Position numbers and translations under genes: made by a program. From NCBI GenBank assembly GCA_003216155.1, contig QCJH01000004.1:41070-105069 (forward strand): a DNA stretch of 64,000 nt, written 5' to 3'. Shown here piece after piece: positions 1 through 64,000 of the stretch (its first letter is position 1; each line of letters begins with the position of its first letter). Source of the DNA: Prochlorococcus sp. AG-409-A19 (GTDB lineage: Bacteria > Cyanobacteriota > Cyanobacteriia > PCC-6307 > Cyanobiaceae). The notes below the pieces were generated by a model. It was not told where the DNA came from. It did not search any database and saw only the letters and a program-made list of their open reading frames with translations.

Positions 1-1015
1 TGGCTCCAATGAACATGAGTGCCATTAGTAAGAGTAATCCTGAATCGGAAATATTTTCTAGAGATAAGGAAAAGGTTGTAAACCCTGCTGTTCTTGCACT
101 AATTGATTTGAAGAGAGCACTAGAGAAACGTTGAGACCAGCTTATTTCTGCAAAGAAGTTTCCATGGCCAAGAGATTCAGTAATCAATAAACCAACTGTG
201 CCAATGATAATCAGCAAAAAAGAAGTTCGTAGGACTAGCCTTGTATGAAGACTTAAGTTCCGGCGACGTAAGTGCTTTCTATTGCTCCAAAGATCACTCG
301 TTACTCTCCATCCAAGGCCTCCAAGCAATATCAGAGCGATGATTACGCTATTTACTACCCAACTCGTCTGATAATGCTCCAGGCTGCTTGGCCAGAGACT
401 AAAACCAGCATTGTTGTAAGCAGAAATGCTATGGAAAATCGCTGCCCATAGACGCTCTCCTTTATTTGGGATGTCGTTAAAGCCAAAGGCATATAACACT
501 GTTGCGCCTATTAAGATGAGAATAGTGGCAGTAAGGGCAATGCCTCGAAAGGTTCGCCCTACACCCCCAACACCAAATTCATCGAGGGTTTTGCCTCTAT
601 CTAATCTGCATCTGAGTTCTGTTCCTCTCACCACAAAACCTTGAAGGAATGTAGTTATGGCCATTAGACCAAGTCCTCCTGTAAGGAGCATGGCAGCAAG
701 GACAACTTGTCCTAGACCTGTTAAATCTTCGCCTACATCAATAATGCTTAGGCCAGTGACTGTTACAGCAGATGTGGCCGTGAAAAGAGCTTCCCATAGC
801 CCCACTTGACTACTAGAACAGATTGGGGTGGCCAGTATCAAAGTCCCGGTCAGAATTATTAGGAAGCCAGTTACTACTGTGAATTGTGGTACCGATAAAT
901 TTCGGTACCAGTATTTGGTGATATGAACAGCTTTAGGGAGTGACACTGTTTGTTTACGTCCTCTTCTATTTAAAAGTTTGTTGATTGCTTGAAAGGCTCT
1001 TCTTGAAATTGCCAA
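1..1015 (-). CDS. Trk/Ktr-type cation transporter membrane subunit (3' end cut by window)
   Basis: The product moves K+ (or Na+/K+) across the inner membrane, normally with a cytoplasmic TrkA/KtrA nucleotide-binding subunit. About 338 residues are visible; the C-terminus lies outside the window. Several hydrophobic segments alternate with pore loops typical of the TrkH/KtrB family: SAVTVTGLS, then SAYNNAGFS and SARTAGFTT, each with the conserved filter glycine. The likely start is a TTG at the 5' end, because an in-frame TGA lies directly upstream. The gene follows the SLC13-like gene on the same strand after about 36 bases, so they are probably cotranscribed. In related genomes a TrkA-type gene often comes next, but it would be outside the window. 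The family is clear; ion selectivity is not. Confidence 0.88.
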   Translation of the reverse strand, partial: MAISRRAFQAINKLLNRRGRKQTVSLPKAVHITKYWYRNLSVPQFTVVTGFLIILTGTLILATPICSSSQVGLWEALFTATSAVTVTGLSIIDVGEDLTGLGQVVLAAMLLTGGLGLMAITTFLQGFVVRGTELRCRLDRGKTLDEFGVGGVGRTFRGIALTATILILIGATVLYAFGFNDIPNKGERLWAAIFHSISAYNNAGFSLWPSSLEHYQTSWVVNSVIIALILLGGLGWRVTSDLWSNRKHLRRRNLSLHTRLVLRTSFLLIIIGTVGLLITESLGHGNFFAEISWSQRFSSALFKSISARTAGFTTFSLSLENISDSGLLLLMALMFIGA

Positions 1016-1051
1016 TCATTTTACTTAGATGTTTGCACGATTTTGATTAGT

Positions 1052-2875
1052 TCACGAAGTTGAGTATTGCCAGATTATTAGGCCTGGAATTAGAAGAGTC
1101 ATTAGTGCAGTGAGACCCGCACCATATTTTGTGACATCTAAAAAACGATAGCGTCCTGGTCCAAATACCATCAAATTTGTTTGGTAGCCCATGGGCGTCA
1201 AAAATGATTGACTGGCTCCGAATAAAACTGTAAGTAGTAGCGCTTGAGGGGGGAGATTTAATGCTGGGGCGAGTTGAATGGCTACTGGTGCTAATAATGC
1301 AACTGAAGCTGCGTTACTGATTATTTGTGTGACTACTGTTGTCGCCAAGAAGATTATTAATAAGGCTGTATAGGTAGGCCACCCAAGTAGCCAGCTTTCA
1401 AGGCTTTTTGCAAGAGCGTCTGCTAATCCAGTAGCTTGTAACGCTACGCTAAAACTTGAAAGTGATCCAAGTAAAAGAATTACGTCTAAACGAATAGATC
1501 TTTGAACTTCTCCTGGTCGAAGGCAACCTGCTGCAACCATTGCTACAGCTGCTAATAATACGGCTGCCACAAGAGGGAGAGAGGTGATTGTTGGCACGAT
1601 CAACATGGAAAGAGCGATGCTGATAGCTATTGGCTTTCGCCGAATAGTTGGTAGATCATTCTCTATTTGATCAAGCACAAGCAAATCATTGTTTGCTTGT
1701 AGACCGCGAATGGCATCCATAGGTGCTTGCAAAAGCAATACATCGCCTTCTCGCAAAACTGCCTGTCCCAGCCTTTCTTGTACTGTTTGTTGTCCACGTC
1801 TAAGTGCAAGAACTGTGGCATTATGTCTTTGTCGAAACCTCAACTCTCTGAGGCTGGCACCAGCAAGTGTTGAGCTGGCCGGGAGAAGGACCTCTACAGT
1901 TTTTTGTTCTTCTCTCCTATTATTAGATTTAAAGCTGGGTGAGCTCTTTTGAAACTCTTGCTTAGTTAGTTGGACAGTGTTCTCTTGTTGAAGTCGTAGT
2001 AGATCTCCGCGGGTAACTCTGAGTAGCAATCGATCTCCAGGTTCAATTTTTCTATCAGCTAGTGGTGGAACAAATTGCTCTTTTCCTCTTTGGAGTTCAA
2101 GGACATCGACATCAAAACGGCGTTGCAAACGACTGTTATGTAATGATTGCCCGACTAAATTGGAGTCTGATGGAATCGTTACCTCAGTGAAGTAGCCAGT
2201 TCTATCTTTATTGCCTCCTAGCTCATTGCTTTCTCTACCTCTGTCAGGCAACAAGCTTTTAGGTGCCCATAAAAGATAAAGAGTACCCACTAGCCATATA
2301 GGTAGACCAATGGCTGTAAAGCTGAATAACTCAAGAGATCCGTAACCGAGCTGCTCGCTAATATCGCTGACCAAAAGATTGACTGAACTGCCCAGCAAAG
2401 TAAGGGTCCCGCCAAGTACTGTCGCGAATGAAAGAGGAAGTAGCACTCTTGAGGGAGAGATATTACGTCTATTGCACCAAGCTTCAATTACTGGCAATAA
2501 AGAGGCGACAACAGGGGTATTAGGAACAACTCCAGAAATAGGGCCTACAACTAGCCCTAAAAGGGCTATTAATCTCCGTGGAGTGCGAATGCTTTCGGAT
2601 GCAATTAGCTCTCTGAGACGATCTAAAGCTCCACTTTTGAATAATGCGGTTGAGACTGCAAATAGACCCATAAGGGTTATCAGAGAAGGACTGCCAAACC
2701 CTGCGAGTGCTTTGTGAGGGTCTAAGACTCCAGTGGCCATAAGTAATCCAACGCTTAATAACCCAGTCAGTTCAGCTGCCAGTGCACCGCTTATGAAAAG
2801 CACTATCGCTAGCAATAAAATTGCCAGTGTGATCAAGGCCTGAGGGTTTTGTAGAGCAACGTTTAGTTCATTCAT
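1052..2875 (-). CDS. SLC13/DASS-family permease with two internal TrkA-C domains
   Basis: This is an inner-membrane anion permease of the divalent anion:sodium symporter superfamily, with sulfate or dicarboxylate as possible substrates. The 607 residues begin with a membrane half (about 1-210, including the PNTPVVASLLPV segment), continue with two soluble TrkA-C/RCK_C modules (about 225-300 and 325-400, each ending in a GD-LLL pattern), and close with a second membrane half that carries the SNAASVALLAPVA signature near residue 520. The ATG start is unambiguous. It lies 6 bases downstream of hflX and just upstream of the Trk-type subunit. TrkA-C domains usually bind small ligands, so the transporter may be ligand-gated. 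The substrate cannot be read from the sequence. Confidence 0.88.
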   Translation of the reverse strand: MNELNVALQNPQALITLAILLLAIVLFISGALAAELTGLLSVGLLMATGVLDPHKALAGFGSPSLITLMGLFAVSTALFKSGALDRLRELIASESIRTPRRLIALLGLVVGPISGVVPNTPVVASLLPVIEAWCNRRNISPSRVLLPLSFATVLGGTLTLLGSSVNLLVSDISEQLGYGSLELFSFTAIGLPIWLVGTLYLLWAPKSLLPDRGRESNELGGNKDRTGYFTEVTIPSDSNLVGQSLHNSRLQRRFDVDVLELQRGKEQFVPPLADRKIEPGDRLLLRVTRGDLLRLQQENTVQLTKQEFQKSSPSFKSNNRREEQKTVEVLLPASSTLAGASLRELRFRQRHNATVLALRRGQQTVQERLGQAVLREGDVLLLQAPMDAIRGLQANNDLLVLDQIENDLPTIRRKPIAISIALSMLIVPTITSLPLVAAVLLAAVAMVAAGCLRPGEVQRSIRLDVILLLGSLSSFSVALQATGLADALAKSLESWLLGWPTYTALLIIFLATTVVTQIISNAASVALLAPVAIQLAPALNLPPQALLLTVLFGASQSFLTPMGYQTNLMVFGPGRYRFLDVTKYGAGLTALMTLLIPGLIIWQYSTS

Positions 2876-2881
2876 ACGACC

Positions 2882-4552
2882 TTATTGATTGGTACCCATC
2901 GGCTGATTTGCCGTGGAGTCTTTAATTTGGTCCCCTAGCCATTTCTTGAGTCCTACTAGACCTGCCCCAGAAGTCGCTGAGACAAAGATTGTAGAAGGAT
3001 TTAATAAGTTGATCTCATCAATGGATGAATGCTCACATCGGTCAATTTGATTGGCTACTACTTGACGATGAGATTTGGCACCCATGGAATCAAGCAATTG
3101 ATTCACTGTGGTTAATTGGGTTTTCCAATCAGGGTTAGATAAGTCAACTATAAGAAGTAGTATATCTGCTTCTAGTGTTTCCTCGAGAGTAGCTCGAAAT
3201 GCCTCTATTAGTGTACGGGGCAGCTCTCGTATAAATCCGACAGTATCTGTTACTAATAAGTCTGTTGTAGGCCTATTCGCTTGAGGTAAAGAGAGGCGCC
3301 TAGTAGTAGGGTCTAAAGTAGCAAAAGGCTTATTTGCAACTTCGACTTTGCCTGATTGATTTAGATTGCAAATAGAGTTTAAAAGAGATGATTTGCCTGC
3401 ATTTGTATAGCCCACTAGTGCTATTCGGGGGAGTGAACTCCTGTGATTACGTATAAGTGATCGATGTTTACTTAATTGTTTAAGCTCTTTCGTTAAATGT
3501 TGAATGCGGCGTGCAATCGCTCGACGATCTTTTTCTAGTTGGGTTTCTCCAGGTCCTCTTGTGCCGATTCCGCCACCTTGGCGTGAAAGACTTCTTCCTC
3601 GCCCGGTTAGTCTTGTGACTCGATAACGCAACTGTGCCAACTCAACTTGGAGACGGCCTGAAGCACTTGAAGCTCTTTGGGCAAAAATGTCGAGAATTAG
3701 TTCACTACGGTCCATCACAGGACAATCCAGCAAGCGTTCAAGATTTCTTGCTTGTATAGGAGTGAGTTCACGGTCCGTAATGATTAGAGATGCTCTATTC
3801 CTACGAACTTCTAGAGCAGCTTCTTGAAGCTTTCCTTTCCCCCATATTGTTTGAGGATTAGGTGAGCCTTCTCTTTGACTTATCCAAGCCACAGGGTCTG
3901 CACCAGCGCTTCTTACTAAGCCTTCAAGTTCTGCAAGATTGCGATCACTACAATTGATATTTTTGCTTCTAAGTATCAAAAGCAAAACCCTTTCTTCAGA
4001 ACTTTTTTGTGAACACAGCTCTTTGATCTTAAGGGGCTCGCTGAGCTGGGATTGTTGACAAAGTTTGCTTAGGCTGCTTCTTTCGAGAAGTTTCCATCCA
4101 GAGGGTTCAATTGGATTTGGTTGCCAAAGAGTGGCTACTTTTTGCCCCCCACGACTTGCTGTTGGCGTAAAACGTAGCCAGTAGATAGGAAAGAGATCAA
4201 AAGCAACGATTGCTTCACGGCGGTCAGGGTCTAAAACATTTTTATTTAATTGATTAGGGCAACTGATTAGTCGCCAGACATTTTTATTACTGCGTGTTGA
4301 ATTGGGTAATTGAGTCAGAAGTTGATTTGATTCATCTAGAGGACCTACCCAAAGAAGTCGACACAATCCTCGACTATCTAAAATCATATGGAGTGGTTGG
4401 CAAAGATTGACTACTTCTTTTGCAAGTTTTTCTAGTGTAATGAAATCCACTCCTTCATATTGCGGATGCCTACGATGGCTTATGCGCACTAACTCCTTGT
4501 GCTGAGAAGGCCTGAGACCTTTTGTTCGACCAGCTATATGTGTTTGCCTCAA
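2882..4552 (-). CDS. hflX: Ribosome-associated GTPase HflX
   Basis: HflX binds the 50S subunit and can split stalled ribosomes under stress. The 556-residue protein has the HflX N-terminal domain, a coiled glycine-rich linker (GRGRSLSRQGGGIGTRGPGE near 320-340) and a G domain with P-loop GYTNAGKSS near 379, switch II DTVGF near 433 and NQID as the G4 motif. About 170 residues precede the core, a length seen in other cyanobacterial HflX proteins. The chosen start is a TTG whose TTGA overlaps the stop of the upstream NADH dehydrogenase gene, which suggests translational coupling. No ATG lies nearby in frame. Function is secure; the exact start is less so. Confidence 0.93.
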   Translation of the reverse strand: MRQTHIAGRTKGLRPSQHKELVRISHRRHPQYEGVDFITLEKLAKEVVNLCQPLHMILDSRGLCRLLWVGPLDESNQLLTQLPNSTRSNKNVWRLISCPNQLNKNVLDPDRREAIVAFDLFPIYWLRFTPTASRGGQKVATLWQPNPIEPSGWKLLERSSLSKLCQQSQLSEPLKIKELCSQKSSEERVLLLILRSKNINCSDRNLAELEGLVRSAGADPVAWISQREGSPNPQTIWGKGKLQEAALEVRRNRASLIITDRELTPIQARNLERLLDCPVMDRSELILDIFAQRASSASGRLQVELAQLRYRVTRLTGRGRSLSRQGGGIGTRGPGETQLEKDRRAIARRIQHLTKELKQLSKHRSLIRNHRSSLPRIALVGYTNAGKSSLLNSICNLNQSGKVEVANKPFATLDPTTRRLSLPQANRPTTDLLVTDTVGFIRELPRTLIEAFRATLEETLEADILLLIVDLSNPDWKTQLTTVNQLLDSMGAKSHRQVVANQIDRCEHSSIDEINLLNPSTIFVSATSGAGLVGLKKWLGDQIKDSTANQPMGTNQ

Positions 4553-5718
4553 TGATTTAACAGCCAGGCAAAGGCTGAACGAAAACTTAGGGAAAAGTTA
4601 GGAAGCTTTGTTAGGTAAGCCATTCTTCTGATTTGAAAGGCTAATGGTCCTGAAAGGGTTAAACCTAATCCTGTGAATGTTGCCTCCCCTATCCCAAGAC
4701 TAAGCATTTCTCCAAACTCTTCATATTCAAATGTTTCAGGTGCTTTGCCTGCTCTTATAGCCATTGTTATACGAGCAGCTGCTTCCCCTTGTTGCATGGC
4801 GACCTGAGCGTTAGCAGGGAGTAGCTTTTCTGCGTTGTAGGCAACATCCCCAATTGCTAGTGTGTTTTTGAGACCTATTACGCGAAGTGAGGAGTCGATG
4901 ACTAGCTTGCCATTTTTAAGATCAAGATTAGGTAAAAGCGACGGCAAAATAGGCTTTGTTCCTCCTGCCCAAATAAGGCCTTGATGATGTAATTTTGTTA
5001 AAATAGATCTGTCTTTAATTTGAGTTTTAAGTTCAATATGGTCTTCGCTTATTGCCGCTAATTTTGTACTCAAATGAATTTGCACTTTTCTTTTCTTTAA
5101 AGCAGCAATGGCTTGTTCTCTATTGAAGGATTTTGCCAAGGGAAGAATAGATTCTCCGACCTCAATAAGGTGGATTTTTGCTAAACCATTAAGTAAATCT
5201 CCTAACTTGCATGCAAGTTCCACTCCCGATGCCCCGGCTCCTATAATTGCCATTATTTGGTTGATATTTTTGTTTGGGTTGATTTCATTTATATGCTCCC
5301 TTAGAAGTTCAACATCTTGAATAGTTTGAAACATAAATGCATGTTCTTTCAACCCAGGAATTTTATAATCTTTTGGCTTTGCTCCAGTGCAAATAATTAG
5401 CTGCGAATAATGAATATTTAGACCTGAATTGGTAGTTATTCTCTGTTCATTCGTGTTGATATTTACAGCCTTTTCCTTTAGTAATGCAATTCCATGATTG
5501 CTTACAAAGGAGTCGTAAGACGGTGAAATTTCCCATGCTTGAACTTCTCCACTTAATACTTCATAAAGAAGTGGTGAAAAGATGAATTTCTCCCGCTGTT
5601 CAATAAGTAGGATTGGAGGGCGTGGTTGATATCGACTTAGAGCAAGTGCGGTTGTGAGTCCAGCAAAACCTCCACCTATTAGAACTACAGCATTGTTATT
5701 GGGAGCATTTTGGGCCAT
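4549..5718 (-). CDS. Type II NAD(P)H dehydrogenase (NDH-2-like, FAD)
   Basis: The enzyme is a single-subunit flavoprotein that oxidises NAD(P)H and passes electrons to quinone at the membrane without pumping protons. The 389-residue sequence shows an N-terminal FAD Rossmann motif GGGFAGL near 15-21, a second nucleotide-binding motif GAGASG near 160 for the pyridine nucleotide, and a late FAD motif IGDVAYN near 290. The C-terminal stretch has the amphipathic, membrane-associating character of NDH-2. The start is an ATG. The stop overlaps the hflX start by four bases. It could alternatively act as a redox sensor, as proposed for some cyanobacterial Ndb proteins. Confidence 0.88.
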   Translation of the reverse strand: MAQNAPNNNAVVLIGGGFAGLTTALALSRYQPRPPILLIEQREKFIFSPLLYEVLSGEVQAWEISPSYDSFVSNHGIALLKEKAVNINTNEQRITTNSGLNIHYSQLIICTGAKPKDYKIPGLKEHAFMFQTIQDVELLREHINEINPNKNINQIMAIIGAGASGVELACKLGDLLNGLAKIHLIEVGESILPLAKSFNREQAIAALKKRKVQIHLSTKLAAISEDHIELKTQIKDRSILTKLHHQGLIWAGGTKPILPSLLPNLDLKNGKLVIDSSLRVIGLKNTLAIGDVAYNAEKLLPANAQVAMQQGEAAARITMAIRAGKAPETFEYEEFGEMLSLGIGEATFTGLGLTLSGPLAFQIRRMAYLTKLPNFSLSFRSAFAWLLNH

Positions 5719-5847
5719 GGGCTCAGGGCCTGAGATGATTTTTGAACACTAAACAAGCCTTGAGGTTACGTGACATTGGATGATGGGGTTATGAAGGATG
5801 GTTCATTTCTCAGAACTAATAAGTCAACCTCGCTTGAGGGAAGGGCA

Positions 5848-6576
5848 ATGTCTTCAATGATGGACTGCTCAATTGAGGATGCAAGAACCCATTTGGTGAG
5901 TCTCAAGCCACAGGATCGCTTGAGGTGGGCGTATGAGCAATTTGGTACAGGTTTTGCAATCACTACAAGTTTTGGAATTCAATCTGCGGTCTTGATTCAT
6001 ATGATTTCTTCGCTGAAGACTGAACCATCTATTCCAGTTGTCTGGGTTGATACTGGATATATGCCATCAGAGACTTACCAATATGCTTCTGAGCTTATGA
6101 AGGCTTTGCCAATAGATCTAAGGGTGGTTCAGAGCACTATGTCTCCGGCACGAATGGAGGCTTTATTTGGGAGACTTTGGGAAACAGGTTCTGTGAAGGA
6201 TTTGGAGAAGTATCATCAGCTCCGAAAAGTTGAGCCTCTTGAACAAGCATTAAATGATCTTCAGGTTAGATGTTGGGGCAGTGGGGTTAGAGGTGGTCAA
6301 ACGGACCACCGACGTTTAATGACTTGCTTAGATCCAATAAGAGGACGCTTGTCATTGCGCCCTTTGTTGGACTGGACGCCTAAAGATGTTTTTTATTACA
6401 TGGAGGAGCATCAGTTACCTCAACATCCTTTATTCGCAAAAGGGTATTCAACCGTTGGAGATTGGCATTCCAGTTCCCCTGATGGTGTTGATTCGAAGGG
6501 GAGAGAGACACGTTTTGGTGGGTTGAAACAGGAATGTGGCATTCATCTTCCTGGGATGGATGGGGAAGGAATTTGA
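5848..6576 (+). CDS. cysH: Phosphoadenylylsulfate (PAPS) reductase
   Basis: The enzyme reduces PAPS to sulfite in assimilatory sulfate reduction, using thioredoxin as donor. The core shows the PP-loop-like start ITTSFGIQSAV, the VDTGYMPSETY segment, RGGQTDHR, and the C-terminal catalytic cysteine in ECGIHLPG. The paired CC and CxxC cysteines that hold a 4Fe-4S cluster in APS reductases are missing, which points to PAPS rather than APS. The open frame extends upstream to a GTG at 5770, but the ATG used here follows a purine-rich GAGGGAAGG and fits family length. It is divergent from the NDH-2 gene, and its stop overlaps the start of the pantothenate kinase gene. Confidence 0.92.
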   Translation: MSSMMDCSIEDARTHLVSLKPQDRLRWAYEQFGTGFAITTSFGIQSAVLIHMISSLKTEPSIPVVWVDTGYMPSETYQYASELMKALPIDLRVVQSTMSPARMEALFGRLWETGSVKDLEKYHQLRKVEPLEQALNDLQVRCWGSGVRGGQTDHRRLMTCLDPIRGRLSLRPLLDWTPKDVFYYMEEHQLPQHPLFAKGYSTVGDWHSSSPDGVDSKGRETRFGGLKQECGIHLPGMDGEGI

Positions 6577-7292
6577 AGGTGGAAGTAGATAGGCGTTGCC
6601 TATTGATAGGTAACACACGTTGGCATTGGGCAGAGAATGCAGGTGGTTCATGGGAATTCAGCCACACTTTGCCTGATCCGGCGAGAATTAAATTTGCCAA
6701 GATTCACTTAGACGCCTGGGCATCAGTAGGCGATCTACCTTCAGAACTTTCTTTAGATCCAGTTCATCGTCTCTCTTTACAAGACGTTCCTATTCGCCAA
6801 GCTCCTACTTGGTTAGGTATAGATCGCGCTTTGGCGGCTTGGGGCGCTCTTCAAAGGGCTAAGGAGCATGGTCTGGATAAAGCCGGAATATTGGTTGCTG
6901 ATGCTGGAACTGTTTTGAGCCTAACGCGAGTGACGGCAGAAGCCCGATTTAATGGTGGACAATTGGCGGCAGGATTGAGGATGCAACTATCTTCAATGGC
7001 TCAGGGCGCTAAACAGTTGGATGACCCAGGCTTTGAGGGGGAGCTTACAAATGAATTTTTTCCACAGGAGACCTCTGAGGCAATGAGGAGAGGAAGCTTG
7101 CAGGCATTAGTTGGAATCCTTTTTCAGGCTCAACGTGAGGCGAAATTACCGATATGGTTATGTGGAGGTGATGCACCTTTGCTTTTAGACCATCTCAAAG
7201 AAAGGAACATTGACTTTGCCCATCATCCACACTTAGTACTTGAGGGTATGGTCGATGTACAAAGTCGAGTCAGTTCAGGCCTAAGTCGGTAA
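6573..7292 (+). CDS. coaX: Type III pantothenate kinase
   Basis: CoaX phosphorylates pantothenate in the first step of coenzyme A synthesis and belongs to the ASKHA fold. Recognisable pieces are the N-terminal phosphate motif GNTRWHW, the dimer and substrate motif LGIDRALAAWGA near residue 84, the catalytic DAGT near 110, and the glycine-rich NGGQLAAG near 126. The usual aspartate two residues before the first GN is not present (LLIGNTR), as noted in the findings. The start is a TTG that overlaps the cysH stop; a GTG two codons later is an alternative. The 3' end overlaps the convergent peroxiredoxin gene by about 23 bases. Confidence 0.85.
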   Translation: MKVEVDRRCLLIGNTRWHWAENAGGSWEFSHTLPDPARIKFAKIHLDAWASVGDLPSELSLDPVHRLSLQDVPIRQAPTWLGIDRALAAWGALQRAKEHGLDKAGILVADAGTVLSLTRVTAEARFNGGQLAAGLRMQLSSMAQGAKQLDDPGFEGELTNEFFPQETSEAMRRGSLQALVGILFQAQREAKLPIWLCGGDAPLLLDHLKERNIDFAHHPHLVLEGMVDVQSRVSSGLSR

Positions 7293-7737
7293 GTATTTGG
7301 TCGGCCATTTTTTCAGCTTTGACTTTGAGGTATATCAGTTCAATCTTTCCCTTGGGGTCAATTACAAATGTATGACGCATCATCCCCATGTATTCACGCC
7401 CCATAAATTTTTTTAGTCCATAGCTTTCATAAGAAGTAGCAATTGGACAAGGCTCTTCATCGCTTAGAAGAGTGAAAGGTAATTGGTACTTATTTATGAA
7501 TTTAAGGTGGGAAGTGGCTCCGTCTTTACTGATCCCAAGTACTTTGATTTTATTGGCTTCAAGAACTTGCCAGCGATCTCTAAAACCACATGCTTCTTTT
7601 GTACATCCAGGGGTGTCGTCTTTGGGATAGAAATAAATCACTACTCGCTGACCTTTTAGGGAAGCAAGACTAATCAATTTGCCATCCTGATTAGGAAGAT
7701 TGAATTCTGGGGCTTGATCCCCGATTTTAAGGTTCAT
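7270..7737 (-). CDS. bcp: Peroxiredoxin Q / bacterioferritin comigratory protein
   Basis: This is a thiol peroxidase that removes H2O2 and organic peroxides with thioredoxin as reductant. The 155-residue product starts with the family sequence MNLKIGDQAPEF and contains the atypical two-cysteine site DDTPGCTKEACGF near residues 42-54, with peroxidatic and resolving cysteines five apart, as in PrxQ. The frame is open for another 25 codons upstream, but the internal ATG gives the conserved N-terminus. The 5' end abuts the start of the divergent phosphopantetheinyl transferase gene, so the two promoters must lie inside one another's coding sequence. The 3' end overlaps coaX convergently. Confidence 0.94.
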   Translation of the reverse strand: MNLKIGDQAPEFNLPNQDGKLISLASLKGQRVVIYFYPKDDTPGCTKEACGFRDRWQVLEANKIKVLGISKDGATSHLKFINKYQLPFTLLSDEEPCPIATSYESYGLKKFMGREYMGMMRHTFVIDPKGKIELIYLKVKAEKMADQILTDLGLN

Positions 7738-7739
7738 TG

Positions 7740-8393
7740 ATGTCACCAGTACCCGTTGATAAAAGCGTACTTGCATTGTGGCTCTTCCCCATGGATTTGC
7801 CTTTGATGCCAATTACTAATGATGAAGAAGACTGGGCAGATGCTTTGCCAGAGCGTCGTTCAAGGGAGTTTCGATATTCACGAGGATATGTTCGGCATGC
7901 TTTAGCTGATTTGTTTCAAGTACCTGCTTTAGATGTCCCTCTTCAATCCGCCCCTGGAAGGCCTTCTCAATTAGCAGAAGGATGGGGTTTTATTAGCTTT
8001 AGCCATTGTAGAGACTCCCTTTTTGTTGGCTGGTCTTCTAGCAGGATTGGTGTTGATTTAGAGAGAGTTGATCGTCAATTTTGTGCTGACCGACTAGTGC
8101 GACGCTATTTCCCAACTAAGGAGCAAGTTGAGGTTGCTTTTTTGGATGAAGACGATTTTCAAAAAGTCGTTCTTGAAAAATGGCTTACTAAGGAAGCAGC
8201 TATTAAATGGCAACGTGGCAAAATTTCCAAGGATTTGAGGCATTGGTGTTGCCTTGAAAGCTCTTCATTGGTATCACATGATTTTCTTTCATATGAGCTG
8301 GTTGTACACCGATTGCATTATGGTGAATGGTCCATGGCGGTGGTTAGTGATGTGATGACAATTACTAATCCTCCAATTATTTGCATAAGCTGA
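7740..8393 (+). CDS. 4'-phosphopantetheinyl transferase (Sfp/HetI-like)
   Basis: The enzyme moves the phosphopantetheine arm of CoA onto acyl carrier proteins. The 217-residue length and the two metal/CoA motifs fit the Sfp group: IGVDLERVDR near residue 105 and EKWLTKEAAIKW near 145. Picocyanobacteria have few polyketide genes, so the natural target is probably the fatty-acid ACP. An ATG at 7740 follows a TTG at 7737; starts further in (MDLPLMPI) are possible and would relieve the head-to-head contact with the peroxiredoxin gene. Family assignment is firm; the N-terminus is uncertain. Confidence 0.85.
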   Translation: MSPVPVDKSVLALWLFPMDLPLMPITNDEEDWADALPERRSREFRYSRGYVRHALADLFQVPALDVPLQSAPGRPSQLAEGWGFISFSHCRDSLFVGWSSSRIGVDLERVDRQFCADRLVRRYFPTKEQVEVAFLDEDDFQKVVLEKWLTKEAAIKWQRGKISKDLRHWCCLESSSLVSHDFLSYELVVHRLHYGEWSMAVVSDVMTITNPPIICIS

Positions 8394-8576
8394 GTTCAAG
8401 ATAAAGGATGAAATGCTGGACAGATATTTTGCCTTTATATTTTCAAGATGGAAAATCTTCTAATTATTTAGGGAGGGGACTCTTTTTGATTCTCGACCAT
8501 AACCTTTATGGCAATGTATCGTCTTGAACCAAACTTCCTTGCCTTTGCCCTTATCGCAATGAAATATACTTTGTGC

Positions 8577-10778
8577 CTATTTGGATTTGCCTTTGATTTT
8601 TAAATGCAGGAGCTTTTGAACGATTTCTTTACCTTTAACTTCTTTGATTAGCTTGCTTAGGATTTCTATGCAGGTAGGGCTTATGTCTTTAGCCAGAGAA
8701 GTTCTATAATGTCGATTTTTATCTAGTAATCTAATTTCTAGTTGTTCATCAATGGGGATTAATAAATTTTCTTCCCATTCTTCTAATTCAATTCTCCATC
8801 CGCACTCTTTAAGGCTTTTTGCAACATTTTCTTTTGAACTTTGTTGATGCAGCCAAGCTTTCTCTAAGGCTACAAGCTTTGCAAGCTCATCTTTTTCTTG
8901 TTTTTTGAGACCTATGTTATGGCTTAATTCAAGTAAGGCTTCTACTGGCCCGACCTCTGAGTGACTTAAAAGCAGCCTTATGCCTGCATGAGAGCTGCAT
9001 TTTTCGCTAATTTCTTCCCACAAACTTCTCCCCTCTAAATCTTTAAGATCTTGAGTTGATAAGCGGCCACCAATCCATTCAAATTGATGCTGTAGTGGAA
9101 TCTTCTTGAGTGCTTCTGAACCACCAGCGATTAGTTGAGGCTGAAAAAAAGCATCTAGAAATTCAAACTGATCCAAAAGCTTTGCTTTGCTTTCTTGCGT
9201 TTTGCTAAGGACAATTACTCCACCTTCTGGGACTGCGCTTAAGGGATCAATAGCCCAGAGAATTGGGTTCCCGCCAATAATTAGTACCCGATCATTTCTC
9301 TTCCAGTCCACTCCTTCCCATAGACGTTTGCGAAGTTGATGCAGGCGATCAGTGTTTTGCTTTGACTGCCTGTGTAACCATCTTTCTAATTCGGGTGTAT
9401 TTGAACTATTGCTTATAAATAGAGGGTTTTCCTGGGCATATTCGTTTAATACTGCTAGTTGAGCAGCTCTTCTATTCAGCATTGACTTTCGTTTTTTTCC
9501 TTCCCATCCATTGAGACTCGGCTTCCAGAAGACCTCACCTTGTAGATGTTTTGGTAAGTATTGCTGAGCGACCCAATGTTCGGTAAAAGCGTGGGGGTAG
9601 CGATATCCAATCCCATCGCCGAAACCTTCTTTGTCACGGTGTGAGTCACGAAGGTGACTGGGTATGTTTTCACTTTGAGATTTTCTTACTCTGCTTAGAG
9701 CCTCAAAGAAACCAAGCACGCTGTTGCTTTTCTCTGCACAAGCTAAGTACAGCGAAGCTTGTGCAAGTGGATAAAGCCCTTCAGGTAGACCAATTCGTTC
9801 GAAGGCTGCTGCGCAGGCTTCGACTATTACTATTGCTTGTGGATCGGCTAATCCAATATCTTCGCTAGCACAGATCAACATTCGACGAAAAATAAAGCGT
9901 GGGTTTTCACCCGCTTCAACCATTCGAGCCAGCCAAAAAAGGGCAGCATCAGTATCTGACCCTCTTAATGATTTAATGAACGCACTAATGGTGTCGAAAT
10001 GAGCATCACCTTGTTTGTCATAAAGTACTGCTCGCTCTTGAATTGATTCTTCAGCTATTGATAGGTTAATTGTTATATAACCTTCATCAGTTGGACTTGT
10101 AGTTTCAACTGCAAGTTCCAAAGCATTAAGCAAAGTACGTGCATCACCATTGGAGATATTCACCAGATGATTTGCTGCATCTGGGCTAATTAAAACTTTA
10201 AGATTCCCATATCCTCTTTCTTTATCTTGTATTGCATTTTGCAGGAGACGATGAAGATCGCTTTGTTCGAGTGCTTGTAGTCGAAAAAGTCGTGAACGGC
10301 TTACTAGTGCTTTATTAACTTCAAAATAAGGATTTTCTGTAGTCGCACCAATTAATGAAACAGTACCATTTTCTACCCAAGGTAGGAGTGCATCTTGTTG
10401 AGCAGTATTAAAGCGGTGAACTTCATCTATAAATAGAATTGTACGTAAGCCATAAAGTTCAAGACGCTGCTTTGCAGCTTTGACTTCTGCTCGAAGTTCT
10501 TTGATCCCTGATAGAACTGCATTGATGCTGGTGAAATGAGCACGTGTATGCTTCGCGATAATTCTTGCCAGAGTTGTTTTCCCAACACCTGGAGGCCCAT
10601 GTAGCAGTAAATTACCTACGCGGTCTGCAGCAATAGCTCTTCTGAGTAGCCGACCCTCAGCCAAAATTGAGCCCTGACCAACAAACTCCTCAAGAGTTCG
10701 AGGACGCATCCGCTCAGCGAGTGGTGCATGGCTCTTGAGTACCTGTTCACCTTGATATGAGAAAAGATCTTGATCCAA
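8577..10778 (-). CDS. rarA: RarA/MgsA-type AAA+ ATPase with C-terminal methyltransferase-like extension
   Basis: RarA is a clamp-loader-related ATPase that acts at stalled replication forks. Residues 1 to about 430 contain Walker A GPPGVGKTT near 60, Walker B LFIDEVHRF near 115, sensor 1 GATTENP near 145 and the C-terminal tetramerisation region (GEGNPRF-like segment, YRYPHAF near 390). E. coli RarA ends near 447 residues, but this protein runs to 733. The extra part contains VLIIGGNPILWAIDPLSAVP, which resembles a SAM-binding Rossmann strand followed by an altered acidic loop. I see no full methyltransferase motif set, so the extension may be non-catalytic. The start is TTG. It lies downstream of pgm on the same strand. 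Confidence 0.9.
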   Translation of the reverse strand: MDQDLFSYQGEQVLKSHAPLAERMRPRTLEEFVGQGSILAEGRLLRRAIAADRVGNLLLHGPPGVGKTTLARIIAKHTRAHFTSINAVLSGIKELRAEVKAAKQRLELYGLRTILFIDEVHRFNTAQQDALLPWVENGTVSLIGATTENPYFEVNKALVSRSRLFRLQALEQSDLHRLLQNAIQDKERGYGNLKVLISPDAANHLVNISNGDARTLLNALELAVETTSPTDEGYITINLSIAEESIQERAVLYDKQGDAHFDTISAFIKSLRGSDTDAALFWLARMVEAGENPRFIFRRMLICASEDIGLADPQAIVIVEACAAAFERIGLPEGLYPLAQASLYLACAEKSNSVLGFFEALSRVRKSQSENIPSHLRDSHRDKEGFGDGIGYRYPHAFTEHWVAQQYLPKHLQGEVFWKPSLNGWEGKKRKSMLNRRAAQLAVLNEYAQENPLFISNSSNTPELERWLHRQSKQNTDRLHQLRKRLWEGVDWKRNDRVLIIGGNPILWAIDPLSAVPEGGVIVLSKTQESKAKLLDQFEFLDAFFQPQLIAGGSEALKKIPLQHQFEWIGGRLSTQDLKDLEGRSLWEEISEKCSSHAGIRLLLSHSEVGPVEALLELSHNIGLKKQEKDELAKLVALEKAWLHQQSSKENVAKSLKECGWRIELEEWEENLLIPIDEQLEIRLLDKNRHYRTSLAKDISPTCIEILSKLIKEVKGKEIVQKLLHLKIKGKSK

Positions 10779-10925
10779 TCGATTTTTGAAGAGTTTCCCC
10801 TATTAAGTTCTTAGCGGGCAGTGGTGATTAAAGTAGTGCAATAAATCGATGTTAGCGTGAAAAATTAGTGATGGAGAGATGCCTCATTATAATTTAATTT
10901 AGCTCCTAAAGTTATCCTTCAGAAT

Positions 10926-12593
<1,668 letters not shown>

Positions 12594-12713
12594 TTATAAG
12601 GATTATAGCTTTTACCATTAAGGATTTTTGTCATCAATTGATTTTTTCTTAGAAGTAATTTAAGGACTATTTATATTTGTTTATTTTTGATTCTCAGGAC
12701 CTAATAACTTGCT

Positions 12714-12884
12714 TTAGTGAGGCATCTCTGAAGTTAGAAGCATTGAGACAAACCAAATAGTGCTTAAGACTAGAGCAACACCAATCCCAGAACCAACCCC
12801 GAAGCGAATGATTGCAATTGGGATGATTAGAGGAAAAACAATTGCACCTGCTATTGGGGTGATAGCAACAAACCATCGCAACAT
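12714..12884 (-). CDS. Small membrane protein, 56 residues, unknown function
   Basis: This short gene reads from an ATG through MLRWFVAITPIAGAIVFPLI to a TAA. It has two hydrophobic stretches (about residues 5-26 and 33-50) with a short turn containing Arg and Gly between them, so a two-helix hairpin in the membrane is likely. It lies 24 bases downstream of the DUF4912 gene on the same strand and could share its transcript. I do not recognise a named family. The regular hydrophobic pattern and conserved-looking length argue that it is coding; the other open frame over this stretch gives an implausible Cys/Ser/His-rich product. Confidence 0.65.
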   Translation of the reverse strand: MLRWFVAITPIAGAIVFPLIIPIAIIRFGVGSGIGVALVLSTIWFVSMLLTSEMPH

Positions 12885-12908
12885 ATTAATTCCGCAGGAA
12901 GGTAAGTA

Positions 12909-14030
12909 CTAGAACCATTCAACCTGAGCTTGCTCTTTGGGGATACTATTGTCTTCAGGAGTGGTACGTTGAAAATTAAGTGTAATATTGCGTTTTTGCT
13001 TACCATCGGCTGCAATTGCTTCAATTGGATATTTTTGTTTTCCATCTCTGAATGGAACCTGTAAACGGAATGTCCCTTCTTTAGAAAGCGGGACTTCTTC
13101 ACCACCCATCGTTAGTCGAGCAGAAGGATCTGTTGAGCCATAAACAATTAGCTCTGCATCGGCAACAAGCCATAGTGATCTTGGCGTTGGTGCTATACCT
13201 CCTATTCCAGAATCATTGAGACCGCTAGCCCAGAGTCCAGATCCAGAGTCGTTATAAGCGCTTTGATTTCGTGGAGTGTTTTCTTGAAATTCTTCAGAAC
13301 CGACTCTAGCTTTATGAAAGTGTGTGGTAGCGCTTTGATAAAGACGCTCATGAAGAGCGTTGTCTTTTGAATTAGTTGATAGTGTTATTGGACTTGGTGT
13401 ATTCAAATCAATTGGGTTTGATTCCAGACTGAAAGGTACAAATTGATCAAGGATTTGATTGCTGGGATGTATTGATGGCACTCTTGCGACTGTGGAGAAT
13501 CCTAGGGAAACCCAGTTGTTTTTTGCTCTATAGCCAAGCTCTACTCGGTAGTCGCGATCGCACATAGGTATAGGTAAGTACCATTCGGTGCTATGGCTAT
13601 CTACAGGCACCTCTTGGAGAGTGTGAGGATGTGCATCCCCATTGTTGATTCCAGTTACATCTGACAGGCGGATGAAAAGTCTATTCGCTCCTCTGTCAAG
13701 AGCTCTTTTTCTATCTGATTCAGAGATTTCCCAGAAAACATAACCCCATTCAGGATCTCTGGGAAGAAATACAACCCTGGTATCTCTATAGCTTTCACTG
13801 GGATTCGCTATTTCTGATGGCCTTGATGGAGCACGCCAAAAAGGTTGAGTAGATTCTCTTTTGCTTTGATAGAGATTAATCTCCTTTATCAGGGCAGCTT
13901 TGCTTTTTCGGCTGTATAGAGGCACACCTAAATCGCTGGCTCTAAGGCGAAGTTGACGAAGGGTAAGACGTGCCAGATTATTTAGGTCTTCGGTCACGTC
14001 TAAAAGTACTCCGTTTTTGTTCGGGATCAT
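12909..14030 (-). CDS. DUF4912 protein with N-terminal SAP/Rho-N-like segment
   Basis: Function is unknown. The N-terminus (about residues 8-50, ARLTLRQLRLRASDLG and SRKSKAALIKEI) looks like a SAP or Rho N-terminal helix-turn-helix that contacts nucleic acid. Residues 85-190 match the DUF4912 pattern, including DPEWGYVFWEIS, WYLPIP and DRDYRVELGY. A Gly/Ser-rich low-complexity middle follows, and the end (YGSTDPSARLTMGGEEV) resembles a small beta domain often paired with DUF4912. The frame continues upstream to a GTG at 14075; the ATG MIPNKNG start is preferred. Related proteins occur through cyanobacteria next to glycogen or carbohydrate genes; pgm is close by, which is only suggestive. Confidence 0.8.
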   Translation of the reverse strand: MIPNKNGVLLDVTEDLNNLARLTLRQLRLRASDLGVPLYSRKSKAALIKEINLYQSKRESTQPFWRAPSRPSEIANPSESYRDTRVVFLPRDPEWGYVFWEISESDRKRALDRGANRLFIRLSDVTGINNGDAHPHTLQEVPVDSHSTEWYLPIPMCDRDYRVELGYRAKNNWVSLGFSTVARVPSIHPSNQILDQFVPFSLESNPIDLNTPSPITLSTNSKDNALHERLYQSATTHFHKARVGSEEFQENTPRNQSAYNDSGSGLWASGLNDSGIGGIAPTPRSLWLVADAELIVYGSTDPSARLTMGGEEVPLSKEGTFRLQVPFRDGKQKYPIEAIAADGKQKRNITLNFQRTTPEDNSIPKEQAQVEWF

Positions 14031-14197
14031 TGTGGGGTCAAACCTGCATTTCCTGCGATGGTGGTCAGGATCCACTGACTCTCAAGGTAGTAATGGATGT
14101 ACTCTTTGAAGCAGGAAATCTATGGAAAAACCTTGTGCCATGCTTCTTTTTGAGGGCTTTGACTACTTAGGGGTTAAGAGTAGGTTTTTAAACCGTC

Positions 14198-14572
14198 TTA
14201 TTGGAGATGCTTCTCGTTGTTCTCAAGGCGATAGCTGATCAAGTCTTTTATTGTCAGTTCAAGGGGAGATATCCCCAACGTTGACGAGATTTGTTCTAGC
14301 TGTTGTGCAGCACTTTCCAATTGTTCAAGAAATATAGGGATAAAACTTTTTTCTTTGAGCAAGCTTGGTTGTTTGTAGCACCAATTTGTCCGTTCAACTT
14401 TGCTTGGTAGGGGACCTTCCTTGGATTCTTTGGACATCTCTTTAAAGCATACGAGGCAATGAGCTAGCAGTCGCAAATGATGCTTATCTAGGTTTGGTAG
14501 CAGAGTTGCATCTATTTGTTCAATTTCTTTGAGGCTAATAAATCTTCTTGTAAAAGGTTTTTGTTTACTCAT
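14198..14572 (-). CDS. Hypothetical protein downstream of sufR
   Basis: The product has 124 residues, is soluble and mostly helical by appearance, with three cysteines (LAHCLVCF and a later WCYK). It starts with ATG seven bases after the sufR stop, so it is almost certainly cotranscribed with sufR. I recognise no catalytic motif or named family. The position suggests a role tied to iron-sulfur assembly or its control, as genes in this place are often kept with sufR in picocyanobacteria, but that is inference. The open frame runs back into sufR; the internal MSKQKPFTRRF start avoids that overlap. Confidence 0.7.
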   Translation of the reverse strand: MSKQKPFTRRFISLKEIEQIDATLLPNLDKHHLRLLAHCLVCFKEMSKESKEGPLPSKVERTNWCYKQPSLLKEKSFIPIFLEQLESAAQQLEQISSTLGISPLELTIKDLISYRLENNEKHLQ

Positions 14573-14579
14573 TATTGTT

Positions 14580-15215
14580 TTATTTGGGAGTAATTCGAAA
14601 GCCACAGGAATGACCTTCCTCGAGCCGCCATTGAGTTCGCTCCACTTGGCAGTCAGGAAAAATGTAGCGGATGGTTTCAAGTTCTTGATCACAAACAAAG
14701 GGATATTGCTCAGCAATTTTTCTTATCGAGCAGTGAAATTCATTGATATACCAGCCTTTACCCTCTTTAATGGGTTCATATTCTGCTAAATAACCTTCTA
14801 TTTTTCTTAGTTCAATTAGTTTCCTCAAACGAACAACTATTGAGGCTTTACCGATCTTGGAAAGGTAATTGTTGGCTTTCTCACGTGCTTGTTGAGAAAG
14901 TAAGGAAAGTAAAGCTTCTTTAGGGAGGTTTGCTTCAATAGAATTTAGAAGGTCTATCGTAAAATTTTCATTCCCATAGTTAAATTCATTTTCTCCTTTG
15001 GGAGTCAACTTCCATAGATTTGAAGGACGTCCAGGGCCATTGCAAATTTGATGAGCTTCAACTAGGCCATCTTTTTTTAAACTTCGTAGATGTCGGCGCA
15101 TTGCTTGCACAGAGATTCCAACTGAATCAGATAAGCAGGTAGCACTGCTCTGACCTTGCTTTAAAAGCAAAGTTAGTGTTGCTAGACGTGTAGGAGCTGG
15201 CTCATCTATGCTCAT
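14580..15215 (-). CDS. sufR: SufR-type iron-sulfur-sensing transcriptional repressor
   Basis: SufR represses the suf operon in cyanobacteria when its 4Fe-4S cluster is intact. The N-terminal winged helix-turn-helix covers about residues 10-75 (SATCLSDSVGISVQAMRRHLRSL, split here as two helices, then GPGRPSNLWKLT). The C-terminal part has the cluster-binding cysteines: EFHCSI, FVCDQE, DCQVERTQ and GHSCGF. The divergent position relative to sufB is the classical arrangement. A TTG start at 15236 is also possible, but the ATG seven codons later gives the usual N-terminus. It probably also controls its own transcript together with the downstream hypothetical gene. Confidence 0.93.
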   Translation of the reverse strand: MSIDEPAPTRLATLTLLLKQGQSSATCLSDSVGISVQAMRRHLRSLKKDGLVEAHQICNGPGRPSNLWKLTPKGENEFNYGNENFTIDLLNSIEANLPKEALLSLLSQQAREKANNYLSKIGKASIVVRLRKLIELRKIEGYLAEYEPIKEGKGWYINEFHCSIRKIAEQYPFVCDQELETIRYIFPDCQVERTQWRLEEGHSCGFRITPK

Positions 15216-15648
15216 CGGAATCAAAGATGTTTTCAACTATTGGAGAGGGAAAGAATTTCGAGTGAGTCAATAGGTATAAAGCATGACTTTGCTTGTTCAG
15301 AGCAACAATTTAATCTTTTTTAGCCAAGATCTTGGTTCGTCGGGGAGAAAATGACAAATCAGTGTTCTTTAAGGGGTCTGTGCTCTAGGCTCAGAGGATA
15401 CGAAACCATATGGTTTCGTATCCTCTGAGGTGATTTGCCTTTTGGATTAATTGTTGTCCATCAAGTCAAGCACCTTTTGCCTGTCCTAGAGTCTTGATCC
15501 ATGTATGAAGCTTTCAATTGTGACTATTTGCCGGGCTGGGAACTTAATATATATGAATCAGGATGATGGTAAAAATCGTTTCAGGCATGCTATTTCTTGC
15601 CTCGCCCTCATTTGAAATATCATTTAATTTATTTGCTTTTAATGCATC
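15216..15648. promoter_or_regulatory. sufR-sufB divergent regulatory region
   Basis: This 433-base space separates the two divergently transcribed suf units and must hold both promoters. Its outstanding element is a 40-base perfect palindrome (listed separately). The SufR site known from Synechocystis, CAAC-N6-GTTG, was searched for by eye; only isolated CAAC and GTTG half sites were found (for example near 15234 and 15451). No open frame of gene-like quality is present. The stretch from 15510 to 15648 is AT-rich and probably contains the sufB promoter and leader. Confidence 0.6.
15390..15429. repeat. 40-base perfect palindrome in the suf promoter region
   Basis: Both halves read CTCAGAGGATACGAAACCAT, with no unpaired centre (CATATG at the axis). 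It lies about midway between sufR and sufB. Because the flanking genes diverge, a terminator is not needed here, so an operator for a dimeric regulator, a cruciform or a processed small RNA are more likely. No poly-T run follows on either strand, which also argues against intrinsic termination. Confidence 0.85.
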
Positions 15649-17091
15649 ATGAACAGTCAAAATGTACTTGGTGAATTGGTAACAAAGCCTTACAAGTATG
15701 GCTTTGTTACTGATATAGAGACTGAAAAGATTGCCAAAGGATTGAGTGAAGAAGTTATCCGTTTGATTTCTTCTAAGAAAGAAGAACCTGAGTTCCTTTT
15801 GAATTTCCGTTTAAGAGCTTATAACCATTGGATTCATATGCAAGAACCAAACTGGGCTGGTTTGGGATACCCTGAAATTGATTATCAGGACATAATTTAT
15901 TATGCAGCTCCTAAGCAAAATCAGAAAAAGGCTAGTTTAGACGAAGTTGACCCTAGGCTTTTAGAGACTTTTGATAAATTAGGCATACCATTGAGTGAGC
16001 AAAAACGCTTGTCTAATGTTGCTGTAGATGCAGTCTTTGACAGCGTTTCAATTGCTACGACTTATAAGGAAAAACTAGCAGAGCATGGTGTTATCTTTTG
16101 TTCTATTAGTGAGGCAGTTAGCGATTATCCCGAACTAATTGAACGATATTTAGGGACTGTTGTTCCTTTTGGAGATAATTTTTTTGCGGCACTAAATTCT
16201 GCTGTATTTAGTGATGGTTCTTTTGTCTTTATTCCCAAGGGCGTTAATTGCCCAATGGAATTATCTTCTTATTTCCGAATTAATTCCGGTGATACTGGTC
16301 AGTTCGAAAGGACGTTAATAATTGCCGAAGAAGGGTCTTCTGTTAGTTATTTGGAGGGATGTACTGCCCCAATGTTTGATACAAATACTCTACATGCAGC
16401 CGTTGTGGAGCTTGTCGCACTTGATGATGCATCGATTAAATATTCAACTGTTCAGAATTGGTACTCTGGGAACGAAAATGGGGTTGGAGGTATCTATAAC
16501 TTTGTGACTAAGCGTGGACATTGCAGAGGCGATAGAAGCAAGATTAGTTGGTCTCAAGTAGAAACCGGATCAGCAATTACTTGGAAATACCCCAGCTGTG
16601 TTCTTCAAGGTGCAGATTCGGTAGGTGAGTTTTATTCGGTTGCTTTGACTAATAACCTTCAAAAAGCTGATACAGGAACAAAGATGGTTCATGTTGGGCC
16701 AAGAACTAGATCAACAATTGTTAGCAAAGGAATTAGCGCAGGTAAATCTAGTAATAGTTATCGAGGACTTGTCAAAATGGGCCCTAAGGCTTATGGAGCA
16801 AGAAACTATAGTCAGTGCGATTCAATGTTAATTGGAGATCAGGCAGCTGCTAATACTTACCCTTATATTTCTTCTAAGCAAACGCAGTCAAGTATTGAGC
16901 ATGAGGCAAGTACATGTCGTATTTCAGAAGATCAATTGTTCTATCTTCAAAGTAGAGGTATAGGGTTAGAAGAGGCTGTTTCTATGATGGTCAGTGGTTT
17001 TTGTCGCGATGTTTTTAATCAATTACCTATGGAATTTGCCGCTGAGGCAGATAAGCTTTTAGCTTTAAAGCTGGAGGGGTCAGTGGGTTGA
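15649..17091 (+). CDS. sufB: SufB, Fe-S scaffold complex subunit
   Basis: SufB with SufC and SufD forms the SufBC2D scaffold where new iron-sulfur clusters are built. The 480-residue length and core beta-helix sequence match the family: GWPEIDY-like [14 protein letters not shown] near the N-terminus, the [12 protein letters not shown] segment, and the conserved C-terminal [21 protein letters not shown] followed by [11 protein letters not shown]. The ATG start stands alone with no close upstream competitor. It leads the sufBCDS operon, and 58 bases separate it from sufC. Confidence 0.97.
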
Positions 17092-17149
17092 ACACTTACC
17101 TCGAGTTTTTTGCATAATTGCTTCTACACACTTTCTTCTTTATTTTGAC

Positions 17150-17938
17150 GTGATTCGTCCAGATGCTGAGCTGATTCTTGAAATTACTGATCTTCATGCT
17201 CGTGTGGAAGATCAGCCAATACTTGCTGGTGTGAATTTAAAGATTCGTTCTGGAGAGATCCATGCTGTTATGGGTCGGAATGGGAGTGGTAAGAGTACGC
17301 TTTCTAAAGTTCTTGCGGGGCATCCTTCATACAAGGTGACCTCGGGAAAGGTTCTCTATAAGGGGGAAGACCTTCTGAAGTTAGAGCCTGAGGAAAGATC
17401 CCGAATTGGTTTGTTTCTTGGTTTTCAATATCCAGTTGAGATTCCAGGTGTGAGTAATCTTGAATTTTTGCGTGTAGCTACCAATTCCAGACGTAAGCAA
17501 TTAGATAAAGAGGAATTAGATATTTTTGCGTTTGAAGACGTGGTTCATGATCGATTAAAGCTTGTTCAAATGGACCCCGCGTTCCTTGAGCGAAGTGTTA
17601 ATGAGGGTTTTTCTGGCGGAGAGAAGAAACGAAATGAAATCTTGCAGATGGCTCTTTTGGAGCCTTTGGTCGCAATCCTAGATGAAACAGATTCTGGTCT
17701 GGATATTGATGCGCTTAGAATAGTTGCTGCTGGGGTTAATCATCTTGCAAATAGTGATAATGCGACTTTGCTAATTACGCATTATCAAAGACTTTTAAAT
17801 GAGATTACACCTGATTTTGTTCATGTAATGTCTGCCGGAAAAATTCTTCGAACAGGAGGAAGAGATCTGGCTATTGAATTAGAGCAATCGGGTTATGACT
17901 GGTTAGATGAATCACTTCCTGATGGAGATGAAGGTTGA
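17150..17938 (+). CDS. sufC: SufC, ATPase of the SufBC2D complex
   Basis: SufC is the ABC-type ATPase that drives conformational change in the SufB-SufD scaffold. It contains Walker [11 protein letters not shown] near residue 41, the Q-loop in [12 protein letters not shown], signature [11 protein letters not shown] near 149 and Walker [13 protein letters not shown] near 170, with the D-loop aspartates and H-loop ITHYQRLL. The start is GTG, the only good candidate before the conserved LEITDLHA strand. The TGA stop lies just before the sufD ATG, so translation is probably coupled. Confidence 0.97.
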
Positions 17939-17940
17939 TC

Positions 17941-19179
17941 ATGATTGGCACAAATGAGTGGCTAGCTTCACTTGCACAGCCAAAAGGTTTGCTTGAATCT
18001 GTTCAACGACGAGGTAGGAATTCTCTTGCAGATATGGGTATGCCTACTTCTTCTCAGGAAGCATGGCGACTTACAAATTTGAAACGACTTGAGGAGATTT
18101 TAAAATTACCACTTGCTTCAGATGTATCAAAGCAGCAGAAATTAGCTAGCCCATTATTGCCCAATCCTTCGAAGGGCGCGATGCGTTTGGTTATAGACCC
18201 TCAAACTGATCCTTTGGATTCTATTTGTCTACCAGAAGGATTCATCCCTTTAACCACATCAGAAATAGAGCAAACTCTCGGACAAACCATGAAGAAATGC
18301 TCTTCATATTCAGATTGGCCAGTTGCAATTAATCATGCTTCTACAAGCAATGTTTTCGCATTGCGTGTTGTGGGGAAGGAATTACCTCCATTGGAATTGG
18401 TTATGCAATCTTATCCAGCTGAATTTAACCCTACTAGGGTCTTGTTGGTTTTAGAAGAGAATGCTCAGTTGGATCTTCTTCAGGTGGTTTTAGGCTTGGA
18501 AGAATCTGCATATAGTCATTTAATTGAAATTCATTTATCTCAAGAATCTTGTTTAAATCATGGTTGGCTTGCAATTGGCCAAGAAGATACAAAGTTGATG
18601 GCTAATTTGGCGGTGAAACAAGAGAAACGTAGTCAATATTCTCTTACTTCTTGTCATTATGGGTGGACTTGGGGACGATTGAAATCAAGTGTTCTTCAAT
18701 TAGAAGGTAATGCAAAAACAAATCTTCGCGGTCTTCAGATCTCAATGAGTAATGAGCAGTTAGAGACACATTCAGATGTACGTTTTGAAGGTCCTGAAGG
18801 CTCCTTAAATCAATTGAATAAGTCTGTCGCAGGTGATAATTCTCACTCAATATTTAATGGAGCTATTCGTGTCCCGCAAGTGGCACAGTTGACAAATGCA
18901 TCTCAGTTAAGCCGCAATTTACTTCTTTCAAACAGGGCTCGAATTGATACTAAGCCTGAGTTGGAAATTGTCGCAGATGATGTCCGTTGTGCTCATGGTG
19001 CCACTGTTAGTGAGCTTCAGCAGGAAGAGATCTTTTATTTGCGTAGTAGGGGCATCTCTGCTGAGAGAGCCACTGCTTTGCTTTTGCAAGGATATTGTCA
19101 AGAGATTCTTAGCACTCTCCCTCTAGATGGAGAGCGTTGGATAAACCTGCAAGAACTTCTTAGAACTGTGAAGGAATGA
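17941..19179 (+). CDS. sufD: SufD, Fe-S scaffold complex subunit
   Basis: SufD pairs with SufB in the SufBC2D scaffold and is thought to help iron entry. The 412-residue protein is most divergent at its N-terminus (AWRLTNLKRLEEIL, typical for SufD) and closest to SufB at the C-terminus: SNRARIDTKPELEI, DDVRCAHGATV, then EEIFYLRSRGIS. The histidine in VRCAHGAT, conserved in SufD, is present. The ATG follows the sufC stop by two bases; a TTG six bases earlier would overlap it. The stop overlaps the sufS ATG by four bases. Confidence 0.95.
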   Translation: MIGTNEWLASLAQPKGLLESVQRRGRNSLADMGMPTSSQEAWRLTNLKRLEEILKLPLASDVSKQQKLASPLLPNPSKGAMRLVIDPQTDPLDSICLPEGFIPLTTSEIEQTLGQTMKKCSSYSDWPVAINHASTSNVFALRVVGKELPPLELVMQSYPAEFNPTRVLLVLEENAQLDLLQVVLGLEESAYSHLIEIHLSQESCLNHGWLAIGQEDTKLMANLAVKQEKRSQYSLTSCHYGWTWGRLKSSVLQLEGNAKTNLRGLQISMSNEQLETHSDVRFEGPEGSLNQLNKSVAGDNSHSIFNGAIRVPQVAQLTNASQLSRNLLLSNRARIDTKPELEIVADDVRCAHGATVSELQQEEIFYLRSRGISAERATALLLQGYCQEILSTLPLDGERWINLQELLRTVKE

Positions 19180-20432
19180 AATTGGCTAAACCAAACCTAG
19201 CTGAAGCAACTCGTGGTGATTTCCCACTATTGAGAAATTGCGAATCGACTAACCAGCGTTTGATTTATCTCGATCATGCTGCTACGAGTCAAAAACCCAT
19301 CCAGGTAATTAGAGCCCTGGAAAATTTCTACAGTATGGATAATGCAAATGTTCATCGAGGAGCTCACCAATTAAGTGCTAGAGCTACCGAGGCTTTTGAG
19401 AAAGCTAGAGATATTACAGCAACTTTTGTAGGGGCAAGCTCATCCAGAGAGATTGTTTTTACCAGAAATGCAACGGAAGGAATAAATCTCGTTTCACGTT
19501 CTTGGGGAGATGCTCAACTACGAGAGGGGGATGAGATCCTTTTGACAGTAATGGAACATCACAGCAATCTTGTTCCTTGGCAATTGTTAGCCAAACGAAC
19601 TGGTTGTGTTCTTAGGCATGTTGGTGTGACATCCACGGGAGAATTGGATTTAGAGGATTTTCGATTAAAACTAAATAAGAGAACTCGCCTTGTGAGTCTT
19701 CTGCATATAAGTAATACTCTTGGTTGTTGTAATCCAATCAAAGATATATCCGTCTTAGCTAAAAAAGCAGGTGCTTTTGTGTTAGTAGATGCTTGTCAAA
19801 GCCTTGCTCATAGGTCAGTTGATGTTCAGGAATTAGGAATTGATTTTCTTGTAGGTTCATCTCATAAGTTATGTGGCCCAACCGGGATAGGGTTTTTATG
19901 GTGTCGAGAAGATTTGCTTGAGGCTATGCCTCCTTTCCTAGGAGGGGGTGAAATGATTCAAGATGTATTTTTGGATCAAAGTAGTTGGGCAGATTTGCCG
20001 TATAAGTTTGAAGCTGGCACTCCAGCTATTGCTGAGGCAATTGCTATGGGTGAAGCGCTAACATATTTAAAAGGATTAGGTATAGATAATATCAAGAGTT
20101 GGGAGCATGTTCTTATTAGTTATCTCTATGAATCATTAGCTAAGATAGATGGAATTAATATTCTTGGCCCTCTTCCTACTCAGCAACCTGATCGAGGTGC
20201 TTTGGCAACTTTTTCAGTTGCAGGAGTTCATGCCAATGATATTTCTGCTTTGTTAGACACTAATGGTATATGTATTCGCAGTGGACATCATTGTTGTCAG
20301 CCATTACATCGTTATTATGGATTAACGGCGACTGCAAGAGCAAGTCTTAGCTTTACCTCAACTTTAGATGAAGTAGACATTTTTGTAGATGAACTCGATT
20401 CTGTGATTAACTTTTTAAGAGCTCAGAGCTAG
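19176..20432 (+). CDS. sufS: SufS-type cysteine desulfurase
   Basis: SufS is a PLP enzyme that takes sulfur from cysteine as a persulfide and supplies it to the SufBCD scaffold. The 418-residue group II sequence shows the N-terminal IYLDHAATSQKP, the histidine in MEHHSN, the aspartate in VDACQSLAH, the PLP lysine in GSSHKLCGPTG near residue 230 and the active cysteine in SGHHCCQPLH near 370. A SufE or SufU partner gene is not in this operon. The ATG overlaps the sufD stop (ATGA). The 3' end overlaps the convergent peptidase gene by four bases. Confidence 0.96.
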   Translation: MKLAKPNLAEATRGDFPLLRNCESTNQRLIYLDHAATSQKPIQVIRALENFYSMDNANVHRGAHQLSARATEAFEKARDITATFVGASSSREIVFTRNATEGINLVSRSWGDAQLREGDEILLTVMEHHSNLVPWQLLAKRTGCVLRHVGVTSTGELDLEDFRLKLNKRTRLVSLLHISNTLGCCNPIKDISVLAKKAGAFVLVDACQSLAHRSVDVQELGIDFLVGSSHKLCGPTGIGFLWCREDLLEAMPPFLGGGEMIQDVFLDQSSWADLPYKFEAGTPAIAEAIAMGEALTYLKGLGIDNIKSWEHVLISYLYESLAKIDGINILGPLPTQQPDRGALATFSVAGVHANDISALLDTNGICIRSGHHCCQPLHRYYGLTATARASLSFTSTLDEVDIFVDELDSVINFLRAQS

Positions 20433-22384
20433 AGATTCAAATATTTGCTGAAAAACTTGTCTGTGGCTTCTAAAACATTTATTAGGGTCTGATTGTCTTT
20501 GAAGCCATGACCTTCTTCTGGAAACTTATGTACCTCCACTGGGATTTTATTTGCAATGAGTGCTTCGGCCATAAGTTCTGTTTGGGGAGGAGAAACCACT
20601 GTGTCTTTGAGACCTTGAAAGAAAATTACAGGGCATTTGATTTTTCTTGCATTAAAAAGAGGCGACCTTTTTAAGTAGCGTTGTTTTTCTTTAGGCCATT
20701 CTCCAACAAGATTATCGAGATAACCCAACTCAAATCTGTGGGTGTCTTTAATCATTGAAGTGAGATCACTGACTGCATATTTACAAGCGCCCACCTTAAA
20801 GATGTCTGTAAAACATAAACAGGCAAGCGTTGTAAAACCTGCTGCACTTCCTCCTTCGATCGCAATCTTTTGTTTATCTGCTTTGCCTAATGCTATTAAG
20901 GCTTTTGCCGCGTTTGCACAGTCAAAAACATCAACTATGCCCCACCCGTAATTTATGCGTTCTCTATATAATCGTCCGAAACCTGAAGAACCTCCGTAAT
21001 TTACATCTACTACTCCCCAGCCACGTGATGTCCAGTATTGGATTATTCGATTTAAGCCACTTCTTGCCATTCCAGTTGGACCACTATGGCTTTTAACTAG
21101 TAAAGGGGCAGGCTCTTTATTTTCATTAGTTGGTGGGTAATACCAGGCGTGTGTTTTTTTATTTCCGTATCCTTGAAACCAAAAATCTTCGCCAATGCTA
21201 ATTGGCGTTTGTTTTAGTAGAGCTTGGTTGACAGGTTTGTGCCACCAAGTGTTTTTTGTAAGGTCAATTTCTAATAGACCAGTCTCGATAGTGCTATTGC
21301 TAGCGATAGCGACAGCTCGAAATGATTGTGCATCTAAGGATGCAATATCGTGAAATGGCTGATCTATATCTTTTATTTGACCATCTAAGGTCATTTTTTT
21401 CAGGGCCCATTTCCCTCTCTCACAGATTGCAGCAATGATTTCCTTGCCTGTAGTTGTTGTAGTACGCATTCCATATACCCATTGAGGCATTGCTGCCTCT
21501 GCAAGCATTGGCCATGGGTGTCGCCAAATGAAAGGCCCATCAGTTGGGATATTTGGACCTATAACCATTAGGTTCCACCAATCATTGCTGTCTTCTGCAA
21601 CTATCAGCTCTCCAGTAGATAGCCAAAGTGGTTGAAAAATAGAAATCGGTTTTGAGCTGTTGGGTTTATCACCTGCGATTAAAGATTTGGATTTAATTTC
21701 CCCTTGAGCATCAAATTGAGCCAACCAAAGTTGGCTTTTGTCCCATGGCATGGATGGTTGTTGCCATTCCACCCATGCAAGCTTTTGGCCATCGGGACTA
21801 AGTGTTGCGTAACCAGCAAAGTCTTTCGGAAATAGAAGAACCTTTGGTATTTGATCTTTTTCTTTTAGAGAGAAACTAACTAAAAAATCTTTTCCGTTTG
21901 CTTCCATTACACCTATCCATCGTTCACGTAGATGGTCTATTAGGCCATCTGCAAGTTGCTGTTTGGATTGTCTAGATAGTCTCTTTGGGAGCCCAAGCTG
22001 TCGGAGCCATGGCCCCCTTTTTGTATGTGTCTTGTGAATAATTGACCAAGATTGAGACCATAGACAACCGTCAGTGCTATCAACCCATGCCAATAAAATT
22101 TCATTTTCTTGAATGGAAGTAGTTAATACTCCACCTCCGTATCCATGTACTCGACTTCGTAGATTGATTGGGGCAGGTGTTAATTCCTGAGAAGCGAGTT
22201 CTGATTCGCCCCAAGGCCTTATGAGGGCTGTTGTTCTACCACCTTCTTCGGGTCGTTGTTCTAACCAGATCACCCAGCTATCAAGGATGCGCGCTTCTTT
22301 GATGCTTTTTACTTGTCCTAAAGCTATGGAGGCTTGGAGCGGACCATTCACTTTTTGAAATTTGTATGGTGGATGCTCTTTCAT
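20429..22384 (-). CDS. S9 family prolyl oligopeptidase-like serine peptidase
   Basis: The product is a cytoplasmic peptidase of the acylaminoacyl-peptidase/DPP group. The 651 residues split into an N-terminal beta-propeller (about 1-390; repeated blades such as SPDGQKLAWVEW) and a C-terminal alpha/beta hydrolase. The catalytic serine lies in EGGSAAGFTTL near 500, the aspartate in GLKDTVVSP near 600, and the histidine in PEEGHGF near 630. The HSGPTG oxyanion segment is also present. The ATG start is clear. It is convergent with sufS and shares four bases with it. Substrate unknown; protein turnover is the likely role. Confidence 0.9.
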   Translation of the reverse strand: MKEHPPYKFQKVNGPLQASIALGQVKSIKEARILDSWVIWLEQRPEEGGRTTALIRPWGESELASQELTPAPINLRSRVHGYGGGVLTTSIQENEILLAWVDSTDGCLWSQSWSIIHKTHTKRGPWLRQLGLPKRLSRQSKQQLADGLIDHLRERWIGVMEANGKDFLVSFSLKEKDQIPKVLLFPKDFAGYATLSPDGQKLAWVEWQQPSMPWDKSQLWLAQFDAQGEIKSKSLIAGDKPNSSKPISIFQPLWLSTGELIVAEDSNDWWNLMVIGPNIPTDGPFIWRHPWPMLAEAAMPQWVYGMRTTTTTGKEIIAAICERGKWALKKMTLDGQIKDIDQPFHDIASLDAQSFRAVAIASNSTIETGLLEIDLTKNTWWHKPVNQALLKQTPISIGEDFWFQGYGNKKTHAWYYPPTNENKEPAPLLVKSHSGPTGMARSGLNRIIQYWTSRGWGVVDVNYGGSSGFGRLYRERINYGWGIVDVFDCANAAKALIALGKADKQKIAIEGGSAAGFTTLACLCFTDIFKVGACKYAVSDLTSMIKDTHRFELGYLDNLVGEWPKEKQRYLKRSPLFNARKIKCPVIFFQGLKDTVVSPPQTELMAEALIANKIPVEVHKFPEEGHGFKDNQTLINVLEATDKFFSKYLNL

Positions 22385-22452
22385 TTTTTCTAGTTTTTGT
22401 TAATTGAGCTTTCGGATGCCTAAAATTATTTAACTGTTAGCGAGAATTTTCC

Positions 22453-23058
22453 TTGGCCCGAAGTTTTGCTCAGCTGGCACGTACCGCTGAAAAGAACAAG
22501 GCTTCTATTGCTGTTTCTAAGGAGCCTCTTGAAAGGTCTCCACTGGAGATTCATAGGCTTGGCAATAGTGTTTTACGTCAGCCTGCTTCTCGCATAGGCA
22601 AGGTTGATGATTCTGTTAGGAGTTTGGCTAGGGATATGTTGAGGAGTATGTATACAGCTAAGGGAATTGGCTTAGCGGCCCCGCAAGTGGGAGTTCATAA
22701 ACAACTTCTGGTCATCGATCTTGATTTGGAGACCCCAACTACGCCTCCATTAGTACTTATTAACCCTGAGATCATTGGGGCCAGTGCTTCTTTAGAAACT
22801 TATGAGGAGGGTTGTTTAAGTATTCCAGGGGTCTATCTGAATGTTGTTAGGCCTTCAGCTATCAAGCTTAGTTTTCGTGATGAGATGGGGCGCCCTAAAA
22901 AGATGAACGCGGATGGGCTTATAGCTAGATGTATTCAGCATGAGATGGACCATTTAAATGGTGTTCTTTTTGTTGATCGGGTTACGGATGAGGAAAATCT
23001 TGTGCGTGAATTACAAGAACATGGCTTTGACCGGGCTGATGTTCATGAGGGACCCTGA
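22453..23058 (+). CDS. def: Peptide deformylase
   Basis: Removes the formyl group from the initiator methionine of new proteins. All three class motifs are present: GIGLAAPQVG near residue 75, EGCLSIPG near 118 and the metal-binding QHEMDHLNG near 160, with the cysteine of motif 2 and both histidines of motif 3 as Fe2+/Zn2+ ligands. The 201-residue product has an N-terminal extension of about 30 residues before EIHRLGNSVLR. The start is a TTG; no in-frame ATG precedes the core. It is divergent from the S9 peptidase gene. Confidence 0.95.
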   Translation: MARSFAQLARTAEKNKASIAVSKEPLERSPLEIHRLGNSVLRQPASRIGKVDDSVRSLARDMLRSMYTAKGIGLAAPQVGVHKQLLVIDLDLETPTTPPLVLINPEIIGASASLETYEEGCLSIPGVYLNVVRPSAIKLSFRDEMGRPKKMNADGLIARCIQHEMDHLNGVLFVDRVTDEENLVRELQEHGFDRADVHEGP

Positions 23059-23253
23059 TGAATGGATGGTATGAATTTGCCCTTGTTTTTTGTCATAGCC
23101 GTCATTTAGACAGTTCATCATAAAGATTTTTTCATGGCTAATAAGGTCTCCACTAAGGCTTTTCAAGGTTTGGTACTCTTGAAAATCCCCTAACTCCCAC
23201 AATAAAAAAACTCATCTTGCTACATTCATACGCTTGATAAGCATTATTCGTTT

Positions 23254-23424
23254 ATGACTCAGGTCACGGTCGGAGAAAATGAGGGCATTGAATCCGCTCT
23301 ACGTCGCTTTAAGCGTCAGGTCTCTAAGGCGGGCATTTTCGCTGATCTAAAACGCCTAAGACATCATGAGACTCCTATTGAGAAGTACAAAAGGAAAGCT
23401 CAACAGCGTCGCCGCCGTCGTTGA
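23254..23424 (+). CDS. rpsU: Ribosomal protein S21
   Basis: The short gene encodes 56 residues: [19 protein letters not shown] at the start and a very basic tail with [10 protein letters not shown]. The core matches bacterial S21, which binds the 30S platform near the Shine-Dalgarno interaction site. The ATG follows a 195-base AT-rich leader without other genes. The tail of repeated arginine codons is typical for the family. S21 is often kept as a single-gene unit in cyanobacteria and can respond to cold or light. Identification is secure. Confidence 0.93.
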
Positions 23425-23564
23425 TCGGCTTTGAAAGGATTTTTTTCGATCTTCTTGAGCTGAGTCTCCTGATTAGTAGAAAGAAAAAGTAACGAGTGAA
23501 ATTACTAGTTGCCTTCTCTCTAGCTATTGACAAACTGAAGATAGATCAAAACAAGGAGTTACCT

Positions 23565-23708
23565 ATGGCAAGAACCCTGCAAGGTCTTCGTCATTGGCTG
23601 GCCGAGGCATTGGAATTCACACTGGGCAACCCCAATGAGGGCAGGCATTTACCTCCTCCAATAGGGCCACAACCTTATAGTGATAAGCCTGGTAAGACAC
23701 ATTATTAA
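23565..23708 (+). CDS. Small hypothetical protein, 47 residues
   Basis: The ATG is preceded by AAGGAG at a spacing of six bases, a strong ribosome site that decides the start; the frame itself is open to 23496. The product starts MARTLQGLRHWLAEALEF, a short amphipathic helix, followed by a Pro- and Gly-rich, probably unstructured tail (LPPPIGPQPYSD). I do not know a function or family name; the sequence has the look of a small protein conserved among marine picocyanobacteria. It stands between rpsU and the HIT gene, each separated by more than 100 bases. Confidence 0.65.
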   Translation: MARTLQGLRHWLAEALEFTLGNPNEGRHLPPPIGPQPYSDKPGKTHY

Positions 23709-23832
23709 TGACTTTGGGCTTGTAAGTTGTGCTAAAAAGCCGTCTTGCTTCTTTGGGTGATTTGGAAACACTTGACTAGGATGGTCTTTTTGCCTTGAGG
23801 ATAGGGTTAGGCTTTATTAATTAAGTTTAGAT

Positions 23833-24174
23833 ATGGTTGGCGACAACATTTTTGGCAAAATCCTTCGTGGTGAAATCCCTTGCGATGAGATTTATAGCGA
23901 TGAGAGTTGCATCGCATTTCGAGATATTCACCCACAAGCCCCTATTCATTTTTTAGTAATTCCACGTAAGCCGCTTGAAAGCTTAAGAGCAGCTAAAGAT
24001 GATGAAGTTAATCTTCTGGGTCATTTGTTGTTTGTTGCAGCGAAGGTGGCCAAGCAGGAAGGTTTAGATAGTTGGCGAACTGTTATTAATACAGGCATAG
24101 GGGCAGGCCAAACAGTTTTTCATCTTCATTTGCATGTTCTTGGAGGTAGAGAGTTGACCTGGCCACCTGGATGA
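23833..24174 (+). CDS. HIT-family hydrolase (HinT-like)
   Basis: HinT proteins hydrolyse nucleoside phosphoramidates and are ancestral histidine-triad enzymes. The 113-residue product has the N-terminal FGKILRGEIPCDEIYSD strand, a middle HFLVIPRKPLESL, and the catalytic triad HLHLHVLGGRELTWPPG at the C-terminus, as in HinT. The metal-binding cysteine present in some HIT proteins is not obvious. The gene starts with ATG and stands 55 bases before the ABC transporter gene on the same strand. Confidence 0.93.
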   Translation: MVGDNIFGKILRGEIPCDEIYSDESCIAFRDIHPQAPIHFLVIPRKPLESLRAAKDDEVNLLGHLLFVAAKVAKQEGLDSWRTVINTGIGAGQTVFHLHLHVLGGRELTWPPG

Positions 24175-24229
24175 ATCTGTGTGCAGTTGGTTGCTGCAGG
24201 AGTCAAAATGCTTGAATCCAAGATGACTC

Positions 24230-26203
24230 ATGTCTGTTTTAAAGAATTTTTGTGGACAATTAAGCAAGCTGCGTAGGCTTTCGCAGCCTTATTTCCTCCC
24301 ATTTACCGAAACAAATGGCTGGTTGTTTTTGGGCCTGCTTCTAGCTCTGTTGTTTTGTGTCTCAGGCACAGTACTTTTTGTTGTTACTTTTTTGATGGGC
24401 GTCTTAGGACGTCTTAGCCCAGATCTGACAGAGCAGTTTTTAGGAGGTGTTCAGGGATCACTTCAGTTGATCTGGTCAAGCCAATGGGGATTAATCATCA
24501 GTGGTCTTTTTGTAATTGGGCTTGGCAGCTTCTTGGCTATTAGAGGCCAGTTAAGGCAGCGACGTTGGCTCCCGTGGCTTTTGCTGGGGATCATTATTTT
24601 GATGTTGTTGTCAGTAAATGGGATTAATGCTGGAATTTCATTTCTTGTGAGAGATATAACTAATGCTCTTATTCAGAAGAATGAAGATGATAGTTATAGG
24701 AATTTATGGATATTAGGAATTTGCTTTTTTGTTGCATTACCAATAAGAAGTTTCCAATTTTATTTTGCCGCGAAATTGGGTCTTTTATGGCGGGAGTGGT
24801 TGTCTAAAAGTCTAATAGCAGATTATTTGAGGGATAGGGCCTACTACATTTTGAACCCTAATGATGAGTCGGATACGAATGTTGACAACCCAGATCAAAG
24901 AATAACCGAAGATGCAAGGGACTTCACTGCACAGACTCTTGATTTTGCGTTAAATATATTTGATTCGATCTTGACATTCTCTTTAAATATTCTCATTTTA
25001 ATTAGCATAAGTAGGGAGTTGACCCTTGCTTTGGTTGTATATGCAGTCTCAATTTCTTTTCTGCTTTTATTCGCTAGCAGGAAACTTTTTAGACTGAATT
25101 ATGATCAACTTAGATATGAGGCTGATTTCAGGTATGGGTTGGTGCATATTCGTAATAATGCTGAATCTATAGCTTTCTATTCGGGAGAAGAGCAAGAGTC
25201 TAAGGAGGCAAACCGTCGGCTAGGAGAAGTTGTACGCAATTTTAATTTGTTAATTATTTGGGAGGCTATGTTGCGAGTTTTGCAGCGTTCAGGAATTTAT
25301 GGCAGCGTTTTTATCCCTTATATAATTCTTGCAGGACCCATTTTGAACGGTGAAATGGATTATGGAAGTTTTTCTCAGGCAACACTTAATTACAATCTCT
25401 TAGAAGGTTCCCTCTTCTTTATTATTTATAAAATAGAAGCCTTAGCAAGATTTTCTGCCTCTATTGGAAGATTGGAGGGTTTTCAGGTGAATATTTCAGA
25501 AGAAAATATTGCCAACCAGAGCGACTTTATTGCCAAGGTTAAACCATCAGAATCGTTAATTCTTAGCAATGCAACAGTGAAAGCTCCAGGAACAGAGAAA
25601 GTATTAGTTCGCGATTTGAACCTAAGTATTAATCCCGGACAACATTTGTTAGTTGCGGGTCCTTCTGGTTGTGGCAAGACATCATTATTACGTGTCATTA
25701 GTGGTCTTTGGGCTTCTGAAACTGGTTTGGTCAGTTCGCCGATTGAAGGGGACTTGTTATTTATTCCTCAGAAGCCTTATATGACCTTAGGTTCACTAAG
25801 AGAGCAGCTTTGCTATCCACTTGATAATTCGCGCTTTAGTGATGACCATTTGCGTGCGGTTCTTGAGCAGGTCAAGCTTCCATTGTTGCTAGATCGATAT
25901 CCTGACCTTGATGTAAAGCAGGACTGGCCAAGACTATTGTCATTGGGAGAACAGCAACGCTTGGCGTTTGCACGACTTTTGCTTAACTCTCCCAAGTTTG
26001 TTGTATTAGATGAGGCAACTAGTGCTTTGGATGTAGGGACTGAGCGACATCTTTATGGTCTTCTTGACCAGAGGGAGATGGCTTTTATAAGTGTTGGTCA
26101 TCGACCAACACTTATGAGTTTTCACGACACTGTGTTGGAATTGCTAGGTGATGGTAAATGGCGATTGATTCCTTCAACTAGTTATGACTTCGACCCATCC
26201 TGA
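24230..26203 (+). CDS. ABC transporter, fused permease-ATPase of the SbmA/BacA-ABCD type
   Basis: This 657-residue half transporter joins an N-terminal membrane domain with about six helices (to residue 400; RDARDFTAQTLDFALN-like segment after NPDQRITED matches the ABC_membrane_2 family) to a nucleotide-binding domain. Walker A is PSGCGKTSLL near 478, signature LSLGEQQRLAFAR near 568 and Walker B FVVLDEATSALD near 588, with the H-loop in SVGHRP. Relatives carry long-chain acyl-CoA, vitamin B12 or peptides; the substrate here cannot be told. It lies between the HIT gene and an hli gene that starts nine bases after its stop, so the Hli protein and the transporter are probably coexpressed. Confidence 0.88.
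   Translation: MSVLKNFCGQLSKLRRLSQPYFLPFTETNGWLFLGLLLALLFCVSGTVLFVVTFLMGVLGRLSPDLTEQFLGGVQGSLQLIWSSQWGLIISGLFVIGLGSFLAIRGQLRQRRWLPWLLLGIIILMLLSVNGINAGISFLVRDITNALIQKNEDDSYRNLWILGICFFVALPIRSFQFYFAAKLGLLWREWLSKSLIADYLRDRAYYILNPNDESDTNVDNPDQRITEDARDFTAQTLDFALNIFDSILTFSLNILILISISRELTLALVVYAVSISFLLLFASRKLFRLNYDQLRYEADFRYGLVHIRNNAESIAFYSGEEQESKEANRRLGEVVRNFNLLIIWEAMLRVLQRSGIYGSVFIPYIILAGPILNGEMDYGSFSQATLNYNLLEGSLFFIIYKIEALARFSASIGRLEGFQVNISEENIANQSDFIAKVKPSESLILSNATVKAPGTEKVLVRDLNLSINPGQHLLVAGPSGCGKTSLLRVISGLWASETGLVSSPIEGDLLFIPQKPYMTLGSLREQLCYPLDNSRFSDDHLRAVLEQVKLPLLLDRYPDLDVKQDWPRLLSLGEQQRLAFARLLLNSPKFVVLDEATSALDVGTERHLYGLLDQREMAFISVGHRPTLMSFHDTVLELLGDGKWRLIPSTSYDFDPS
26087..26115 (+). repeat. 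Perfect hairpin near the end of the ABC transporter gene
   Basis: Twelve-base arms (ATAAGTGTTGGT and its complement) enclose CATCG. It falls inside the codons for the H-loop region, about 88 bases before the stop and 97 before the hli start. No T-run follows, so it is not an intrinsic terminator. It might shape processing or stability of the downstream hli message, or be chance within a constrained protein segment. Confidence 0.7.
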
Positions 26204-26212
26204 TTTCTTGCA

Positions 26213-26461
26213 ATGATTAAATCCAACCAAGAACTGCCAGAAGAGGAAGTTGGTATGCCGAAGGCAGACCAAGGACCAGATGCTTCTAAGCAAACTCCGC
26301 CCATTACAAGTGCAACTACTGTTGATACTCCAGCATTTGGTTGGAGTGCTTATGCGGAAAGAGTTAATGGGCGCTTCGCAATGATCGGATTTACTTCAGT
26401 TTTGTTAATTGAAGCTTTGACAAATGAGACCTTTCTTCACTGGGCAGGTTTGGCGCGTTAA
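26213..26461 (+). CDS. hli: High-light-inducible protein (one-helix Hli/Scp)
   Basis: Hli proteins are thylakoid proteins that bind chlorophyll and carotenoid and protect during photosystem assembly or light stress. The 82-residue product has an unstructured acidic and proline-rich N-terminus of about 45 residues, then the signature ERVNGRFAMIGF with the chlorophyll-ligand Glu and Asn and the Arg partner, followed by the single membrane helix (TSVLLIEAL). The ATG start lies nine bases after the ABC transporter stop. Longer N-termini are normal for some Hli classes; this one is not the phage-like short type. Confidence 0.93.
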   Translation: MIKSNQELPEEEVGMPKADQGPDASKQTPPITSATTVDTPAFGWSAYAERVNGRFAMIGFTSVLLIEALTNETFLHWAGLAR

Positions 26462-26474
26462 CTGGATTGCTGAA

Positions 26475-26984
26475 TTATCCCTGGATCCGAATTAAGTCAA
26501 TATCCCAACGTCCATTTCGACTCACTTGAACCGCCATTTTTCCACCTTTCCCATCAAGACTGACAGACCTAGGAATACCAGCTGGACTGATTTCAAGTTT
26601 CTGTAAGGTTCCAACATTACGTCGATAAATTAATAGCTCTGTTTTGTCGTTGCGTAGTCTGATTAAAGCAATGCGTTCACCATTACCACTAACGCTAATG
26701 CTTATTGGTTGGGCATCAGGTCTATTTAGACCAGGTAAAGCAACTTTACTTCGACTTCTTAAATCAAAAAGCTCTATTTTTTCTTTGCCTTGATGGTTGG
26801 CTAGTGTTGCCAGCCAAAATATACCTAAAGTAGGTTCACGATGGCTCTCGGCAATTTGGCGAAGAGCTCCATTCGCTCCATTGATTGGCCTCATAATTCC
26901 TGTAGAGCAGCCAGTTAAAGATATTAATAAGGTCAAATAGGTGCCTAGATTGGAACTGATTTTATAGAGAGAGTTTGTCTTCAT
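26475..26984 (-). CDS. TolB-like beta-propeller lipoprotein
   Basis: This 169-residue product has a lipoprotein signal (basic MKTNSLYK, hydrophobic LGTYLTLLISL, lipobox SLTGC with the cysteine at 26) and should be anchored in a membrane facing the periplasm. The mature part has repeated blades like those of TolB/WD40-type propellers: LFDLRSRSKVALPG, SISVSGNGERIALIRL, SVSLDGKGGKMAVQVS. It is too short for a full propeller. The neighbouring upstream gene encodes a second protein of the same design, so the two may together make one propeller or are tandem paralogues. Five bases separate them. Role unknown. Confidence 0.75.
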   Translation of the reverse strand: MKTNSLYKISSNLGTYLTLLISLTGCSTGIMRPINGANGALRQIAESHREPTLGIFWLATLANHQGKEKIELFDLRSRSKVALPGLNRPDAQPISISVSGNGERIALIRLRNDKTELLIYRRNVGTLQKLEISPAGIPRSVSLDGKGGKMAVQVSRNGRWDIDLIRIQG

Positions 26985-26988
26985 GGAC

Positions 26989-27519
26989 TTAGTTTGAAGA
27001 TGTTGGTGAAAGATTTATGCCACTAGGTTCATCTGGTTCGATTGTTTTACTTAGATCAAAAAGTTCAACTTTCCATTGGCCTTGATCAGAAACTTGAAGA
27101 GCAAGTTTTCTTGCATCTGGGGAAAGACTTAGCCGAATAGGATCAATATTCCTTGGGAGATGTAATTGATGGGATCTTCCTGTAACACGATCTTCGATCA
27201 TTACTAGTCTTCGGTTGCCTCTTTGTGTAATTACAGCTAGATATCTGCCATTCCAGCTAAGAGAGGGAGAGCTATGGGGTTGATTACGAGAGAAATGCTT
27301 GAGAGGAAGTGTTTTGCCGTTTCTTATGTCCCTTAATTCAACAGTTGGACGCCCAAGCTTGTTGATGATTAAAGCCAGTCGTTCCCCATTCCCGCTGATG
27401 GCAGGGTCTTGTTGATTGTTTTGCAGAATTCCACCTGGGAGCCTTTCAACCTGATTAATGCAGCTACTGAGTCCGATAGAGCCACATAAAATTACAAATT
27501 TTAGGATTGAAAGTTTAAT
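26989..27519 (-). CDS. TolB-like lipoprotein, tandem paralogue, with apparent AUU start
   Basis: The 176-residue reading frame starts, by similarity to its neighbour, at an ATT: KLSILKFVILCGSIGLSSC is a clear lipoprotein signal with lipobox LSSC. No ATG, GTG or TTG lies in frame until codon 107, which would lose the signal and half of the propeller blades (ISGNGERLALII, SLSWNGRYLAVI, SLSPDARKLALQVS). The stop of the Ycf66-like gene lies five bases upstream, and an AAAGG sits just before the ATT, so translation may be coupled. The alternative is a sequence error or recent damage of an ATG start codon. The product probably acts with the next lipoprotein. Confidence 0.6.
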   Translation of the reverse strand: MKLSILKFVILCGSIGLSSCINQVERLPGGILQNNQQDPAISGNGERLALIINKLGRPTVELRDIRNGKTLPLKHFSRNQPHSSPSLSWNGRYLAVITQRGNRRLVMIEDRVTGRSHQLHLPRNIDPIRLSLSPDARKLALQVSDQGQWKVELFDLSKTIEPDEPSGINLSPTSSN

Positions 27520-27524
27520 GACCT

Positions 27525-28478
27525 TTAGTCGTCAAATCTTGAGTTGTTGTCTCTAGGTTTTGGACTCTTCGTTCTTTGATCCCTGATTGGCTCATCGGGG
27601 TAGTTTTTTGCTGTTGTTCTAGTGGATGGATTGTTCTGGATTGGTCGTCTGCTTGATGATCTATTTCTGGAGTTAGTTGGAGAGAAAGCAGCATCTTCTG
27701 CTCCCTGGCGAATTGGAGAACCTTTGGGGATCCCTGGGTTTGAGACTGTTGAATATGTTCCATTTCCAGCCTGGTTTCGGACTGTTGCGCTGTTCCTGTT
27801 GTTTGCAGCTTGCTGATTTAGCGATGGGCGACTGCCTCTACGTTGTTCTTGTCTTGAATTTCTTCTGTCACCGAAGCTTTGACTTCTATCTGGTTCATTT
27901 TCTTCTTGATTGAAACGGCTCATTCGACGAACTCTTTCTGAATTTTGCCGATTTGAGGGCCTATCTTCATCTCGAGTTCTTCTACGACGGCTTACAGCTT
28001 CTTCTGGGATAGCAGCTCTCGAGGATGGGCGGCGAGGCCTATAGAAATCTTCTTCACTCCTTTCAGGTTCATAGTTTTCGCGACTCGTGAAGCGTCTTCG
28101 TAAGGGTTGTTGCTCGCCGAAACTTTCAGAGGAATCATCCCAATCACTTCTAGGGACTCTTGGTGGCGTGGAAGGCTCATCATCGAAATATGAAGATCGA
28201 CGAGCTTGGTCTGTTGCTACTCCTCTTAATCGCACACTCTCATATGCGAAAAAAACTGTTGTCCCTGCGAGTAGAAATTGACCAAATTGAAGGATTGGGT
28301 CCAATCTCCAACCCTGAAAAAAAAGAATCCCACCGCAAAGAAGGCCTATGGCTGCAAAAAAGACGTCGTAGTCTCTAGCCAAGGCAGGCTTAAAAGTACG
28401 CATGAAATAAAGACCTGCACCGCACACGGCAAGCACGATGCCCACAATGCTGGCCCAATTGAGACTGGCATTGACCAA
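27525..28478 (-). CDS. ycf66: Ycf66-family membrane protein with long charged tail
   Basis: Ycf66 proteins are conserved in cyanobacteria and some chloroplasts; their function is not established. The first 85 residues hold three hydrophobic segments (SIVGIVLAVCGAGLYFM, VFFAAIGLLCGGILFF and FLLAGTTVFFAYESV) with the family's RTFKPALARDYD loop between the first two. The remaining 230 residues are Arg-, Ser-, Glu- and Asn-rich, without globular character, and probably unstructured. The start is a TTG at the conserved NWASIVGIV segment. The psbX-like gene lies 92 bases upstream on the same strand. Confidence 0.88.
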   Translation of the reverse strand: MVNASLNWASIVGIVLAVCGAGLYFMRTFKPALARDYDVFFAAIGLLCGGILFFQGWRLDPILQFGQFLLAGTTVFFAYESVRLRGVATDQARRSSYFDDEPSTPPRVPRSDWDDSSESFGEQQPLRRRFTSRENYEPERSEEDFYRPRRPSSRAAIPEEAVSRRRRTRDEDRPSNRQNSERVRRMSRFNQEENEPDRSQSFGDRRNSRQEQRRGSRPSLNQQAANNRNSATVRNQAGNGTYSTVSNPGIPKGSPIRQGAEDAAFSPTNSRNRSSSRRPIQNNPSTRTTAKNYPDEPIRDQRTKSPKPRDNNSRFDD

Positions 28479-28570
28479 TGTTGGGCTCCCTCAAAACGTT
28501 CTTTGAAGAGACTGAAAATCAGTCTCAATGCGTTCAGTCTACGAAGTGGGCCAAATTTGGGGGAAACCTA

Positions 28571-28684
28571 TCAGCGGTCTAGCTGATCTTTTTGGCTGAC
28601 CCATAAAAGGGCTATCACTGTTGGAACAATGAGAACAATGGCACCTACGAGGCTGAGCAACAAATTTATGGTGGACTGGGTCAT
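28571..28684 (-). CDS. psbX: Photosystem II protein PsbX-like
   Basis: The 37-residue product starts MTQSTINLLLSLVGAIVLIV and ends VSQKDQLDR. It has one membrane helix with an N-terminal Thr/Ser cap and a short polar tail of the SQ-K-D-R type found in PsbX, a small subunit near cytochrome b559 and the QB site. The position beside ycf66 agrees with other picocyanobacteria (established knowledge of gene order, recalled rather than checked). Other single-helix photosystem subunits are possible alternatives. Confidence 0.75.
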   Translation of the reverse strand: MTQSTINLLLSLVGAIVLIVPTVIALLWVSQKDQLDR

Positions 28685-28783
28685 AGCAGCTGCATTAGTT
28701 GGGCAAGGCCGTTCCAATCCTACGGATTAAAAGCACCTTTCTACGATGCTGATGCTGATGCTTTGAGCTTTGTGACGCCATTG

Positions 28784-29080
28784 ATGGTTCAGTGCCTCCC
28801 AACTTTGCATTTTTTGTTGGGATTTCTACTCGCTTTGTGGACTTTGGGGTTTTTGCTCCGAATCGTTCTGACCTGGTACCCAGAGGTCAATCTTAGTAAT
28901 GGTTTTTGGCCTTTAGTTGGTTTGCCAACGGAATTTTGCTTGGCTTTAACACGAAAAATGATTCCACCTATTGGTGGAGTTGATGTAACCCCTGTTGTAT
29001 GGGTTGGCTTGGTCAGCCTAGTTAGAGAGTTATTGGTTGGACAGCAAGGTCTTCTGACGCAACTTTTGGTGAGAATTTAG
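28784..29080 (+). CDS. YggT/Ycf19-family membrane protein
   Basis: YggT proteins have two membrane helices and are linked to cell division, thylakoid organisation or osmotic tolerance in bacteria and chloroplasts. The sequence has a first helix (LHFLLGFLLALWTLGFLL), the conserved RIVLTWYPE loop, the LTRKMIPPIGGVDVTPVVW motif typical of the family and a second helix. Several start codons are possible; TTG 28763 and GTG 28772 lie upstream of the ATG used here. It is convergent with accC. Confidence 0.9.
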   Translation: MVQCLPTLHFLLGFLLALWTLGFLLRIVLTWYPEVNLSNGFWPLVGLPTEFCLALTRKMIPPIGGVDVTPVVWVGLVSLVRELLVGQQGLLTQLLVRI

Positions 29081-29117
29081 TTTGATTATTTCAATTTGGC
29101 TTAATTATGCGAGTTGT

Positions 29118-30464
29118 TTAGCCAAGCATTTCTTCTTCAACGAATTTGGTATGTACATCACCTTTTAGGAATTCATCTCGATTAAGCAGGATGAGATGAA
29201 AATCTATTGTTGTAGGAATGCCAGTTACAGCGCATTCATTTAGAGCTCTTTTCATTCTTTTGAGAGCTGCTTTGCGATCATGTCCCCAGACAATTAATTT
29301 TCCTATAAGAGAATCGTAGAAAGGAGGGATGTCGTAGCCGGTATATACATGACTGTCTACGCGAACACCAGGGCCCCCTGGTGGAAGCCAGCCTGTAATT
29401 CTTCCTGGTGAAGGACGGAAATTATGGGTTGCATCTTCAGCATTTATGCGACATTCGATTGCGTGTCCTTTTAGTTGAATATCCTCTTGCTTAAAGCTGA
29501 TTGCTTCCCCTCCAGCGATTCGGAGTTGTTCAGCGATAAGGTCTATTCCTGTGACCATTTCAGTTACTGGATGTTCAACTTGAATCCGAGTGTTCATTTC
29601 CATGAAGTAGAAGTCTCCATTGCGATCTAGGAGGAATTCCACAGTCCCTGCACCTTCATATTTGATGCTCTTTGCTGCAGCTACAGCTGCCTCACCCATC
29701 TTTTTCCTAAGCGAATGATCAAGTGCTGGGCTAGGTGATTCTTCGAGAAGTTTCTGATGGCGTCTCTGAATAGAGCAATCACGTTCCCCAAGGTGCACAA
29801 CATTGCCATGGCGGTCGGCAAGCACTTGTACTTCTACATGGCGTGGTAGGCCGATAAATTTCTCCATATAAAGCCCAGCATTCCCAAAAGCGGCTTCTGC
29901 TTCGCCTTGTGCAGCCTTGAAGAGGGTTTCAAGCTGATCGGGTTTATTAACTAATCGCATGCCACGGCCACCTCCCCCAGCGGTGGCTTTAATCATTACT
30001 GGATAGCCCATTGTCTTGGCTAAATCTGCTGCTTCTTCTGGGCTGGCAAGTAATCCTTCGCTGCCTGGCACTGTTGGGACGCCCACTTTTTGCATTGTGG
30101 CTTTGGCTGTGGACTTATCGCCCATAGACCTAATTGCATGGGGTGAAGGACCAATAAAGGTGATGCCATGGTCGCGGCATATTTCTGCAAAACGATCATT
30201 TTCTGCAAGGAATCCATACCCTGGGTGAATTGCGTCTACGCCTCGAGAAGTTGCAGCCGCAAGAATGTTCGGGACGTTTAGATAGCTTTTGCTGCTAGGA
30301 GCTTCCCCCACGCATACTGCTTCGTCAGCAAGTTGAACGTGCAAGGCGTTTCTATCAACAGTGCTGTAAACAGCCACCGTTGCTATCCCAAGTTCTCTGC
30401 AGCTACGGAGAATTCTGAGAGCAATTTCTCCGCGATTTGCGATTAGTACTTTGCCGATTGGCAT
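29118..30464 (-). CDS. accC: Biotin carboxylase subunit of acetyl-CoA carboxylase
   Basis: AccC carboxylates biotin on AccB with ATP and bicarbonate, committing carbon to fatty acids. The 448-residue protein has the N-terminal [14 protein letters not shown], the ATP-grasp glycine loop [12 protein letters not shown] near 160, the metal-binding [14 protein letters not shown] near 288 with Glu and Asn, and the C-terminal biotin-binding [10 protein letters not shown] segment. Length and motifs are those of stand-alone bacterial AccC. The start is ATG. A tRNA-Leu gene lies about 125 bases upstream on the opposite strand. Confidence 0.98.
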
Positions 30465-30588
30465 CCGGCGGCATCATTTAGGCCTTGGCGGATCGTATCA
30501 GCGCTAAGGCCCAGGTTTGTGAGATAAACCACTTCCCTTTGGCCGTTATGATCTTCAATGACTCAACCCGAGAGGTTCAGTCAGCCAC

Positions 30589-30670
30589 GCGGATGTGGTG
30601 GAATTGGTAGACACGCACGTTTGAGGGGCGTGTGGCTTAGGCCTTGCGAGTTCAAGTCTCGCCATCCGCA
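30589..30670 (+). tRNA. tRNA-Leu (GAG)
   Basis: The RNA folds as a class II tRNA: acceptor stem GCGGATG pairs with CATCCGC, the D-arm carries GGTGGAATTGGTAGAC, the anticodon loop is TTGAGGG (anticodon GAG), a long variable arm follows, and the T-arm contains GTTCAAGTC. The discriminator is A, as expected for leucine, and CCA is not encoded. The lpxB-like gene begins 40 bases downstream. Confidence 0.93.
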
Positions 30671-30709
30671 TTCTTTTATTACAACTTGACGGTATTAACC
30701 CCAGCTGTA

Positions 30710-31996
30710 ATGCAGGAAGCTTCCTTGTTGGTGGTTCTGGTAACCAATGGACCTGGGGAACTTTCAACTTGGGTTAGGCCACTTGCAGAAAACCTTCACA
30801 CCAAGTTGTTGATGCGACCTCGATCAATGAATTCGCCAATTGGTTTGCGTCTTGTTTTAGTACCTTGTCCAAATTCGACAGGTAACGAGGCTTCTGTTGC
30901 CAGAGATTGGGGCATTTTTGAGCAAATTAAGCAAGCAGATCAATTTTGGAATTTGTTGCTGCGACCTCATCTTTATGGGCCTTGGCCCAGGAGAGGATTA
31001 GTAGTTTTTCTTGGCGGAGATCAGTTTTGGAGTGTATTGCTTTCAGCAAGGTTGGGTTATCGGCATATCACTTATGCGGAGTGGGTTGCACGTTGGCCTC
31101 AATGGAATGACCGCATAGCTGCAATGTCCAGCAAAGTTCGGGACAAGTTGCCCATACGTTTTCAAAGCCGCTGCAGTGTGGTTGGTGACTTGATGGCGGA
31201 TATTCCTTATGTCGCTAGAGCAGATTCTCCTTTGCCGACAGGCGAATGGGTAGCTCTTTTGCCTGGGTCTAAAAGGGCCAAACTTTGTGTTGGCGTACCT
31301 TTTATGTTGGAAGTTGCTGAACGTCTTTCTGCAATTAGGCCTGGATGCCGTTTCTTGATGCCAATCGCAAGTACTACTAGCCTTGCAGAATTGGAATGGT
31401 TTAGTAGTTCCAGTAATCCAATCGCTCGTTCATATTGCTCTGGGATTAGCGCTGTAAAACCTTCTGAGGATGGACATCCTTGGAGAAGGTTGGTTACGCG
31501 ATCAGGTATAGAAATTAATTTGCAAGAGGATCAGCCTGCACATGGTCCCTTGAGCCAATGTGATTTGGCATTAACAACCGTAGGTGCAAATACGGCTGAA
31601 TTAGGAGCTATTGGTTTGCCAATGATTGTGATCGTGCCAACCCAACATTTGGAGGTAATGCAGGCCTGGGATGGGGTGTTGGGCTTAATAGCTCGGTTGC
31701 CTGGATTGAGATGGTGCATAGGTGTTTTGCTGAGTGCATGGAGACTTAGAAATCATGGATATCTTGCCTGGCCAAATATTTCTGCAGGCAGGATGGTCGT
31801 TCCAGAGAGAGTTGGCTTAATATCTCCTGCTGATATCGCTCAGGAGAGCGCAGATTGGCTTGATTCTCCTGAAAGACTAAGAGGGCAAAGGGAAGATCTT
31901 CGCGCCTTGAGGGGGCGCCCAGGGGCCATAGCTGCCCTGGCAAATGAGGTGCGCAACCTTCTGCCAAAAGTGCTTGGTCATTTCGATTCGCTTTAA
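30710..31996 (+). CDS. Lipid-A-disaccharide synthase-related protein
   Basis: This 428-residue protein belongs to an LpxB-related group found across cyanobacteria that is probably a glycosyltransferase, although not a proven LpxB. Recognisable pieces are the N-terminal VTNGPGELSTWV (GT-B first strand), VFLGGDQFWS near 110, the VVGDLMAD segment near 165, the LLPGSKRAK nucleotide-sugar loop near 190, and TTVGANTAELGAIGLPMIV near 295. Cyanobacteria in this group make little or no canonical lipid A, so the acceptor is unknown. The frame extends into the upstream tRNA; the ATG MQEASLLVVLV is the sensible start. Confidence 0.78.
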   Translation: MQEASLLVVLVTNGPGELSTWVRPLAENLHTKLLMRPRSMNSPIGLRLVLVPCPNSTGNEASVARDWGIFEQIKQADQFWNLLLRPHLYGPWPRRGLVVFLGGDQFWSVLLSARLGYRHITYAEWVARWPQWNDRIAAMSSKVRDKLPIRFQSRCSVVGDLMADIPYVARADSPLPTGEWVALLPGSKRAKLCVGVPFMLEVAERLSAIRPGCRFLMPIASTTSLAELEWFSSSSNPIARSYCSGISAVKPSEDGHPWRRLVTRSGIEINLQEDQPAHGPLSQCDLALTTVGANTAELGAIGLPMIVIVPTQHLEVMQAWDGVLGLIARLPGLRWCIGVLLSAWRLRNHGYLAWPNISAGRMVVPERVGLISPADIAQESADWLDSPERLRGQREDLRALRGRPGAIAALANEVRNLLPKVLGHFDSL

Positions 31997-32046
31997 AATA
32001 TTCTTTGTGGCAATGCATCAAACCTTGATTTGGTAAAAACAATTTT

Positions 32047-32472
32047 ATGAATGATCTTCCATCCTTTGACCCCAATTCCAAAATTGATAAGAGCCAAGAA
32101 GAATGGCAGTCTAAACTTACTTTAGAGCAGTATCACATAACTAGAAAAGCCGGTACTGAAAGGCCATTTACTGGTGAATATTGGAACAACAAAGAAGAAG
32201 GAACTTATCATTGCGTTTGTTGTGATTTGCCGTTATTCGACTCATCCCGAAAGTATGATTCGGGTACAGGTTGGCCTAGCTTTTGGGACGAATTGGAGGA
32301 GTCATCTATCTCTACTGTAGAAGATATTAGTCATGGCATGAAAAGAATAGAGATCATTTGCTCGCGTTGTGATGCTCATCTTGGGCATTTGTTTAATGAT
32401 GGACCTGCCCCTACGGGAAAAAGATATTGCGTAAATAGTGCATCTCTAACCTTTTCAAAGATTCAAAACTAG
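32047..32472 (+). CDS. msrB: Peptide-methionine (R)-S-oxide reductase
   Basis: MsrB repairs the R-sulfoxide of methionine in oxidised proteins. The 141-residue sequence contains the zinc-binding CVCC and CSRC pairs, GTGWPSFW near 77, the substrate-binding HLGHLF near 114 and the catalytic cysteine in GKRYCVNSASL near 128. The N-terminal 20 residues are more polar than the core. The ATG start is clear; it follows the LpxB-related gene by 50 bases and is convergent with the PRC-barrel gene. Confidence 0.96.
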   Translation: MNDLPSFDPNSKIDKSQEEWQSKLTLEQYHITRKAGTERPFTGEYWNNKEEGTYHCVCCDLPLFDSSRKYDSGTGWPSFWDELEESSISTVEDISHGMKRIEIICSRCDAHLGHLFNDGPAPTGKRYCVNSASLTFSKIQN

Positions 32473-32488
32473 CTTTCTTAAATATTCT

Positions 32489-33541
32489 TTACCAAGGATC
32501 TTCGAGTTCATTTATATTCAGTCTCGATGTTTGTTTTTCTTCAACACTTGAGTCCTTTTGTGAATCCAATGGCTCAACATCGAGAGGGGCTTCATTGTTT
32601 TGAATAGCTCTTCTTGAGGCCTTTCTAGGCATTGGTAAAGGCGCTTCTTCAGTTGCAGTAGAAGGGGAAAATGAATACGTGTCTTGATCAGTCTTGTTTG
32701 TATCCAGGTAAGAATTATATTGACTTTCTTCTTCGAGAGAACTTTCGTCTAAATATCTACGTTCTTGAACTCTTTCTCGTTGCCTTTCTTCGAGCTCTAC
32801 ATATTCTAACTCTTCTTCAGGTATGAAAACTTTTTCCTTTGCTGCCTCCAGGCTTCTTTGCTCTTGTTCATTAGATTGACCAGAAAGAAGTTGGTTCTCA
32901 ACAGGGACAAGATTAACTTTGTAACGCTCTCTTTCTTGCTCTTCCCAACTAGCGCCTCCTACTCCAAGCTTTTCAAGAAATCCAGTATTTAATTGTTTGA
33001 GCTTTTCTTCAGCGCCTTCATAAACGATTATTCGATCTGGGCCACTACTGACCATTTCCTCGACAGGAATCTCCCACGTACTAAGGACTCCTTCCCCAAG
33101 AAGTGGAACTCCTAAGGCTCCCATTACTAGGGTTGTTAGCTCTCCAGTTTCAATGTCGAACGAGAATCCCAAGACTCGCCCAAGCTGCTGTCCTGATTCT
33201 GTGATTACTTCGCAGTTAATAACTCGGCTATAGCGATCTGGACTGAAGCCTTCGCTTAGAGAATCAGCCGAATCAACAAGGATGACGTCACCGACTTGAC
33301 GGATTCGATCAAGCGGCATCCAACGAGGTAGGCCAGGTAGGAATCGAGTTAGAGGATTATCTCTAAGGCCAAGAGCAATGACTTCTCTTCGGTCAATGTC
33401 AACGATGACCTCTCCGACTAGTCCTAACCTCCTGCCAGTGTCGCGGGTAATAACTTGTGTCCCCATTAACTCGGATCTAAGCCAGAGCCGATCACTCGGC
33501 ACAGTGTCAAGGGGATCGTTTGGGGATTGGGCCGTGGTCAA
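32489..33541 (-). CDS. PRC-barrel domain protein next to smc
   Basis: PRC barrels are small beta domains found in RNA-processing and photosynthetic assembly proteins. Residues about 20-100 form one barrel (GTQVITRDTGRRLGLVGEVIVDI) and about 105-175 a second (GQQLGRVLGFSFDIETGELTTLV). The rest, from 190 on, is Glu-, Gln- and Ser-rich with coiled-coil and disordered character, without recognised motif. The start is TTG and lies 64 bases downstream of the smc stop, so the two are probably cotranscribed. Such proteins sit next to smc in several cyanobacteria; the exact role is not known. Confidence 0.8.
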   Translation of the reverse strand: MTTAQSPNDPLDTVPSDRLWLRSELMGTQVITRDTGRRLGLVGEVIVDIDRREVIALGLRDNPLTRFLPGLPRWMPLDRIRQVGDVILVDSADSLSEGFSPDRYSRVINCEVITESGQQLGRVLGFSFDIETGELTTLVMGALGVPLLGEGVLSTWEIPVEEMVSSGPDRIIVYEGAEEKLKQLNTGFLEKLGVGGASWEEQERERYKVNLVPVENQLLSGQSNEQEQRSLEAAKEKVFIPEEELEYVELEERQRERVQERRYLDESSLEEESQYNSYLDTNKTDQDTYSFSPSTATEEAPLPMPRKASRRAIQNNEAPLDVEPLDSQKDSSVEEKQTSRLNINELEDPW

Positions 33542-33604
33542 ACTCAGACCCTCAAAATTGGGCTATGAGGATTATTTTGACGCAAAGCCTTTAGAAAGAT
33601 CATT

Positions 33605-36600
33605 TCAAGCAGCGTCGGGTAAACCCACAACCTGGGTATGTGCCCCTCTGGCCTGTGTGACACCAATGGTTCTTCTGGAAGCGCCAATCATTGGACGACG
33701 GTGACTTACAACTAAAAATTGTGCTTGTTCTGCTTGGCTTGCAATTAAGGCTGAGAGTCTTTCAACATTCACCCCATCAAGAAAGCTATCTACCTCATCT
33801 AATGCGTAGAAAGGGGAAGGTCGAAAACGTTGGAGTGCGAATAGAAAACTTAGAGCAGTAAGAGATTTTTCACCTCCTGACATTGCAGCTAGCCTCCTTA
33901 CAGCTTTGCCTTTTGGATGAGCAACCAGGGTTAGGCCACCTTCTAGAGGATTATCAGGGCTGTCTAATTGCAGATGTCCGTCTCCTTCTGAGAGACTTCC
34001 AAAAATTTCTCTAAAGTGTTGGTCTACCGCCTTAAATGCTTCCATAAACGCTTCTTGACGAAGAGTCGCGACATTTTCTATTCGATTTAGCAATTCTTCT
34101 CTTTCTTGACTTAAGACATCAAGCCTTTCACCAAGATCTCCAAGTCTTTTTTCTAGAGCTTCGAGTTCTTCTAAGGCAAGCATATTTACTGGTTCAAGAG
34201 CTTCCATTTGACCTTGAATTTTTTCGAGTTTGTTTTGAAGAGCTTCTAGCCCATTGACGCGTATTTCTTGTGAAATATCTGGGAGAGGATTAGGCAATTT
34301 TTGTTCGAGTTCGTTTAGGCGAATGGCTTCACTACGCAGTTGTTCTGAAAGTGCTAGTTGATCTTCTCTAAGCTTTTGTAGTTTCCATTGTGCTTCTTGA
34401 AGCTTTTGTCTTTGATCAGCTACATCTGCTTCTGCTATATCTCTTTCTCGACGTTTTTCCCCAAAGCGAATTTGAAGGTCTTTTTGTTGACTTTCTAATG
34501 AACCCCGTCTTTCTTTTAGAGCTTTTTGTTGCTCTTTCCATTGGCCATGGGCAGTAGAGAGAGCTTCTACTGCATCTTGAAGTCGATGTTCTTCACTCTC
34601 TAATGCTTTTTGTTGCTCAACTAAATGTTGAACATTTAGCTGACATTGACGCTGTTCATTGAGCAATTCATCTCTTGTAATTCTTGCAAGCTCCAGTTCT
34701 TTATCAGCTGTTTCAAGTAAAGCCTGTAGCTTTTGCCATGTTTCAGCTTCTTCTTTTGTCTCTTTGATATTTTCCTCTTTATTGAGTTGATCAAGCTCGA
34801 GTATTAATGGAGCAATATCTCGAATTACTTCCTTTACTCGATTCTCCTGCTTTTCTTTGGAAAGGGAAATCAAGTTTAATTTTGCAGACCTTTGATTTCT
34901 TCTCTCCATTAGAGGGCCATGTGAACGTTGAGCCGCAATCTTCTCTGCTTTTAAAGCTGCTTGTCGCTGTTCCAGTTTCCTAAGCAAAGGTCTTGCTTCA
35001 TCAATTGCTTTATTTAGGCGTGACTCTGATTTTCGACAGACAATTAAGGTTTCACCAAGCTCAAGAAGTCTTTTTCGTAAAGGCGCGGCTTCGTCTCCTT
35101 CATTCCCACTCCCGAAGCTTACATAATCATGTCTTCTTGAAAGACTACCTCCTGTCATTGCACCACTTTTCTCGAGCAACTCTCCATCAAGTGTTACTGC
35201 TCTAGTTCTACCAAGGTGATATTTAGCAGAGTCGAGATTATCAAATACAAGGGTTTCTCCAAAAATATAGCCAAAGACATTTTTATATATTGGCTCGAAC
35301 TTTACAAGATCTACTGCTTTGCCAATGAAGCCATCATTCTTAGAAGTTAATGAAGGATTGATACCTTTAACTAATGCTTTGTTGTTTGAACTTGTATTGC
35401 TAGGAAATCTGATCTTATTAAGAGGTAGAAAAGTTAGTCTCCCAGCCTTTTGTCTTTTTAGGAGTTCTATTGCTCTTGCGGCAATACTTTCATCATCTAC
35501 CACTATGTGGCTAAGTCTTGCGCCAGCGGCAACCTCAAGTGCAAGTCGATGGATGTTTTCCACATCGCCTAATTTGGCAACAGCACCATGAATGCCTTCC
35601 AATCCAGATTCTAGAAGCAGTCTTAAAGCACCAGTCCCTCGACTTTCTTGAAGTGTTTCTCTTCTGCTCTCTAGTTTTGCGATTTCCCTTTCTAGCCTTG
35701 CTTGCTCTTGTTCGAGTCTATTGCGAGTACGTTCTTGAATAGAGAGATTGTCAATTGCCTCTTGCAATTGCTTTTTTTGGCTGTTCACACCTTCAAGAAG
35801 ACTTCCCCATTCGAGATCTAACTTTTCTAATTGATTTATTACATGTTGGTTTTCCGCATTGTCTTTTATTTGTTCTTCTTCTAGTTCTTTTTGTCGAGAA
35901 GCATCCTGTCTTAATCGCTCTTCTAGCTGTTGTTGCTCTTGTTGGAGTGGTGTCAGATTTGATTGGAGTTGTTGACGACGAGAACTTCTTTGTCGCTGAT
36001 GGTCAAGCCATTCTCCTGAACGACCTGCAACTTCCCCAAGTCTGCGGCGAGAAAGTTCTACTGAGGCTTCAGCATCTTTACAGGCTTGTTCAGCAGCTTC
36101 TAGCTTTGAAGATTGGATTCCTTTATTTTGCTTTTGTGCGTCTTCTGTCAACTCTTGGCGTTTTAATTTGAGTTCTTGCCTGAGCTTTTGTAATTGCTCA
36201 CCTTCTTGTTGATGTTGCGAGGCTTGTCTTTCCATCTCTCTAGATTGTGTCTCTAAGCCAGCCAGTTCAGCTTGTACCGCTATAAGTTGATCTTCTCCAA
36301 GAGCTTTTACAGTTTCTTGGAGGCTTTTTAAATTCGCCTCGCTTAACTTGAGACTTTTGCCTTTTTCTATTAAACGCTTTTCATCTTTAATTTCCTTTTC
36401 ACCTATTAGTTGGTGTTGATTTTGGAGTTCTTTGAGTCCTTGCTTAGCTGTTTCGAAGGCAATAACCAATTCTTGTTGGCGCCCTGAATGCAGTTGTTCA
36501 CGCAATTCTTGGTAGGTTCTTGCTTTTGCGCAGTCTTTTTCTAATCGATGTCGAGCGGTAATAAGTTCTTGCTCTACTATCCGACAACGTTCTTGTTTTT

Positions 36601-37219
36601 CTTGAACGTCAGTAAGCTTTGAATGTGTTTGTTCTATTCGCCGATCAAATAGTGCAACACCCGCCAGTTCATCTATTAGAACTCTTCTATCACGATTACT
36701 CATGGAGACTATTCTTGTGACGTCTCCTTGCATAACTACATTACTTCCTTCAGGATCAATGCGGAGTCTTCTCAATTGAGTTTGGAGTTGTTGAAGGTTG
36801 CAAGCTTCGCCATCTGCGCTGTAACTACTGCTATATGAGCCTCCTGGCATTACTCTTAGACGTCGAGTAACAGTCCATTCTTTTTGATTTGGTTTAATCC
36901 AAGGACCTTCTTCTGGAATCTCCAGATCTTGTTCAGCTGAATCTGGATGCCAATCACTTAGGTCGAATCGAACACTTACTTCTGTTTCTGCGGCTTTACC
37001 AGCTTTAAGTACTCCACTATTAATTAAGTCAGGCAATCTATCTGCTCTCATTCCTCTACTAGTGGCTAAGCCAAGACAAAACAAAACCCCATCGAGAATA
37101 TTGCTTTTCCCAGAGCCATTAGGGCCCGTTACAACAGTAAAACCTTGTTCAAGGGGGATAGTCATCGACCCCCCGAAGGACTTGAAATGCGTTAGCCCTA
37201 CCTGATTGATATGAACCAA
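33605..37219 (-). CDS. smc: Chromosome segregation ATPase SMC
   Basis: SMC condenses and organises chromosomes as a ring with ScpA and ScpB. The N-terminal head has Walker A GPNGSGKSNIL near residue 34 and the Q-loop region VVMQGDVTRI; long coiled coils follow, interrupted by a hinge near 500-680 (LAKLGDVENIHRLAL, GRTRAVTLDGELL and GAMTGGSL). The C-terminal head carries signature LSGGEKSLTAL and Walker B FYALDEVDSFLD. A length near 1200 is normal. The open frame extends eight codons further to another TTG; the one used gives the usual LVHINQVGLTHFKSF start. Its antisense strand contains several open frames that are only by-products of the coiled-coil codons. Confidence 0.96.
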   Translation of the reverse strand: MVHINQVGLTHFKSFGGSMTIPLEQGFTVVTGPNGSGKSNILDGVLFCLGLATSRGMRADRLPDLINSGVLKAGKAAETEVSVRFDLSDWHPDSAEQDLEIPEEGPWIKPNQKEWTVTRRLRVMPGGSYSSSYSADGEACNLQQLQTQLRRLRIDPEGSNVVMQGDVTRIVSMSNRDRRVLIDELAGVALFDRRIEQTHSKLTDVQEKQERCRIVEQELITARHRLEKDCAKARTYQELREQLHSGRQQELVIAFETAKQGLKELQNQHQLIGEKEIKDEKRLIEKGKSLKLSEANLKSLQETVKALGEDQLIAVQAELAGLETQSREMERQASQHQQEGEQLQKLRQELKLKRQELTEDAQKQNKGIQSSKLEAAEQACKDAEASVELSRRRLGEVAGRSGEWLDHQRQRSSRRQQLQSNLTPLQQEQQQLEERLRQDASRQKELEEEQIKDNAENQHVINQLEKLDLEWGSLLEGVNSQKKQLQEAIDNLSIQERTRNRLEQEQARLEREIAKLESRRETLQESRGTGALRLLLESGLEGIHGAVAKLGDVENIHRLALEVAAGARLSHIVVDDESIAARAIELLKRQKAGRLTFLPLNKIRFPSNTSSNNKALVKGINPSLTSKNDGFIGKAVDLVKFEPIYKNVFGYIFGETLVFDNLDSAKYHLGRTRAVTLDGELLEKSGAMTGGSLSRRHDYVSFGSGNEGDEAAPLRKRLLELGETLIVCRKSESRLNKAIDEARPLLRKLEQRQAALKAEKIAAQRSHGPLMERRNQRSAKLNLISLSKEKQENRVKEVIRDIAPLILELDQLNKEENIKETKEEAETWQKLQALLETADKELELARITRDELLNEQRQCQLNVQHLVEQQKALESEEHRLQDAVEALSTAHGQWKEQQKALKERRGSLESQQKDLQIRFGEKRRERDIAEADVADQRQKLQEAQWKLQKLREDQLALSEQLRSEAIRLNELEQKLPNPLPDISQEIRVNGLEALQNKLEKIQGQMEALEPVNMLALEELEALEKRLGDLGERLDVLSQEREELLNRIENVATLRQEAFMEAFKAVDQHFREIFGSLSEGDGHLQLDSPDNPLEGGLTLVAHPKGKAVRRLAAMSGGEKSLTALSFLFALQRFRPSPFYALDEVDSFLDGVNVERLSALIASQAEQAQFLVVSHRRPMIGASRRTIGVTQARGAHTQVVGLPDAA

Positions 37220-37303
37220 CAGGAAGCCAGCATCATCCTTCAAACTTTAGCGAAGCCTTTGAGAAGCTCAAGGGACATTCACATTTGGCATAGGTTCTTT
37301 TTT

Positions 37304-37669
37304 TTACATGGATTGCAACTTGCAGAACCCTTGTGAAATCTCCAACTTCCCTGAGAAGCATTTGCTGTAAAGGCTCACAATGAGGGGAGCACTTCCGCCA
37401 ATAGGCAATAATCCATAGTAAAAACCGCCAGATATTCTTTTCGCTCGCCCTCTACCGCCTGAGACTTTTGAGTCTTTTACTCTTAGCCACTTCAATGCAT
37501 GAGATTGAATGGGAAATACCTCGATTTTGGGCCCATTTAAGCTTGGGATTTCGTTTAATCTCCAGCTCCTGCAATGGGAGTCATCCTCTAATAAAAGATC
37601 GAAATGATTATTTGTACCTTTTGGGTCTAAGTAGTGATATAGCAAGACCCACCGCTTTCTTTCTCTCAT
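37304..37669 (-). CDS. LigD phosphoesterase-like small protein
   Basis: The 121-residue product resembles the N-terminal 3'-phosphoesterase domain of LigD in reduced form: WVLLYHYLDP, HFDLLLEDD (HxDL motif), CRSWRLNEIPS and VSGGRGRAKRISGG correspond to the family's histidine, aspartate and arginine segments. Stand-alone versions exist in cyanobacteria and planctomycetes. No ligase or polymerase domain is attached and no Ku gene is nearby, so a role in end joining is only an analogy. The start is ATG. It lies upstream of smc on the same strand with a 60-base space to it. Confidence 0.6.
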   Translation of the reverse strand: MRERKRWVLLYHYLDPKGTNNHFDLLLEDDSHCRSWRLNEIPSLNGPKIEVFPIQSHALKWLRVKDSKVSGGRGRAKRISGGFYYGLLPIGGSAPLIVSLYSKCFSGKLEISQGFCKLQSM

Positions 37670-37786
37670 AGGGTTTCGAATATATTTAAATCGAACAAAG
37701 TCGAATACGATGGGATTTTCAATCGCAGTATTGAAGAGATTTTAAGTATTAATTTCATTTAACCATTGAGTTTGATTGTTAACGGC

Positions 37787-38056
37787 TTATATGCTTTTTA
37801 CTTGAAAAGCTTGTCTTTCATTGCTTGGTAAGACTTTCTTGAGCCCTATTTCTGCTTTTATTGCTCTTTGTTCAGCTTCAGCTGCTCTACGAGTAGCCCA
37901 CTCAGCTACTGCACTTTTTGTTTGATGCAGCTTGAGCAATTCTTTCGCAATCTCCCTAAGAGTGTGTATGTCCTTGCACTCTTTTATTGTGCGACTTAGT
38001 TTTTCAGTCTCAAACTGAAGCTGAATACTGGGTTCTATTGGGTCTTCAATATTCAC
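37787..38056 (-). CDS. Hypothetical helical protein, 89 residues
   Basis: A GTG-initiated frame encodes an 89-residue, Glu- and Lys-rich protein that looks entirely helical (KLSRTIKECKDIHTLREIAKELL and RRAAEAEQRAIKAEIGLKKVL), probably a short coiled coil. It has no catalytic motif and I recognise no named family; similar short helical proteins are common and conserved in Prochlorococcus. The preceding 200 bases contain two hairpins and a small membrane protein gene. Coding status is likely rather than certain. Confidence 0.6.
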   Translation of the reverse strand: MNIEDPIEPSIQLQFETEKLSRTIKECKDIHTLREIAKELLKLHQTKSAVAEWATRRAAEAEQRAIKAEIGLKKVLPSNERQAFQVKSI

Positions 38057-38163
38057 AACTAGGAGTGGGTTTTATCCCAAAAGGTTTATAGCTGAAGAAT
38101 GTAGTTGGTTTGAAACCTGATGAATTTCAAACCATTTTAATTCCAGCCATGAAGAAATTACGA

Positions 38164-38214
38164 GGCTCCTGTGGGAGCTCGCTATCGGTCTTACGCAAGA
38201 GATTGAGTCTTGCG
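38164..38214. repeat. Pair of adjacent hairpins between small genes
   Basis: The first hairpin is GCTCC-TGTG-GGAGC and the second, 15 bases on, is CGCAAGA-GATTGAG-TCTTGCG. Neither is followed by a T-run on either strand, so intrinsic termination is unlikely. They lie in a space of about 200 bases and could be part of a structured leader, trailer or small RNA. A 33-codon basic open frame covers the same bases on the plus strand. Confidence 0.5.
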
Positions 38215-38262
38215 AGAAAAAGGATTGCTTCTAGAGCCAGTAATGCTTAAGAAGCAAAGAAA

Positions 38263-38394
38263 TTAGTCCTGAGGTACGAACCTTAGGGCTATGAAAAGGA
38301 GCCCACCTGCTCCAGCAAGCGCGGCTAAAATTGTTCCCCCTGTAGTGGGGAGAACATTGGACGCAAAAAGTAGTGCGGACAGGCCGACGTCCAT
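38263..38394 (-). CDS. Small membrane protein, 43 residues
   Basis: From an ATG the frame reads MDVGLSALLFASNVL, then PTTGGTILAALAGAGGLLF and IALRFVPQD, ending in TAA. A hydrophobic Gly/Ala/Leu-rich helix of about 20 residues dominates, with a short basic and acidic C-terminal tail, so it is a one- or two-helix membrane protein. It is too short for many gene finders, and the two other minus-strand frames covering these bases give less plausible products. No family is recognised. Confidence 0.55.
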   Translation of the reverse strand: MDVGLSALLFASNVLPTTGGTILAALAGAGGLLFIALRFVPQD

Positions 38395-38626
38395 GATGAC
38401 TTTTGAAATGACTGAGAAGCTCTAGCATCAGAAGCATTTGCCTGGCAATAAATGTAATCAAAGGCCATGGTCTCCTTTGACTTATTTGTTTGATGTGCGA
38501 TTGAGAAAAGCCTTGTTATGACTGGCTTTGCAAGAAGGCAAGGAGTGTTAGGTGGTCGAAACAAGGCACGGGGGGGTTTCGTTAAGGAGAAGGTCTAACT
38601 AGTCTTGAACTACCTGTTTGGATCTT

Positions 38627-39091
38627 ATGGAATCAGTGAATTCCTCATCCGGTGATCCTCAGGTTCAAGTGGATTCGAGGGCGTCTACAACCGAGCCTCT
38701 TAATGAGCAGGCTTTTAGTGAGCGGTTTGAGAACTTGTTGCCAAAGATTCAAGAAGAATGGCCTGAGGTAGCTAGGCAGACACTAGAAGCAACTCGCGGA
38801 AGTATTGATGAGTTAGTTCGAGTAATTTCCCAGCACTCAGATAGCAATACCTATGGTGTACGTGAACAGCTGGAAGAATTAATTGATTCTGCAGGGAACA
38901 AAACAAGAGATTTTGCAGATAGTTTGGAACCTTTAGAGCATCAATTAGAAGAACTGCTGGATGAATTGAATAGCACTTTGCGTCCACGTATTGAGAAGCC
39001 TGTTCGAAAACGTCCGTTATTAGCAGTTGGCATTGCAGCGGGAATAGGGTTACTTCTTGGGATGATTGTGGCGGGAGGTAGAAGATCGTAA
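38627..39091 (+). CDS. DUF883/ElaB-like membrane-anchored protein
   Basis: The 154-residue protein has a disordered acidic N-terminus, a long amphipathic helix region (EQLEELIDSAGNKTRDFADSL) and a single C-terminal helix (LLAVGIAAGIGLLLGMIV) followed by a short basic tail GGRRS. This is the arrangement of ElaB/YqjD (DUF883) proteins, inner-membrane proteins that can bind ribosomes in stationary phase. The ATG is preferred to a TTG nine bases earlier. The stop overlaps the next gene's start by one base (TAATG), so the two are translated together. Confidence 0.72.
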   Translation: MESVNSSSGDPQVQVDSRASTTEPLNEQAFSERFENLLPKIQEEWPEVARQTLEATRGSIDELVRVISQHSDSNTYGVREQLEELIDSAGNKTRDFADSLEPLEHQLEELLDELNSTLRPRIEKPVRKRPLLAVGIAAGIGLLLGMIVAGGRRS

Positions 39092-39477
39092 TGACTGAAT
39101 CCAAACGTTCTAGGGGATTAGGAGCAGCTGCCAGAGTTACTGCACTTGCAGGCTCTGTGATGGATCTGCATGTTCGAATTGCTTTACAAGAGGTCGATAG
39201 GGAGAAACGTCGTTTAATTAGTGGAGGCGTTTTTTTAGCAATGGGAGGCAGCTTGATGCTTATAGCTCTGGTTGCGTTCGAAGTAGCATTGGTTTTGTGG
39301 ATGCAGAATTATTTAGGCTTTCCCTTGCCATATATTTTGTTGCTAGTAGCGATTGGCGATCTTGTTTTGGCAGGAATTAGTTTGCGAGTTGGAGGTCAAC
39401 TTGCAAAGGGTCCTTATTTACCTGAGACTCTCGAGGGTCTTTCAAAAACTACTCGTGCAGTGCTTGGGAAACCTTAA
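39091..39477 (+). CDS. Holin-like phage_holin_3_6 family membrane protein
   Basis: The 128-residue product has a basic N-terminus, two strongly hydrophobic helices (VFLAMGGSLMLIALVAFEVALVLWM and LPYILLLVAIGDLVLAGISL) and a short tail. It fits the PF07332-type family, whose members are mostly YqjE-like proteins in bacteria, not phage lysis proteins. The pairing with a DUF883/YqjD-like gene recalls the E. coli yqjD-yqjE order. There is no sign of phage genes around. The function is unknown. Confidence 0.75.
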   Translation: MTESKRSRGLGAAARVTALAGSVMDLHVRIALQEVDREKRRLISGGVFLAMGGSLMLIALVAFEVALVLWMQNYLGFPLPYILLLVAIGDLVLAGISLRVGGQLAKGPYLPETLEGLSKTTRAVLGKP

Positions 39478-39485
39478 TTAGAAGC

Positions 39486-40610
39486 TCAGTTAATTTTGTA
39501 GTGAAGCAATCGACAATCAATTCCACCGTTGTTAATAGGTATTTTTCGATGACATTTCATTTGTAGCGATCTGCTAAGCAAGGGATTACCACTTAGTAAC
39601 CAGAGTTGCCAACCTGATGCATGCTTTTTGACAAATTGACCTAACTTCTCATATAAAAGGTTTAGGTTTTCATCTTTGCCTATCCTTTTCCCATAAGGAG
39701 GATTACAAATAATTAGACCTGGCTTTTTAGGCAAAATTAATTTCTGGAAGTCATGCGTCTTGATCTCTATAACTTTTTCTAGGCCTGCCGACCGAATATT
39801 TGATTCGGCTTGTTTGGCAATTTCTAACTTTTTTTCACATCCAATTATTTTAGCAAGGGGTTTCTTCCGATTTTCAAGTTTTTTAGCTCTTGTGTTTTCT
39901 TCATCCCATAATTTTGGATCAAAGTCTGCCCACTTTTCTAGAAGAAAAGATCTATTAAGGCCTGGAGAAATTCTTTGGGCAATACTTGCAGCTTCAATAA
40001 GTAAAGTTCCTGAACCACAAAGTGGGTCGACCAATGGCAAGGAGCTATTCCATCCACTTAGTTTTATGAGCCCAGCCGCGAGATTCTCTTTTAATGGGGC
40101 TGCACCCATCGCACTCCGGTAGCCACGTATATGAAGGCTTTTTGCTGAGCCATTAAGGCTTAAAACACAAAAACCTCTGCTTATATGCAGATGAATACAG
40201 AGATTAGGTTTTTCTAGATCAATGAAAGATCTTTTGCCCCAATGACTCCTTTGTAAATCAATGATGGCATTTTTTACTTGCAGTGCTGTGAAATGACTAT
40301 GACTTAATTGGTTGGAACTGCCGGAGACATCAACCCTGAAGCTCATTGATGGATTTAGCCAATGTTTCCAATCGAGTGCTCTTTGTATCTCGATATAAAG
40401 TCTTTTAGGATCATTACATGGGAATTTAGCCATTTCTCGCAAAATCCTAAAAGGAAGAAGAGCTTGCAGATTTATCCGATAGAAGCAGGCCGTGCTGGCT
40501 TCAAAGGTCACAGCTCTCTTAAGAGTATTGAGTGAGAAGGCTCCTAGATCCGAGAGTTCTTTTGCTCCTTCAGATTCAAGACCTTGGGGAAGTACAGCAA
40601 TCGCCTTCAT
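39486..40610 (-). CDS. RlmL/THUMP-type N6-adenine or guanine RNA methylase
   Basis: The protein has 374 residues. The N-terminal half contains a THUMP-like domain (about 45-150) and the C-terminal half a SAM-binding methylase of the UPF0020 family: DPLCGSGTLLIEAA near 195 (SAM motif), KIIGCEKKLEI near 255 and the catalytic NPPYGKRIG near 302. The NPPY motif indicates methylation of an exocyclic nitrogen, such as N2-guanine of 23S rRNA (RlmL) or of tRNA. The start is ATG. It is convergent with the holin-like gene, with eight bases between stops. Confidence 0.88.
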   Translation of the reverse strand: MKAIAVLPQGLESEGAKELSDLGAFSLNTLKRAVTFEASTACFYRINLQALLPFRILREMAKFPCNDPKRLYIEIQRALDWKHWLNPSMSFRVDVSGSSNQLSHSHFTALQVKNAIIDLQRSHWGKRSFIDLEKPNLCIHLHISRGFCVLSLNGSAKSLHIRGYRSAMGAAPLKENLAAGLIKLSGWNSSLPLVDPLCGSGTLLIEAASIAQRISPGLNRSFLLEKWADFDPKLWDEENTRAKKLENRKKPLAKIIGCEKKLEIAKQAESNIRSAGLEKVIEIKTHDFQKLILPKKPGLIICNPPYGKRIGKDENLNLLYEKLGQFVKKHASGWQLWLLSGNPLLSRSLQMKCHRKIPINNGGIDCRLLHYKIN

Positions 40611-40665
40611 TGTTTTAGCAGTTCATAATTGAGAAATTGCCATCATTTTTCTGAAAAAAATGATT

Positions 40666-40970
40666 CATGGAGCTGCTTTAGTTCTATATGACTGGCAGAA
40701 TGTATAGGTCTATCTATTGATGGACTAGGTGATTCACACCAGTGTTTCGGACAGCGGTTCGATTCCGCTCAGCTCCATCTATTCCTAAAGAGTCATGGGG
40801 CTGCAATGGTTTCGACGGGACATGAGGAGGGTGACTGAAGCCTGCTCGGTAAGAGCAAACTCGTAACAGCGAACAACATCGTTCGTTTCTCCCGTCAGAC
40901 AGCCCCTGTTGCTGCTTGACCTAATTAAAGGAGATGGGGTGAGGTCAGCCTTATCACCCAAATGACTCGT
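40666..40970 (+). ncRNA. ssrA: Two-piece (permuted) tmRNA
   Basis: tmRNA rescues stalled ribosomes and tags the incomplete protein. The gene is permuted: the 3' acceptor half comes first, ending in the T-arm AGCGGTTCGATTCCGCT and acceptor strand CAGCTCCA at 40777; after 19 bases the 5' half starts with GGGGCTGCAATGGTTTCGACG at 40797. The two acceptor strands pair (GGGGCTG with CAGCTCC). The tag reading frame at 40869-40919 encodes ANNIVRFSRQTAPVAA followed by TGA. This gene form is known for the alpha-cyanobacterial lineage. The left boundary is approximate. CCA is not encoded. Confidence 0.93.
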
Positions 40971-40993
40971 GAGGGCTGAAAGGCCCTCTTTTT
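40971..40993 (+). terminator. Intrinsic terminator of ssrA
   Basis: A GAGGGC stem, TGAAAG loop and GCCCTC stem are followed by a run of five T. It lies directly after the coding piece of the tmRNA gene and on the same strand, so it ends that transcript. Confidence 0.85.
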
Positions 40994-41373
40994 CATTGAA
41001 TAGCAATGGGCCTCGAATTAGATGGAGGAATCTCAAAGCAAGATATTGAAAATTTATCGAAGAGTTGCAAGTAGTCTTCAAAAGACATTGACATCAGTTC
41101 AACTTCAATCTGATTTCATCAGACAAAAATTCTCTTTTTTTCTTACCCTTATAACTAACTTCAGTACACAAGACATTTAAAACAAGATCTAGCGATATAA
41201 GCTATATTTGATGAGGTTGAGAAAATAAGCTATTCGACTTGTAGAGGAAAGGTTACAATTTTGATCAGAAAGAAGATTGATAAATAAACTAGTAATCAGT
41301 TTTCCTCAGAGATGATCATGAGCTTTGTAAATGCTCCGAAAAATATTTAACTAAAACTCATTGAGAATCAGAA
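40994..41373. other. AT-rich space between ssrA and the GSCFA gene
   Basis: This 380-base stretch contains no gene-like open frame in either direction; the longest is a 22-codon plus-strand frame. It has poly-A and poly-T runs and no strong hairpin. It is the left margin of the accessory region and probably holds the promoter of the GSCFA gene. No remnant of an integrase or a second copy of the tmRNA acceptor end was seen. Confidence 0.6.
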
Positions 41374-42456
41374 ATGGCCAAGCATCCCTATATCGATCTT
41401 CCTAAAAGTTCATTTTGGAAAAGCGGCGTAGCCAATGAAGATCCATGTTGCATGCAAGAAATTTACAAGAAGAAATTTCAGATAACTGATAGCTGTCGAA
41501 TTGCTACCGCAGGTTCATGCTTTGCACAGCATATAACCGCTAATCTCAAAGCAAATGGATATCAAGTCCTTGACATTGAGCCCCCTCCACCAGGATTGCC
41601 AGAGCCTCTTCATAAGAAGTATGGATATTCTATGTATAGTGGTCGTTATGGAAATATCTATACTGTTAGGCAGTTACTTCAACTTTTGCAAGAAGTATCT
41701 GGGGCTTGGGCTCCAGAAGATTATATTTGGGAAAGGAATGGCAGATACTTTGATGCTTTAAGGCCAGGAATTGAACCAAATGGCCTTTCTTCTCCAAACG
41801 AGGTTAAAGAACATAGGCAGAGACATTTGCAACTTTTAAGTTGTCTTTTTGCGTCAGCAGATGTTTTTATATTTACGCTTGGCTTAACCGAGGCTTGGGT
41901 ACATAAAGGATCAGGAACTGTTTACCCTACTGCCCCTGGAACTATTGCTGGAAGTTTCAACCCTAAGATGCATTCATTTATAAATTTTCAATTTGCGGAT
42001 CTTATTCACGACTTCAATAGTTGCAGAGCTGTGCTTAGTGTGCTTAGGGAAGGTAAACCTATAAAGATTATTTTAACCGTTTCGCCTGTTCCCCTTACAG
42101 CTACAGCCTCAGGTTGCCATGTTCTTGTGGCAAACACTTATTCAAAATCTGTTCTTCGAGCAGCAGCTGCACAACTCACAAACAATTCTAAGGACATAGA
42201 TTATTTTCCTTCTTATGAGATTGTTACTAATCCAAGGCAACAATCTGCCTCATACCAAGAGAATTTCCGAAGTATAAGAGAGGAATCAGTAAAGAATGTC
42301 ATGAACCATTTCTTCTCTGAACATGTTTCAATTTTTAAGCAGGAGGATTCATTGGATGAATCTCTAATTACCAAGCCAGAAGAGTTATCAGATCAAGTGA
42401 GTTTTGAGTATGACCTTCAATGCGAGGAGGCTTTGTTGGAGGCTTTTGCAGAATGA
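41374..42456 (+). CDS. GSCFA-domain protein (SGNH-hydrolase-like)
   Basis: The protein has 360 residues. Its eponymous motif ATAGSCFAQHI lies near residue 46, followed by the family segments SGRYGNIYTVRQLLQLL and FTLGLTEAW near 168, and NPKMHSFINF near 195; the GSCFA family (PF08885) is a distant SGNH-fold group whose members are usually near polysaccharide and surface-modification genes. The serine of GSCFA is the likely nucleophile and the threonine/asparagine segments the oxyanion residues, but the reaction is unknown. It has no signal peptide or membrane segment. The next gene overlaps it by four bases (ATGA), so a functional pair is likely. Confidence 0.82.
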   Translation: MAKHPYIDLPKSSFWKSGVANEDPCCMQEIYKKKFQITDSCRIATAGSCFAQHITANLKANGYQVLDIEPPPPGLPEPLHKKYGYSMYSGRYGNIYTVRQLLQLLQEVSGAWAPEDYIWERNGRYFDALRPGIEPNGLSSPNEVKEHRQRHLQLLSCLFASADVFIFTLGLTEAWVHKGSGTVYPTAPGTIAGSFNPKMHSFINFQFADLIHDFNSCRAVLSVLREGKPIKIILTVSPVPLTATASGCHVLVANTYSKSVLRAAAAQLTNNSKDIDYFPSYEIVTNPRQQSASYQENFRSIREESVKNVMNHFFSEHVSIFKQEDSLDESLITKPEELSDQVSFEYDLQCEEALLEAFAE

Positions 42457-43187
42457 TCAAAGTTTTAGTTTTTGGGAATTCCCAAGTTGGTTGCATAAAG
42501 GCAGGTCAGAACATTCTTCAAGAAAGGCAAGAGTTAGCTGGCTATGACTTTTACTTTGCCGCATTGCCCGGTGGAGGAATAGGCGGCTTTAAGTTGGATG
42601 GGAATATTTTAAAAGTTAATAAGGAATTGGAGGAGAAGTTGAAAGTTGTCTGGAAATCTGACAGACAAATAGATGTTAATGATTTTGATAGAGTTATAAT
42701 TGCAGCAGGAGATAATCGATTGCATCCATGTTTCTATTACTCTAAACCGCCTTTTAGTCATCTGTCACATTCAGTTATTGGTAAGATTGTTACTTACGCA
42801 GGAATTGATAGAGTTGTAGGACAGCTATTTATGAACTTTCCTGAAAAAATAATTTTCTTAGGAGGTGTACTTCCCTCGGAGGAATGTGTGTCTATACAGA
42901 GCATTAAAACACTTGGGAATGATGATAGGGAAATAATTAAAAGCAATAGCTTAAAAATAAGAGCAGTCTGTGATAGTACTATTGGTTATGGTAAGAAGGT
43001 CGTTAAGTATTTTCTGCCTCCACCTCATGTTTTAAGTGATGTAGGCGTGACTACTAGGAAGAAGTTTATCCGAGGAGGATTAAGTTTTGATGGTATTGGT
43101 AAAAGTCCGGACAATCTTCATGGTAATAAGTCATATGGGTATGAAATTCTGAAGGCTATGATTTCAACAAAAAGTCTTTTCTCCTGA
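42453..43187 (+). CDS. SGNH-like hydrolase, partner of the GSCFA protein
   Basis: The 244-residue product shows distant SGNH-family blocks: VFGNSQVGC at the N-terminus (block I, serine in GNSQ), VIIAAGDNR near 90 (position of block III) and SPDNLHGNKSYG at the C-terminus (block V DxxH). No signal peptide is present. The four-base overlap with the GSCFA gene decides the ATG start. Together these look like two cytoplasmic esterase- or transferase-like enzymes for acylation of a sugar or protein; direct evidence for a substrate is absent. The assignment to a family is moderate. Confidence 0.65.
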   Translation: MIKVLVFGNSQVGCIKAGQNILQERQELAGYDFYFAALPGGGIGGFKLDGNILKVNKELEEKLKVVWKSDRQIDVNDFDRVIIAAGDNRLHPCFYYSKPPFSHLSHSVIGKIVTYAGIDRVVGQLFMNFPEKIIFLGGVLPSEECVSIQSIKTLGNDDREIIKSNSLKIRAVCDSTIGYGKKVVKYFLPPPHVLSDVGVTTRKKFIRGGLSFDGIGKSPDNLHGNKSYGYEILKAMISTKSLFS

Positions 43188-43212
43188 GCTAGATTGTATG
43201 TGGATTAATGCA

Positions 43213-43326
43213 AGAATATACTGATCTGTTTCTTGCCTTAGGGCCAATTTTCTTGGTTATTTAGTAATAATTTATGTTTTCAGTACAGAATTAATGGCGC
43301 TTTGCTATTTGGTAGCTCTAATCTTC
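43213..43326 (+). repeat. Left copy of a diverged ~115-base direct repeat
   Basis: This stretch aligns with bases 49431-49545 in the same orientation at roughly 80% identity over the best 85 bases, with shared blocks such as GGGCCAATTTT, TAGTAATAATT and GTACAGAATTAATG. Together the copies bracket the four-gene operon and the divergent 580-residue gene. It may be an imperfect duplication made when that segment arrived, or the remains of a shared element. Confidence 0.8.
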
Positions 43327-43436
43327 TTTAGATCTGTTTAAGAAGTCTTCTTTCGACCCTTTCCCACTCAAGTTACTACCAACAATATGATTTTATACTC
43401 CTTTAAAACGTAAGCTTTAATAGATAGAATAATTTC

Positions 43437-44552
43437 TTATATTGAATGCCGAGCATTTGCAATTTCAACTGGTTGAAATTTATTTATAGCAGTACAAATT
43501 TCTTGCACTTGAATTCTAGTCATTCTATAATATAAAGGTAGGTAAATTACCTTTTTGCAAAGGCTTTCTATTTCAGGCAGATTATTGTCTTTGTATGATT
43601 TAAATGCTTCCAGGCTAGGAACATATGTTAAACAAAGTTTAGTCTCAATACCATTTTTACTTAGATACTTATGAAGTGATTCAGCAGAATCACTTTGGAT
43701 AGGAAATGTATAAGGTGAAACCTTCTCAGAGCCTTGATCATCTAAAATTTGTATGAATTTCAGTTTTTTTAGATTAGATTGATATATTTTTCTGAGCTGA
43801 TCAAGATGTGCGAAAATCTTTTCCCAGGATCGGAGCTTTTCGGCAATTAGCGAGCATGCTATTGAGTCAGGTTTAAAGTTTAGTGAAGTAGTCGGAAAAT
43901 GAATTTTATCCGGTGTTCCATTATGCCTTAGTGTAAGCAATTGTTTTGTTAATGAAGAAGAATGAATAATTAAACCTAGATCCATTAGGCATCCAAGCTG
44001 TTTCATTGGATTAAATGAAAAAGTTGCTATATCTGACAATTCACCAATTAAATAACCATCACGCTTGGAGCCGAAGGCTTGTGCACAATCCTCTAGAAAA
44101 TAAATATTATGCTCCTTACATATTTTAGATACTGTAAGATGATCAAATGGAATACCACCATGGTGAACCAGAAAAACTGCTGAAACTGAAGTATCTATAT
44201 AAGAAGATAGTATTTGGGGATTAATATTTAGAGTTTTAGGATCTATAGGAAGAAATTCAGGTATCAGACCATTCTCAACGATTGCATTTGAAGTTGCTAC
44301 CCAAGTAATAGGTGAAGTAAGAACTTTGCTGCCTTTTGGAAGGTTTAGTAATTTAATGCCTAGATAGCATGCTGAGGTTCCAGAAGATACGAGATGGGCT
44401 GTACGAGAGAATTTATTACTAAAGCAAGCTTCAGCTTCTTTAACGGAGTTCCCGAGAATTAACTCTCCAGTGGAGATATGTGATTTAAAAATTTCAATAG
44501 CTTTAATGGCATCTTCTTCATTGAGGGAGAGGTCAAAAAAAGGAATCTTCAT
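43437..44552 (-). CDS. DegT/DnrJ/EryC1-family aminotransferase
   Basis: This PLP enzyme usually transaminates a keto sugar on a nucleotide carrier. It has 371 residues with IPFFDLSLNEED at the start, SSGTSACYLG near 56, the PLP-ring partner EDCAQAFG near 155, and the predicted Schiff-base lysine in SFNPMKQLG near 183. The usual acidic GEGG or GDGG turn after the lysine is replaced by GCLMDLG, so it is a divergent member. The ATG overlaps the formyltransferase stop (ATGA). As the last gene of a four-gene unit beside a formyltransferase, it may make the amino sugar that the latter formylates; a dehydratase and a nucleotidyltransferase are missing nearby. Confidence 0.85.
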   Translation of the reverse strand: MKIPFFDLSLNEEDAIKAIEIFKSHISTGELILGNSVKEAEACFSNKFSRTAHLVSSGTSACYLGIKLLNLPKGSKVLTSPITWVATSNAIVENGLIPEFLPIDPKTLNINPQILSSYIDTSVSAVFLVHHGGIPFDHLTVSKICKEHNIYFLEDCAQAFGSKRDGYLIGELSDIATFSFNPMKQLGCLMDLGLIIHSSSLTKQLLTLRHNGTPDKIHFPTTSLNFKPDSIACSLIAEKLRSWEKIFAHLDQLRKIYQSNLKKLKFIQILDDQGSEKVSPYTFPIQSDSAESLHKYLSKNGIETKLCLTYVPSLEAFKSYKDNNLPEIESLCKKVIYLPLYYRMTRIQVQEICTAINKFQPVEIANARHSI

Positions 44553-45157
44553 GAATCTAATCTACTAATATTTACAATTGCTGCTTTTGATAGGTTCTTA
44601 TCATTATATATAGGCTGTTTAATAATTTGATGTAGGAATTGGACGACTAGTGTGTATTCAGAAAGATGTCTCTGATGACACAATTCTGCTTTTGGTTTTG
44701 ATGAGTCAAGGGGAAAAGCTACTTGCCCATAAATTGGACCAGAATCCAGTTCATTGGTTATTTCATGAAGTGTAGCGCCTTGAATGCATACTCCAGATTT
44801 TATGGCCTGTTCAAAAGCATTTAAACCCTTGAATGATGGGAGCAAGCTAGGATGTAAATTAACTAGTTTGATGGAGGAGCTCCTGAAGGATTCTAAATTA
44901 ATAATCTTATCGAATAATAATATTATTATATTGAGATCAAGCTTCTTCGATAAAACAGAAAGCTGTTTGCTACCTGAATCGTTATTTTTCCAATTAATGT
45001 TAATAGTTTTAGGTGTAAACTTTGCTATATCTGGTATTTTGATTGGCTGTTTAGAAGTTGTTATCAGACAATCTATATACTTGGAGATTTGTTCTTGCTC
45101 GATTAATATTCTATTGACTAATGAGCTGCTGGATGAGGTAAGGAATGCGATTTTCAT
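44549..45157 (-). CDS. Formyltransferase of the PurN/Fmt-N type
   Basis: The 202-residue protein transfers a formyl group from 10-formyltetrahydrofolate by family. The catalytic asparagine and histidine are in LVNLHPSLLPSFKG near 97 and the aspartate in ELDSGPIYGQ near 137, so the active triad is intact. It has no C-terminal tRNA- or sugar-binding domain. The genuine purine PurN would normally sit elsewhere in the chromosome and be more conserved; the context between an acetyltransferase-like and a DegT gene favours formylation of an amino sugar or amino-acid derivative. The ATG overlaps the previous gene's stop (TGATG). Confidence 0.78.
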   Translation of the reverse strand: MKIAFLTSSSSSLVNRILIEQEQISKYIDCLITTSKQPIKIPDIAKFTPKTININWKNNDSGSKQLSVLSKKLDLNIIILLFDKIINLESFRSSSIKLVNLHPSLLPSFKGLNAFEQAIKSGVCIQGATLHEITNELDSGPIYGQVAFPLDSSKPKAELCHQRHLSEYTLVVQFLHQIIKQPIYNDKNLSKAAIVNISRLDS

Positions 45158-46068
45158 CAACAGCAATACTTGTGTAACTTGGAAAGAGTAGGATTATTAT
45201 GTAGAGGCATTAAACTTACCTCTGCTTTCGTAGCTAATCTAATTAGAGCCATAAAAATTTTGTTGAAAACTTCTTTACGAGCCTTGCCTGGAAAATACAT
45301 GTATCCAGAATTAATCTCTAGAGTTGAAAATAAACGTTTGAAATATAGCAGCTTTTCCGAGTTCTTCCAATTGTGACCTAAATCAATTAATTTATATTTT
45401 GGTAGTAAACTCCCAGAGCAAAGAGAATGAAACGATAGATTGTTAGGCCTAAGCTTGAGATATGATTGATTAGACCATCCATAGCGGTAATAGAGAATAT
45501 CTTGATGAGCAATTAGGAATATTTCTGAAGCTATGTTATTCGAGTACTTATCTAATGCACGAACTATAAAGATATTATCTTTAAATGTAGGATATATTTC
45601 TTGAGTTATAGATCTGGGGATAGGGACGCGTTTGAATTTCTCATAGGAATATTTCTGATGCGATTCAAAGAAACTGTTGCAATCTTTCGCAGAGGATAAA
45701 ATCTCTATGGCAACATTCTTTTTTGCCTTATTAATTGCTCTCTGAGCAGAAGAACTTCGTGTTTTTTTTATATACTCTGAGGTTTCTGAATAGAGGTGTA
45801 ATGATTGCGATGGGAAAGAAAGGTCCCTATAAGTAGGGCTGAATAGATATTTTATTTTTATTGGCGTATCTAATGTCTTTAGCATATTAATTTGTTCGTT
45901 TATATTCTCATGTGTAATTATCATTGAATAATCAGAGAATGGAAGGGATATATATTTGTCTGAAAAACCTAACTTTAATTTGGCTGCGAAAAAGCCAGGA
46001 AGGATTTCTTGTATTCTAAATGCTTTAGAGAGAATATAAAGCCAGGGTTCTGAAGTGTATAGATTCAC
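45157..46068 (-). CDS. FemAB/GNAT-like acyl- or aminoacyltransferase
   Basis: The product has 303 residues. Its second half has the GNAT/FemAB features FESHQKYSYEKFKR, NIASEIFLIAHQDILYYRYGWS and the C-terminal LIDLGHNWKNSEKLLYFKRLF, which resembles the substrate-side motif of Acetyltransf_6 (BioF2-like) proteins. Such enzymes transfer amino-acyl or acyl groups to amino sugars or peptidoglycan-like acceptors. The N-terminal half has no recognised fold. The start is GTG and overlaps the stop of the radical SAM gene by one base. Composition is AT-rich, unlike the core genes of the window. Confidence 0.6.
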   Translation of the reverse strand: MNLYTSEPWLYILSKAFRIQEILPGFFAAKLKLGFSDKYISLPFSDYSMIITHENINEQINMLKTLDTPIKIKYLFSPTYRDLSFPSQSLHLYSETSEYIKKTRSSSAQRAINKAKKNVAIEILSSAKDCNSFFESHQKYSYEKFKRVPIPRSITQEIYPTFKDNIFIVRALDKYSNNIASEIFLIAHQDILYYRYGWSNQSYLKLRPNNLSFHSLCSGSLLPKYKLIDLGHNWKNSEKLLYFKRLFSTLEINSGYMYFPGKARKEVFNKIFMALIRLATKAEVSLMPLHNNPTLSKLHKYCC

Positions 46069-47120
46069 TAATTTGGTTTAATGAGAAACTCTCCAGCTTC
46101 TCCTAGATAATCTGGCCGTTCCTCTACAGAGAAATCTACATCAAACAATTTACAACCTTGGCAGAAGCTAATCTCATTCCTCATTCCAGTAGCATGCTTT
46201 CTACGTACTTCTGTAAAGCTTCGACTATTCCATATCTCTTCAATAGTATTTAAATTGCAATCACCCATATTCATTTCAGCATCCATATCTTGGCCACATA
46301 AGGGAACTCTTCCACTAGTTGTCACATGAAAAGTTGACCAAGGTGCTATACAAGGATTGCTACGCAACTCCTTGCTATATTTATAAGTTGGGTTTGGATT
46401 CTCGTGCTTATTTCCCCACGTATGTAGCTTTTTAAAGTATATCCGATCTCTATTAGAGCGAATTGGTTCCCAGAATTCATGCCATTTTTTCATTTCATCC
46501 TTAAATTCTGGATCATCCATTGACTTAGTTGCGACCCCTCTAACTCTAATAATGCACTGAGGATTTATCTTGTCCCGCAATGCAAAGAAATTTCTGATAT
46601 TTGATATCACTCCTTCATAACTTAGTCCTTTTCTAAGTTCTTCGTATGAAGACTTGTCCACTGAGTCAATACTTAAAAGAACTTCATTTATCCCTGACTT
46701 TAATAGTGATTCAGCTCGATTTGGGAATAGAAGTGATGCATTAGTGCTTATATTGACGAATCTAATTCCAGCACTCTTTAAATATTTAATTCTTTCATCA
46801 AGCTTGTGATCCATTAGCGGCTCGCCAGCCCTCTGTATATCAACCATGCGAACCCAATCCTTATGATTAATAATTTCATCAGCTACTTTTAGCCATAATC
46901 GATCATCCATAGTTGGGACTGTCTTATCCCACTTGTCGATTGCACAAAATGGACACCTTGCATTGCAAAGCCTGATTGTCTCAATTTGGAAGAACTGTGG
47001 GAACCGATAAGCTTTTTCAATGCTATCTACGGCTAGACGTTTTTCTAATAGCATAATCTCTTCATTAATTTCTGCGCTTATGTCTGTTGCTTCCCCTCCA
47101 GAATTCTTGTTGAGGCGCAT
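46068..47120 (-). CDS. Radical SAM/SPASM protein
   Basis: It starts the four-gene operon. The cluster motif CNARCPFC near residue 53 holds the SAM-binding 4Fe-4S cluster; a TIM-barrel core follows (RAGEPLMD, ISTNASLLF, LLSIDSVDKSSYEEL). The C-terminal SPASM-type domain holds further cysteines (PCIAPWSTFHVTTSGRV then LCGQDMD, GDCNLNTIEEIW and SFCQGCKLFDVD), able to bind one or two auxiliary clusters. No RiPP precursor peptide gene was found nearby, so a role in sugar or small-molecule modification, as known for SPASM sugar epimerases or dehydratases, is possible. A second ATG lies one codon upstream. Confidence 0.88.
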   Translation of the reverse strand: MRLNKNSGGEATDISAEINEEIMLLEKRLAVDSIEKAYRFPQFFQIETIRLCNARCPFCAIDKWDKTVPTMDDRLWLKVADEIINHKDWVRMVDIQRAGEPLMDHKLDERIKYLKSAGIRFVNISTNASLLFPNRAESLLKSGINEVLLSIDSVDKSSYEELRKGLSYEGVISNIRNFFALRDKINPQCIIRVRGVATKSMDDPEFKDEMKKWHEFWEPIRSNRDRIYFKKLHTWGNKHENPNPTYKYSKELRSNPCIAPWSTFHVTTSGRVPLCGQDMDAEMNMGDCNLNTIEEIWNSRSFTEVRRKHATGMRNEISFCQGCKLFDVDFSVEERPDYLGEAGEFLIKPN

Positions 47121-47274
47121 CATACCTTTATTGTTAAGCTAAACATAGCATGGAGTCTATTGGGAAAGCACTTTGCGGTTAACTTTTTAGGTTTTTTTGA
47201 CTTAATTTTGTTTGCGGCTTTATACTTGAAAAGCACTTTCAATGCTCAGGCCAGGCTGACGGTATTCAATTACT

Positions 47275-49017
47275 ATGCTTTATGGAAAGAAGCTAGATAC
47301 GGAAGTAGAAACTGCTAATAAAGTCAGGTTTATGCTATCAATTGAGATACAGATCCTACTAGCAGTAAAACAATCTTTGGTTTTAGATTCAAGACGTAAC
47401 TTACAAGAAATTCTAGATATTGATATTTATGGCGATTCAACTTGGGAGGAAAACTTTGACAAGATATTTTGTTTCCTGCTTTCTAATCCTGAAAAATATA
47501 TGTTATTTCAGCAATCAATTCATAACCAAAGATCAGATGACCTCTTTCAACAGAATAAAAGCGAACTAGTTATTTTTAGAGCCATAAGAGATTTATTGAG
47601 CTTTAGATTAAATTTAGATAATATTCTAACTATATTGCGATCAATACAGGTAGTCGCTAACCCAGTTAGTATGGAGGATTCAAAAATACTCAATCTCTCT
47701 TATAAGCTATTAAAGTTAGTCTGGAAATACTCGGGTGAGATGTTTCCTTTTCTTGCAGATGCTTTGTACAGGCATTATATGGAGATTCCGGATTTATATG
47801 CAATGAACAGACTTCGGGAGGTAATTTCTAGGGAAAGAAAAGATGAAGAAGTTCAACATTTCAGAGGATCAATATTTTATGCTTTTGGACATCAATATAA
47901 GTTCCTTGATATTATTCACAAATTGTATTTGTCCTTTCCCGAATTTAAATATCATTTTTATACGGACTTTGATTTATCTGCAAATTCAGCGTTAATGGCA
48001 CTACAAAAGGAAGCTGGAATTCAAATAGATCATAAAAGCTCTTTGACTATTTCCCCTGCACAGGCAAGGAGTTGGAATTTTCTTGTTAGTTTGAGAATTC
48101 CTGGACAAGAGAGTATTGGAGAATTTGCAAATAGATTAAATGATGATTATGTTATAGATAATGAAGCAATTGATAAATTCTGTTTTAATGAAGACGAGCT
48201 GGAATCTTTAGCCAACAGCTTTTATTTTTTCAAGGACAATAAGCGCAGTCCTATTATTAGTAAACCTGATAAACCTATTTTTCAGAGTCAATCAATTAAG
48301 AAGATGTTAGATATTACTGACAAATTTATTCTAGTGCAATGGAGGTCTAATACTTACAAACAAGAAAGTACAAACTTCAACCAACATCGTAATAGTAATG
48401 AATCAGAAGTTCTTAAAGCATTGCTTGAATTTTCGGTTAAATATCAAGTACATATTTATATAGCTTGTGATATTGATCAGAGGTTCTTAAGCTTAATTGC
48501 TGGCAATAAGTTTTTACACTATGAGAAGGACTTCTCAGCAGTAAGTTGCGAGGAATATATTTACCTCTTGTCAAGGTGTTTTTTCTTTTTTTCCGGTCCA
48601 TCTGGGGCAATGTCTTCAGCTTCTGTACTGTTCCATCGTCCCACGCTTGTATTTGATCATCCACCTTTCTTTAATTTGGCTTATCATCCATTTTCTTGGT
48701 ATGTAAGTTCTGATCTTTATAAAAATAATGAGAGTTTGTCACTGCCAAGAGATTTCCTAATTCACAAATACCCTCAGAATTCTTTGTCACTAAGAAAGTC
48801 TAAAATATGGATTAAGACTTTAGCAAAATCAGAATTATTTAGCTCCTTGGAGATATTTTACTTGTCTTTATTAAGATCATCTCCAGAAAATATACCTTGC
48901 TTTGATTTCGACCCGTCTAGAGTAGACCTTGCTATTCACTTATTGTCCAATGAATTAAAACCGGAAAAAAGGATATTGAAAGGCAAGTCTATCTTTATGC
49001 GCAAACCAGATTTTTAA
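47275..49017 (+). CDS. Glycosyltransferase-like protein (TIGR04372-like), 580 residues
   Basis: The C-terminal half (from about 350) has the pattern of the TIGR04372 putative glycosyltransferases: FILVQWRSNTYK, a RNSNESEVLKALLEF stretch that recalls the RN-x-Y motif, and FFFFSGPSGAMSSASVLFHRP near 440, followed by DHPPFFNLAYHP. The N-terminal half is helical, unlike any family I know. The signal is weak, so this is a guess at fold. It reads divergently from the radical SAM operon across a 150-base space that must hold both promoters, and its low G+C matches the operon. Confidence 0.5.
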   Translation: MLYGKKLDTEVETANKVRFMLSIEIQILLAVKQSLVLDSRRNLQEILDIDIYGDSTWEENFDKIFCFLLSNPEKYMLFQQSIHNQRSDDLFQQNKSELVIFRAIRDLLSFRLNLDNILTILRSIQVVANPVSMEDSKILNLSYKLLKLVWKYSGEMFPFLADALYRHYMEIPDLYAMNRLREVISRERKDEEVQHFRGSIFYAFGHQYKFLDIIHKLYLSFPEFKYHFYTDFDLSANSALMALQKEAGIQIDHKSSLTISPAQARSWNFLVSLRIPGQESIGEFANRLNDDYVIDNEAIDKFCFNEDELESLANSFYFFKDNKRSPIISKPDKPIFQSQSIKKMLDITDKFILVQWRSNTYKQESTNFNQHRNSNESEVLKALLEFSVKYQVHIYIACDIDQRFLSLIAGNKFLHYEKDFSAVSCEEYIYLLSRCFFFFSGPSGAMSSASVLFHRPTLVFDHPPFFNLAYHPFSWYVSSDLYKNNESLSLPRDFLIHKYPQNSLSLRKSKIWIKTLAKSELFSSLEIFYLSLLRSSPENIPCFDFDPSRVDLAIHLLSNELKPEKRILKGKSIFMRKPDF

Positions 49018-49430
49018 TTTATTTTATACCGAATAGCATCTACTTTTAGCTTCATCCTCGGTTAACCTGAAACATGCAACTGGGTAAAATTAATAATGGC
49101 TAGCCTTTGCCACCTTTTTTCTCTCTATCAGATTTAGTTATAAGAAGATTGTTGCTTAATCGAAAATTCAAAGATTTTAAGGCTATTTTTTGTGAGTTTT
49201 TCTTAGAAATTTTTTCTTAGGTGACGTATTCCTTTTGCGACTTAATCTTGCAATCGATTAAGGGGTAACTAGTAGGAAGTAGTTTAATTGAGAAAGATTA
49301 GGCCTTAATGATATTAGTAAAAATGCATTCAATCTTCATAGCATTAATACATATACTTGTTAAATTCTGAATACTATGATCTTAACTAAAAATCTTTTCC
49401 CTTAAGCAAGATCTTTTGACGTTTATTTTG
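49018..49430. other. AT-rich space at the right margin of the accessory region
   Basis: No gene-like open frame is present in these 413 bases on either strand. The stretch has several poly-T runs and a few short inverted repeats (for example around AATTTTTTCTTAGG at 49200-49225), but no terminator with a clean stem. It separates the 580-residue gene from the right repeat copy and trxB. Degenerate gene remains were looked for and not recognised. Confidence 0.6.
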
Positions 49431-49545
49431 AGAATATAGTGATTGCACCCTTTTCTCGGGGCCAATTTTTTGGGCTATCTAGTAATAATTGTGGTTTTTT
49501 GTACAGAATTAATGACGCGTTGGCCTTTGGACCTCCAATCTTTTT
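49431..49545 (+). repeat. Right copy of the diverged ~115-base direct repeat
   Basis: It is the partner of bases 43213-43326 and lies within the 5' flank of trxB. The shared sequence starts at AGAATATA and ends at CCAATCTT. A GTG-initiated open frame (49439-49675) covers it, but the differences between the copies are mostly replacement changes, which argues against a conserved protein. Confidence 0.8.
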
Positions 49546-49647
49546 TTTATTCAGTAGTCTGAATCAAGAAACGGCGGCTTGTCACAGCTTGCTTAGAAAG
49601 CCTTATGGAGTGCCATTTGTGACCAAACAGCACTCTCAAAGACCAAA

Positions 49648-49654
49648 GAGGAGG
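49648..49654 (+). promoter_or_regulatory. Strong ribosome binding site deciding the trxB TTG start
   Basis: The bases AGAGGAGG-like (GAGGAGG) are a near-perfect Shine-Dalgarno sequence seven bases before the TTG of trxB. No in-frame ATG exists before the conserved ETDVVIIGGG, so the TTG is well supported. Confidence 0.8.
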
Positions 49655-49661
49655 AATTTCC

Positions 49662-50618
49662 TTGGACACGATTGAAACGGATGTGGTGATTATTGGTGGT
49701 GGACCTGCAGGTTGCACGTGTGCCCTATATACCTCCAGGGCTGACCTCCAGACTGTGATTCTCGACAAGAATCCATCCGTTGGGGCTTTGGCCATAACTC
49801 ATCAAATTGCTAACTACCCTGGTGTCTCAACTGAGATGAGCGGAGAATCTTTGCTCGCGTTAATGCGTGAACAAGCCGTTCAATATGGCACTGATTATCG
49901 AAGAGCTCAAGTTTTTGGTATAGATATAGGAACTGATTGTAAGTCGGTTTTCACTCCTGAAGGTACTTTTAAGTGTAAAGCTCTTGTTCTAGCAAGTGGA
50001 GCGATGGGACGTCCAGCTTCATTTAAGGGTGAAGCAGAATTTCTTGGTCGAGGAGTTAGTTATTGCGCTACTTGTGATGGTGCTTTTTATCGAAATCGTG
50101 AGGTGGCTGTAGTTGGTGTAAATAAAGAAGCTATTGAGGAAGCACAAGTCTTATTGAAGTTTGCTTCAAAAGTTCATTGGATTACTTCTAATGATCCGAA
50201 GCCAGATGATTTGCATGCTCAGGAATTGATTGCTCAACCTAAATTGCAACATTGGAGTCGTACACGTTTGATGCAAATTGATGGTAGTGATGCTGGTGTG
50301 ACAGGCATTCAAATGAAGTCACGCTCAGATGAATGTCAACAGGAACTTTCTTTAGATGGGGTTTTTGTTTATATGAGTGGTTCAAAGCCAATAACTGACT
50401 TTATTGGTGACCAAGTTGCTTTTAAAGAAGATGGTGGAGTCGTTGTAGATGATTTTATGGCCACTACTTCTGAGGGAGTTTGGGCTATTGGAGATATTAG
50501 AAATACGCCTTTTAAGCAGGCTGTTGTTGCTGCTTCTGATGGATGTATTGCTGCTATGGCAATAGATAGGTTTTTGAATAGCCGTAAGGCAATACGTGTT
50601 GATTGGGTTCACGCATAA
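49662..50618 (+). CDS. trxB: Thioredoxin reductase homologue lacking the NADPH motif
   Basis: The 318-residue flavoprotein has the FAD motif VIIGGGPAGCTCALY near 10, the redox-active CATCDG near 135 and the final FAD motif GVWAIGDIRNTPFKQA. The nucleotide-binding part differs from ordinary NADPH thioredoxin reductases: GGGDSAxEEA is replaced by GVNKEAIEEA, and the HRRxxxR phosphate clamp is replaced by HWITSNDPKPD. NADPH is therefore unlikely to be the donor; related cyanobacterial enzymes without this motif (FFTR, DTR and DDOR types) use ferredoxin or other routes. The start is TTG with a strong ribosome site. It borders the accessory region. Confidence 0.88.
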   Translation: MDTIETDVVIIGGGPAGCTCALYTSRADLQTVILDKNPSVGALAITHQIANYPGVSTEMSGESLLALMREQAVQYGTDYRRAQVFGIDIGTDCKSVFTPEGTFKCKALVLASGAMGRPASFKGEAEFLGRGVSYCATCDGAFYRNREVAVVGVNKEAIEEAQVLLKFASKVHWITSNDPKPDDLHAQELIAQPKLQHWSRTRLMQIDGSDAGVTGIQMKSRSDECQQELSLDGVFVYMSGSKPITDFIGDQVAFKEDGGVVVDDFMATTSEGVWAIGDIRNTPFKQAVVAASDGCIAAMAIDRFLNSRKAIRVDWVHA

Positions 50619-50796
50619 TTCTGCTCGAAATGATTATTTGATTCCTGTTCATAATTGCGAAAATTGATTATTGATATCTTTCATTAGACAACCAGAAACC
50701 CTTGAAACGTTCGGACTTCCCTACATCAAAATACTTCCAAGAGCCCTATTTAACTGAGAAAATAACCTTTAATAAGGCTTGGGCAGTACAGAAGCC

Positions 50797-51738
50797 ATGG
50801 CCAATAGCGGCTATCGGGATTATTTCAAGACTCTTGGAGTAGATAGAACTTCTAGTCCTGATTCGATAAAAAGTGCTTTTCGAAAATTGGCACGGAAATA
50901 TCATCCAGACGTCAATCCTGGAGACACTTCTGCTGAGGCGAAATTTAAAGAGATTAATGAGGCATATGAAGTATTGTCTGACTCTGATAAGAGGCGGAAA
51001 TATGAGCAATTTGGTAGGTATTGGAATCAATCAGCAGGTTTTGGGGGGAATGGACCCGTAGGTAGTGGATTTGATGTTGATTTTGGGCGGTATGGGAATT
51101 TTGATGATTTTATTAATGATCTATTAGGTCGTTTTGGAGGCCCGCAGTCCGCTGGTGGCTTCGGTACAGGTTTCCCTAGAGGTAGGGCTACTTCTTCAAT
51201 TGACCTTGATGCGGAGGTTGAAGTGAAAGTAAGCTTTGCTGAGGCATTTAATGGTACAGAAAGAATTCTTTCTGTAAATGAAGAACGTGTTCAGGTCCGT
51301 ATCCCCAAAGGGATTAAAGCTGGGTCAAGATTACGTTTAAAGGGCAAAGGTAACCTACAACCAGGTACTGGTAGTAGAGGCGACCTTTATTTAAAAATGA
51401 ATATTCAATCTCATCCTGTTTGGCAGTTAGATGGTGATCAATTGCGTGCTGATCTTCCAGTATCTTTGGATGAATTAGCTCTTGGATGTACCGTAAGTAT
51501 TTTTACTTTAGATGGAGAAGCAGAGGTCGTTATTCCAGAAGGCACTACACCAGGACGCTGTTTGCGCCTAAAAGGTAAGGGTTGGCCTGTCTCTCATGGT
51601 AGAGGTGATTTGTTGCTCACCCTCAGGATGCAGTTCCCTAGTAAGTGGTCAACGGCAGAAAAAAAACTTCTGTCTGAGTTACGGATGGCTCGCTCTAATG
51701 ACCCTAGAAATGCTTGGATTCAGTCTGCAAGGTTATAG
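50797..51738 (+). CDS. DnaJ-like (CbpA-type) cochaperone
   Basis: This Hsp40 protein stimulates Hsp70 ATPase. The J domain covers residues 5-75 with YHPDVNPGD as the HPD signature; a Gly/Phe-rich linker (FGGPQSAGGFGTGFPRG) follows, then two beta C-terminal domains (VRIPKGIKAGSRLRLKGKGN, VVIPEGTTPGRCLRLKGKGW). The zinc-finger cysteines of DnaJ are absent, so it is class B (CbpA-like). The frame is open six codons further, but the ATG before SGYRDYFKTLG is preferred. It is followed by hemB, VOC and mutS2 on the same strand. Confidence 0.92.
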   Translation: MANSGYRDYFKTLGVDRTSSPDSIKSAFRKLARKYHPDVNPGDTSAEAKFKEINEAYEVLSDSDKRRKYEQFGRYWNQSAGFGGNGPVGSGFDVDFGRYGNFDDFINDLLGRFGGPQSAGGFGTGFPRGRATSSIDLDAEVEVKVSFAEAFNGTERILSVNEERVQVRIPKGIKAGSRLRLKGKGNLQPGTGSRGDLYLKMNIQSHPVWQLDGDQLRADLPVSLDELALGCTVSIFTLDGEAEVVIPEGTTPGRCLRLKGKGWPVSHGRGDLLLTLRMQFPSKWSTAEKKLLSELRMARSNDPRNAWIQSARL

Positions 51739-51771
51739 GCCGTTTTAACATCAATCATTGCTTTGTCAGTA

Positions 51772-52773
51772 ATGGACCTTACTTATCGCCCACGCCGCAT
51801 GAGGCGTACTTTTGCTTTGAGGGAGATGGTTCGTGAGCACACGCTTAGTCCATCAGATTTCATTTATCCATTGTTTGTGCATGAAGGGTCTGGAGTAGAG
51901 CCGATTGATGCAATGCCAGGTGCAAATAGATGGAGTCTTGATGCTTTGGCTGGTGAAGTTCAACGGGCTTGGGGACTTGGAGTTCGTTGTGTTGTTTTGT
52001 TCCCGAAGGTCGCTGAAAGTTTAAAGACGGAAGATGGAGCAGAGTGTTTTAACGAAAAGGGTCTTATCCCTAGAGCTATTAGTCATATCAAACAAGAGCT
52101 TCCTGATATGACGATTATGACGGATGTAGCTCTGGATCCTTACTCCTGTGATGGTCATGACGGCATTGTTAGTGCTGAAGGTGTTGTTCTTAATGACGAG
52201 ACAATTGAGCAACTTTGTCGTCAGGCAGTTGTTCAGGCTCAGGCTGGTGCAGACCTTATTGGCCCTAGCGACATGATGGATGGGAGGGTCGGAGCAATTC
52301 GAGAAGCCCTTGATGATGAAGGTTTTGAACACGTGGGCATTATTAGTTATACGGCTAAGTATTCGTCGGCTTATTACGGTCCCTTTAGAGAAGCCCTTGA
52401 TTCGGCCCCAAGAAATACTGATGTTAAACCCATCCCAAAAGATAAATCGACATATCAAATGGACCCTGCAAATGCTCGTGAGGCCATTACGGAAGCACAA
52501 CTGGATGAGCAAGAAGGAGCTGACATTCTCATGGTCAAGCCAGGATTGGCTTATTTAGACATTATTCATAGATTGCGAGAAGAAACTGCTTTGCCTATTG
52601 CTGCTTATAACGTAAGTGGTGAATATTCGATGGTGAAAGCAGCCTCGCAGCGAGGCTGGATTAACGAAAGAGATGTTGTCCTGGAGACCTTGTTGAGTTT
52701 TAAAAGAGCTGGGGCCGATTTGATTTTGACCTACCACGCCTGTGATGCTGCTCAGTGGTTACAGGCAAGATGA
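51772..52773 (+). CDS. hemB: Delta-aminolevulinic acid dehydratase (porphobilinogen synthase)
   Basis: HemB condenses two aminolevulinates in heme and chlorophyll synthesis. Visible motifs: DVALDPYSCDGHDGI near 120, lysines in ISYTAKYSSAYYGPF near 195 and MVKPGLAYLD near 250 (Schiff-base pair), and YNVSGEYSM. The cysteine-rich zinc site is replaced by the aspartate-rich form, so it is a Mg2+-dependent type, as usual for cyanobacteria. The ATG at VMDLTYRPRR is preferred to a TTG three codons earlier. An eight-base-arm hairpin in the codons near 52640 is noted but probably incidental. Confidence 0.97.
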   Translation: MDLTYRPRRMRRTFALREMVREHTLSPSDFIYPLFVHEGSGVEPIDAMPGANRWSLDALAGEVQRAWGLGVRCVVLFPKVAESLKTEDGAECFNEKGLIPRAISHIKQELPDMTIMTDVALDPYSCDGHDGIVSAEGVVLNDETIEQLCRQAVVQAQAGADLIGPSDMMDGRVGAIREALDDEGFEHVGIISYTAKYSSAYYGPFREALDSAPRNTDVKPIPKDKSTYQMDPANAREAITEAQLDEQEGADILMVKPGLAYLDIIHRLREETALPIAAYNVSGEYSMVKAASQRGWINERDVVLETLLSFKRAGADLILTYHACDAAQWLQAR

Positions 52774-52905
52774 AGGTTGCTCATACATTGTTTTGACTAT
52801 GAGAAATATGTGGTTTAGGTTTTATGCAGCTTTAGTTGTGTTAAATACACCTTTAAATCAAGTTCGATTCGATCACAGAATGGTTGTAGCCTTTTAGGTA
52901 TTGGA

Positions 52906-53307
52906 ATGATTGCTGTTCAAAGACTGGGTCATGTGGCAATTCGAGTTAGAGATATAGAACGTGCAAAGAACTTTTATATGGGCTTAGGAATGAATTTGGT
53001 TTGGGATGACCGGGATTGGTGCTATTTAGAAGCAGGTCCTGGCAGAGATGGCCTTGCCCTTTTGGGACCGGATTACAAAGAAGCAGGTCCTCACTTTGCT
53101 TTTCATTTTAATGATCGATCAGAAGTCGATTCTTTTCATCAGCAATTAAAGAGTGATGGGGTCTCGGTGGGCGATGTTCATGACCATAGGGATGGAACAG
53201 CCTCCTTTTATCTCAAAGATTCTGAAGGTAATTGGTTAGAGATGCTCTATCAGCCATCTGAAGGGATACCTAATAATCATATTGAGAGGAAGAATTCCTT
53301 GCCTTGA
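52906..53307 (+). CDS. VOC (glyoxalase-fold) family protein
   Basis: The 133-residue product has the vicinal-oxygen-chelate fold in one copy: LGHVAIRVRDIERAKNFY at the start and DSEGNWLEMLY at the end, with a histidine and a glutamate in positions used for metal binding (HVAI and WLEMLY). The HFAFHF segment lies in the middle. Substrate unknown; some VOC proteins act as lactoylglutathione lyases, and others as resistance or catabolic enzymes. The ATG is clear. The gene lies 14 bases before mutS2 on the same strand. Confidence 0.85.
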   Translation: MIAVQRLGHVAIRVRDIERAKNFYMGLGMNLVWDDRDWCYLEAGPGRDGLALLGPDYKEAGPHFAFHFNDRSEVDSFHQQLKSDGVSVGDVHDHRDGTASFYLKDSEGNWLEMLYQPSEGIPNNHIERKNSLP

Positions 53308-53320
53308 TGACTCTTATTGG

Positions 53321-55723
53321 ATGACCAAACCTACTTCTATTGAATTGGGCATCTTGCAGGACACCTTGGAGCTTCTGGAGTGGCCTAGATTATGTTCGCA
53401 CCTCGCAGAATTTGCAAGTACTGCGCAGGGGCGTTTGCATTGTCGAAGGCTCTCCTTACCACCCGATTTTTCTACTAGCCGCTTACGGCTGGATGAAACA
53501 TTAGAGATGTGTGAGCTGGATAACTTGATTGAAGGTGGAGTTAGCTTTAAAGGGGTGCATGATCTTGAACAGGACCTTCTGACTTGCTTCAAAGGAGGAG
53601 TTCTTTCTGGTGAAGCCTTGTTGGATATTGCCGATACGCTTGCAGCAGCTCGCCGCCTTCGTCGTCAGATTTATGATCAAGCAAAACGGCCTAGAATTTC
53701 TTCTCTATTGGAGGATGTAACAACCCTTCCTCGGTTAGAACAACTCCTAAAACTTAATTTAGAAGAGGGTGGTAGGGTCGCGGATCGAGCAAGTAGCAAC
53801 CTTTTTGAGTTACGTCGTCAAAGGAAATGCTTGCTCGAAGAACGCCGTGAACGACTTCAAGAGCTTTTAAAAATTTATGGATCAATACTCCAAGATACGG
53901 TGATATCTGAGCGTAATAGACGTCCTGTTTTGGCTTTAAAGGCGAGAGCTTCTTCTCAGCTACCTGGACTTGTGCATGGCAGCTCTGCATCAGGAAGCAC
54001 CCTGTTTGTAGAGCCAAAAGTCGTGGTCTCAATGGGTAATAAGTTGATAGAGTTGGATGCGAGAATTCTTCAAGAAGAGCACTTATTACTTGCTAAATGG
54101 AGTACCGAAGTTGCTAACAATTTTGGCCATATTGAGCATCTCTATAGAGTCCTATTGCACCTGGATGTAGCTCTTGCACGAGCTCGTTATGGTGATTGGC
54201 TTGGTGGTGTTCCTCCGAAAATCCAGGAATCAATAGATGCTCCTTTTTCCATTAAGGACTTACGTCATCCATTGCTTGTCTGGCAAGAACGTAAAGCCCA
54301 AGGTGCTGTTGTTGTACCAACCACTTTGGAAGTTTCTTCGAATTTGAGAGTAGTTGCAATCACAGGCCCAAACACTGGGGGGAAAACTGTCATTCTAAAG
54401 AGTATTGGATTAGCCACTCTGATGGCTAGAGCAGGCCTTTTGCTTCCATGTCAAGGGATTCCATCTTTACCATGGTGCGCTCAAGTCTTAGCTGATATAG
54501 GAGATGAGCAGTCGATTGAGCAAAACCTTTCTACTTTTAGTAGCCATATTAACCGAATCAGTTGCATTTTGGAGGCATTAGATCGTTCCCCTGGCCCTGC
54601 TTTGGTTTTATTGGATGAAGTGGGCGCTGGTACGGATCCTACGGAAGGCAGTGCCTTGGCTATGGCCCTGTTAAAAACTTTGGCTAACCGTACTCGCCTA
54701 ACTGTTGCTACGACGCATTTCGGAGAGATCAAAGCTCTTAAGTACAATGATCCTCGCTTTGAGAATGCCTCAGTTTCATTTGATGATAAGTCATTATCGC
54801 CTACCTTTCGATTGCAATGGGGTATACCTGGACGTAGTAATGCACTTGCAATTGCTTCTCGTTTAGGCTTGGATCAGGAGGTAATTGAAAAGGCTCAAGA
54901 TTTGATTGGGCCTTTAGGGATTGGTGAGATCAATGAAGTTATTCGTGGGCTTGAGGACCAACGGAAGCGTCAGCAGACAGCTGCTGAGGATGCATCTGCT
55001 TTGTTAGCTCGAGCAGAGTTACTGCATGAGGAGTTGTTGTCTCGTTGGCAAGAGCAAACTGAACAGTCAGCAAAGTGGCAGCAACTTGGCAGGCAAAAAT
55101 TAGAAAACTCAATTCGGGAAGGTCAGAAGGAGGTTCGGAGTTTGATCCGCAGGATGAGAGAGGCAGGTGCGGATGGAGAGACTGCAAGGATTGCGGGACA
55201 GAGACTTCGTACTATTGATCAATCTCATCATCCTTCGATTGAACAAAGACAAAACAAGGGGTGGAAACCTCAAGTTGGTGACCGAATAAGGCTTTTAGCT
55301 CTTGGCAAGGCTGGCGAAGTCCTTGAAATTAATGATGCAGGGACTCAGTTGACTGTGCGATGTGGAGTTTTAAGGACCACAGTTGAGTTGTCTTCAGTAG
55401 AGAGTCTTGATGGATGTAAGCCTATGCCCCCAGGTCCTGTTGTGACTGTTTTAGCTCAGGTATCTCAAGGGGCTAAGTCTTCAATAAGGACATCGAAAAA
55501 TACTGTTGATGTCAGGGGACTTCGTATCCATGAAGCAGAAGTAGTAGTTGAGGATTATTTACGTCGATCCAATGGCCCTTTATGGGTAATACATGGAACC
55601 GGTAGTGGAAGGCTAAAGCGTGGGCTTAGGGAATGGTTGGATTCGCTTGCATATGTAGATCGGGTAAATGATGCTGATCAGCGTGATGGAGGTGCAGGTT
55701 GTAGTGTTATATGGTTGCGTTAG
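53321..55723 (+). CDS. mutS2: MutS2 family protein with Smr endonuclease domain
   Basis: MutS2 suppresses homologous recombination or splits collided ribosomes, depending on species. The 800-residue protein has a helical core, the ATPase Walker A GPNTGGKTVI near residue 350 and Walker B LVLLDEVGAGTDPTEGSAL near 430, a coiled clamp (about 520-630), a KOW-like segment (QVGDRIRLLALGKAGEV) and the C-terminal Smr domain with VDVRGLRIHEA and HGTGSGRLKRGL near 765. The frame extends 13 codons into the VOC gene; the ATG MTKPTSIELG is the sensible start. It precedes the TPR remnant and Obg gene. Confidence 0.95.
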   Translation: MTKPTSIELGILQDTLELLEWPRLCSHLAEFASTAQGRLHCRRLSLPPDFSTSRLRLDETLEMCELDNLIEGGVSFKGVHDLEQDLLTCFKGGVLSGEALLDIADTLAAARRLRRQIYDQAKRPRISSLLEDVTTLPRLEQLLKLNLEEGGRVADRASSNLFELRRQRKCLLEERRERLQELLKIYGSILQDTVISERNRRPVLALKARASSQLPGLVHGSSASGSTLFVEPKVVVSMGNKLIELDARILQEEHLLLAKWSTEVANNFGHIEHLYRVLLHLDVALARARYGDWLGGVPPKIQESIDAPFSIKDLRHPLLVWQERKAQGAVVVPTTLEVSSNLRVVAITGPNTGGKTVILKSIGLATLMARAGLLLPCQGIPSLPWCAQVLADIGDEQSIEQNLSTFSSHINRISCILEALDRSPGPALVLLDEVGAGTDPTEGSALAMALLKTLANRTRLTVATTHFGEIKALKYNDPRFENASVSFDDKSLSPTFRLQWGIPGRSNALAIASRLGLDQEVIEKAQDLIGPLGIGEINEVIRGLEDQRKRQQTAAEDASALLARAELLHEELLSRWQEQTEQSAKWQQLGRQKLENSIREGQKEVRSLIRRMREAGADGETARIAGQRLRTIDQSHHPSIEQRQNKGWKPQVGDRIRLLALGKAGEVLEINDAGTQLTVRCGVLRTTVELSSVESLDGCKPMPPGPVVTVLAQVSQGAKSSIRTSKNTVDVRGLRIHEAEVVVEDYLRRSNGPLWVIHGTGSGRLKRGLREWLDSLAYVDRVNDADQRDGGAGCSVIWLR

Positions 55724-55769
55724 TATTTGATATTAGTTAGTTCGCCTTTAAAGTAATTAATTAACCAGA

Positions 55770-55801
55770 AGCTTTCGATCATTTGTAAATGATCGAAAGC
55801 T
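55770..55801 (+). terminator. Hairpin downstream of mutS2
   Basis: Fifteen-base arms (AGCTTTCGATCATTT and its complement) enclose GT. It follows the mutS2 stop by about 50 bases and contains the stop codon of the minus-strand TPR remnant. T-runs are short, so termination is likely but not certain. It could serve transcripts from both sides. Confidence 0.65.
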
Positions 55802-56150
55802 CAACACAGATCAGTTGTAGATTTTTTGCTTTTTTGTAATAGAAAATAGCTTTCTTGTATTCAGCTTCGTTTAAGTATAGATTCCCTAAATTCCCAAGAG
55901 CACTTATCGATTTTGGATTAACTTCTAGACATTCTTTGAAGACTTTCTTGGCTTCTTTCTCCCTTCTGGTAATGCAATATATTAATCCAAGATTTATATT
56001 ATAGTAATAACTATTTACTCCTTGCCTGATTTTTTCTTGATGATATTTTTCGCCTGATTAGTTTTGTCTTGAAAAAGTAATGAATTGATTTCTTTGAGAT
56101 TGGTTTTGACCCTAATCTCATTATATGATTTTGGAATTTCCGAAAATATT
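55779..56150 (-). pseudogene. Frameshifted TPR-repeat gene remnant
   Basis: In the minus direction, one frame (up to about 56057) reads YYYNINLGLIYCITRREKEA, then KKVFKECLEVNPKSISALGN, then LYLNEAEYKKAIFYYKKA, two clear tetratricopeptide repeats. A stop closes this frame upstream, and the preceding sequence continues in another frame as NLKEINSLLFQDKTNQA, where a shift near 56045-56055 would join QA to EKYHQEKI. No ATG is left for the front part. This fits a decayed member of the large Prochlorococcus TPR family. The alternative is a sequencing error in a small real gene; even then the start would be missing. Confidence 0.65.
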
Positions 56151-56371
56151 TTTTATACTAGTTAGAATTGAGATTTGGGCTAATTTTTTAGGTATAATTT
56201 TTAAGGGCATTTCCCCAATGTTTATCTCTTTAGGTAGAGTATGAATGGAATGAAATTATTTTATGCACTATTAGCATAGAGAAAATCCTATTATGCTTCA
56301 ACTTCTAGTGTTATGAGTTAGATAATGACATCTCTAAATTCCTGCAAATCACTTGTCCCCATTAGGCGAAA

Positions 56372-57361
56372 ATGCAGTTTATAGATCAGGCCCGTATAAC
56401 AGTAAAGGCTGGTCGTGGCGGTGATGGAATCGTGGCGTTTCGGCGAGAAAAATATGTCCCGGCGGGGGGGCCTTCAGGAGGAGATGGTGGAAATGGTGGT
56501 GATGTTGTTTTCGAATGCGATTCGAACCTTCAAACACTTCTGGATTTTAAGTTCAAGAGATTGTTTAGCGCGTTTGATGGCTCGCGTGGTGGACCTAACC
56601 GATGTACAGGTGCTTCAGGCAAGGATCTATTAATCAAGGTTCCATGCGGAACTGAGGTTAGAGATTTGAATACAGGCATTCTTTTAGGGGATTTAACTGA
56701 TCAAGGACAAAATTTGGTTGTGGCCTATGGAGGTCGAGGAGGACTTGGTAATGCTCATTACCTCAGCAATCGCAATAGAGCTCCAGAGAAGTGCACCGAG
56801 GGACGTGATGGGGAGCAGTGGTCTCTTCAGTTGGAATTGAAACTGCTCGCAGAAGTCGGAATCATTGGTATGCCTAATGCCGGTAAGAGCACTTTGATAG
56901 CAGTTCTTTCAGCTGCTCGACCTAAAATTGCTGATTACCCTTTTACGACTTTGGTGCCAAACCTAGGGGTAGTTCAGAAACCTACCGGAGATGGAACAGT
57001 TTTTGCTGATATTCCTGGTTTGATTGCTGGAGCTGCTCAAGGGGCAGGCTTGGGACATGATTTTTTGAGACATATCGAACGTACAAAACTATTGCTTCAC
57101 TTAATTGATGGGGGAGCAGATGATCCAATGGGAGATTTGTTGACTGTAGAAAATGAATTGTCAGCTTATGGGCATGGCTTGGAGGATCGTCCAAGGCTGT
57201 TGGTTGTAAATAAAAAAGAGCTATTAAGCCAGGCCCATCAAGCAGCATTGGTGAATGCCCTTCAAAAAGCAAGTGGTCGTTCTGTAATTTTGATTTCTGC
57301 AGTTATTCGTGAAGGGTTAGAAGTTCTTCTCGAAAGGGTATGGGATCAGTTAGAGGATTGA
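56372..57361 (+). CDS. obg: Obg/CgtA GTPase
   Basis: Obg is an essential GTPase of late 50S ribosome assembly and stress signalling. The 329-residue protein has the glycine-rich Obg fold (about 1-158, [20 protein letters not shown] and [21 protein letters not shown]), then the G domain with P-loop [11 protein letters not shown] near 166, switch I region [23 protein letters not shown] near 212, and VVNKKEL (G4) near 280. The C-terminal tail domain is missing, which is usual in cyanobacteria. The ATG is clear and a short conserved gene follows. Confidence 0.97.
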
Positions 57362-57438
57362 ATTTTGCTTAAGGACTTCAAATGGCACTTGTTTGTAGTG
57401 ATGTTTTTGGTCATAACTAGAACGCAGCTTTTTTAACT

Positions 57439-57621
57439 ATGAATTTTTACAGTTGCTTTGACAAAACAGGACAAATTATTGCTCGTTGTCAGACTCAACA
57501 AGATATTGATGTTTTAGTTCGAATGGGACGACCTATTGCTGAAGTCGTTCAGTTGAGGAATGAGGAGGCAGTTGTATGTTCTCTTACTGGAAGTCCTTCT
57601 GAATTTAATGAGGATTTTTAA
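57439..57621 (+). CDS. Small hypothetical protein downstream of obg
   Basis: The 60-residue product begins MNFYSCFDKTGQIIARCQTQ and reads as a small mixed alpha/beta domain with three cysteines (SCFD, ARCQ and VVCS). I recognise no motif or named family. The position 77 bases after obg and the good codon pattern suggest a real gene. The strong hairpin after its stop would end its transcript. Confidence 0.65.
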   Translation: MNFYSCFDKTGQIIARCQTQQDIDVLVRMGRPIAEVVQLRNEEAVVCSLTGSPSEFNEDF

Positions 57622-57659
57622 ATTAGTTGGCTGTATAAGCTTAGTGATTTAATGAAGTT

Positions 57660-57708
57660 GTTTCCAAAGCAAAGAAGCGCGATATTCGCGCTTCTTTGCT
57701 TTGGAAAC
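57660..57708. terminator. Bidirectional terminator hairpin, 49 bases
   Basis: Twenty-three-base perfect arms (GTTTCCAAAGCAAAGAAGCG plus CGA) enclose TAT. It lies between two convergent small genes, so it can serve both. The T-tract TTTTG follows on the plus side, and runs of A/T on the other. It is one of the longest perfect stems in the window. Confidence 0.85.
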
Positions 57709-57729
57709 ATAATTTTGTTTCGTGTAATG

Positions 57730-58014
57730 CTAATCATCATAAACAAGGCACTCAGGCTCATCTGGATTTGCATCACAGAATAATTCGAGTGCATTTGGGT
57801 CATGTTTGTCCTCAGGATGGTGCTCTTTATATTCCTCAAGAGAATTGAGCTCATCGGTTAGATGGCGAACCTTCGCGTCATCTCCTTGAGCTTTGGCTGA
57901 TTGGATCTCTGATTGATCCTTTTGAATGTGTTCGTCGATGGTGTTCATGGATTCTTGGCCTGCGCCGGCCTCAGGCGACTGCCACACAATACGGCCGTTA
58001 ATGGGTTGTGCCAT
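57730..58014 (-). CDS. cp12: CP12-type Calvin cycle regulator, N-terminal cysteines missing
   Basis: CP12 ties GAPDH and phosphoribulokinase into an inactive complex in the dark. The C-terminal CP12 signature is clear: DPNALELFCDANPDEPECLVYDD, split here as ELFCDANPDEPEC and LVYDD, with the second cysteine pair. The middle helix (IQSAKAQGDDAKVRHLTDEL) fits. The first cysteine pair found in canonical CP12 is not present, so only half of the redox control would remain. The ATG used starts MAQPINGRIVWQ; the frame is open five codons more. Such half-type CP12 proteins have been noted in cyanobacteria. Confidence 0.8.
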   Translation of the reverse strand: MAQPINGRIVWQSPEAGAGQESMNTIDEHIQKDQSEIQSAKAQGDDAKVRHLTDELNSLEEYKEHHPEDKHDPNALELFCDANPDEPECLVYDD

Positions 58015-58389
58015 GGTTGTTAAGGCCACTTGGTTTGCGTTACCACACCATTCCTGCTTTTGAGTATCGGTGGCTACCAGCTCAGTACAAAGAGAGAGGC
58101 CAGATCAATATTTCGTTTTGGGCGAGCAAAGGCTTGGTATTTGATTAATTAGAATTGATTCCTTCTTTTGCTTAGATTCATAGGAGCTTTCTCAGGACCT
58201 ATTTAAAAAATCTAATCGTGGGAATAATCATGTTGATGTAAAAAACCATTTAGTGTGATTGGGTTCATGTGAGGGCTTCTAAGGTTAAAGCAGGGATAGG
58301 TTGGATAGAAGATTGGTATTTCTCGTAATTCTTATTGCTAGGGTTTGCTTTGTTGTCAGGGTAGGGGCGATTTTTGTTTGACTAGCTTT
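58015..58389. other. Gene-free stretch upstream of cp12
   Basis: Nothing gene-like longer than 19 codons is seen in 375 bases. The stretch near 58015-58100 should hold the cp12 promoter, and the remainder follows the ABC-F stop. No clear terminator hairpin is visible. A plus-strand 19-codon frame (MRASKVKAG-like, GTG start near 58268) is not convincing. Confidence 0.5.
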
Positions 58390-60348
58390 TTATGCTTCAA
58401 GGTCACTAAGCTCTAACCAGCGTTCTTCAGCTTCATCTATTCTCTTCACTATTGAAGCTAATTTTTTACTTATCAAAACCATATCTTTCCCACCATCTGT
58501 TAACTTTTTCTCAAGTGAATTACGCTCGGTTTCCATTGACGGTAAATCCTTCTCTAAGGTTTCCAATTCACGGGACTCCTTAAAACTTCTACGACGTTTT
58601 TTAGGTTTAATGCCGAGCATATGTGACCCATGCTTTTCTTTTGATGAAAAATCATGCTGATTATTCTTGGATTCATTTGTAGATTTGTCAGATGAATCAT
58701 TCTTTACTAAATAGTTTGATTCTAGATGTTCTTTAGAACGTCTTTTGTCTAAGTATGTACTGTAATTACCCTCATAGCGACTTAGTTTTCCATTCTCAAA
58801 GCTAAAAATTCTATCGACTGTGCGGTCTAAAAAATAGCGATCATGTGAAACAACTAAAACACAACCTTCGAAGTCTTCAAGAAATTCTTCAAGTACTCTT
58901 AGTGTTTCGATGTCTAAGTCATTAGTTGGTTCATCCAGTAGAAGAACATTGGGAGCTTGAATAAGCATTCTGCATATAGCTAGTCTCCGTCTTTCACCTC
59001 CTGAAATCTTTGTAAGGGGACTATGCTGTTGAGCAGGTGTAAATAGAAATCTTTCTAGTAACTGAGAGGCAGTGATAGTTTCTTTGCCCAGATCAATTCT
59101 ATTCGCAGATTCTTCTATATAGTCAATGACTTTTCGTTCAAGACCTTTTTTACTACATAAAGTTGTTGTGTGCTGGTCTAGGTAGCCAATATGTACTGTT
59201 TCCCCTATCCGTAAATCACCTTTTGTTGGTTGACGGCGGCCTGCGATTAATTCAAGAAAGGTTGATTTTCCGCTGCCATTTTGTCCGATAATTCCTACGC
59301 GATCTTCGGGGGTGAAACTGTATGAGAAGTCGTCAAGTAATTTTTTGCCTGCTTTTGTTCCATCGCTTGTAAAGCTGAGCTTTTCCGCTTCAATTACTAG
59401 TCTCCCGATTCGTCTACCTGCTGTGGATATTTTCAATGAGGATTTTTGTTGATAAAGAGTTTTTTTACGCATCTCTTCTATTTTCTTTAAACGAGCTTTT
59501 TGCTTGGTGCTTCGTGCTTTTGGTCCTTTTCGAAGCCAGCTAAGTTCTTTCCTTAAAGCACTTTGAAATTTTTTTTCTTTTATTATATCGAGAGTTTCCT
59601 GTGTGGCTTTTTCTTTAAGGAAAGTACTGTAGTTTCCTGAATATTTGATGGCTTTCCCATGATCAATTTCAACTATTCGATGTGTTACTTGATCAAGCAC
59701 GTATCGATCATGCGTAACAAGCACTAATGCTCCTGGATAATGTTCTAGCCAACTTTGTAGCCACTCCACTGCAGAGGCATCTAGGTGGTTAGTAGGTTCA
59801 TCTAGTAGGAGTAAGTCGGGCTTTGAAACTAGTGCTGAGGCGAGGTCAACACGCTTGCGATAACCACCAGAAAGATCTTCTACTGGCATATGGAGATCGA
59901 TAATTCCAAGTTTGCTCAGGATTTCTTGGCATTGTTGTTCTAGGCCCCAGGCATTTTCAATATCCATTTTTTGTGTTATTTGACCAAGCTCTGCAAGCAA
60001 ATTCTTTTCATTAGGTCTTTTAGATACTGCCTCTGTGAGTTCCTTGAAACGCAATAAGAGGTACTTCTTCTCTCTGCAGCCAGCTAGAACTTCTTGAAGA
60101 ACGGTATTGCCTGGCTGAAAAACTGACTCTTGCCCAACTAGTTCTATACCTAGTTGAGGGGAGCATTGTCGGGTTCCCTCTAAAAGAGGCTCATTGCCCG
60201 CAAGGACTTTCAAAAGGGTTGATTTCCCTGATCCATTTGATCCGATTAATCCAATACGATCCCCTTCTTTTATATGAAGGGTGAGTTTGTTGAAAAGGGT
60301 TTTTACCCCAAAGTCTTTAGACGCATCTGTAAGGCTGATCAGATTCAC
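58390..60348 (-). CDS. ABC-F ATPase (Uup/EttA type)
   Basis: ABC-F proteins act on ribosomes rather than in transport. The 652-residue protein has two ATPase domains: Walker [12 protein letters not shown] near 37 and GQNGSGKSTFL near 353, signatures LSGGYRKRVDLA near 159 and ISGGERRRLA near 452, and LLLDEPTNHLD / LLLDEPTNDLD Walker B segments, joined by a basic linker (KARSTKQKARLKKIEEMRKK near 285). A C-terminal helical coiled coil from 575 on favours the Uup subgroup, which binds branched DNA or ribosomes. The GTG start overlaps the upstream stop by four bases (GTGA). Confidence 0.93.
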   Translation of the reverse strand: MNLISLTDASKDFGVKTLFNKLTLHIKEGDRIGLIGSNGSGKSTLLKVLAGNEPLLEGTRQCSPQLGIELVGQESVFQPGNTVLQEVLAGCREKKYLLLRFKELTEAVSKRPNEKNLLAELGQITQKMDIENAWGLEQQCQEILSKLGIIDLHMPVEDLSGGYRKRVDLASALVSKPDLLLLDEPTNHLDASAVEWLQSWLEHYPGALVLVTHDRYVLDQVTHRIVEIDHGKAIKYSGNYSTFLKEKATQETLDIIKEKKFQSALRKELSWLRKGPKARSTKQKARLKKIEEMRKKTLYQQKSSLKISTAGRRIGRLVIEAEKLSFTSDGTKAGKKLLDDFSYSFTPEDRVGIIGQNGSGKSTFLELIAGRRQPTKGDLRIGETVHIGYLDQHTTTLCSKKGLERKVIDYIEESANRIDLGKETITASQLLERFLFTPAQQHSPLTKISGGERRRLAICRMLIQAPNVLLLDEPTNDLDIETLRVLEEFLEDFEGCVLVVSHDRYFLDRTVDRIFSFENGKLSRYEGNYSTYLDKRRSKEHLESNYLVKNDSSDKSTNESKNNQHDFSSKEKHGSHMLGIKPKKRRRSFKESRELETLEKDLPSMETERNSLEKKLTDGGKDMVLISKKLASIVKRIDEAEERWLELSDLEA

Positions 60349-61016
60349 AGAGCGTTGGCAGTCCTTTGAGCTTTCAGATGGTTGAAAACGCTTTTGTCTC
60401 CAACATCTGCTGCTGCATCCATCCCGAATTTTCTTAAGGCCAAAACCAACAAAAGCAAAGCTGATGAAATAAGCATTGCCATTACGGCTCCTTTACTCAG
60501 CAAATTGCTTAGATGGCCAAGTAATGCTATTGGTATCAGAAGTGTTAATCCAATAGCTTCTGGCCTTTGGAAACAGAAGAATTCTTTAAAGCCCACCCCA
60601 GTCAGTGCCGCAAATAATGGACCTATTGCCAATACCCATGCTGGTTGAGTGGTAAGGGTAGAAAGCACTTTTTCATTGCCAATTGTCACTGTCATCAGAA
60701 TGCATCCAAGGCATCCAATCCCCCATAGCAATTGAAGTGCTCTGTGGAGTGTTCTTATGTAGATGTGAATCCAGTTAAGTGCTAGGCCTAGTGAAATGGC
60801 CATTGGTATTAGCCAGAAGAAAGCCAAATTGGGCCCTAGCAATATCCAATGCCCAAGACCCGCTGAAAAGGATGTTCCACAGATTAGAAGAGCTAAGCGA
60901 TAGCGATGAACTTCTATTTGGTCAGCTTTTGTAATTTGATAACGGCCATAAATACCTTCAAACTCTGGCTCTTCATTGATGGTTTTCGTTGTAAATTCTG
61001 CTTGGCTGTCTTTCAT
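60345..61016 (-). CDS. DUF2301 integral membrane protein
   Basis: The 223-residue product begins with a 50-residue soluble part (EGIYGRYQITKADQIEVHRY) and then has about six hydrophobic segments (CGTSFSAGLGHWILL, AFFWLIPMAISLGLAL, ALQLLWGIGCLGCILM, WVLAIGPLFAALTGVGF, AIGLTLLIPIALLGH, VMAMLISSALLLLVLAL), as in the DUF2301 family that is conserved in cyanobacteria. Function is unknown. The ATG MKDSQAEFTT overlaps the upstream GST-like stop (TAATG), and the 3' end overlaps the ABC-F start, so the three genes form one coupled unit. Confidence 0.88.
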   Translation of the reverse strand: MKDSQAEFTTKTINEEPEFEGIYGRYQITKADQIEVHRYRLALLICGTSFSAGLGHWILLGPNLAFFWLIPMAISLGLALNWIHIYIRTLHRALQLLWGIGCLGCILMTVTIGNEKVLSTLTTQPAWVLAIGPLFAALTGVGFKEFFCFQRPEAIGLTLLIPIALLGHLSNLLSKGAVMAMLISSALLLLVLALRKFGMDAAADVGDKSVFNHLKAQRTANAL

Positions 61017-62005
61017 TAAAGAACTCTGGCAGAGGCATTTACTATTTTGGCGAGATCTGGCCCAAAAGGAACAATGCCACTTGGCCTTAAAGGAAAAAGT
61101 GCCCCGAAATAGTCTTTCCTCCAAGCATTAGCATTACATGTATTTGCTATACCAGGAAGGTTAAAAAATCTTTGCCTCCATTTCCATAGGTTTTTGAAAG
61201 TCCATAGAGGTTCTGCGCTACAACCAAAAAGGGGAGCATAGATTGTTTCCCAACGAATCAAGGTTGGGAACAGCCTTATATCAGCAAGTGTTAGTTGTTT
61301 GCCGCAAATCCACGGGCCTTGCTTAGAAATTTGTTGATCGACTTGAGAAAGAGCATCGAAAAGTTCGCTAGATGCTTTGTTGTAAGCACTTTGTGTTCTA
61401 GCAAAACCACAGCGATAGACCCCATCATTTACTGCTGGTTGCAGTAGCTTTTGCCAGTTGGCGATTTCTTCTTGCAAGTTTTTTGGTGCAAGGTCAACCT
61501 TCCCTTGAGGTGCTGGCCAAGAATTCAGGACCTCAACAAGTTGGGCACTTTCGTTCCCAAGTATTTGTGGACCTTGTGTAGATGGTGTTTGTGGGTCTAA
61601 AAGAGTTGGAACTGTTGCGCGGTGATTTGGAGGCGCACCACATTTTTGGTATAGAGCTAATAGTGAATTACATCCAAGCCAAGAGGGTTCAATTTTCCAT
61701 CGACCGGCTTTGTGATCTGCTTTAACAAAAAGAAGAGATAGGTTGCTTTCAAGATTTCGCAACTTATGAACTAACCACGTACGATGTGCCCAGGGGCAAC
61801 TTCTGCCGACTATTAATACAGGAAGATTTTTTTTTGTTCTGCTTGCAAGATTTAGAGCCTTAGGTGCAATTGCGTTTTGGTGCTGGGTTGGAGGCCTTAG
61901 ATAGTTACCAGATTCGTCAGAAGGCGCAAGACCATTCATGAGCTGATTCCATTGCCAGTGCCATCCGATGCGAGCAGCAGCAACGATATTTGGTGGTATT
62001 GGCAT
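61016..62005 (-). CDS. Glutathionyl-hydroquinone reductase-like GST (xi class)
   Basis: The 329-residue protein resembles the ECM4/YqjG type glutathione transferases that reduce glutathionyl-hydroquinones. The catalytic cysteine is in VGRSCPWAHRTW near 70. The substrate loop RATVPTLLDP near 140, the ESAQLVEVLNSW segment, and the C-terminal domain (GFARTQSAYNKASSELFDAL and KQLTLADIRLFPTLIRWE) follow family order. It heads the operon with DUF2301 and ABC-F genes. The ATG is clear. Enzyme activity on hydroquinones, or a role in thylakoid quinone chemistry, is inference. Confidence 0.88.
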   Translation of the reverse strand: MPIPPNIVAAARIGWHWQWNQLMNGLAPSDESGNYLRPPTQHQNAIAPKALNLASRTKKNLPVLIVGRSCPWAHRTWLVHKLRNLESNLSLLFVKADHKAGRWKIEPSWLGCNSLLALYQKCGAPPNHRATVPTLLDPQTPSTQGPQILGNESAQLVEVLNSWPAPQGKVDLAPKNLQEEIANWQKLLQPAVNDGVYRCGFARTQSAYNKASSELFDALSQVDQQISKQGPWICGKQLTLADIRLFPTLIRWETIYAPLFGCSAEPLWTFKNLWKWRQRFFNLPGIANTCNANAWRKDYFGALFPLRPSGIVPFGPDLAKIVNASARVL

Positions 62006-62060
62006 TTAGACTCCTTTTCTAGCTATTTTCCGCCAGTCTTGAAAATAGAATAGAAATTTT

Positions 62061-62978
62061 ATGTCTGGTTTACAGGCGCTGATTGTTGCAGGCACTCATG
62101 GCAATGAAGTGAATGCTCCTTGGCTGTTAAATCAGTGGAAACAAAAGCCAGACTCAATAACGACTCATGACCTGAAAGTAGTTCCTGTGATAGGGAATCC
62201 TCTTGCCCTAGCAGCTGGGAAAAGATATTTAGACCGCGATTTGAATAGAAGCTTTAGCCCAGAATTCTTGGGTGATTCTTCCTGTTGTGATAGAGAGGTT
62301 TTGCGTGCAAAAGAACTTCTTTCTCTATATGGATTTCAAGGCTCAACCCCTTGCCATGTCGCCATAGATATTCACAGTACAACTGCATGCATGGGAACCA
62401 GTTTGGTTGTGTATGGTCGGCGGCCTGCGGATTTAGCTTTGGCGGCTTTAATTCAGCATCTTCTTGGCTTACCTGTCTATCTGCATGAGGGAGATAAGAC
62501 ACAAGTTGGCTTTTTGGTTGAATCTTGGCCGTGTGGACTTGTGATTGAAATAGGACCTGTTCCTCAAGGATTACTTGATTTTCAGATTATTCGACAAACA
62601 CAATTAGCTTTAGAAGCATGTCTTGAGTCTCTTTCTAGAGTGGGTAATCAGTCAACTCATTACCCTGACTATTTAATAGTTCATCGACATGTTGAAAGCA
62701 TTGATTTTCCTAGAGACTTGGAAGATCAGCCAGATGCTTGTATTCATGAAAGCTTGTATGGCAAAGATTGGTTTCCGCTTGAAAAAGGTACGGCTTTATT
62801 TCAGAAATTAGATGGAAGTGTTATTCGCTATTCAGGTAATGACTCGCTTATCCCTGTATTTGTGAATGAGGCATCCTATGCTGAAAAGCGGATTGCTTTT
62901 AGCCTTACCAAGAGAGAAGTTTGGCTTGTTAATGATGAGTGGAAGCTAAGCATAAATCAGTTAAAATCATTGGTTTAA
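62061..62978 (+). CDS. Aspartoacylase-like metallohydrolase
   Basis: The 305-residue product follows the aspartoacylase/succinylglutamate desuccinylase family. Zinc ligands lie in GTHGNEVNAPW near 11-20 (HxxE) and DIHSTTA near 103; RYLDRDLNRSF near 55 binds the carboxylate and VIEIGPVPQG near 165 holds the catalytic glutamate. The natural substrate in cyanobacteria is not known, although N-acetylaspartate-like compounds or acylated amino acids are candidates. The ATG is clear. It reads away from the GST-like gene across a 55-base space. Confidence 0.9.
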   Translation: MSGLQALIVAGTHGNEVNAPWLLNQWKQKPDSITTHDLKVVPVIGNPLALAAGKRYLDRDLNRSFSPEFLGDSSCCDREVLRAKELLSLYGFQGSTPCHVAIDIHSTTACMGTSLVVYGRRPADLALAALIQHLLGLPVYLHEGDKTQVGFLVESWPCGLVIEIGPVPQGLLDFQIIRQTQLALEACLESLSRVGNQSTHYPDYLIVHRHVESIDFPRDLEDQPDACIHESLYGKDWFPLEKGTALFQKLDGSVIRYSGNDSLIPVFVNEASYAEKRIAFSLTKREVWLVNDEWKLSINQLKSLV

Positions 62979-63058
62979 AAATTCATTATAACAAGGTTTT
63001 GTAAACCAAAGAACTATAAATTATTTATCTAGAAACTGATTATTCACAATAATTTAGC

Positions 63059-63436
63059 TTATCTCAAAGAACCATTGTACTTTACTTTTAGGATTCTATT
63101 CCCATCGCTTGAAATTAGTATTTCGGTCTCAACAGTAGGCTTTGGAAATGGTGATTGCTGCCAGCCTGGCTTCCCTCCATAGAATTTAAAAATGAAACCT
63201 TCTTTTGTATAAGAGGCCAAACATTCTTGACCACCAGTTAAATACATGCATTTATCTGCCCTGTAAGCACTAATTCCTCCATTTATAGTTTCAGCTCGCA
63301 TTCTTGCAAGATTTGTTGCTTTATTCTGTGCGAGGAGCAGTGGTTGTGTTGGTTGAGAAAGCTCAATGGATAGATTCATTAATATAGCAATACTCGAGAG
63401 AGATAAATTGGCTGTGAAAAATGTAAATCTATTCAT
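63059..63436 (-). CDS. Exported hypothetical protein, 125 residues
   Basis: The N-terminus (MNRFTFFTANLSLSSIAILM) looks like a signal peptide of about 36 residues ending near LLLAQ. The mature part has two cysteines (KCMYLTGGQECLASYTKEG), a Gly-Trp-Pro-rich middle and beta-strand character at the end (EILISSDGNRILKVKYNG). I recognise no family. It is the second of two minus-strand exported proteins and lies 40 bases downstream of the lipoprotein gene, so both may act in the cell envelope. Confidence 0.65.
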   Translation of the reverse strand: MNRFTFFTANLSLSSIAILMNLSIELSQPTQPLLLAQNKATNLARMRAETINGGISAYRADKCMYLTGGQECLASYTKEGFIFKFYGGKPGWQQSPFPKPTVETEILISSDGNRILKVKYNGSLR

Positions 63437-63475
63437 TGAGTTGCTCTTGTGGTGATTTTAACTTTCAAAGGAGAT

Positions 63476-63820
63476 TCAGCCACAAACCCAAATAGATTGC
63501 TCTTTTGTACATGGAAGATCGCTATTACTTCCATCTGCCCAGTAAATTCTTAGACGATCATCATTAGTGCCAAGCCGAAAAGTCATGGATTTGATAGGGC
63601 CTGTGGGGGTTTTGCTAACGGCCATCGACTTTTGAGATTCATTGAGCCCGACTAGCTTTTCTAGCTCTTCGATGCGTTGTTCTAAAAGATTTATTGTTGC
63701 TTTTTGATGATTGAGGTTGCTTTTTTTTGGTTGATCTTGAGTACGAAGACAGCCGCCAATTGCAATTAGGCTCAAGCTAAGCAATAAGGTTGAAAAAAAA
63801 TTAGAAAAAGTCCTTGGCAT
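63476..63820 (-). CDS. Small lipoprotein with coiled coil
   Basis: The N-terminus carries a lipoprotein signal (basic MPRTFSNFF, hydrophobic LLLSLSLIA, lipobox IGGC with the cysteine at 24). A coiled-coil helix follows (HQKATINLLEQRIEELEKLVG), and the C-terminal part has two cysteines (SDLPCTKEQSIWVCG) that may form a disulfide in the periplasm. It has 114 residues and no family I can name. The following gene encodes another exported protein, so they may be paired. Confidence 0.68.
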   Translation of the reverse strand: MPRTFSNFFSTLLLSLSLIAIGGCLRTQDQPKKSNLNHQKATINLLEQRIEELEKLVGLNESQKSMAVSKTPTGPIKSMTFRLGTNDDRLRIYWADGSNSDLPCTKEQSIWVCG

Positions 63821-63856
63821 ATCCTTTGGAGCTACAAGCCAAGTTTGGGGCTTTGA

Positions 63857-64000
63857 TCAAGAAGGCGCCAGTCTCTCGCTCCAATAGATCACTGCGCCTA
63901 TGGCTTCAAGTTCGTTGCGACGTTGTCGCGCCATTGTTACAGGGACCTTCTCTTCTTGATGCTTACCATCGTAAACCCAACGAACAAGTACCAAATTTTT
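63857..64000 (-). CDS. C-terminal part of a small conserved gene (5' end outside window)
   Basis: One frame is open from the window edge to a TGA. The last 47 residues read KNLVLVRWVYDGKHQEEKVP, then VTMARQRRNELEAIGAVIYW and SERLAPS. The regular helix QRRNELEAIGAVIYW and the Trp/Tyr pattern suggest a real small protein; it is not long enough to name a family. Both other frames are closed by stops. It lies 37 bases upstream of the lipoprotein gene, in the same orientation. Confidence 0.6.
   Translation of the reverse strand, partial: KNLVLVRWVYDGKHQEEKVPVTMARQRRNELEAIGAVIYWSERLAPS

Follow-up and report, generated by a model that had tools for sequence, protein, structure and literature searches.

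Four adjoining minus-strand genes in a 64,000-nucleotide stretch of DNA (the whole analysed stretch, hereafter the window) encode, from first to last, a radical SAM enzyme, a FemAB/GNAT-like protein, a formyltransferase and a DegT aminotransferase, and this combination raises the question of which product the four enzymes could make together. The sequence-only reading had suggested an N-formylated and further acylated amino sugar of the cell surface, with the difficulty that the dehydratase needed by known routes was absent.

Operon layout and island setting

The four genes contain no internal stops, and the chance of open frames that long at the local GC of 0.348 is 5e-12 for the radical SAM gene, 2e-10 for the FemAB-like gene, 3e-7 for the formyltransferase gene and 1e-12 for the DegT gene. 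The genes overlap by one base at the radical SAM/FemAB-like junction (TAGTG), one base at the FemAB-like/formyltransferase junction (TGATG) and four bases at the formyltransferase/DegT junction (ATGA), as the sequence-only reading had described. The radical SAM gene has an alternative in-frame ATG at 47123, which would add one residue.

Table 1. Features of the operon and its flanks (positions in the window)
Feature	Position	Strand	Remarks
tmRNA gene (permuted)	40688..41010	+	ARAGORN; RF01851, 305.6 bits
GSCFA-family protein, island gene	41374..42456	+	PF08885, E 4.5e-49
Uncharacterised protein, convergent with operon	42420..43187	+	255 aa listed; 243 aa counted after the GSCFA stop
DegT/DnrJ/EryC1 aminotransferase	43437..44552	-	371 aa, last gene; PF01041
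PurN-like 10-formyl-THF-type transferase, altered glycine loop	44549..45157	-	202 aa
FemAB/GNAT-like acyl- or aminoacyltransferase	45157..46068	-	303 aa, GTG start
Radical SAM enzyme, BtrN-type Twitch C-terminus	46068..47120	-	350 aa, first gene
580-aa protein, weak glycosyltransferase match, divergent from operon	47275..49017	+	TIGR04372, E 5.4e-8

The operon lies on an island whose left edge is probably the tmRNA gene, which adjoins the same RNA methyltransferase-like gene in all six relatives examined; the distance from tmRNA to trxB, placed for three of these relatives, is within 35 kb in G278 and about 155-160 kb in G128 and G179. Codon third-position GC does not set the island genes apart. 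The 3' end of the uncharacterised convergent gene, whose protein has no Pfam or NCBIfam family match, is repeated as a decayed copy at 49261-49546, with the operon between the two. The divergent 580-aa protein, which reaches 32.5 bits against a TIGR04372 cut-off of 45 and has no Pfam family, is possibly the operon's partner in the island.

A recurrent radical SAM and DegT pair

The DegT aminotransferase matches its family profile PF01041 at E 2.1e-58 (198.7 bits against a cut-off of 19.8), and the Schiff-base lysine and the PLP-pocket aspartate can be placed by motif at K184 and D155. It had been called divergent, and rightly, its identity to any of the other 51 rows in a DegT tree being at most 28%, while the catalytic motif is nonetheless kept. 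In this tree it falls on a long branch within a clade of DegTs from radical SAM loci (support 99/98), and its ten best matches among the 57 DegT proteins compared all lie near the same radical SAM family. The background set of 40 DegTs was chosen by hand among the matches listed, which biases it towards high scores. L143, being the DegT of L005 itself, entered neither comparison; the score comparison used all of the other 39, and the tree lacked six of them (L112, L114, L122, L133, L136 and L141), which dropped out at the choice of reading frame. The group counts of the tree include one misfiled entry, L014_adj_3, which is another DegT of L014. L138, labelled as background, fell inside the clade; its contig also carries a gene of the radical SAM family at a distance of about 8.4 kb. 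The DegT of L005, an overlong frame, took rank 24 in the score comparison.

Judged by gene sequence and position, the radical SAM enzyme and the DegT form a core pair that recurs across several bacterial phyla, and this is the main result. One DegT subfamily, against which the window DegT scores best, was present near this radical SAM family in 11 of the 24 genomes examined, and the two genes are neighbours in five named phyla; genomes with a DegT within 6 kb of the radical SAM gene were listed by hand from gene positions. The neighbours of the radical SAM family, including DegT, WbuC cupin, FkbH, glycosyltransferase and methyltransferase genes, are of the surface-polysaccharide type. Eight loci with a DegT - WbuC cupin - radical SAM set (L003, L005, L009, L014, L100, L102, L103 and L108) carry the radical SAM family and DegT subfamily of the window, L003 with a methyltransferase gene between neighbours of the set; WbuC was assigned by profile match in L003 and L008 and by similarity to the L003 protein in other loci. 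Several of these loci also contain a transketolase pair, a zinc dehydrogenase, FkbH or methyltransferases, whereas the window has a formyltransferase and a FemAB-like protein instead.

Beside the radical enzyme, formyltransferase and FemAB genes recur once, in the planctomycete locus L002, which holds the same four gene classes in a different order. L002 shares with the window the radical SAM family and a FemAB homologue, and its DegT and formyltransferase belong to other subfamilies; it was rejected as a homologous counterpart of the whole set, its DegT ranking last of 57 against the window's and its formyltransferase being the longer type with a C-domain. A homologous four-gene operon in the same order was not found elsewhere in the sequences searched. 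As to whether the four genes occur only apart in other genomes, a question raised at the outset, this was found in part, because the formyltransferase and FemAB are usually absent beside the radical SAM and DegT genes, which themselves recur together.

A sample of 350 genomes from the family to which the window appears to belong held no close copy of the radical SAM gene (E 1e-80), and no sister operon, broken or whole, was seen among them. Distant relatives (E 1e-30) occur in six of the 350, and near two of these six a further gene class of the operon is present, namely DegT-like genes in L161 and a formyltransferase-profile match (E 8e-33) in L164, perhaps a housekeeping enzyme. Among 386 sampled genomes of Cyanobacteria at large, one (G008) has a close copy and three have distant ones. 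Viral contigs gave three distant matches to the radical SAM profile, at 23% identity, and no DegT, while phage records gave one partial match (28.8% identity over 34% of the query). In addition, 30 plasmid records match, all below 60% identity among the matches listed (20 of the 30), and in one plasmid a DegT gene immediately precedes a radical SAM gene. In the family to which G345 belongs, a family other than the window's that we guess to be a non-photosynthetic sister lineage, hemB was matched in 7 of 182 genomes, in short stretches only.

Formyltransferase and FemAB/GNAT-like protein

The formyltransferase contains the Formyl_trans_N domain (PF00551, E 4.5e-21) with its triad N100, H102 and D138 intact, which agrees with the earlier description of a 10-formyl-THF type transferase; this triad is common to PurN and the sugar N-formyltransferases. 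An ordinary PurN (GAR transformylase) is ruled out by a score of 68.1 bits against the model's cut-off of 150.1 and by an altered glycine loop, in which the consensus LASGxGSN has become LTSSSSSLVN (the loop is altered in P0003 too). Against the sugar-type models it scores 31.6 bits for ArnA (cut-off 777), 30.7 for PRK06988 (cut-off 316) and 24.3 for PRK07579 (cut-off 238).

N-formyl amino sugars are made by the VioA/VioF, QdtB/QdtF and WlaRD pathways, with which the window shares a DegT and a triad-bearing 10-formyl-THF transferase. The operon might serve such a conventional N-formyl deoxy amino sugar if a dehydratase were encoded elsewhere in the genome, the DegT and formyltransferase then playing the VioA/VioF or QdtB/QdtF parts, with another residue of the same glycan as the target of the radical SAM and FemAB-like proteins. 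The matches of the DegT to sugar aminotransferases (QdtB, 3frk, E 4e-38; PseC model, E 1e-40, under that model's cut-off) and of the formyltransferase to WlaRD (E 2.5e-10) speak for this route, which we nevertheless consider unlikely: the closest kin of the window DegT among those compared sit near the radical SAM family, where formyltransferases are rare, and no dehydratase (for VioA/VioF, an NDP-sugar 4,6-dehydratase) was seen on reading the translated window ORFs. The formyltransferase also differs from those of the sugar pathways in being PurN-sized and in resembling PurN more closely than them. The best PDB match of the DegT is a glutamine-scyllo-inositol transaminase.

The FemAB-like protein is nearly an orphan, as it has no accepted Pfam family (Acetyltransf_6, PF13480, E 0.23, 12.0 bits against a cut-off of 22) and matched only itself at E 0.001 in a large protein search requiring shared 5-residue words. 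It is homologous to the protein at L002:9952-10980 (E 3e-11 in a single comparison, 22% identity over 274 columns), which is encoded next to a gene of the same radical SAM family, is an accepted Acetyltransf_6 member (PF13480, E 3e-13) and matches TIGR03019 at E 3.8e-14 (52.5 bits, under the cut-off of 260). This homology agrees with its designation as acyl- or aminoacyltransferase-like, its own PF13480 score being below the cut-off. An AF2 model from a two-row alignment reached a pLDDT of 38.6.

Twitch radical SAM enzyme and a candidate route to a capped amino sugar

The radical SAM domain (PF04055, E 3.2e-16) has its CX3CX2C motif at C52/C56/C59, kept in all 146 aligned rows, and is followed by a C-terminus that matches the Pfam SPASM profile (E 6.3e-11). 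A full SPASM domain has the seven-cysteine motif CX9-15GX4C-gap-CX2CX5CX3C-gap-C (PMC6231123). The window enzyme carries four auxiliary-cluster cysteines (C257, C275, C320 and C323, kept in 145-146 of the 146 rows), and after C323 no column has cysteine in more than 20% of the rows; with the second-cluster cysteines missing, a complete SPASM enzyme with two auxiliary clusters is ruled out. By its sequence the enzyme is a Twitch protein with one predicted auxiliary [4Fe-4S] site, so that its former naming as a SPASM enzyme holds for the profile match and not for the number of clusters. BtrN, whose auxiliary cysteines have the same 18/45/3 spacing, is its best solved relative both by sequence profile (PDB) and by VIA fold comparison, with a fold match over the whole chain; it differs from BtrN in being longer, with an N-terminal extension, and in having another residue at the BtrN Arg152 position.

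BtrN is an alcohol (cyclitol) dehydrogenase which supplies a ketone, and its butirosin/2-deoxystreptamine pathway also uses a DegT aminotransferase; the window genes differ in their surface-polysaccharide rather than antibiotic context and in the added formyltransferase and FemAB. The radical enzyme could instead be an epimerase, dehydratase or deaminase of an activated sugar, still upstream of the DegT, as modelled by NeoN, AprD4 or DesII, the last of which forms another radical SAM and DegT pair with DesV in desosamine synthesis. This appears quite unlikely, since BtrN outranks every other PDB entry in the sequence-profile comparison, DesII is absent among the PDB matches at E 0.001, and the full four-cysteine auxiliary site is that proposed to accept an electron in BtrN. 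That the four genes are chance-assembled island cargo with no common product would fit their position, flanked by the end of a gene and a decayed repeat of that end, and their order, found nowhere else in the sequences searched, but is highly improbable given the overlaps, the pairing in five phyla and the recurrence of formyltransferase and FemAB in L002.

We favour, at about even odds (roughly 0.5), a compact module on an acquired picocyanobacterial island that would make and cap a surface-glycan amino sugar (or amino cyclitol); all of its reactions, their order, substrate, product and surface location are inferred. The radical SAM enzyme would abstract hydrogen from a sugar carbinol carbon, with the auxiliary [4Fe-4S] cluster taking the second electron, to give a ketone, which the DegT would transaminate; the PurN-derived formyltransferase may then N-formylate the new amine from 10-formyl-THF, and the FemAB/GNAT-like protein may attach another acyl or aminoacyl moiety or act on a second amine. 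Because a BtrN-like dehydrogenase could supply the ketone for the DegT, a dehydratase within the operon may be dispensable; this is a possible answer to the gap that the sequence-only reading had pointed out. The earlier proposal of an N-formylated, further acylated surface amino sugar remains the most economical reading and suits the surface-polysaccharide context.

The radical SAM mention in PMC9716671 concerns the Nit1C cluster and not the window's operon. More tentatively, and less likely than not, the pair may represent an undescribed, phylum-crossing amino-sugar route by a Twitch dehydrogenase and its own DegT with no NDP-sugar dehydratase, completed here by a neofunctionalised PurN formyltransferase and an amine-capping FemAB, possibly with a tRNA-derived N-formylated aminoacyl group.

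Amino sugars are usually reached through sugar dehydratases and NAD-dependent dehydrogenases. If the proposed route is true, an oxygen-sensitive radical enzyme would take this role in an oxygenic cyanobacterium and, across at least five named phyla, in surface clusters, which would explain clusters with a DegT but no nearby ketone source and would predict new amino sugars. Moreover, the surface glycans of picocyanobacteria are the surface that phages contact, and their chemistry therefore bears on host range.

Structure of the operon and its formyltransferase

Four minus-strand genes at 43437-47120 encode, in order, a radical SAM enzyme, a FemAB-like protein, a formyltransferase and a DegT aminotransferase, and their frames lack internal stops and, as the sequence-only reading had claimed, overlap by a few bases each (1, 1 and 4). 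The first operon gene is separated by 151-154 bases from the start of a divergent 580-aa gene that weakly matches glycosyltransferases, and the last by 249 bases from the end of a convergent gene, so the four genes form a self-contained unit. Scans for consensus promoters (14 vs 16.7 in shuffles, sd 4.3) and consensus terminators (4 vs 2.9, sd 2.0) both stayed inside one standard deviation.

The formyltransferase retains the N-H-D triad earlier reported as intact, scores below the equivalog cut-offs of PurN and of sugar N-formyltransferases, and has an altered glycine loop, as does P0003, which among the matches listed is its sole relative exceeding 40% identity across most of its length. Together, these sequence features make a PurN-derived enzyme acting on another amine probable. 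A formyltransferase adjoins the radical SAM family in 1 of 14 genome loci, the planctomycete locus L002, and in none of 11 further stretches, some ending at contig ends. For the FemAB-like protein, a large protein search of limited reach returned only the protein itself, and one relative was found, also in L002, whose genes run DegT, NeuD-like, radical SAM, formyltransferase and FemAB. Because the L002 DegT and formyltransferase belong to subfamilies other than those of the window, this locus supports the joint occurrence of these functions rather than a shared origin of the operon.

A genomic island and its probable left edge

From about 41 to 50 kb, GC is 0.33-0.38 vs 0.40-0.45 in the surroundings; third-position GC of the island genes showed no clear difference. 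The left edge is probably the cyanobacterial tmRNA gene, which is permuted (40688-41010) and keeps its neighbouring methyltransferase gene in all six relatives. The window comes from a cyanobacterium, as its tmRNA and its best hemB DNA matches (75%, to the small genomes G278, G155 and G241) show, and its gene content suggests a picocyanobacterium. The relative G278 shares the order tmRNA ... trxB, with about 33 kb of other genes between, which gave no match to the operon genes; among the other five relatives examined, tmRNA and trxB lie far apart in G128 and G179. Two direct-repeat copies matching at 72% over 287 bases flank the segment with the operon and the 580-aa gene, and this repeat resembles a scar left when the segment was introduced. 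Moreover, none of 350 sampled genomes of the G278 family holds a close radical SAM copy. Taken together, island GC, tmRNA edge, G278 comparison, flanking repeat and lack of close copies point to arrival of the segment from outside by recombination.

The island also holds a GSCFA-family gene (41374-42456) overlapping a 255-aa gene without family match (42420-43187).

Coordinates of the direct repeat and of a second recurring gene set
Feature	Position	Remark
Direct repeat, left copy	43043-43329	gene end
Direct repeat, right copy	49261-49546	decayed 3' end of left gene, several stops
Second set	L102:1727-4682	
Second set	L103:1126-4045	
Second set	L002:4903-7964	
Second set	L006:4804-7703	
Second set	L007:4823-7705	

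The radical SAM and DegT pair

The most important result is the pairing of the radical SAM family with DegT, to which the sequence-only reading had not pointed; no description of it was found in the open-access literature searched. The family was traced in 24 genomes, namely 14 genome loci and the classes of G002 (2/248 genomes, one being that of L002) and G001 (10/48, one being that of L001). DegT genes were counted in 22 genomes, and 15 of these have one no more than 6 kb from the radical SAM gene, vs 0.8 expected under even spread, a weak null because both genes favour polysaccharide clusters; in the remaining two of the 24, G004 and G012, the stretches examined contained no DegT. The most frequent gene order is DegT, WbuC cupin, radical SAM.

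The nearby DegT belongs to one subfamily in 11 of the 24 genomes and to another in 4 more. A tree of 52 DegTs places the window DegT with all 11 members of the first subfamily and with L138 (support 99/98), a DegT first labelled as background and also found to sit on a contig carrying a radical SAM family gene. By name, the rows are Pseudomonadota, Schekmaniibacteriota, Cyanobacteriota, Chloroflexota and Latescibacterota, and include further genomes from the classes of G001 and G002. Since the window DegT is a long branch, its placement was re-checked by score: among 57 DegTs, its ten best are ten of the 11 first-subfamily members, which outscore 39 background DegTs from the same genome set, while the eleventh (L005, overlong frame) ranks 24th. 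Judged from these sequence comparisons, subfamily specificity is stronger evidence for the pair than the proximity count.

A wide surface-glycan neighbourhood surrounds the family at L003:1128-12039, L014:2737-12017, L004, L005 and L008, with varying sets of a transketolase pair, zinc dehydrogenase, WbuC cupin, FkbH and methyltransferases.

A proposed route

The sequence-only observation is confirmed, and its interpretation, a route to a formylated and acylated amino sugar, is partly supported. In the route proposed here, the order of steps and the substrate are what we infer. The radical SAM enzyme would form a ketone, which DegT would transaminate; the formyltransferase would then N-formylate the product, and the FemAB-like protein may attach a further acyl or aminoacyl cap. 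In a second recurring set, another radical SAM/SPASM gene occurs with a DegT of a different subfamily and with a hexapeptide acyltransferase resembling NeuD; this set looks as if it followed the same scheme with acetyl capping. With the radical SAM enzyme as source, DegT would obtain its ketone without a dehydratase, as in butirosin biosynthesis, in which a DegT enzyme also takes part.
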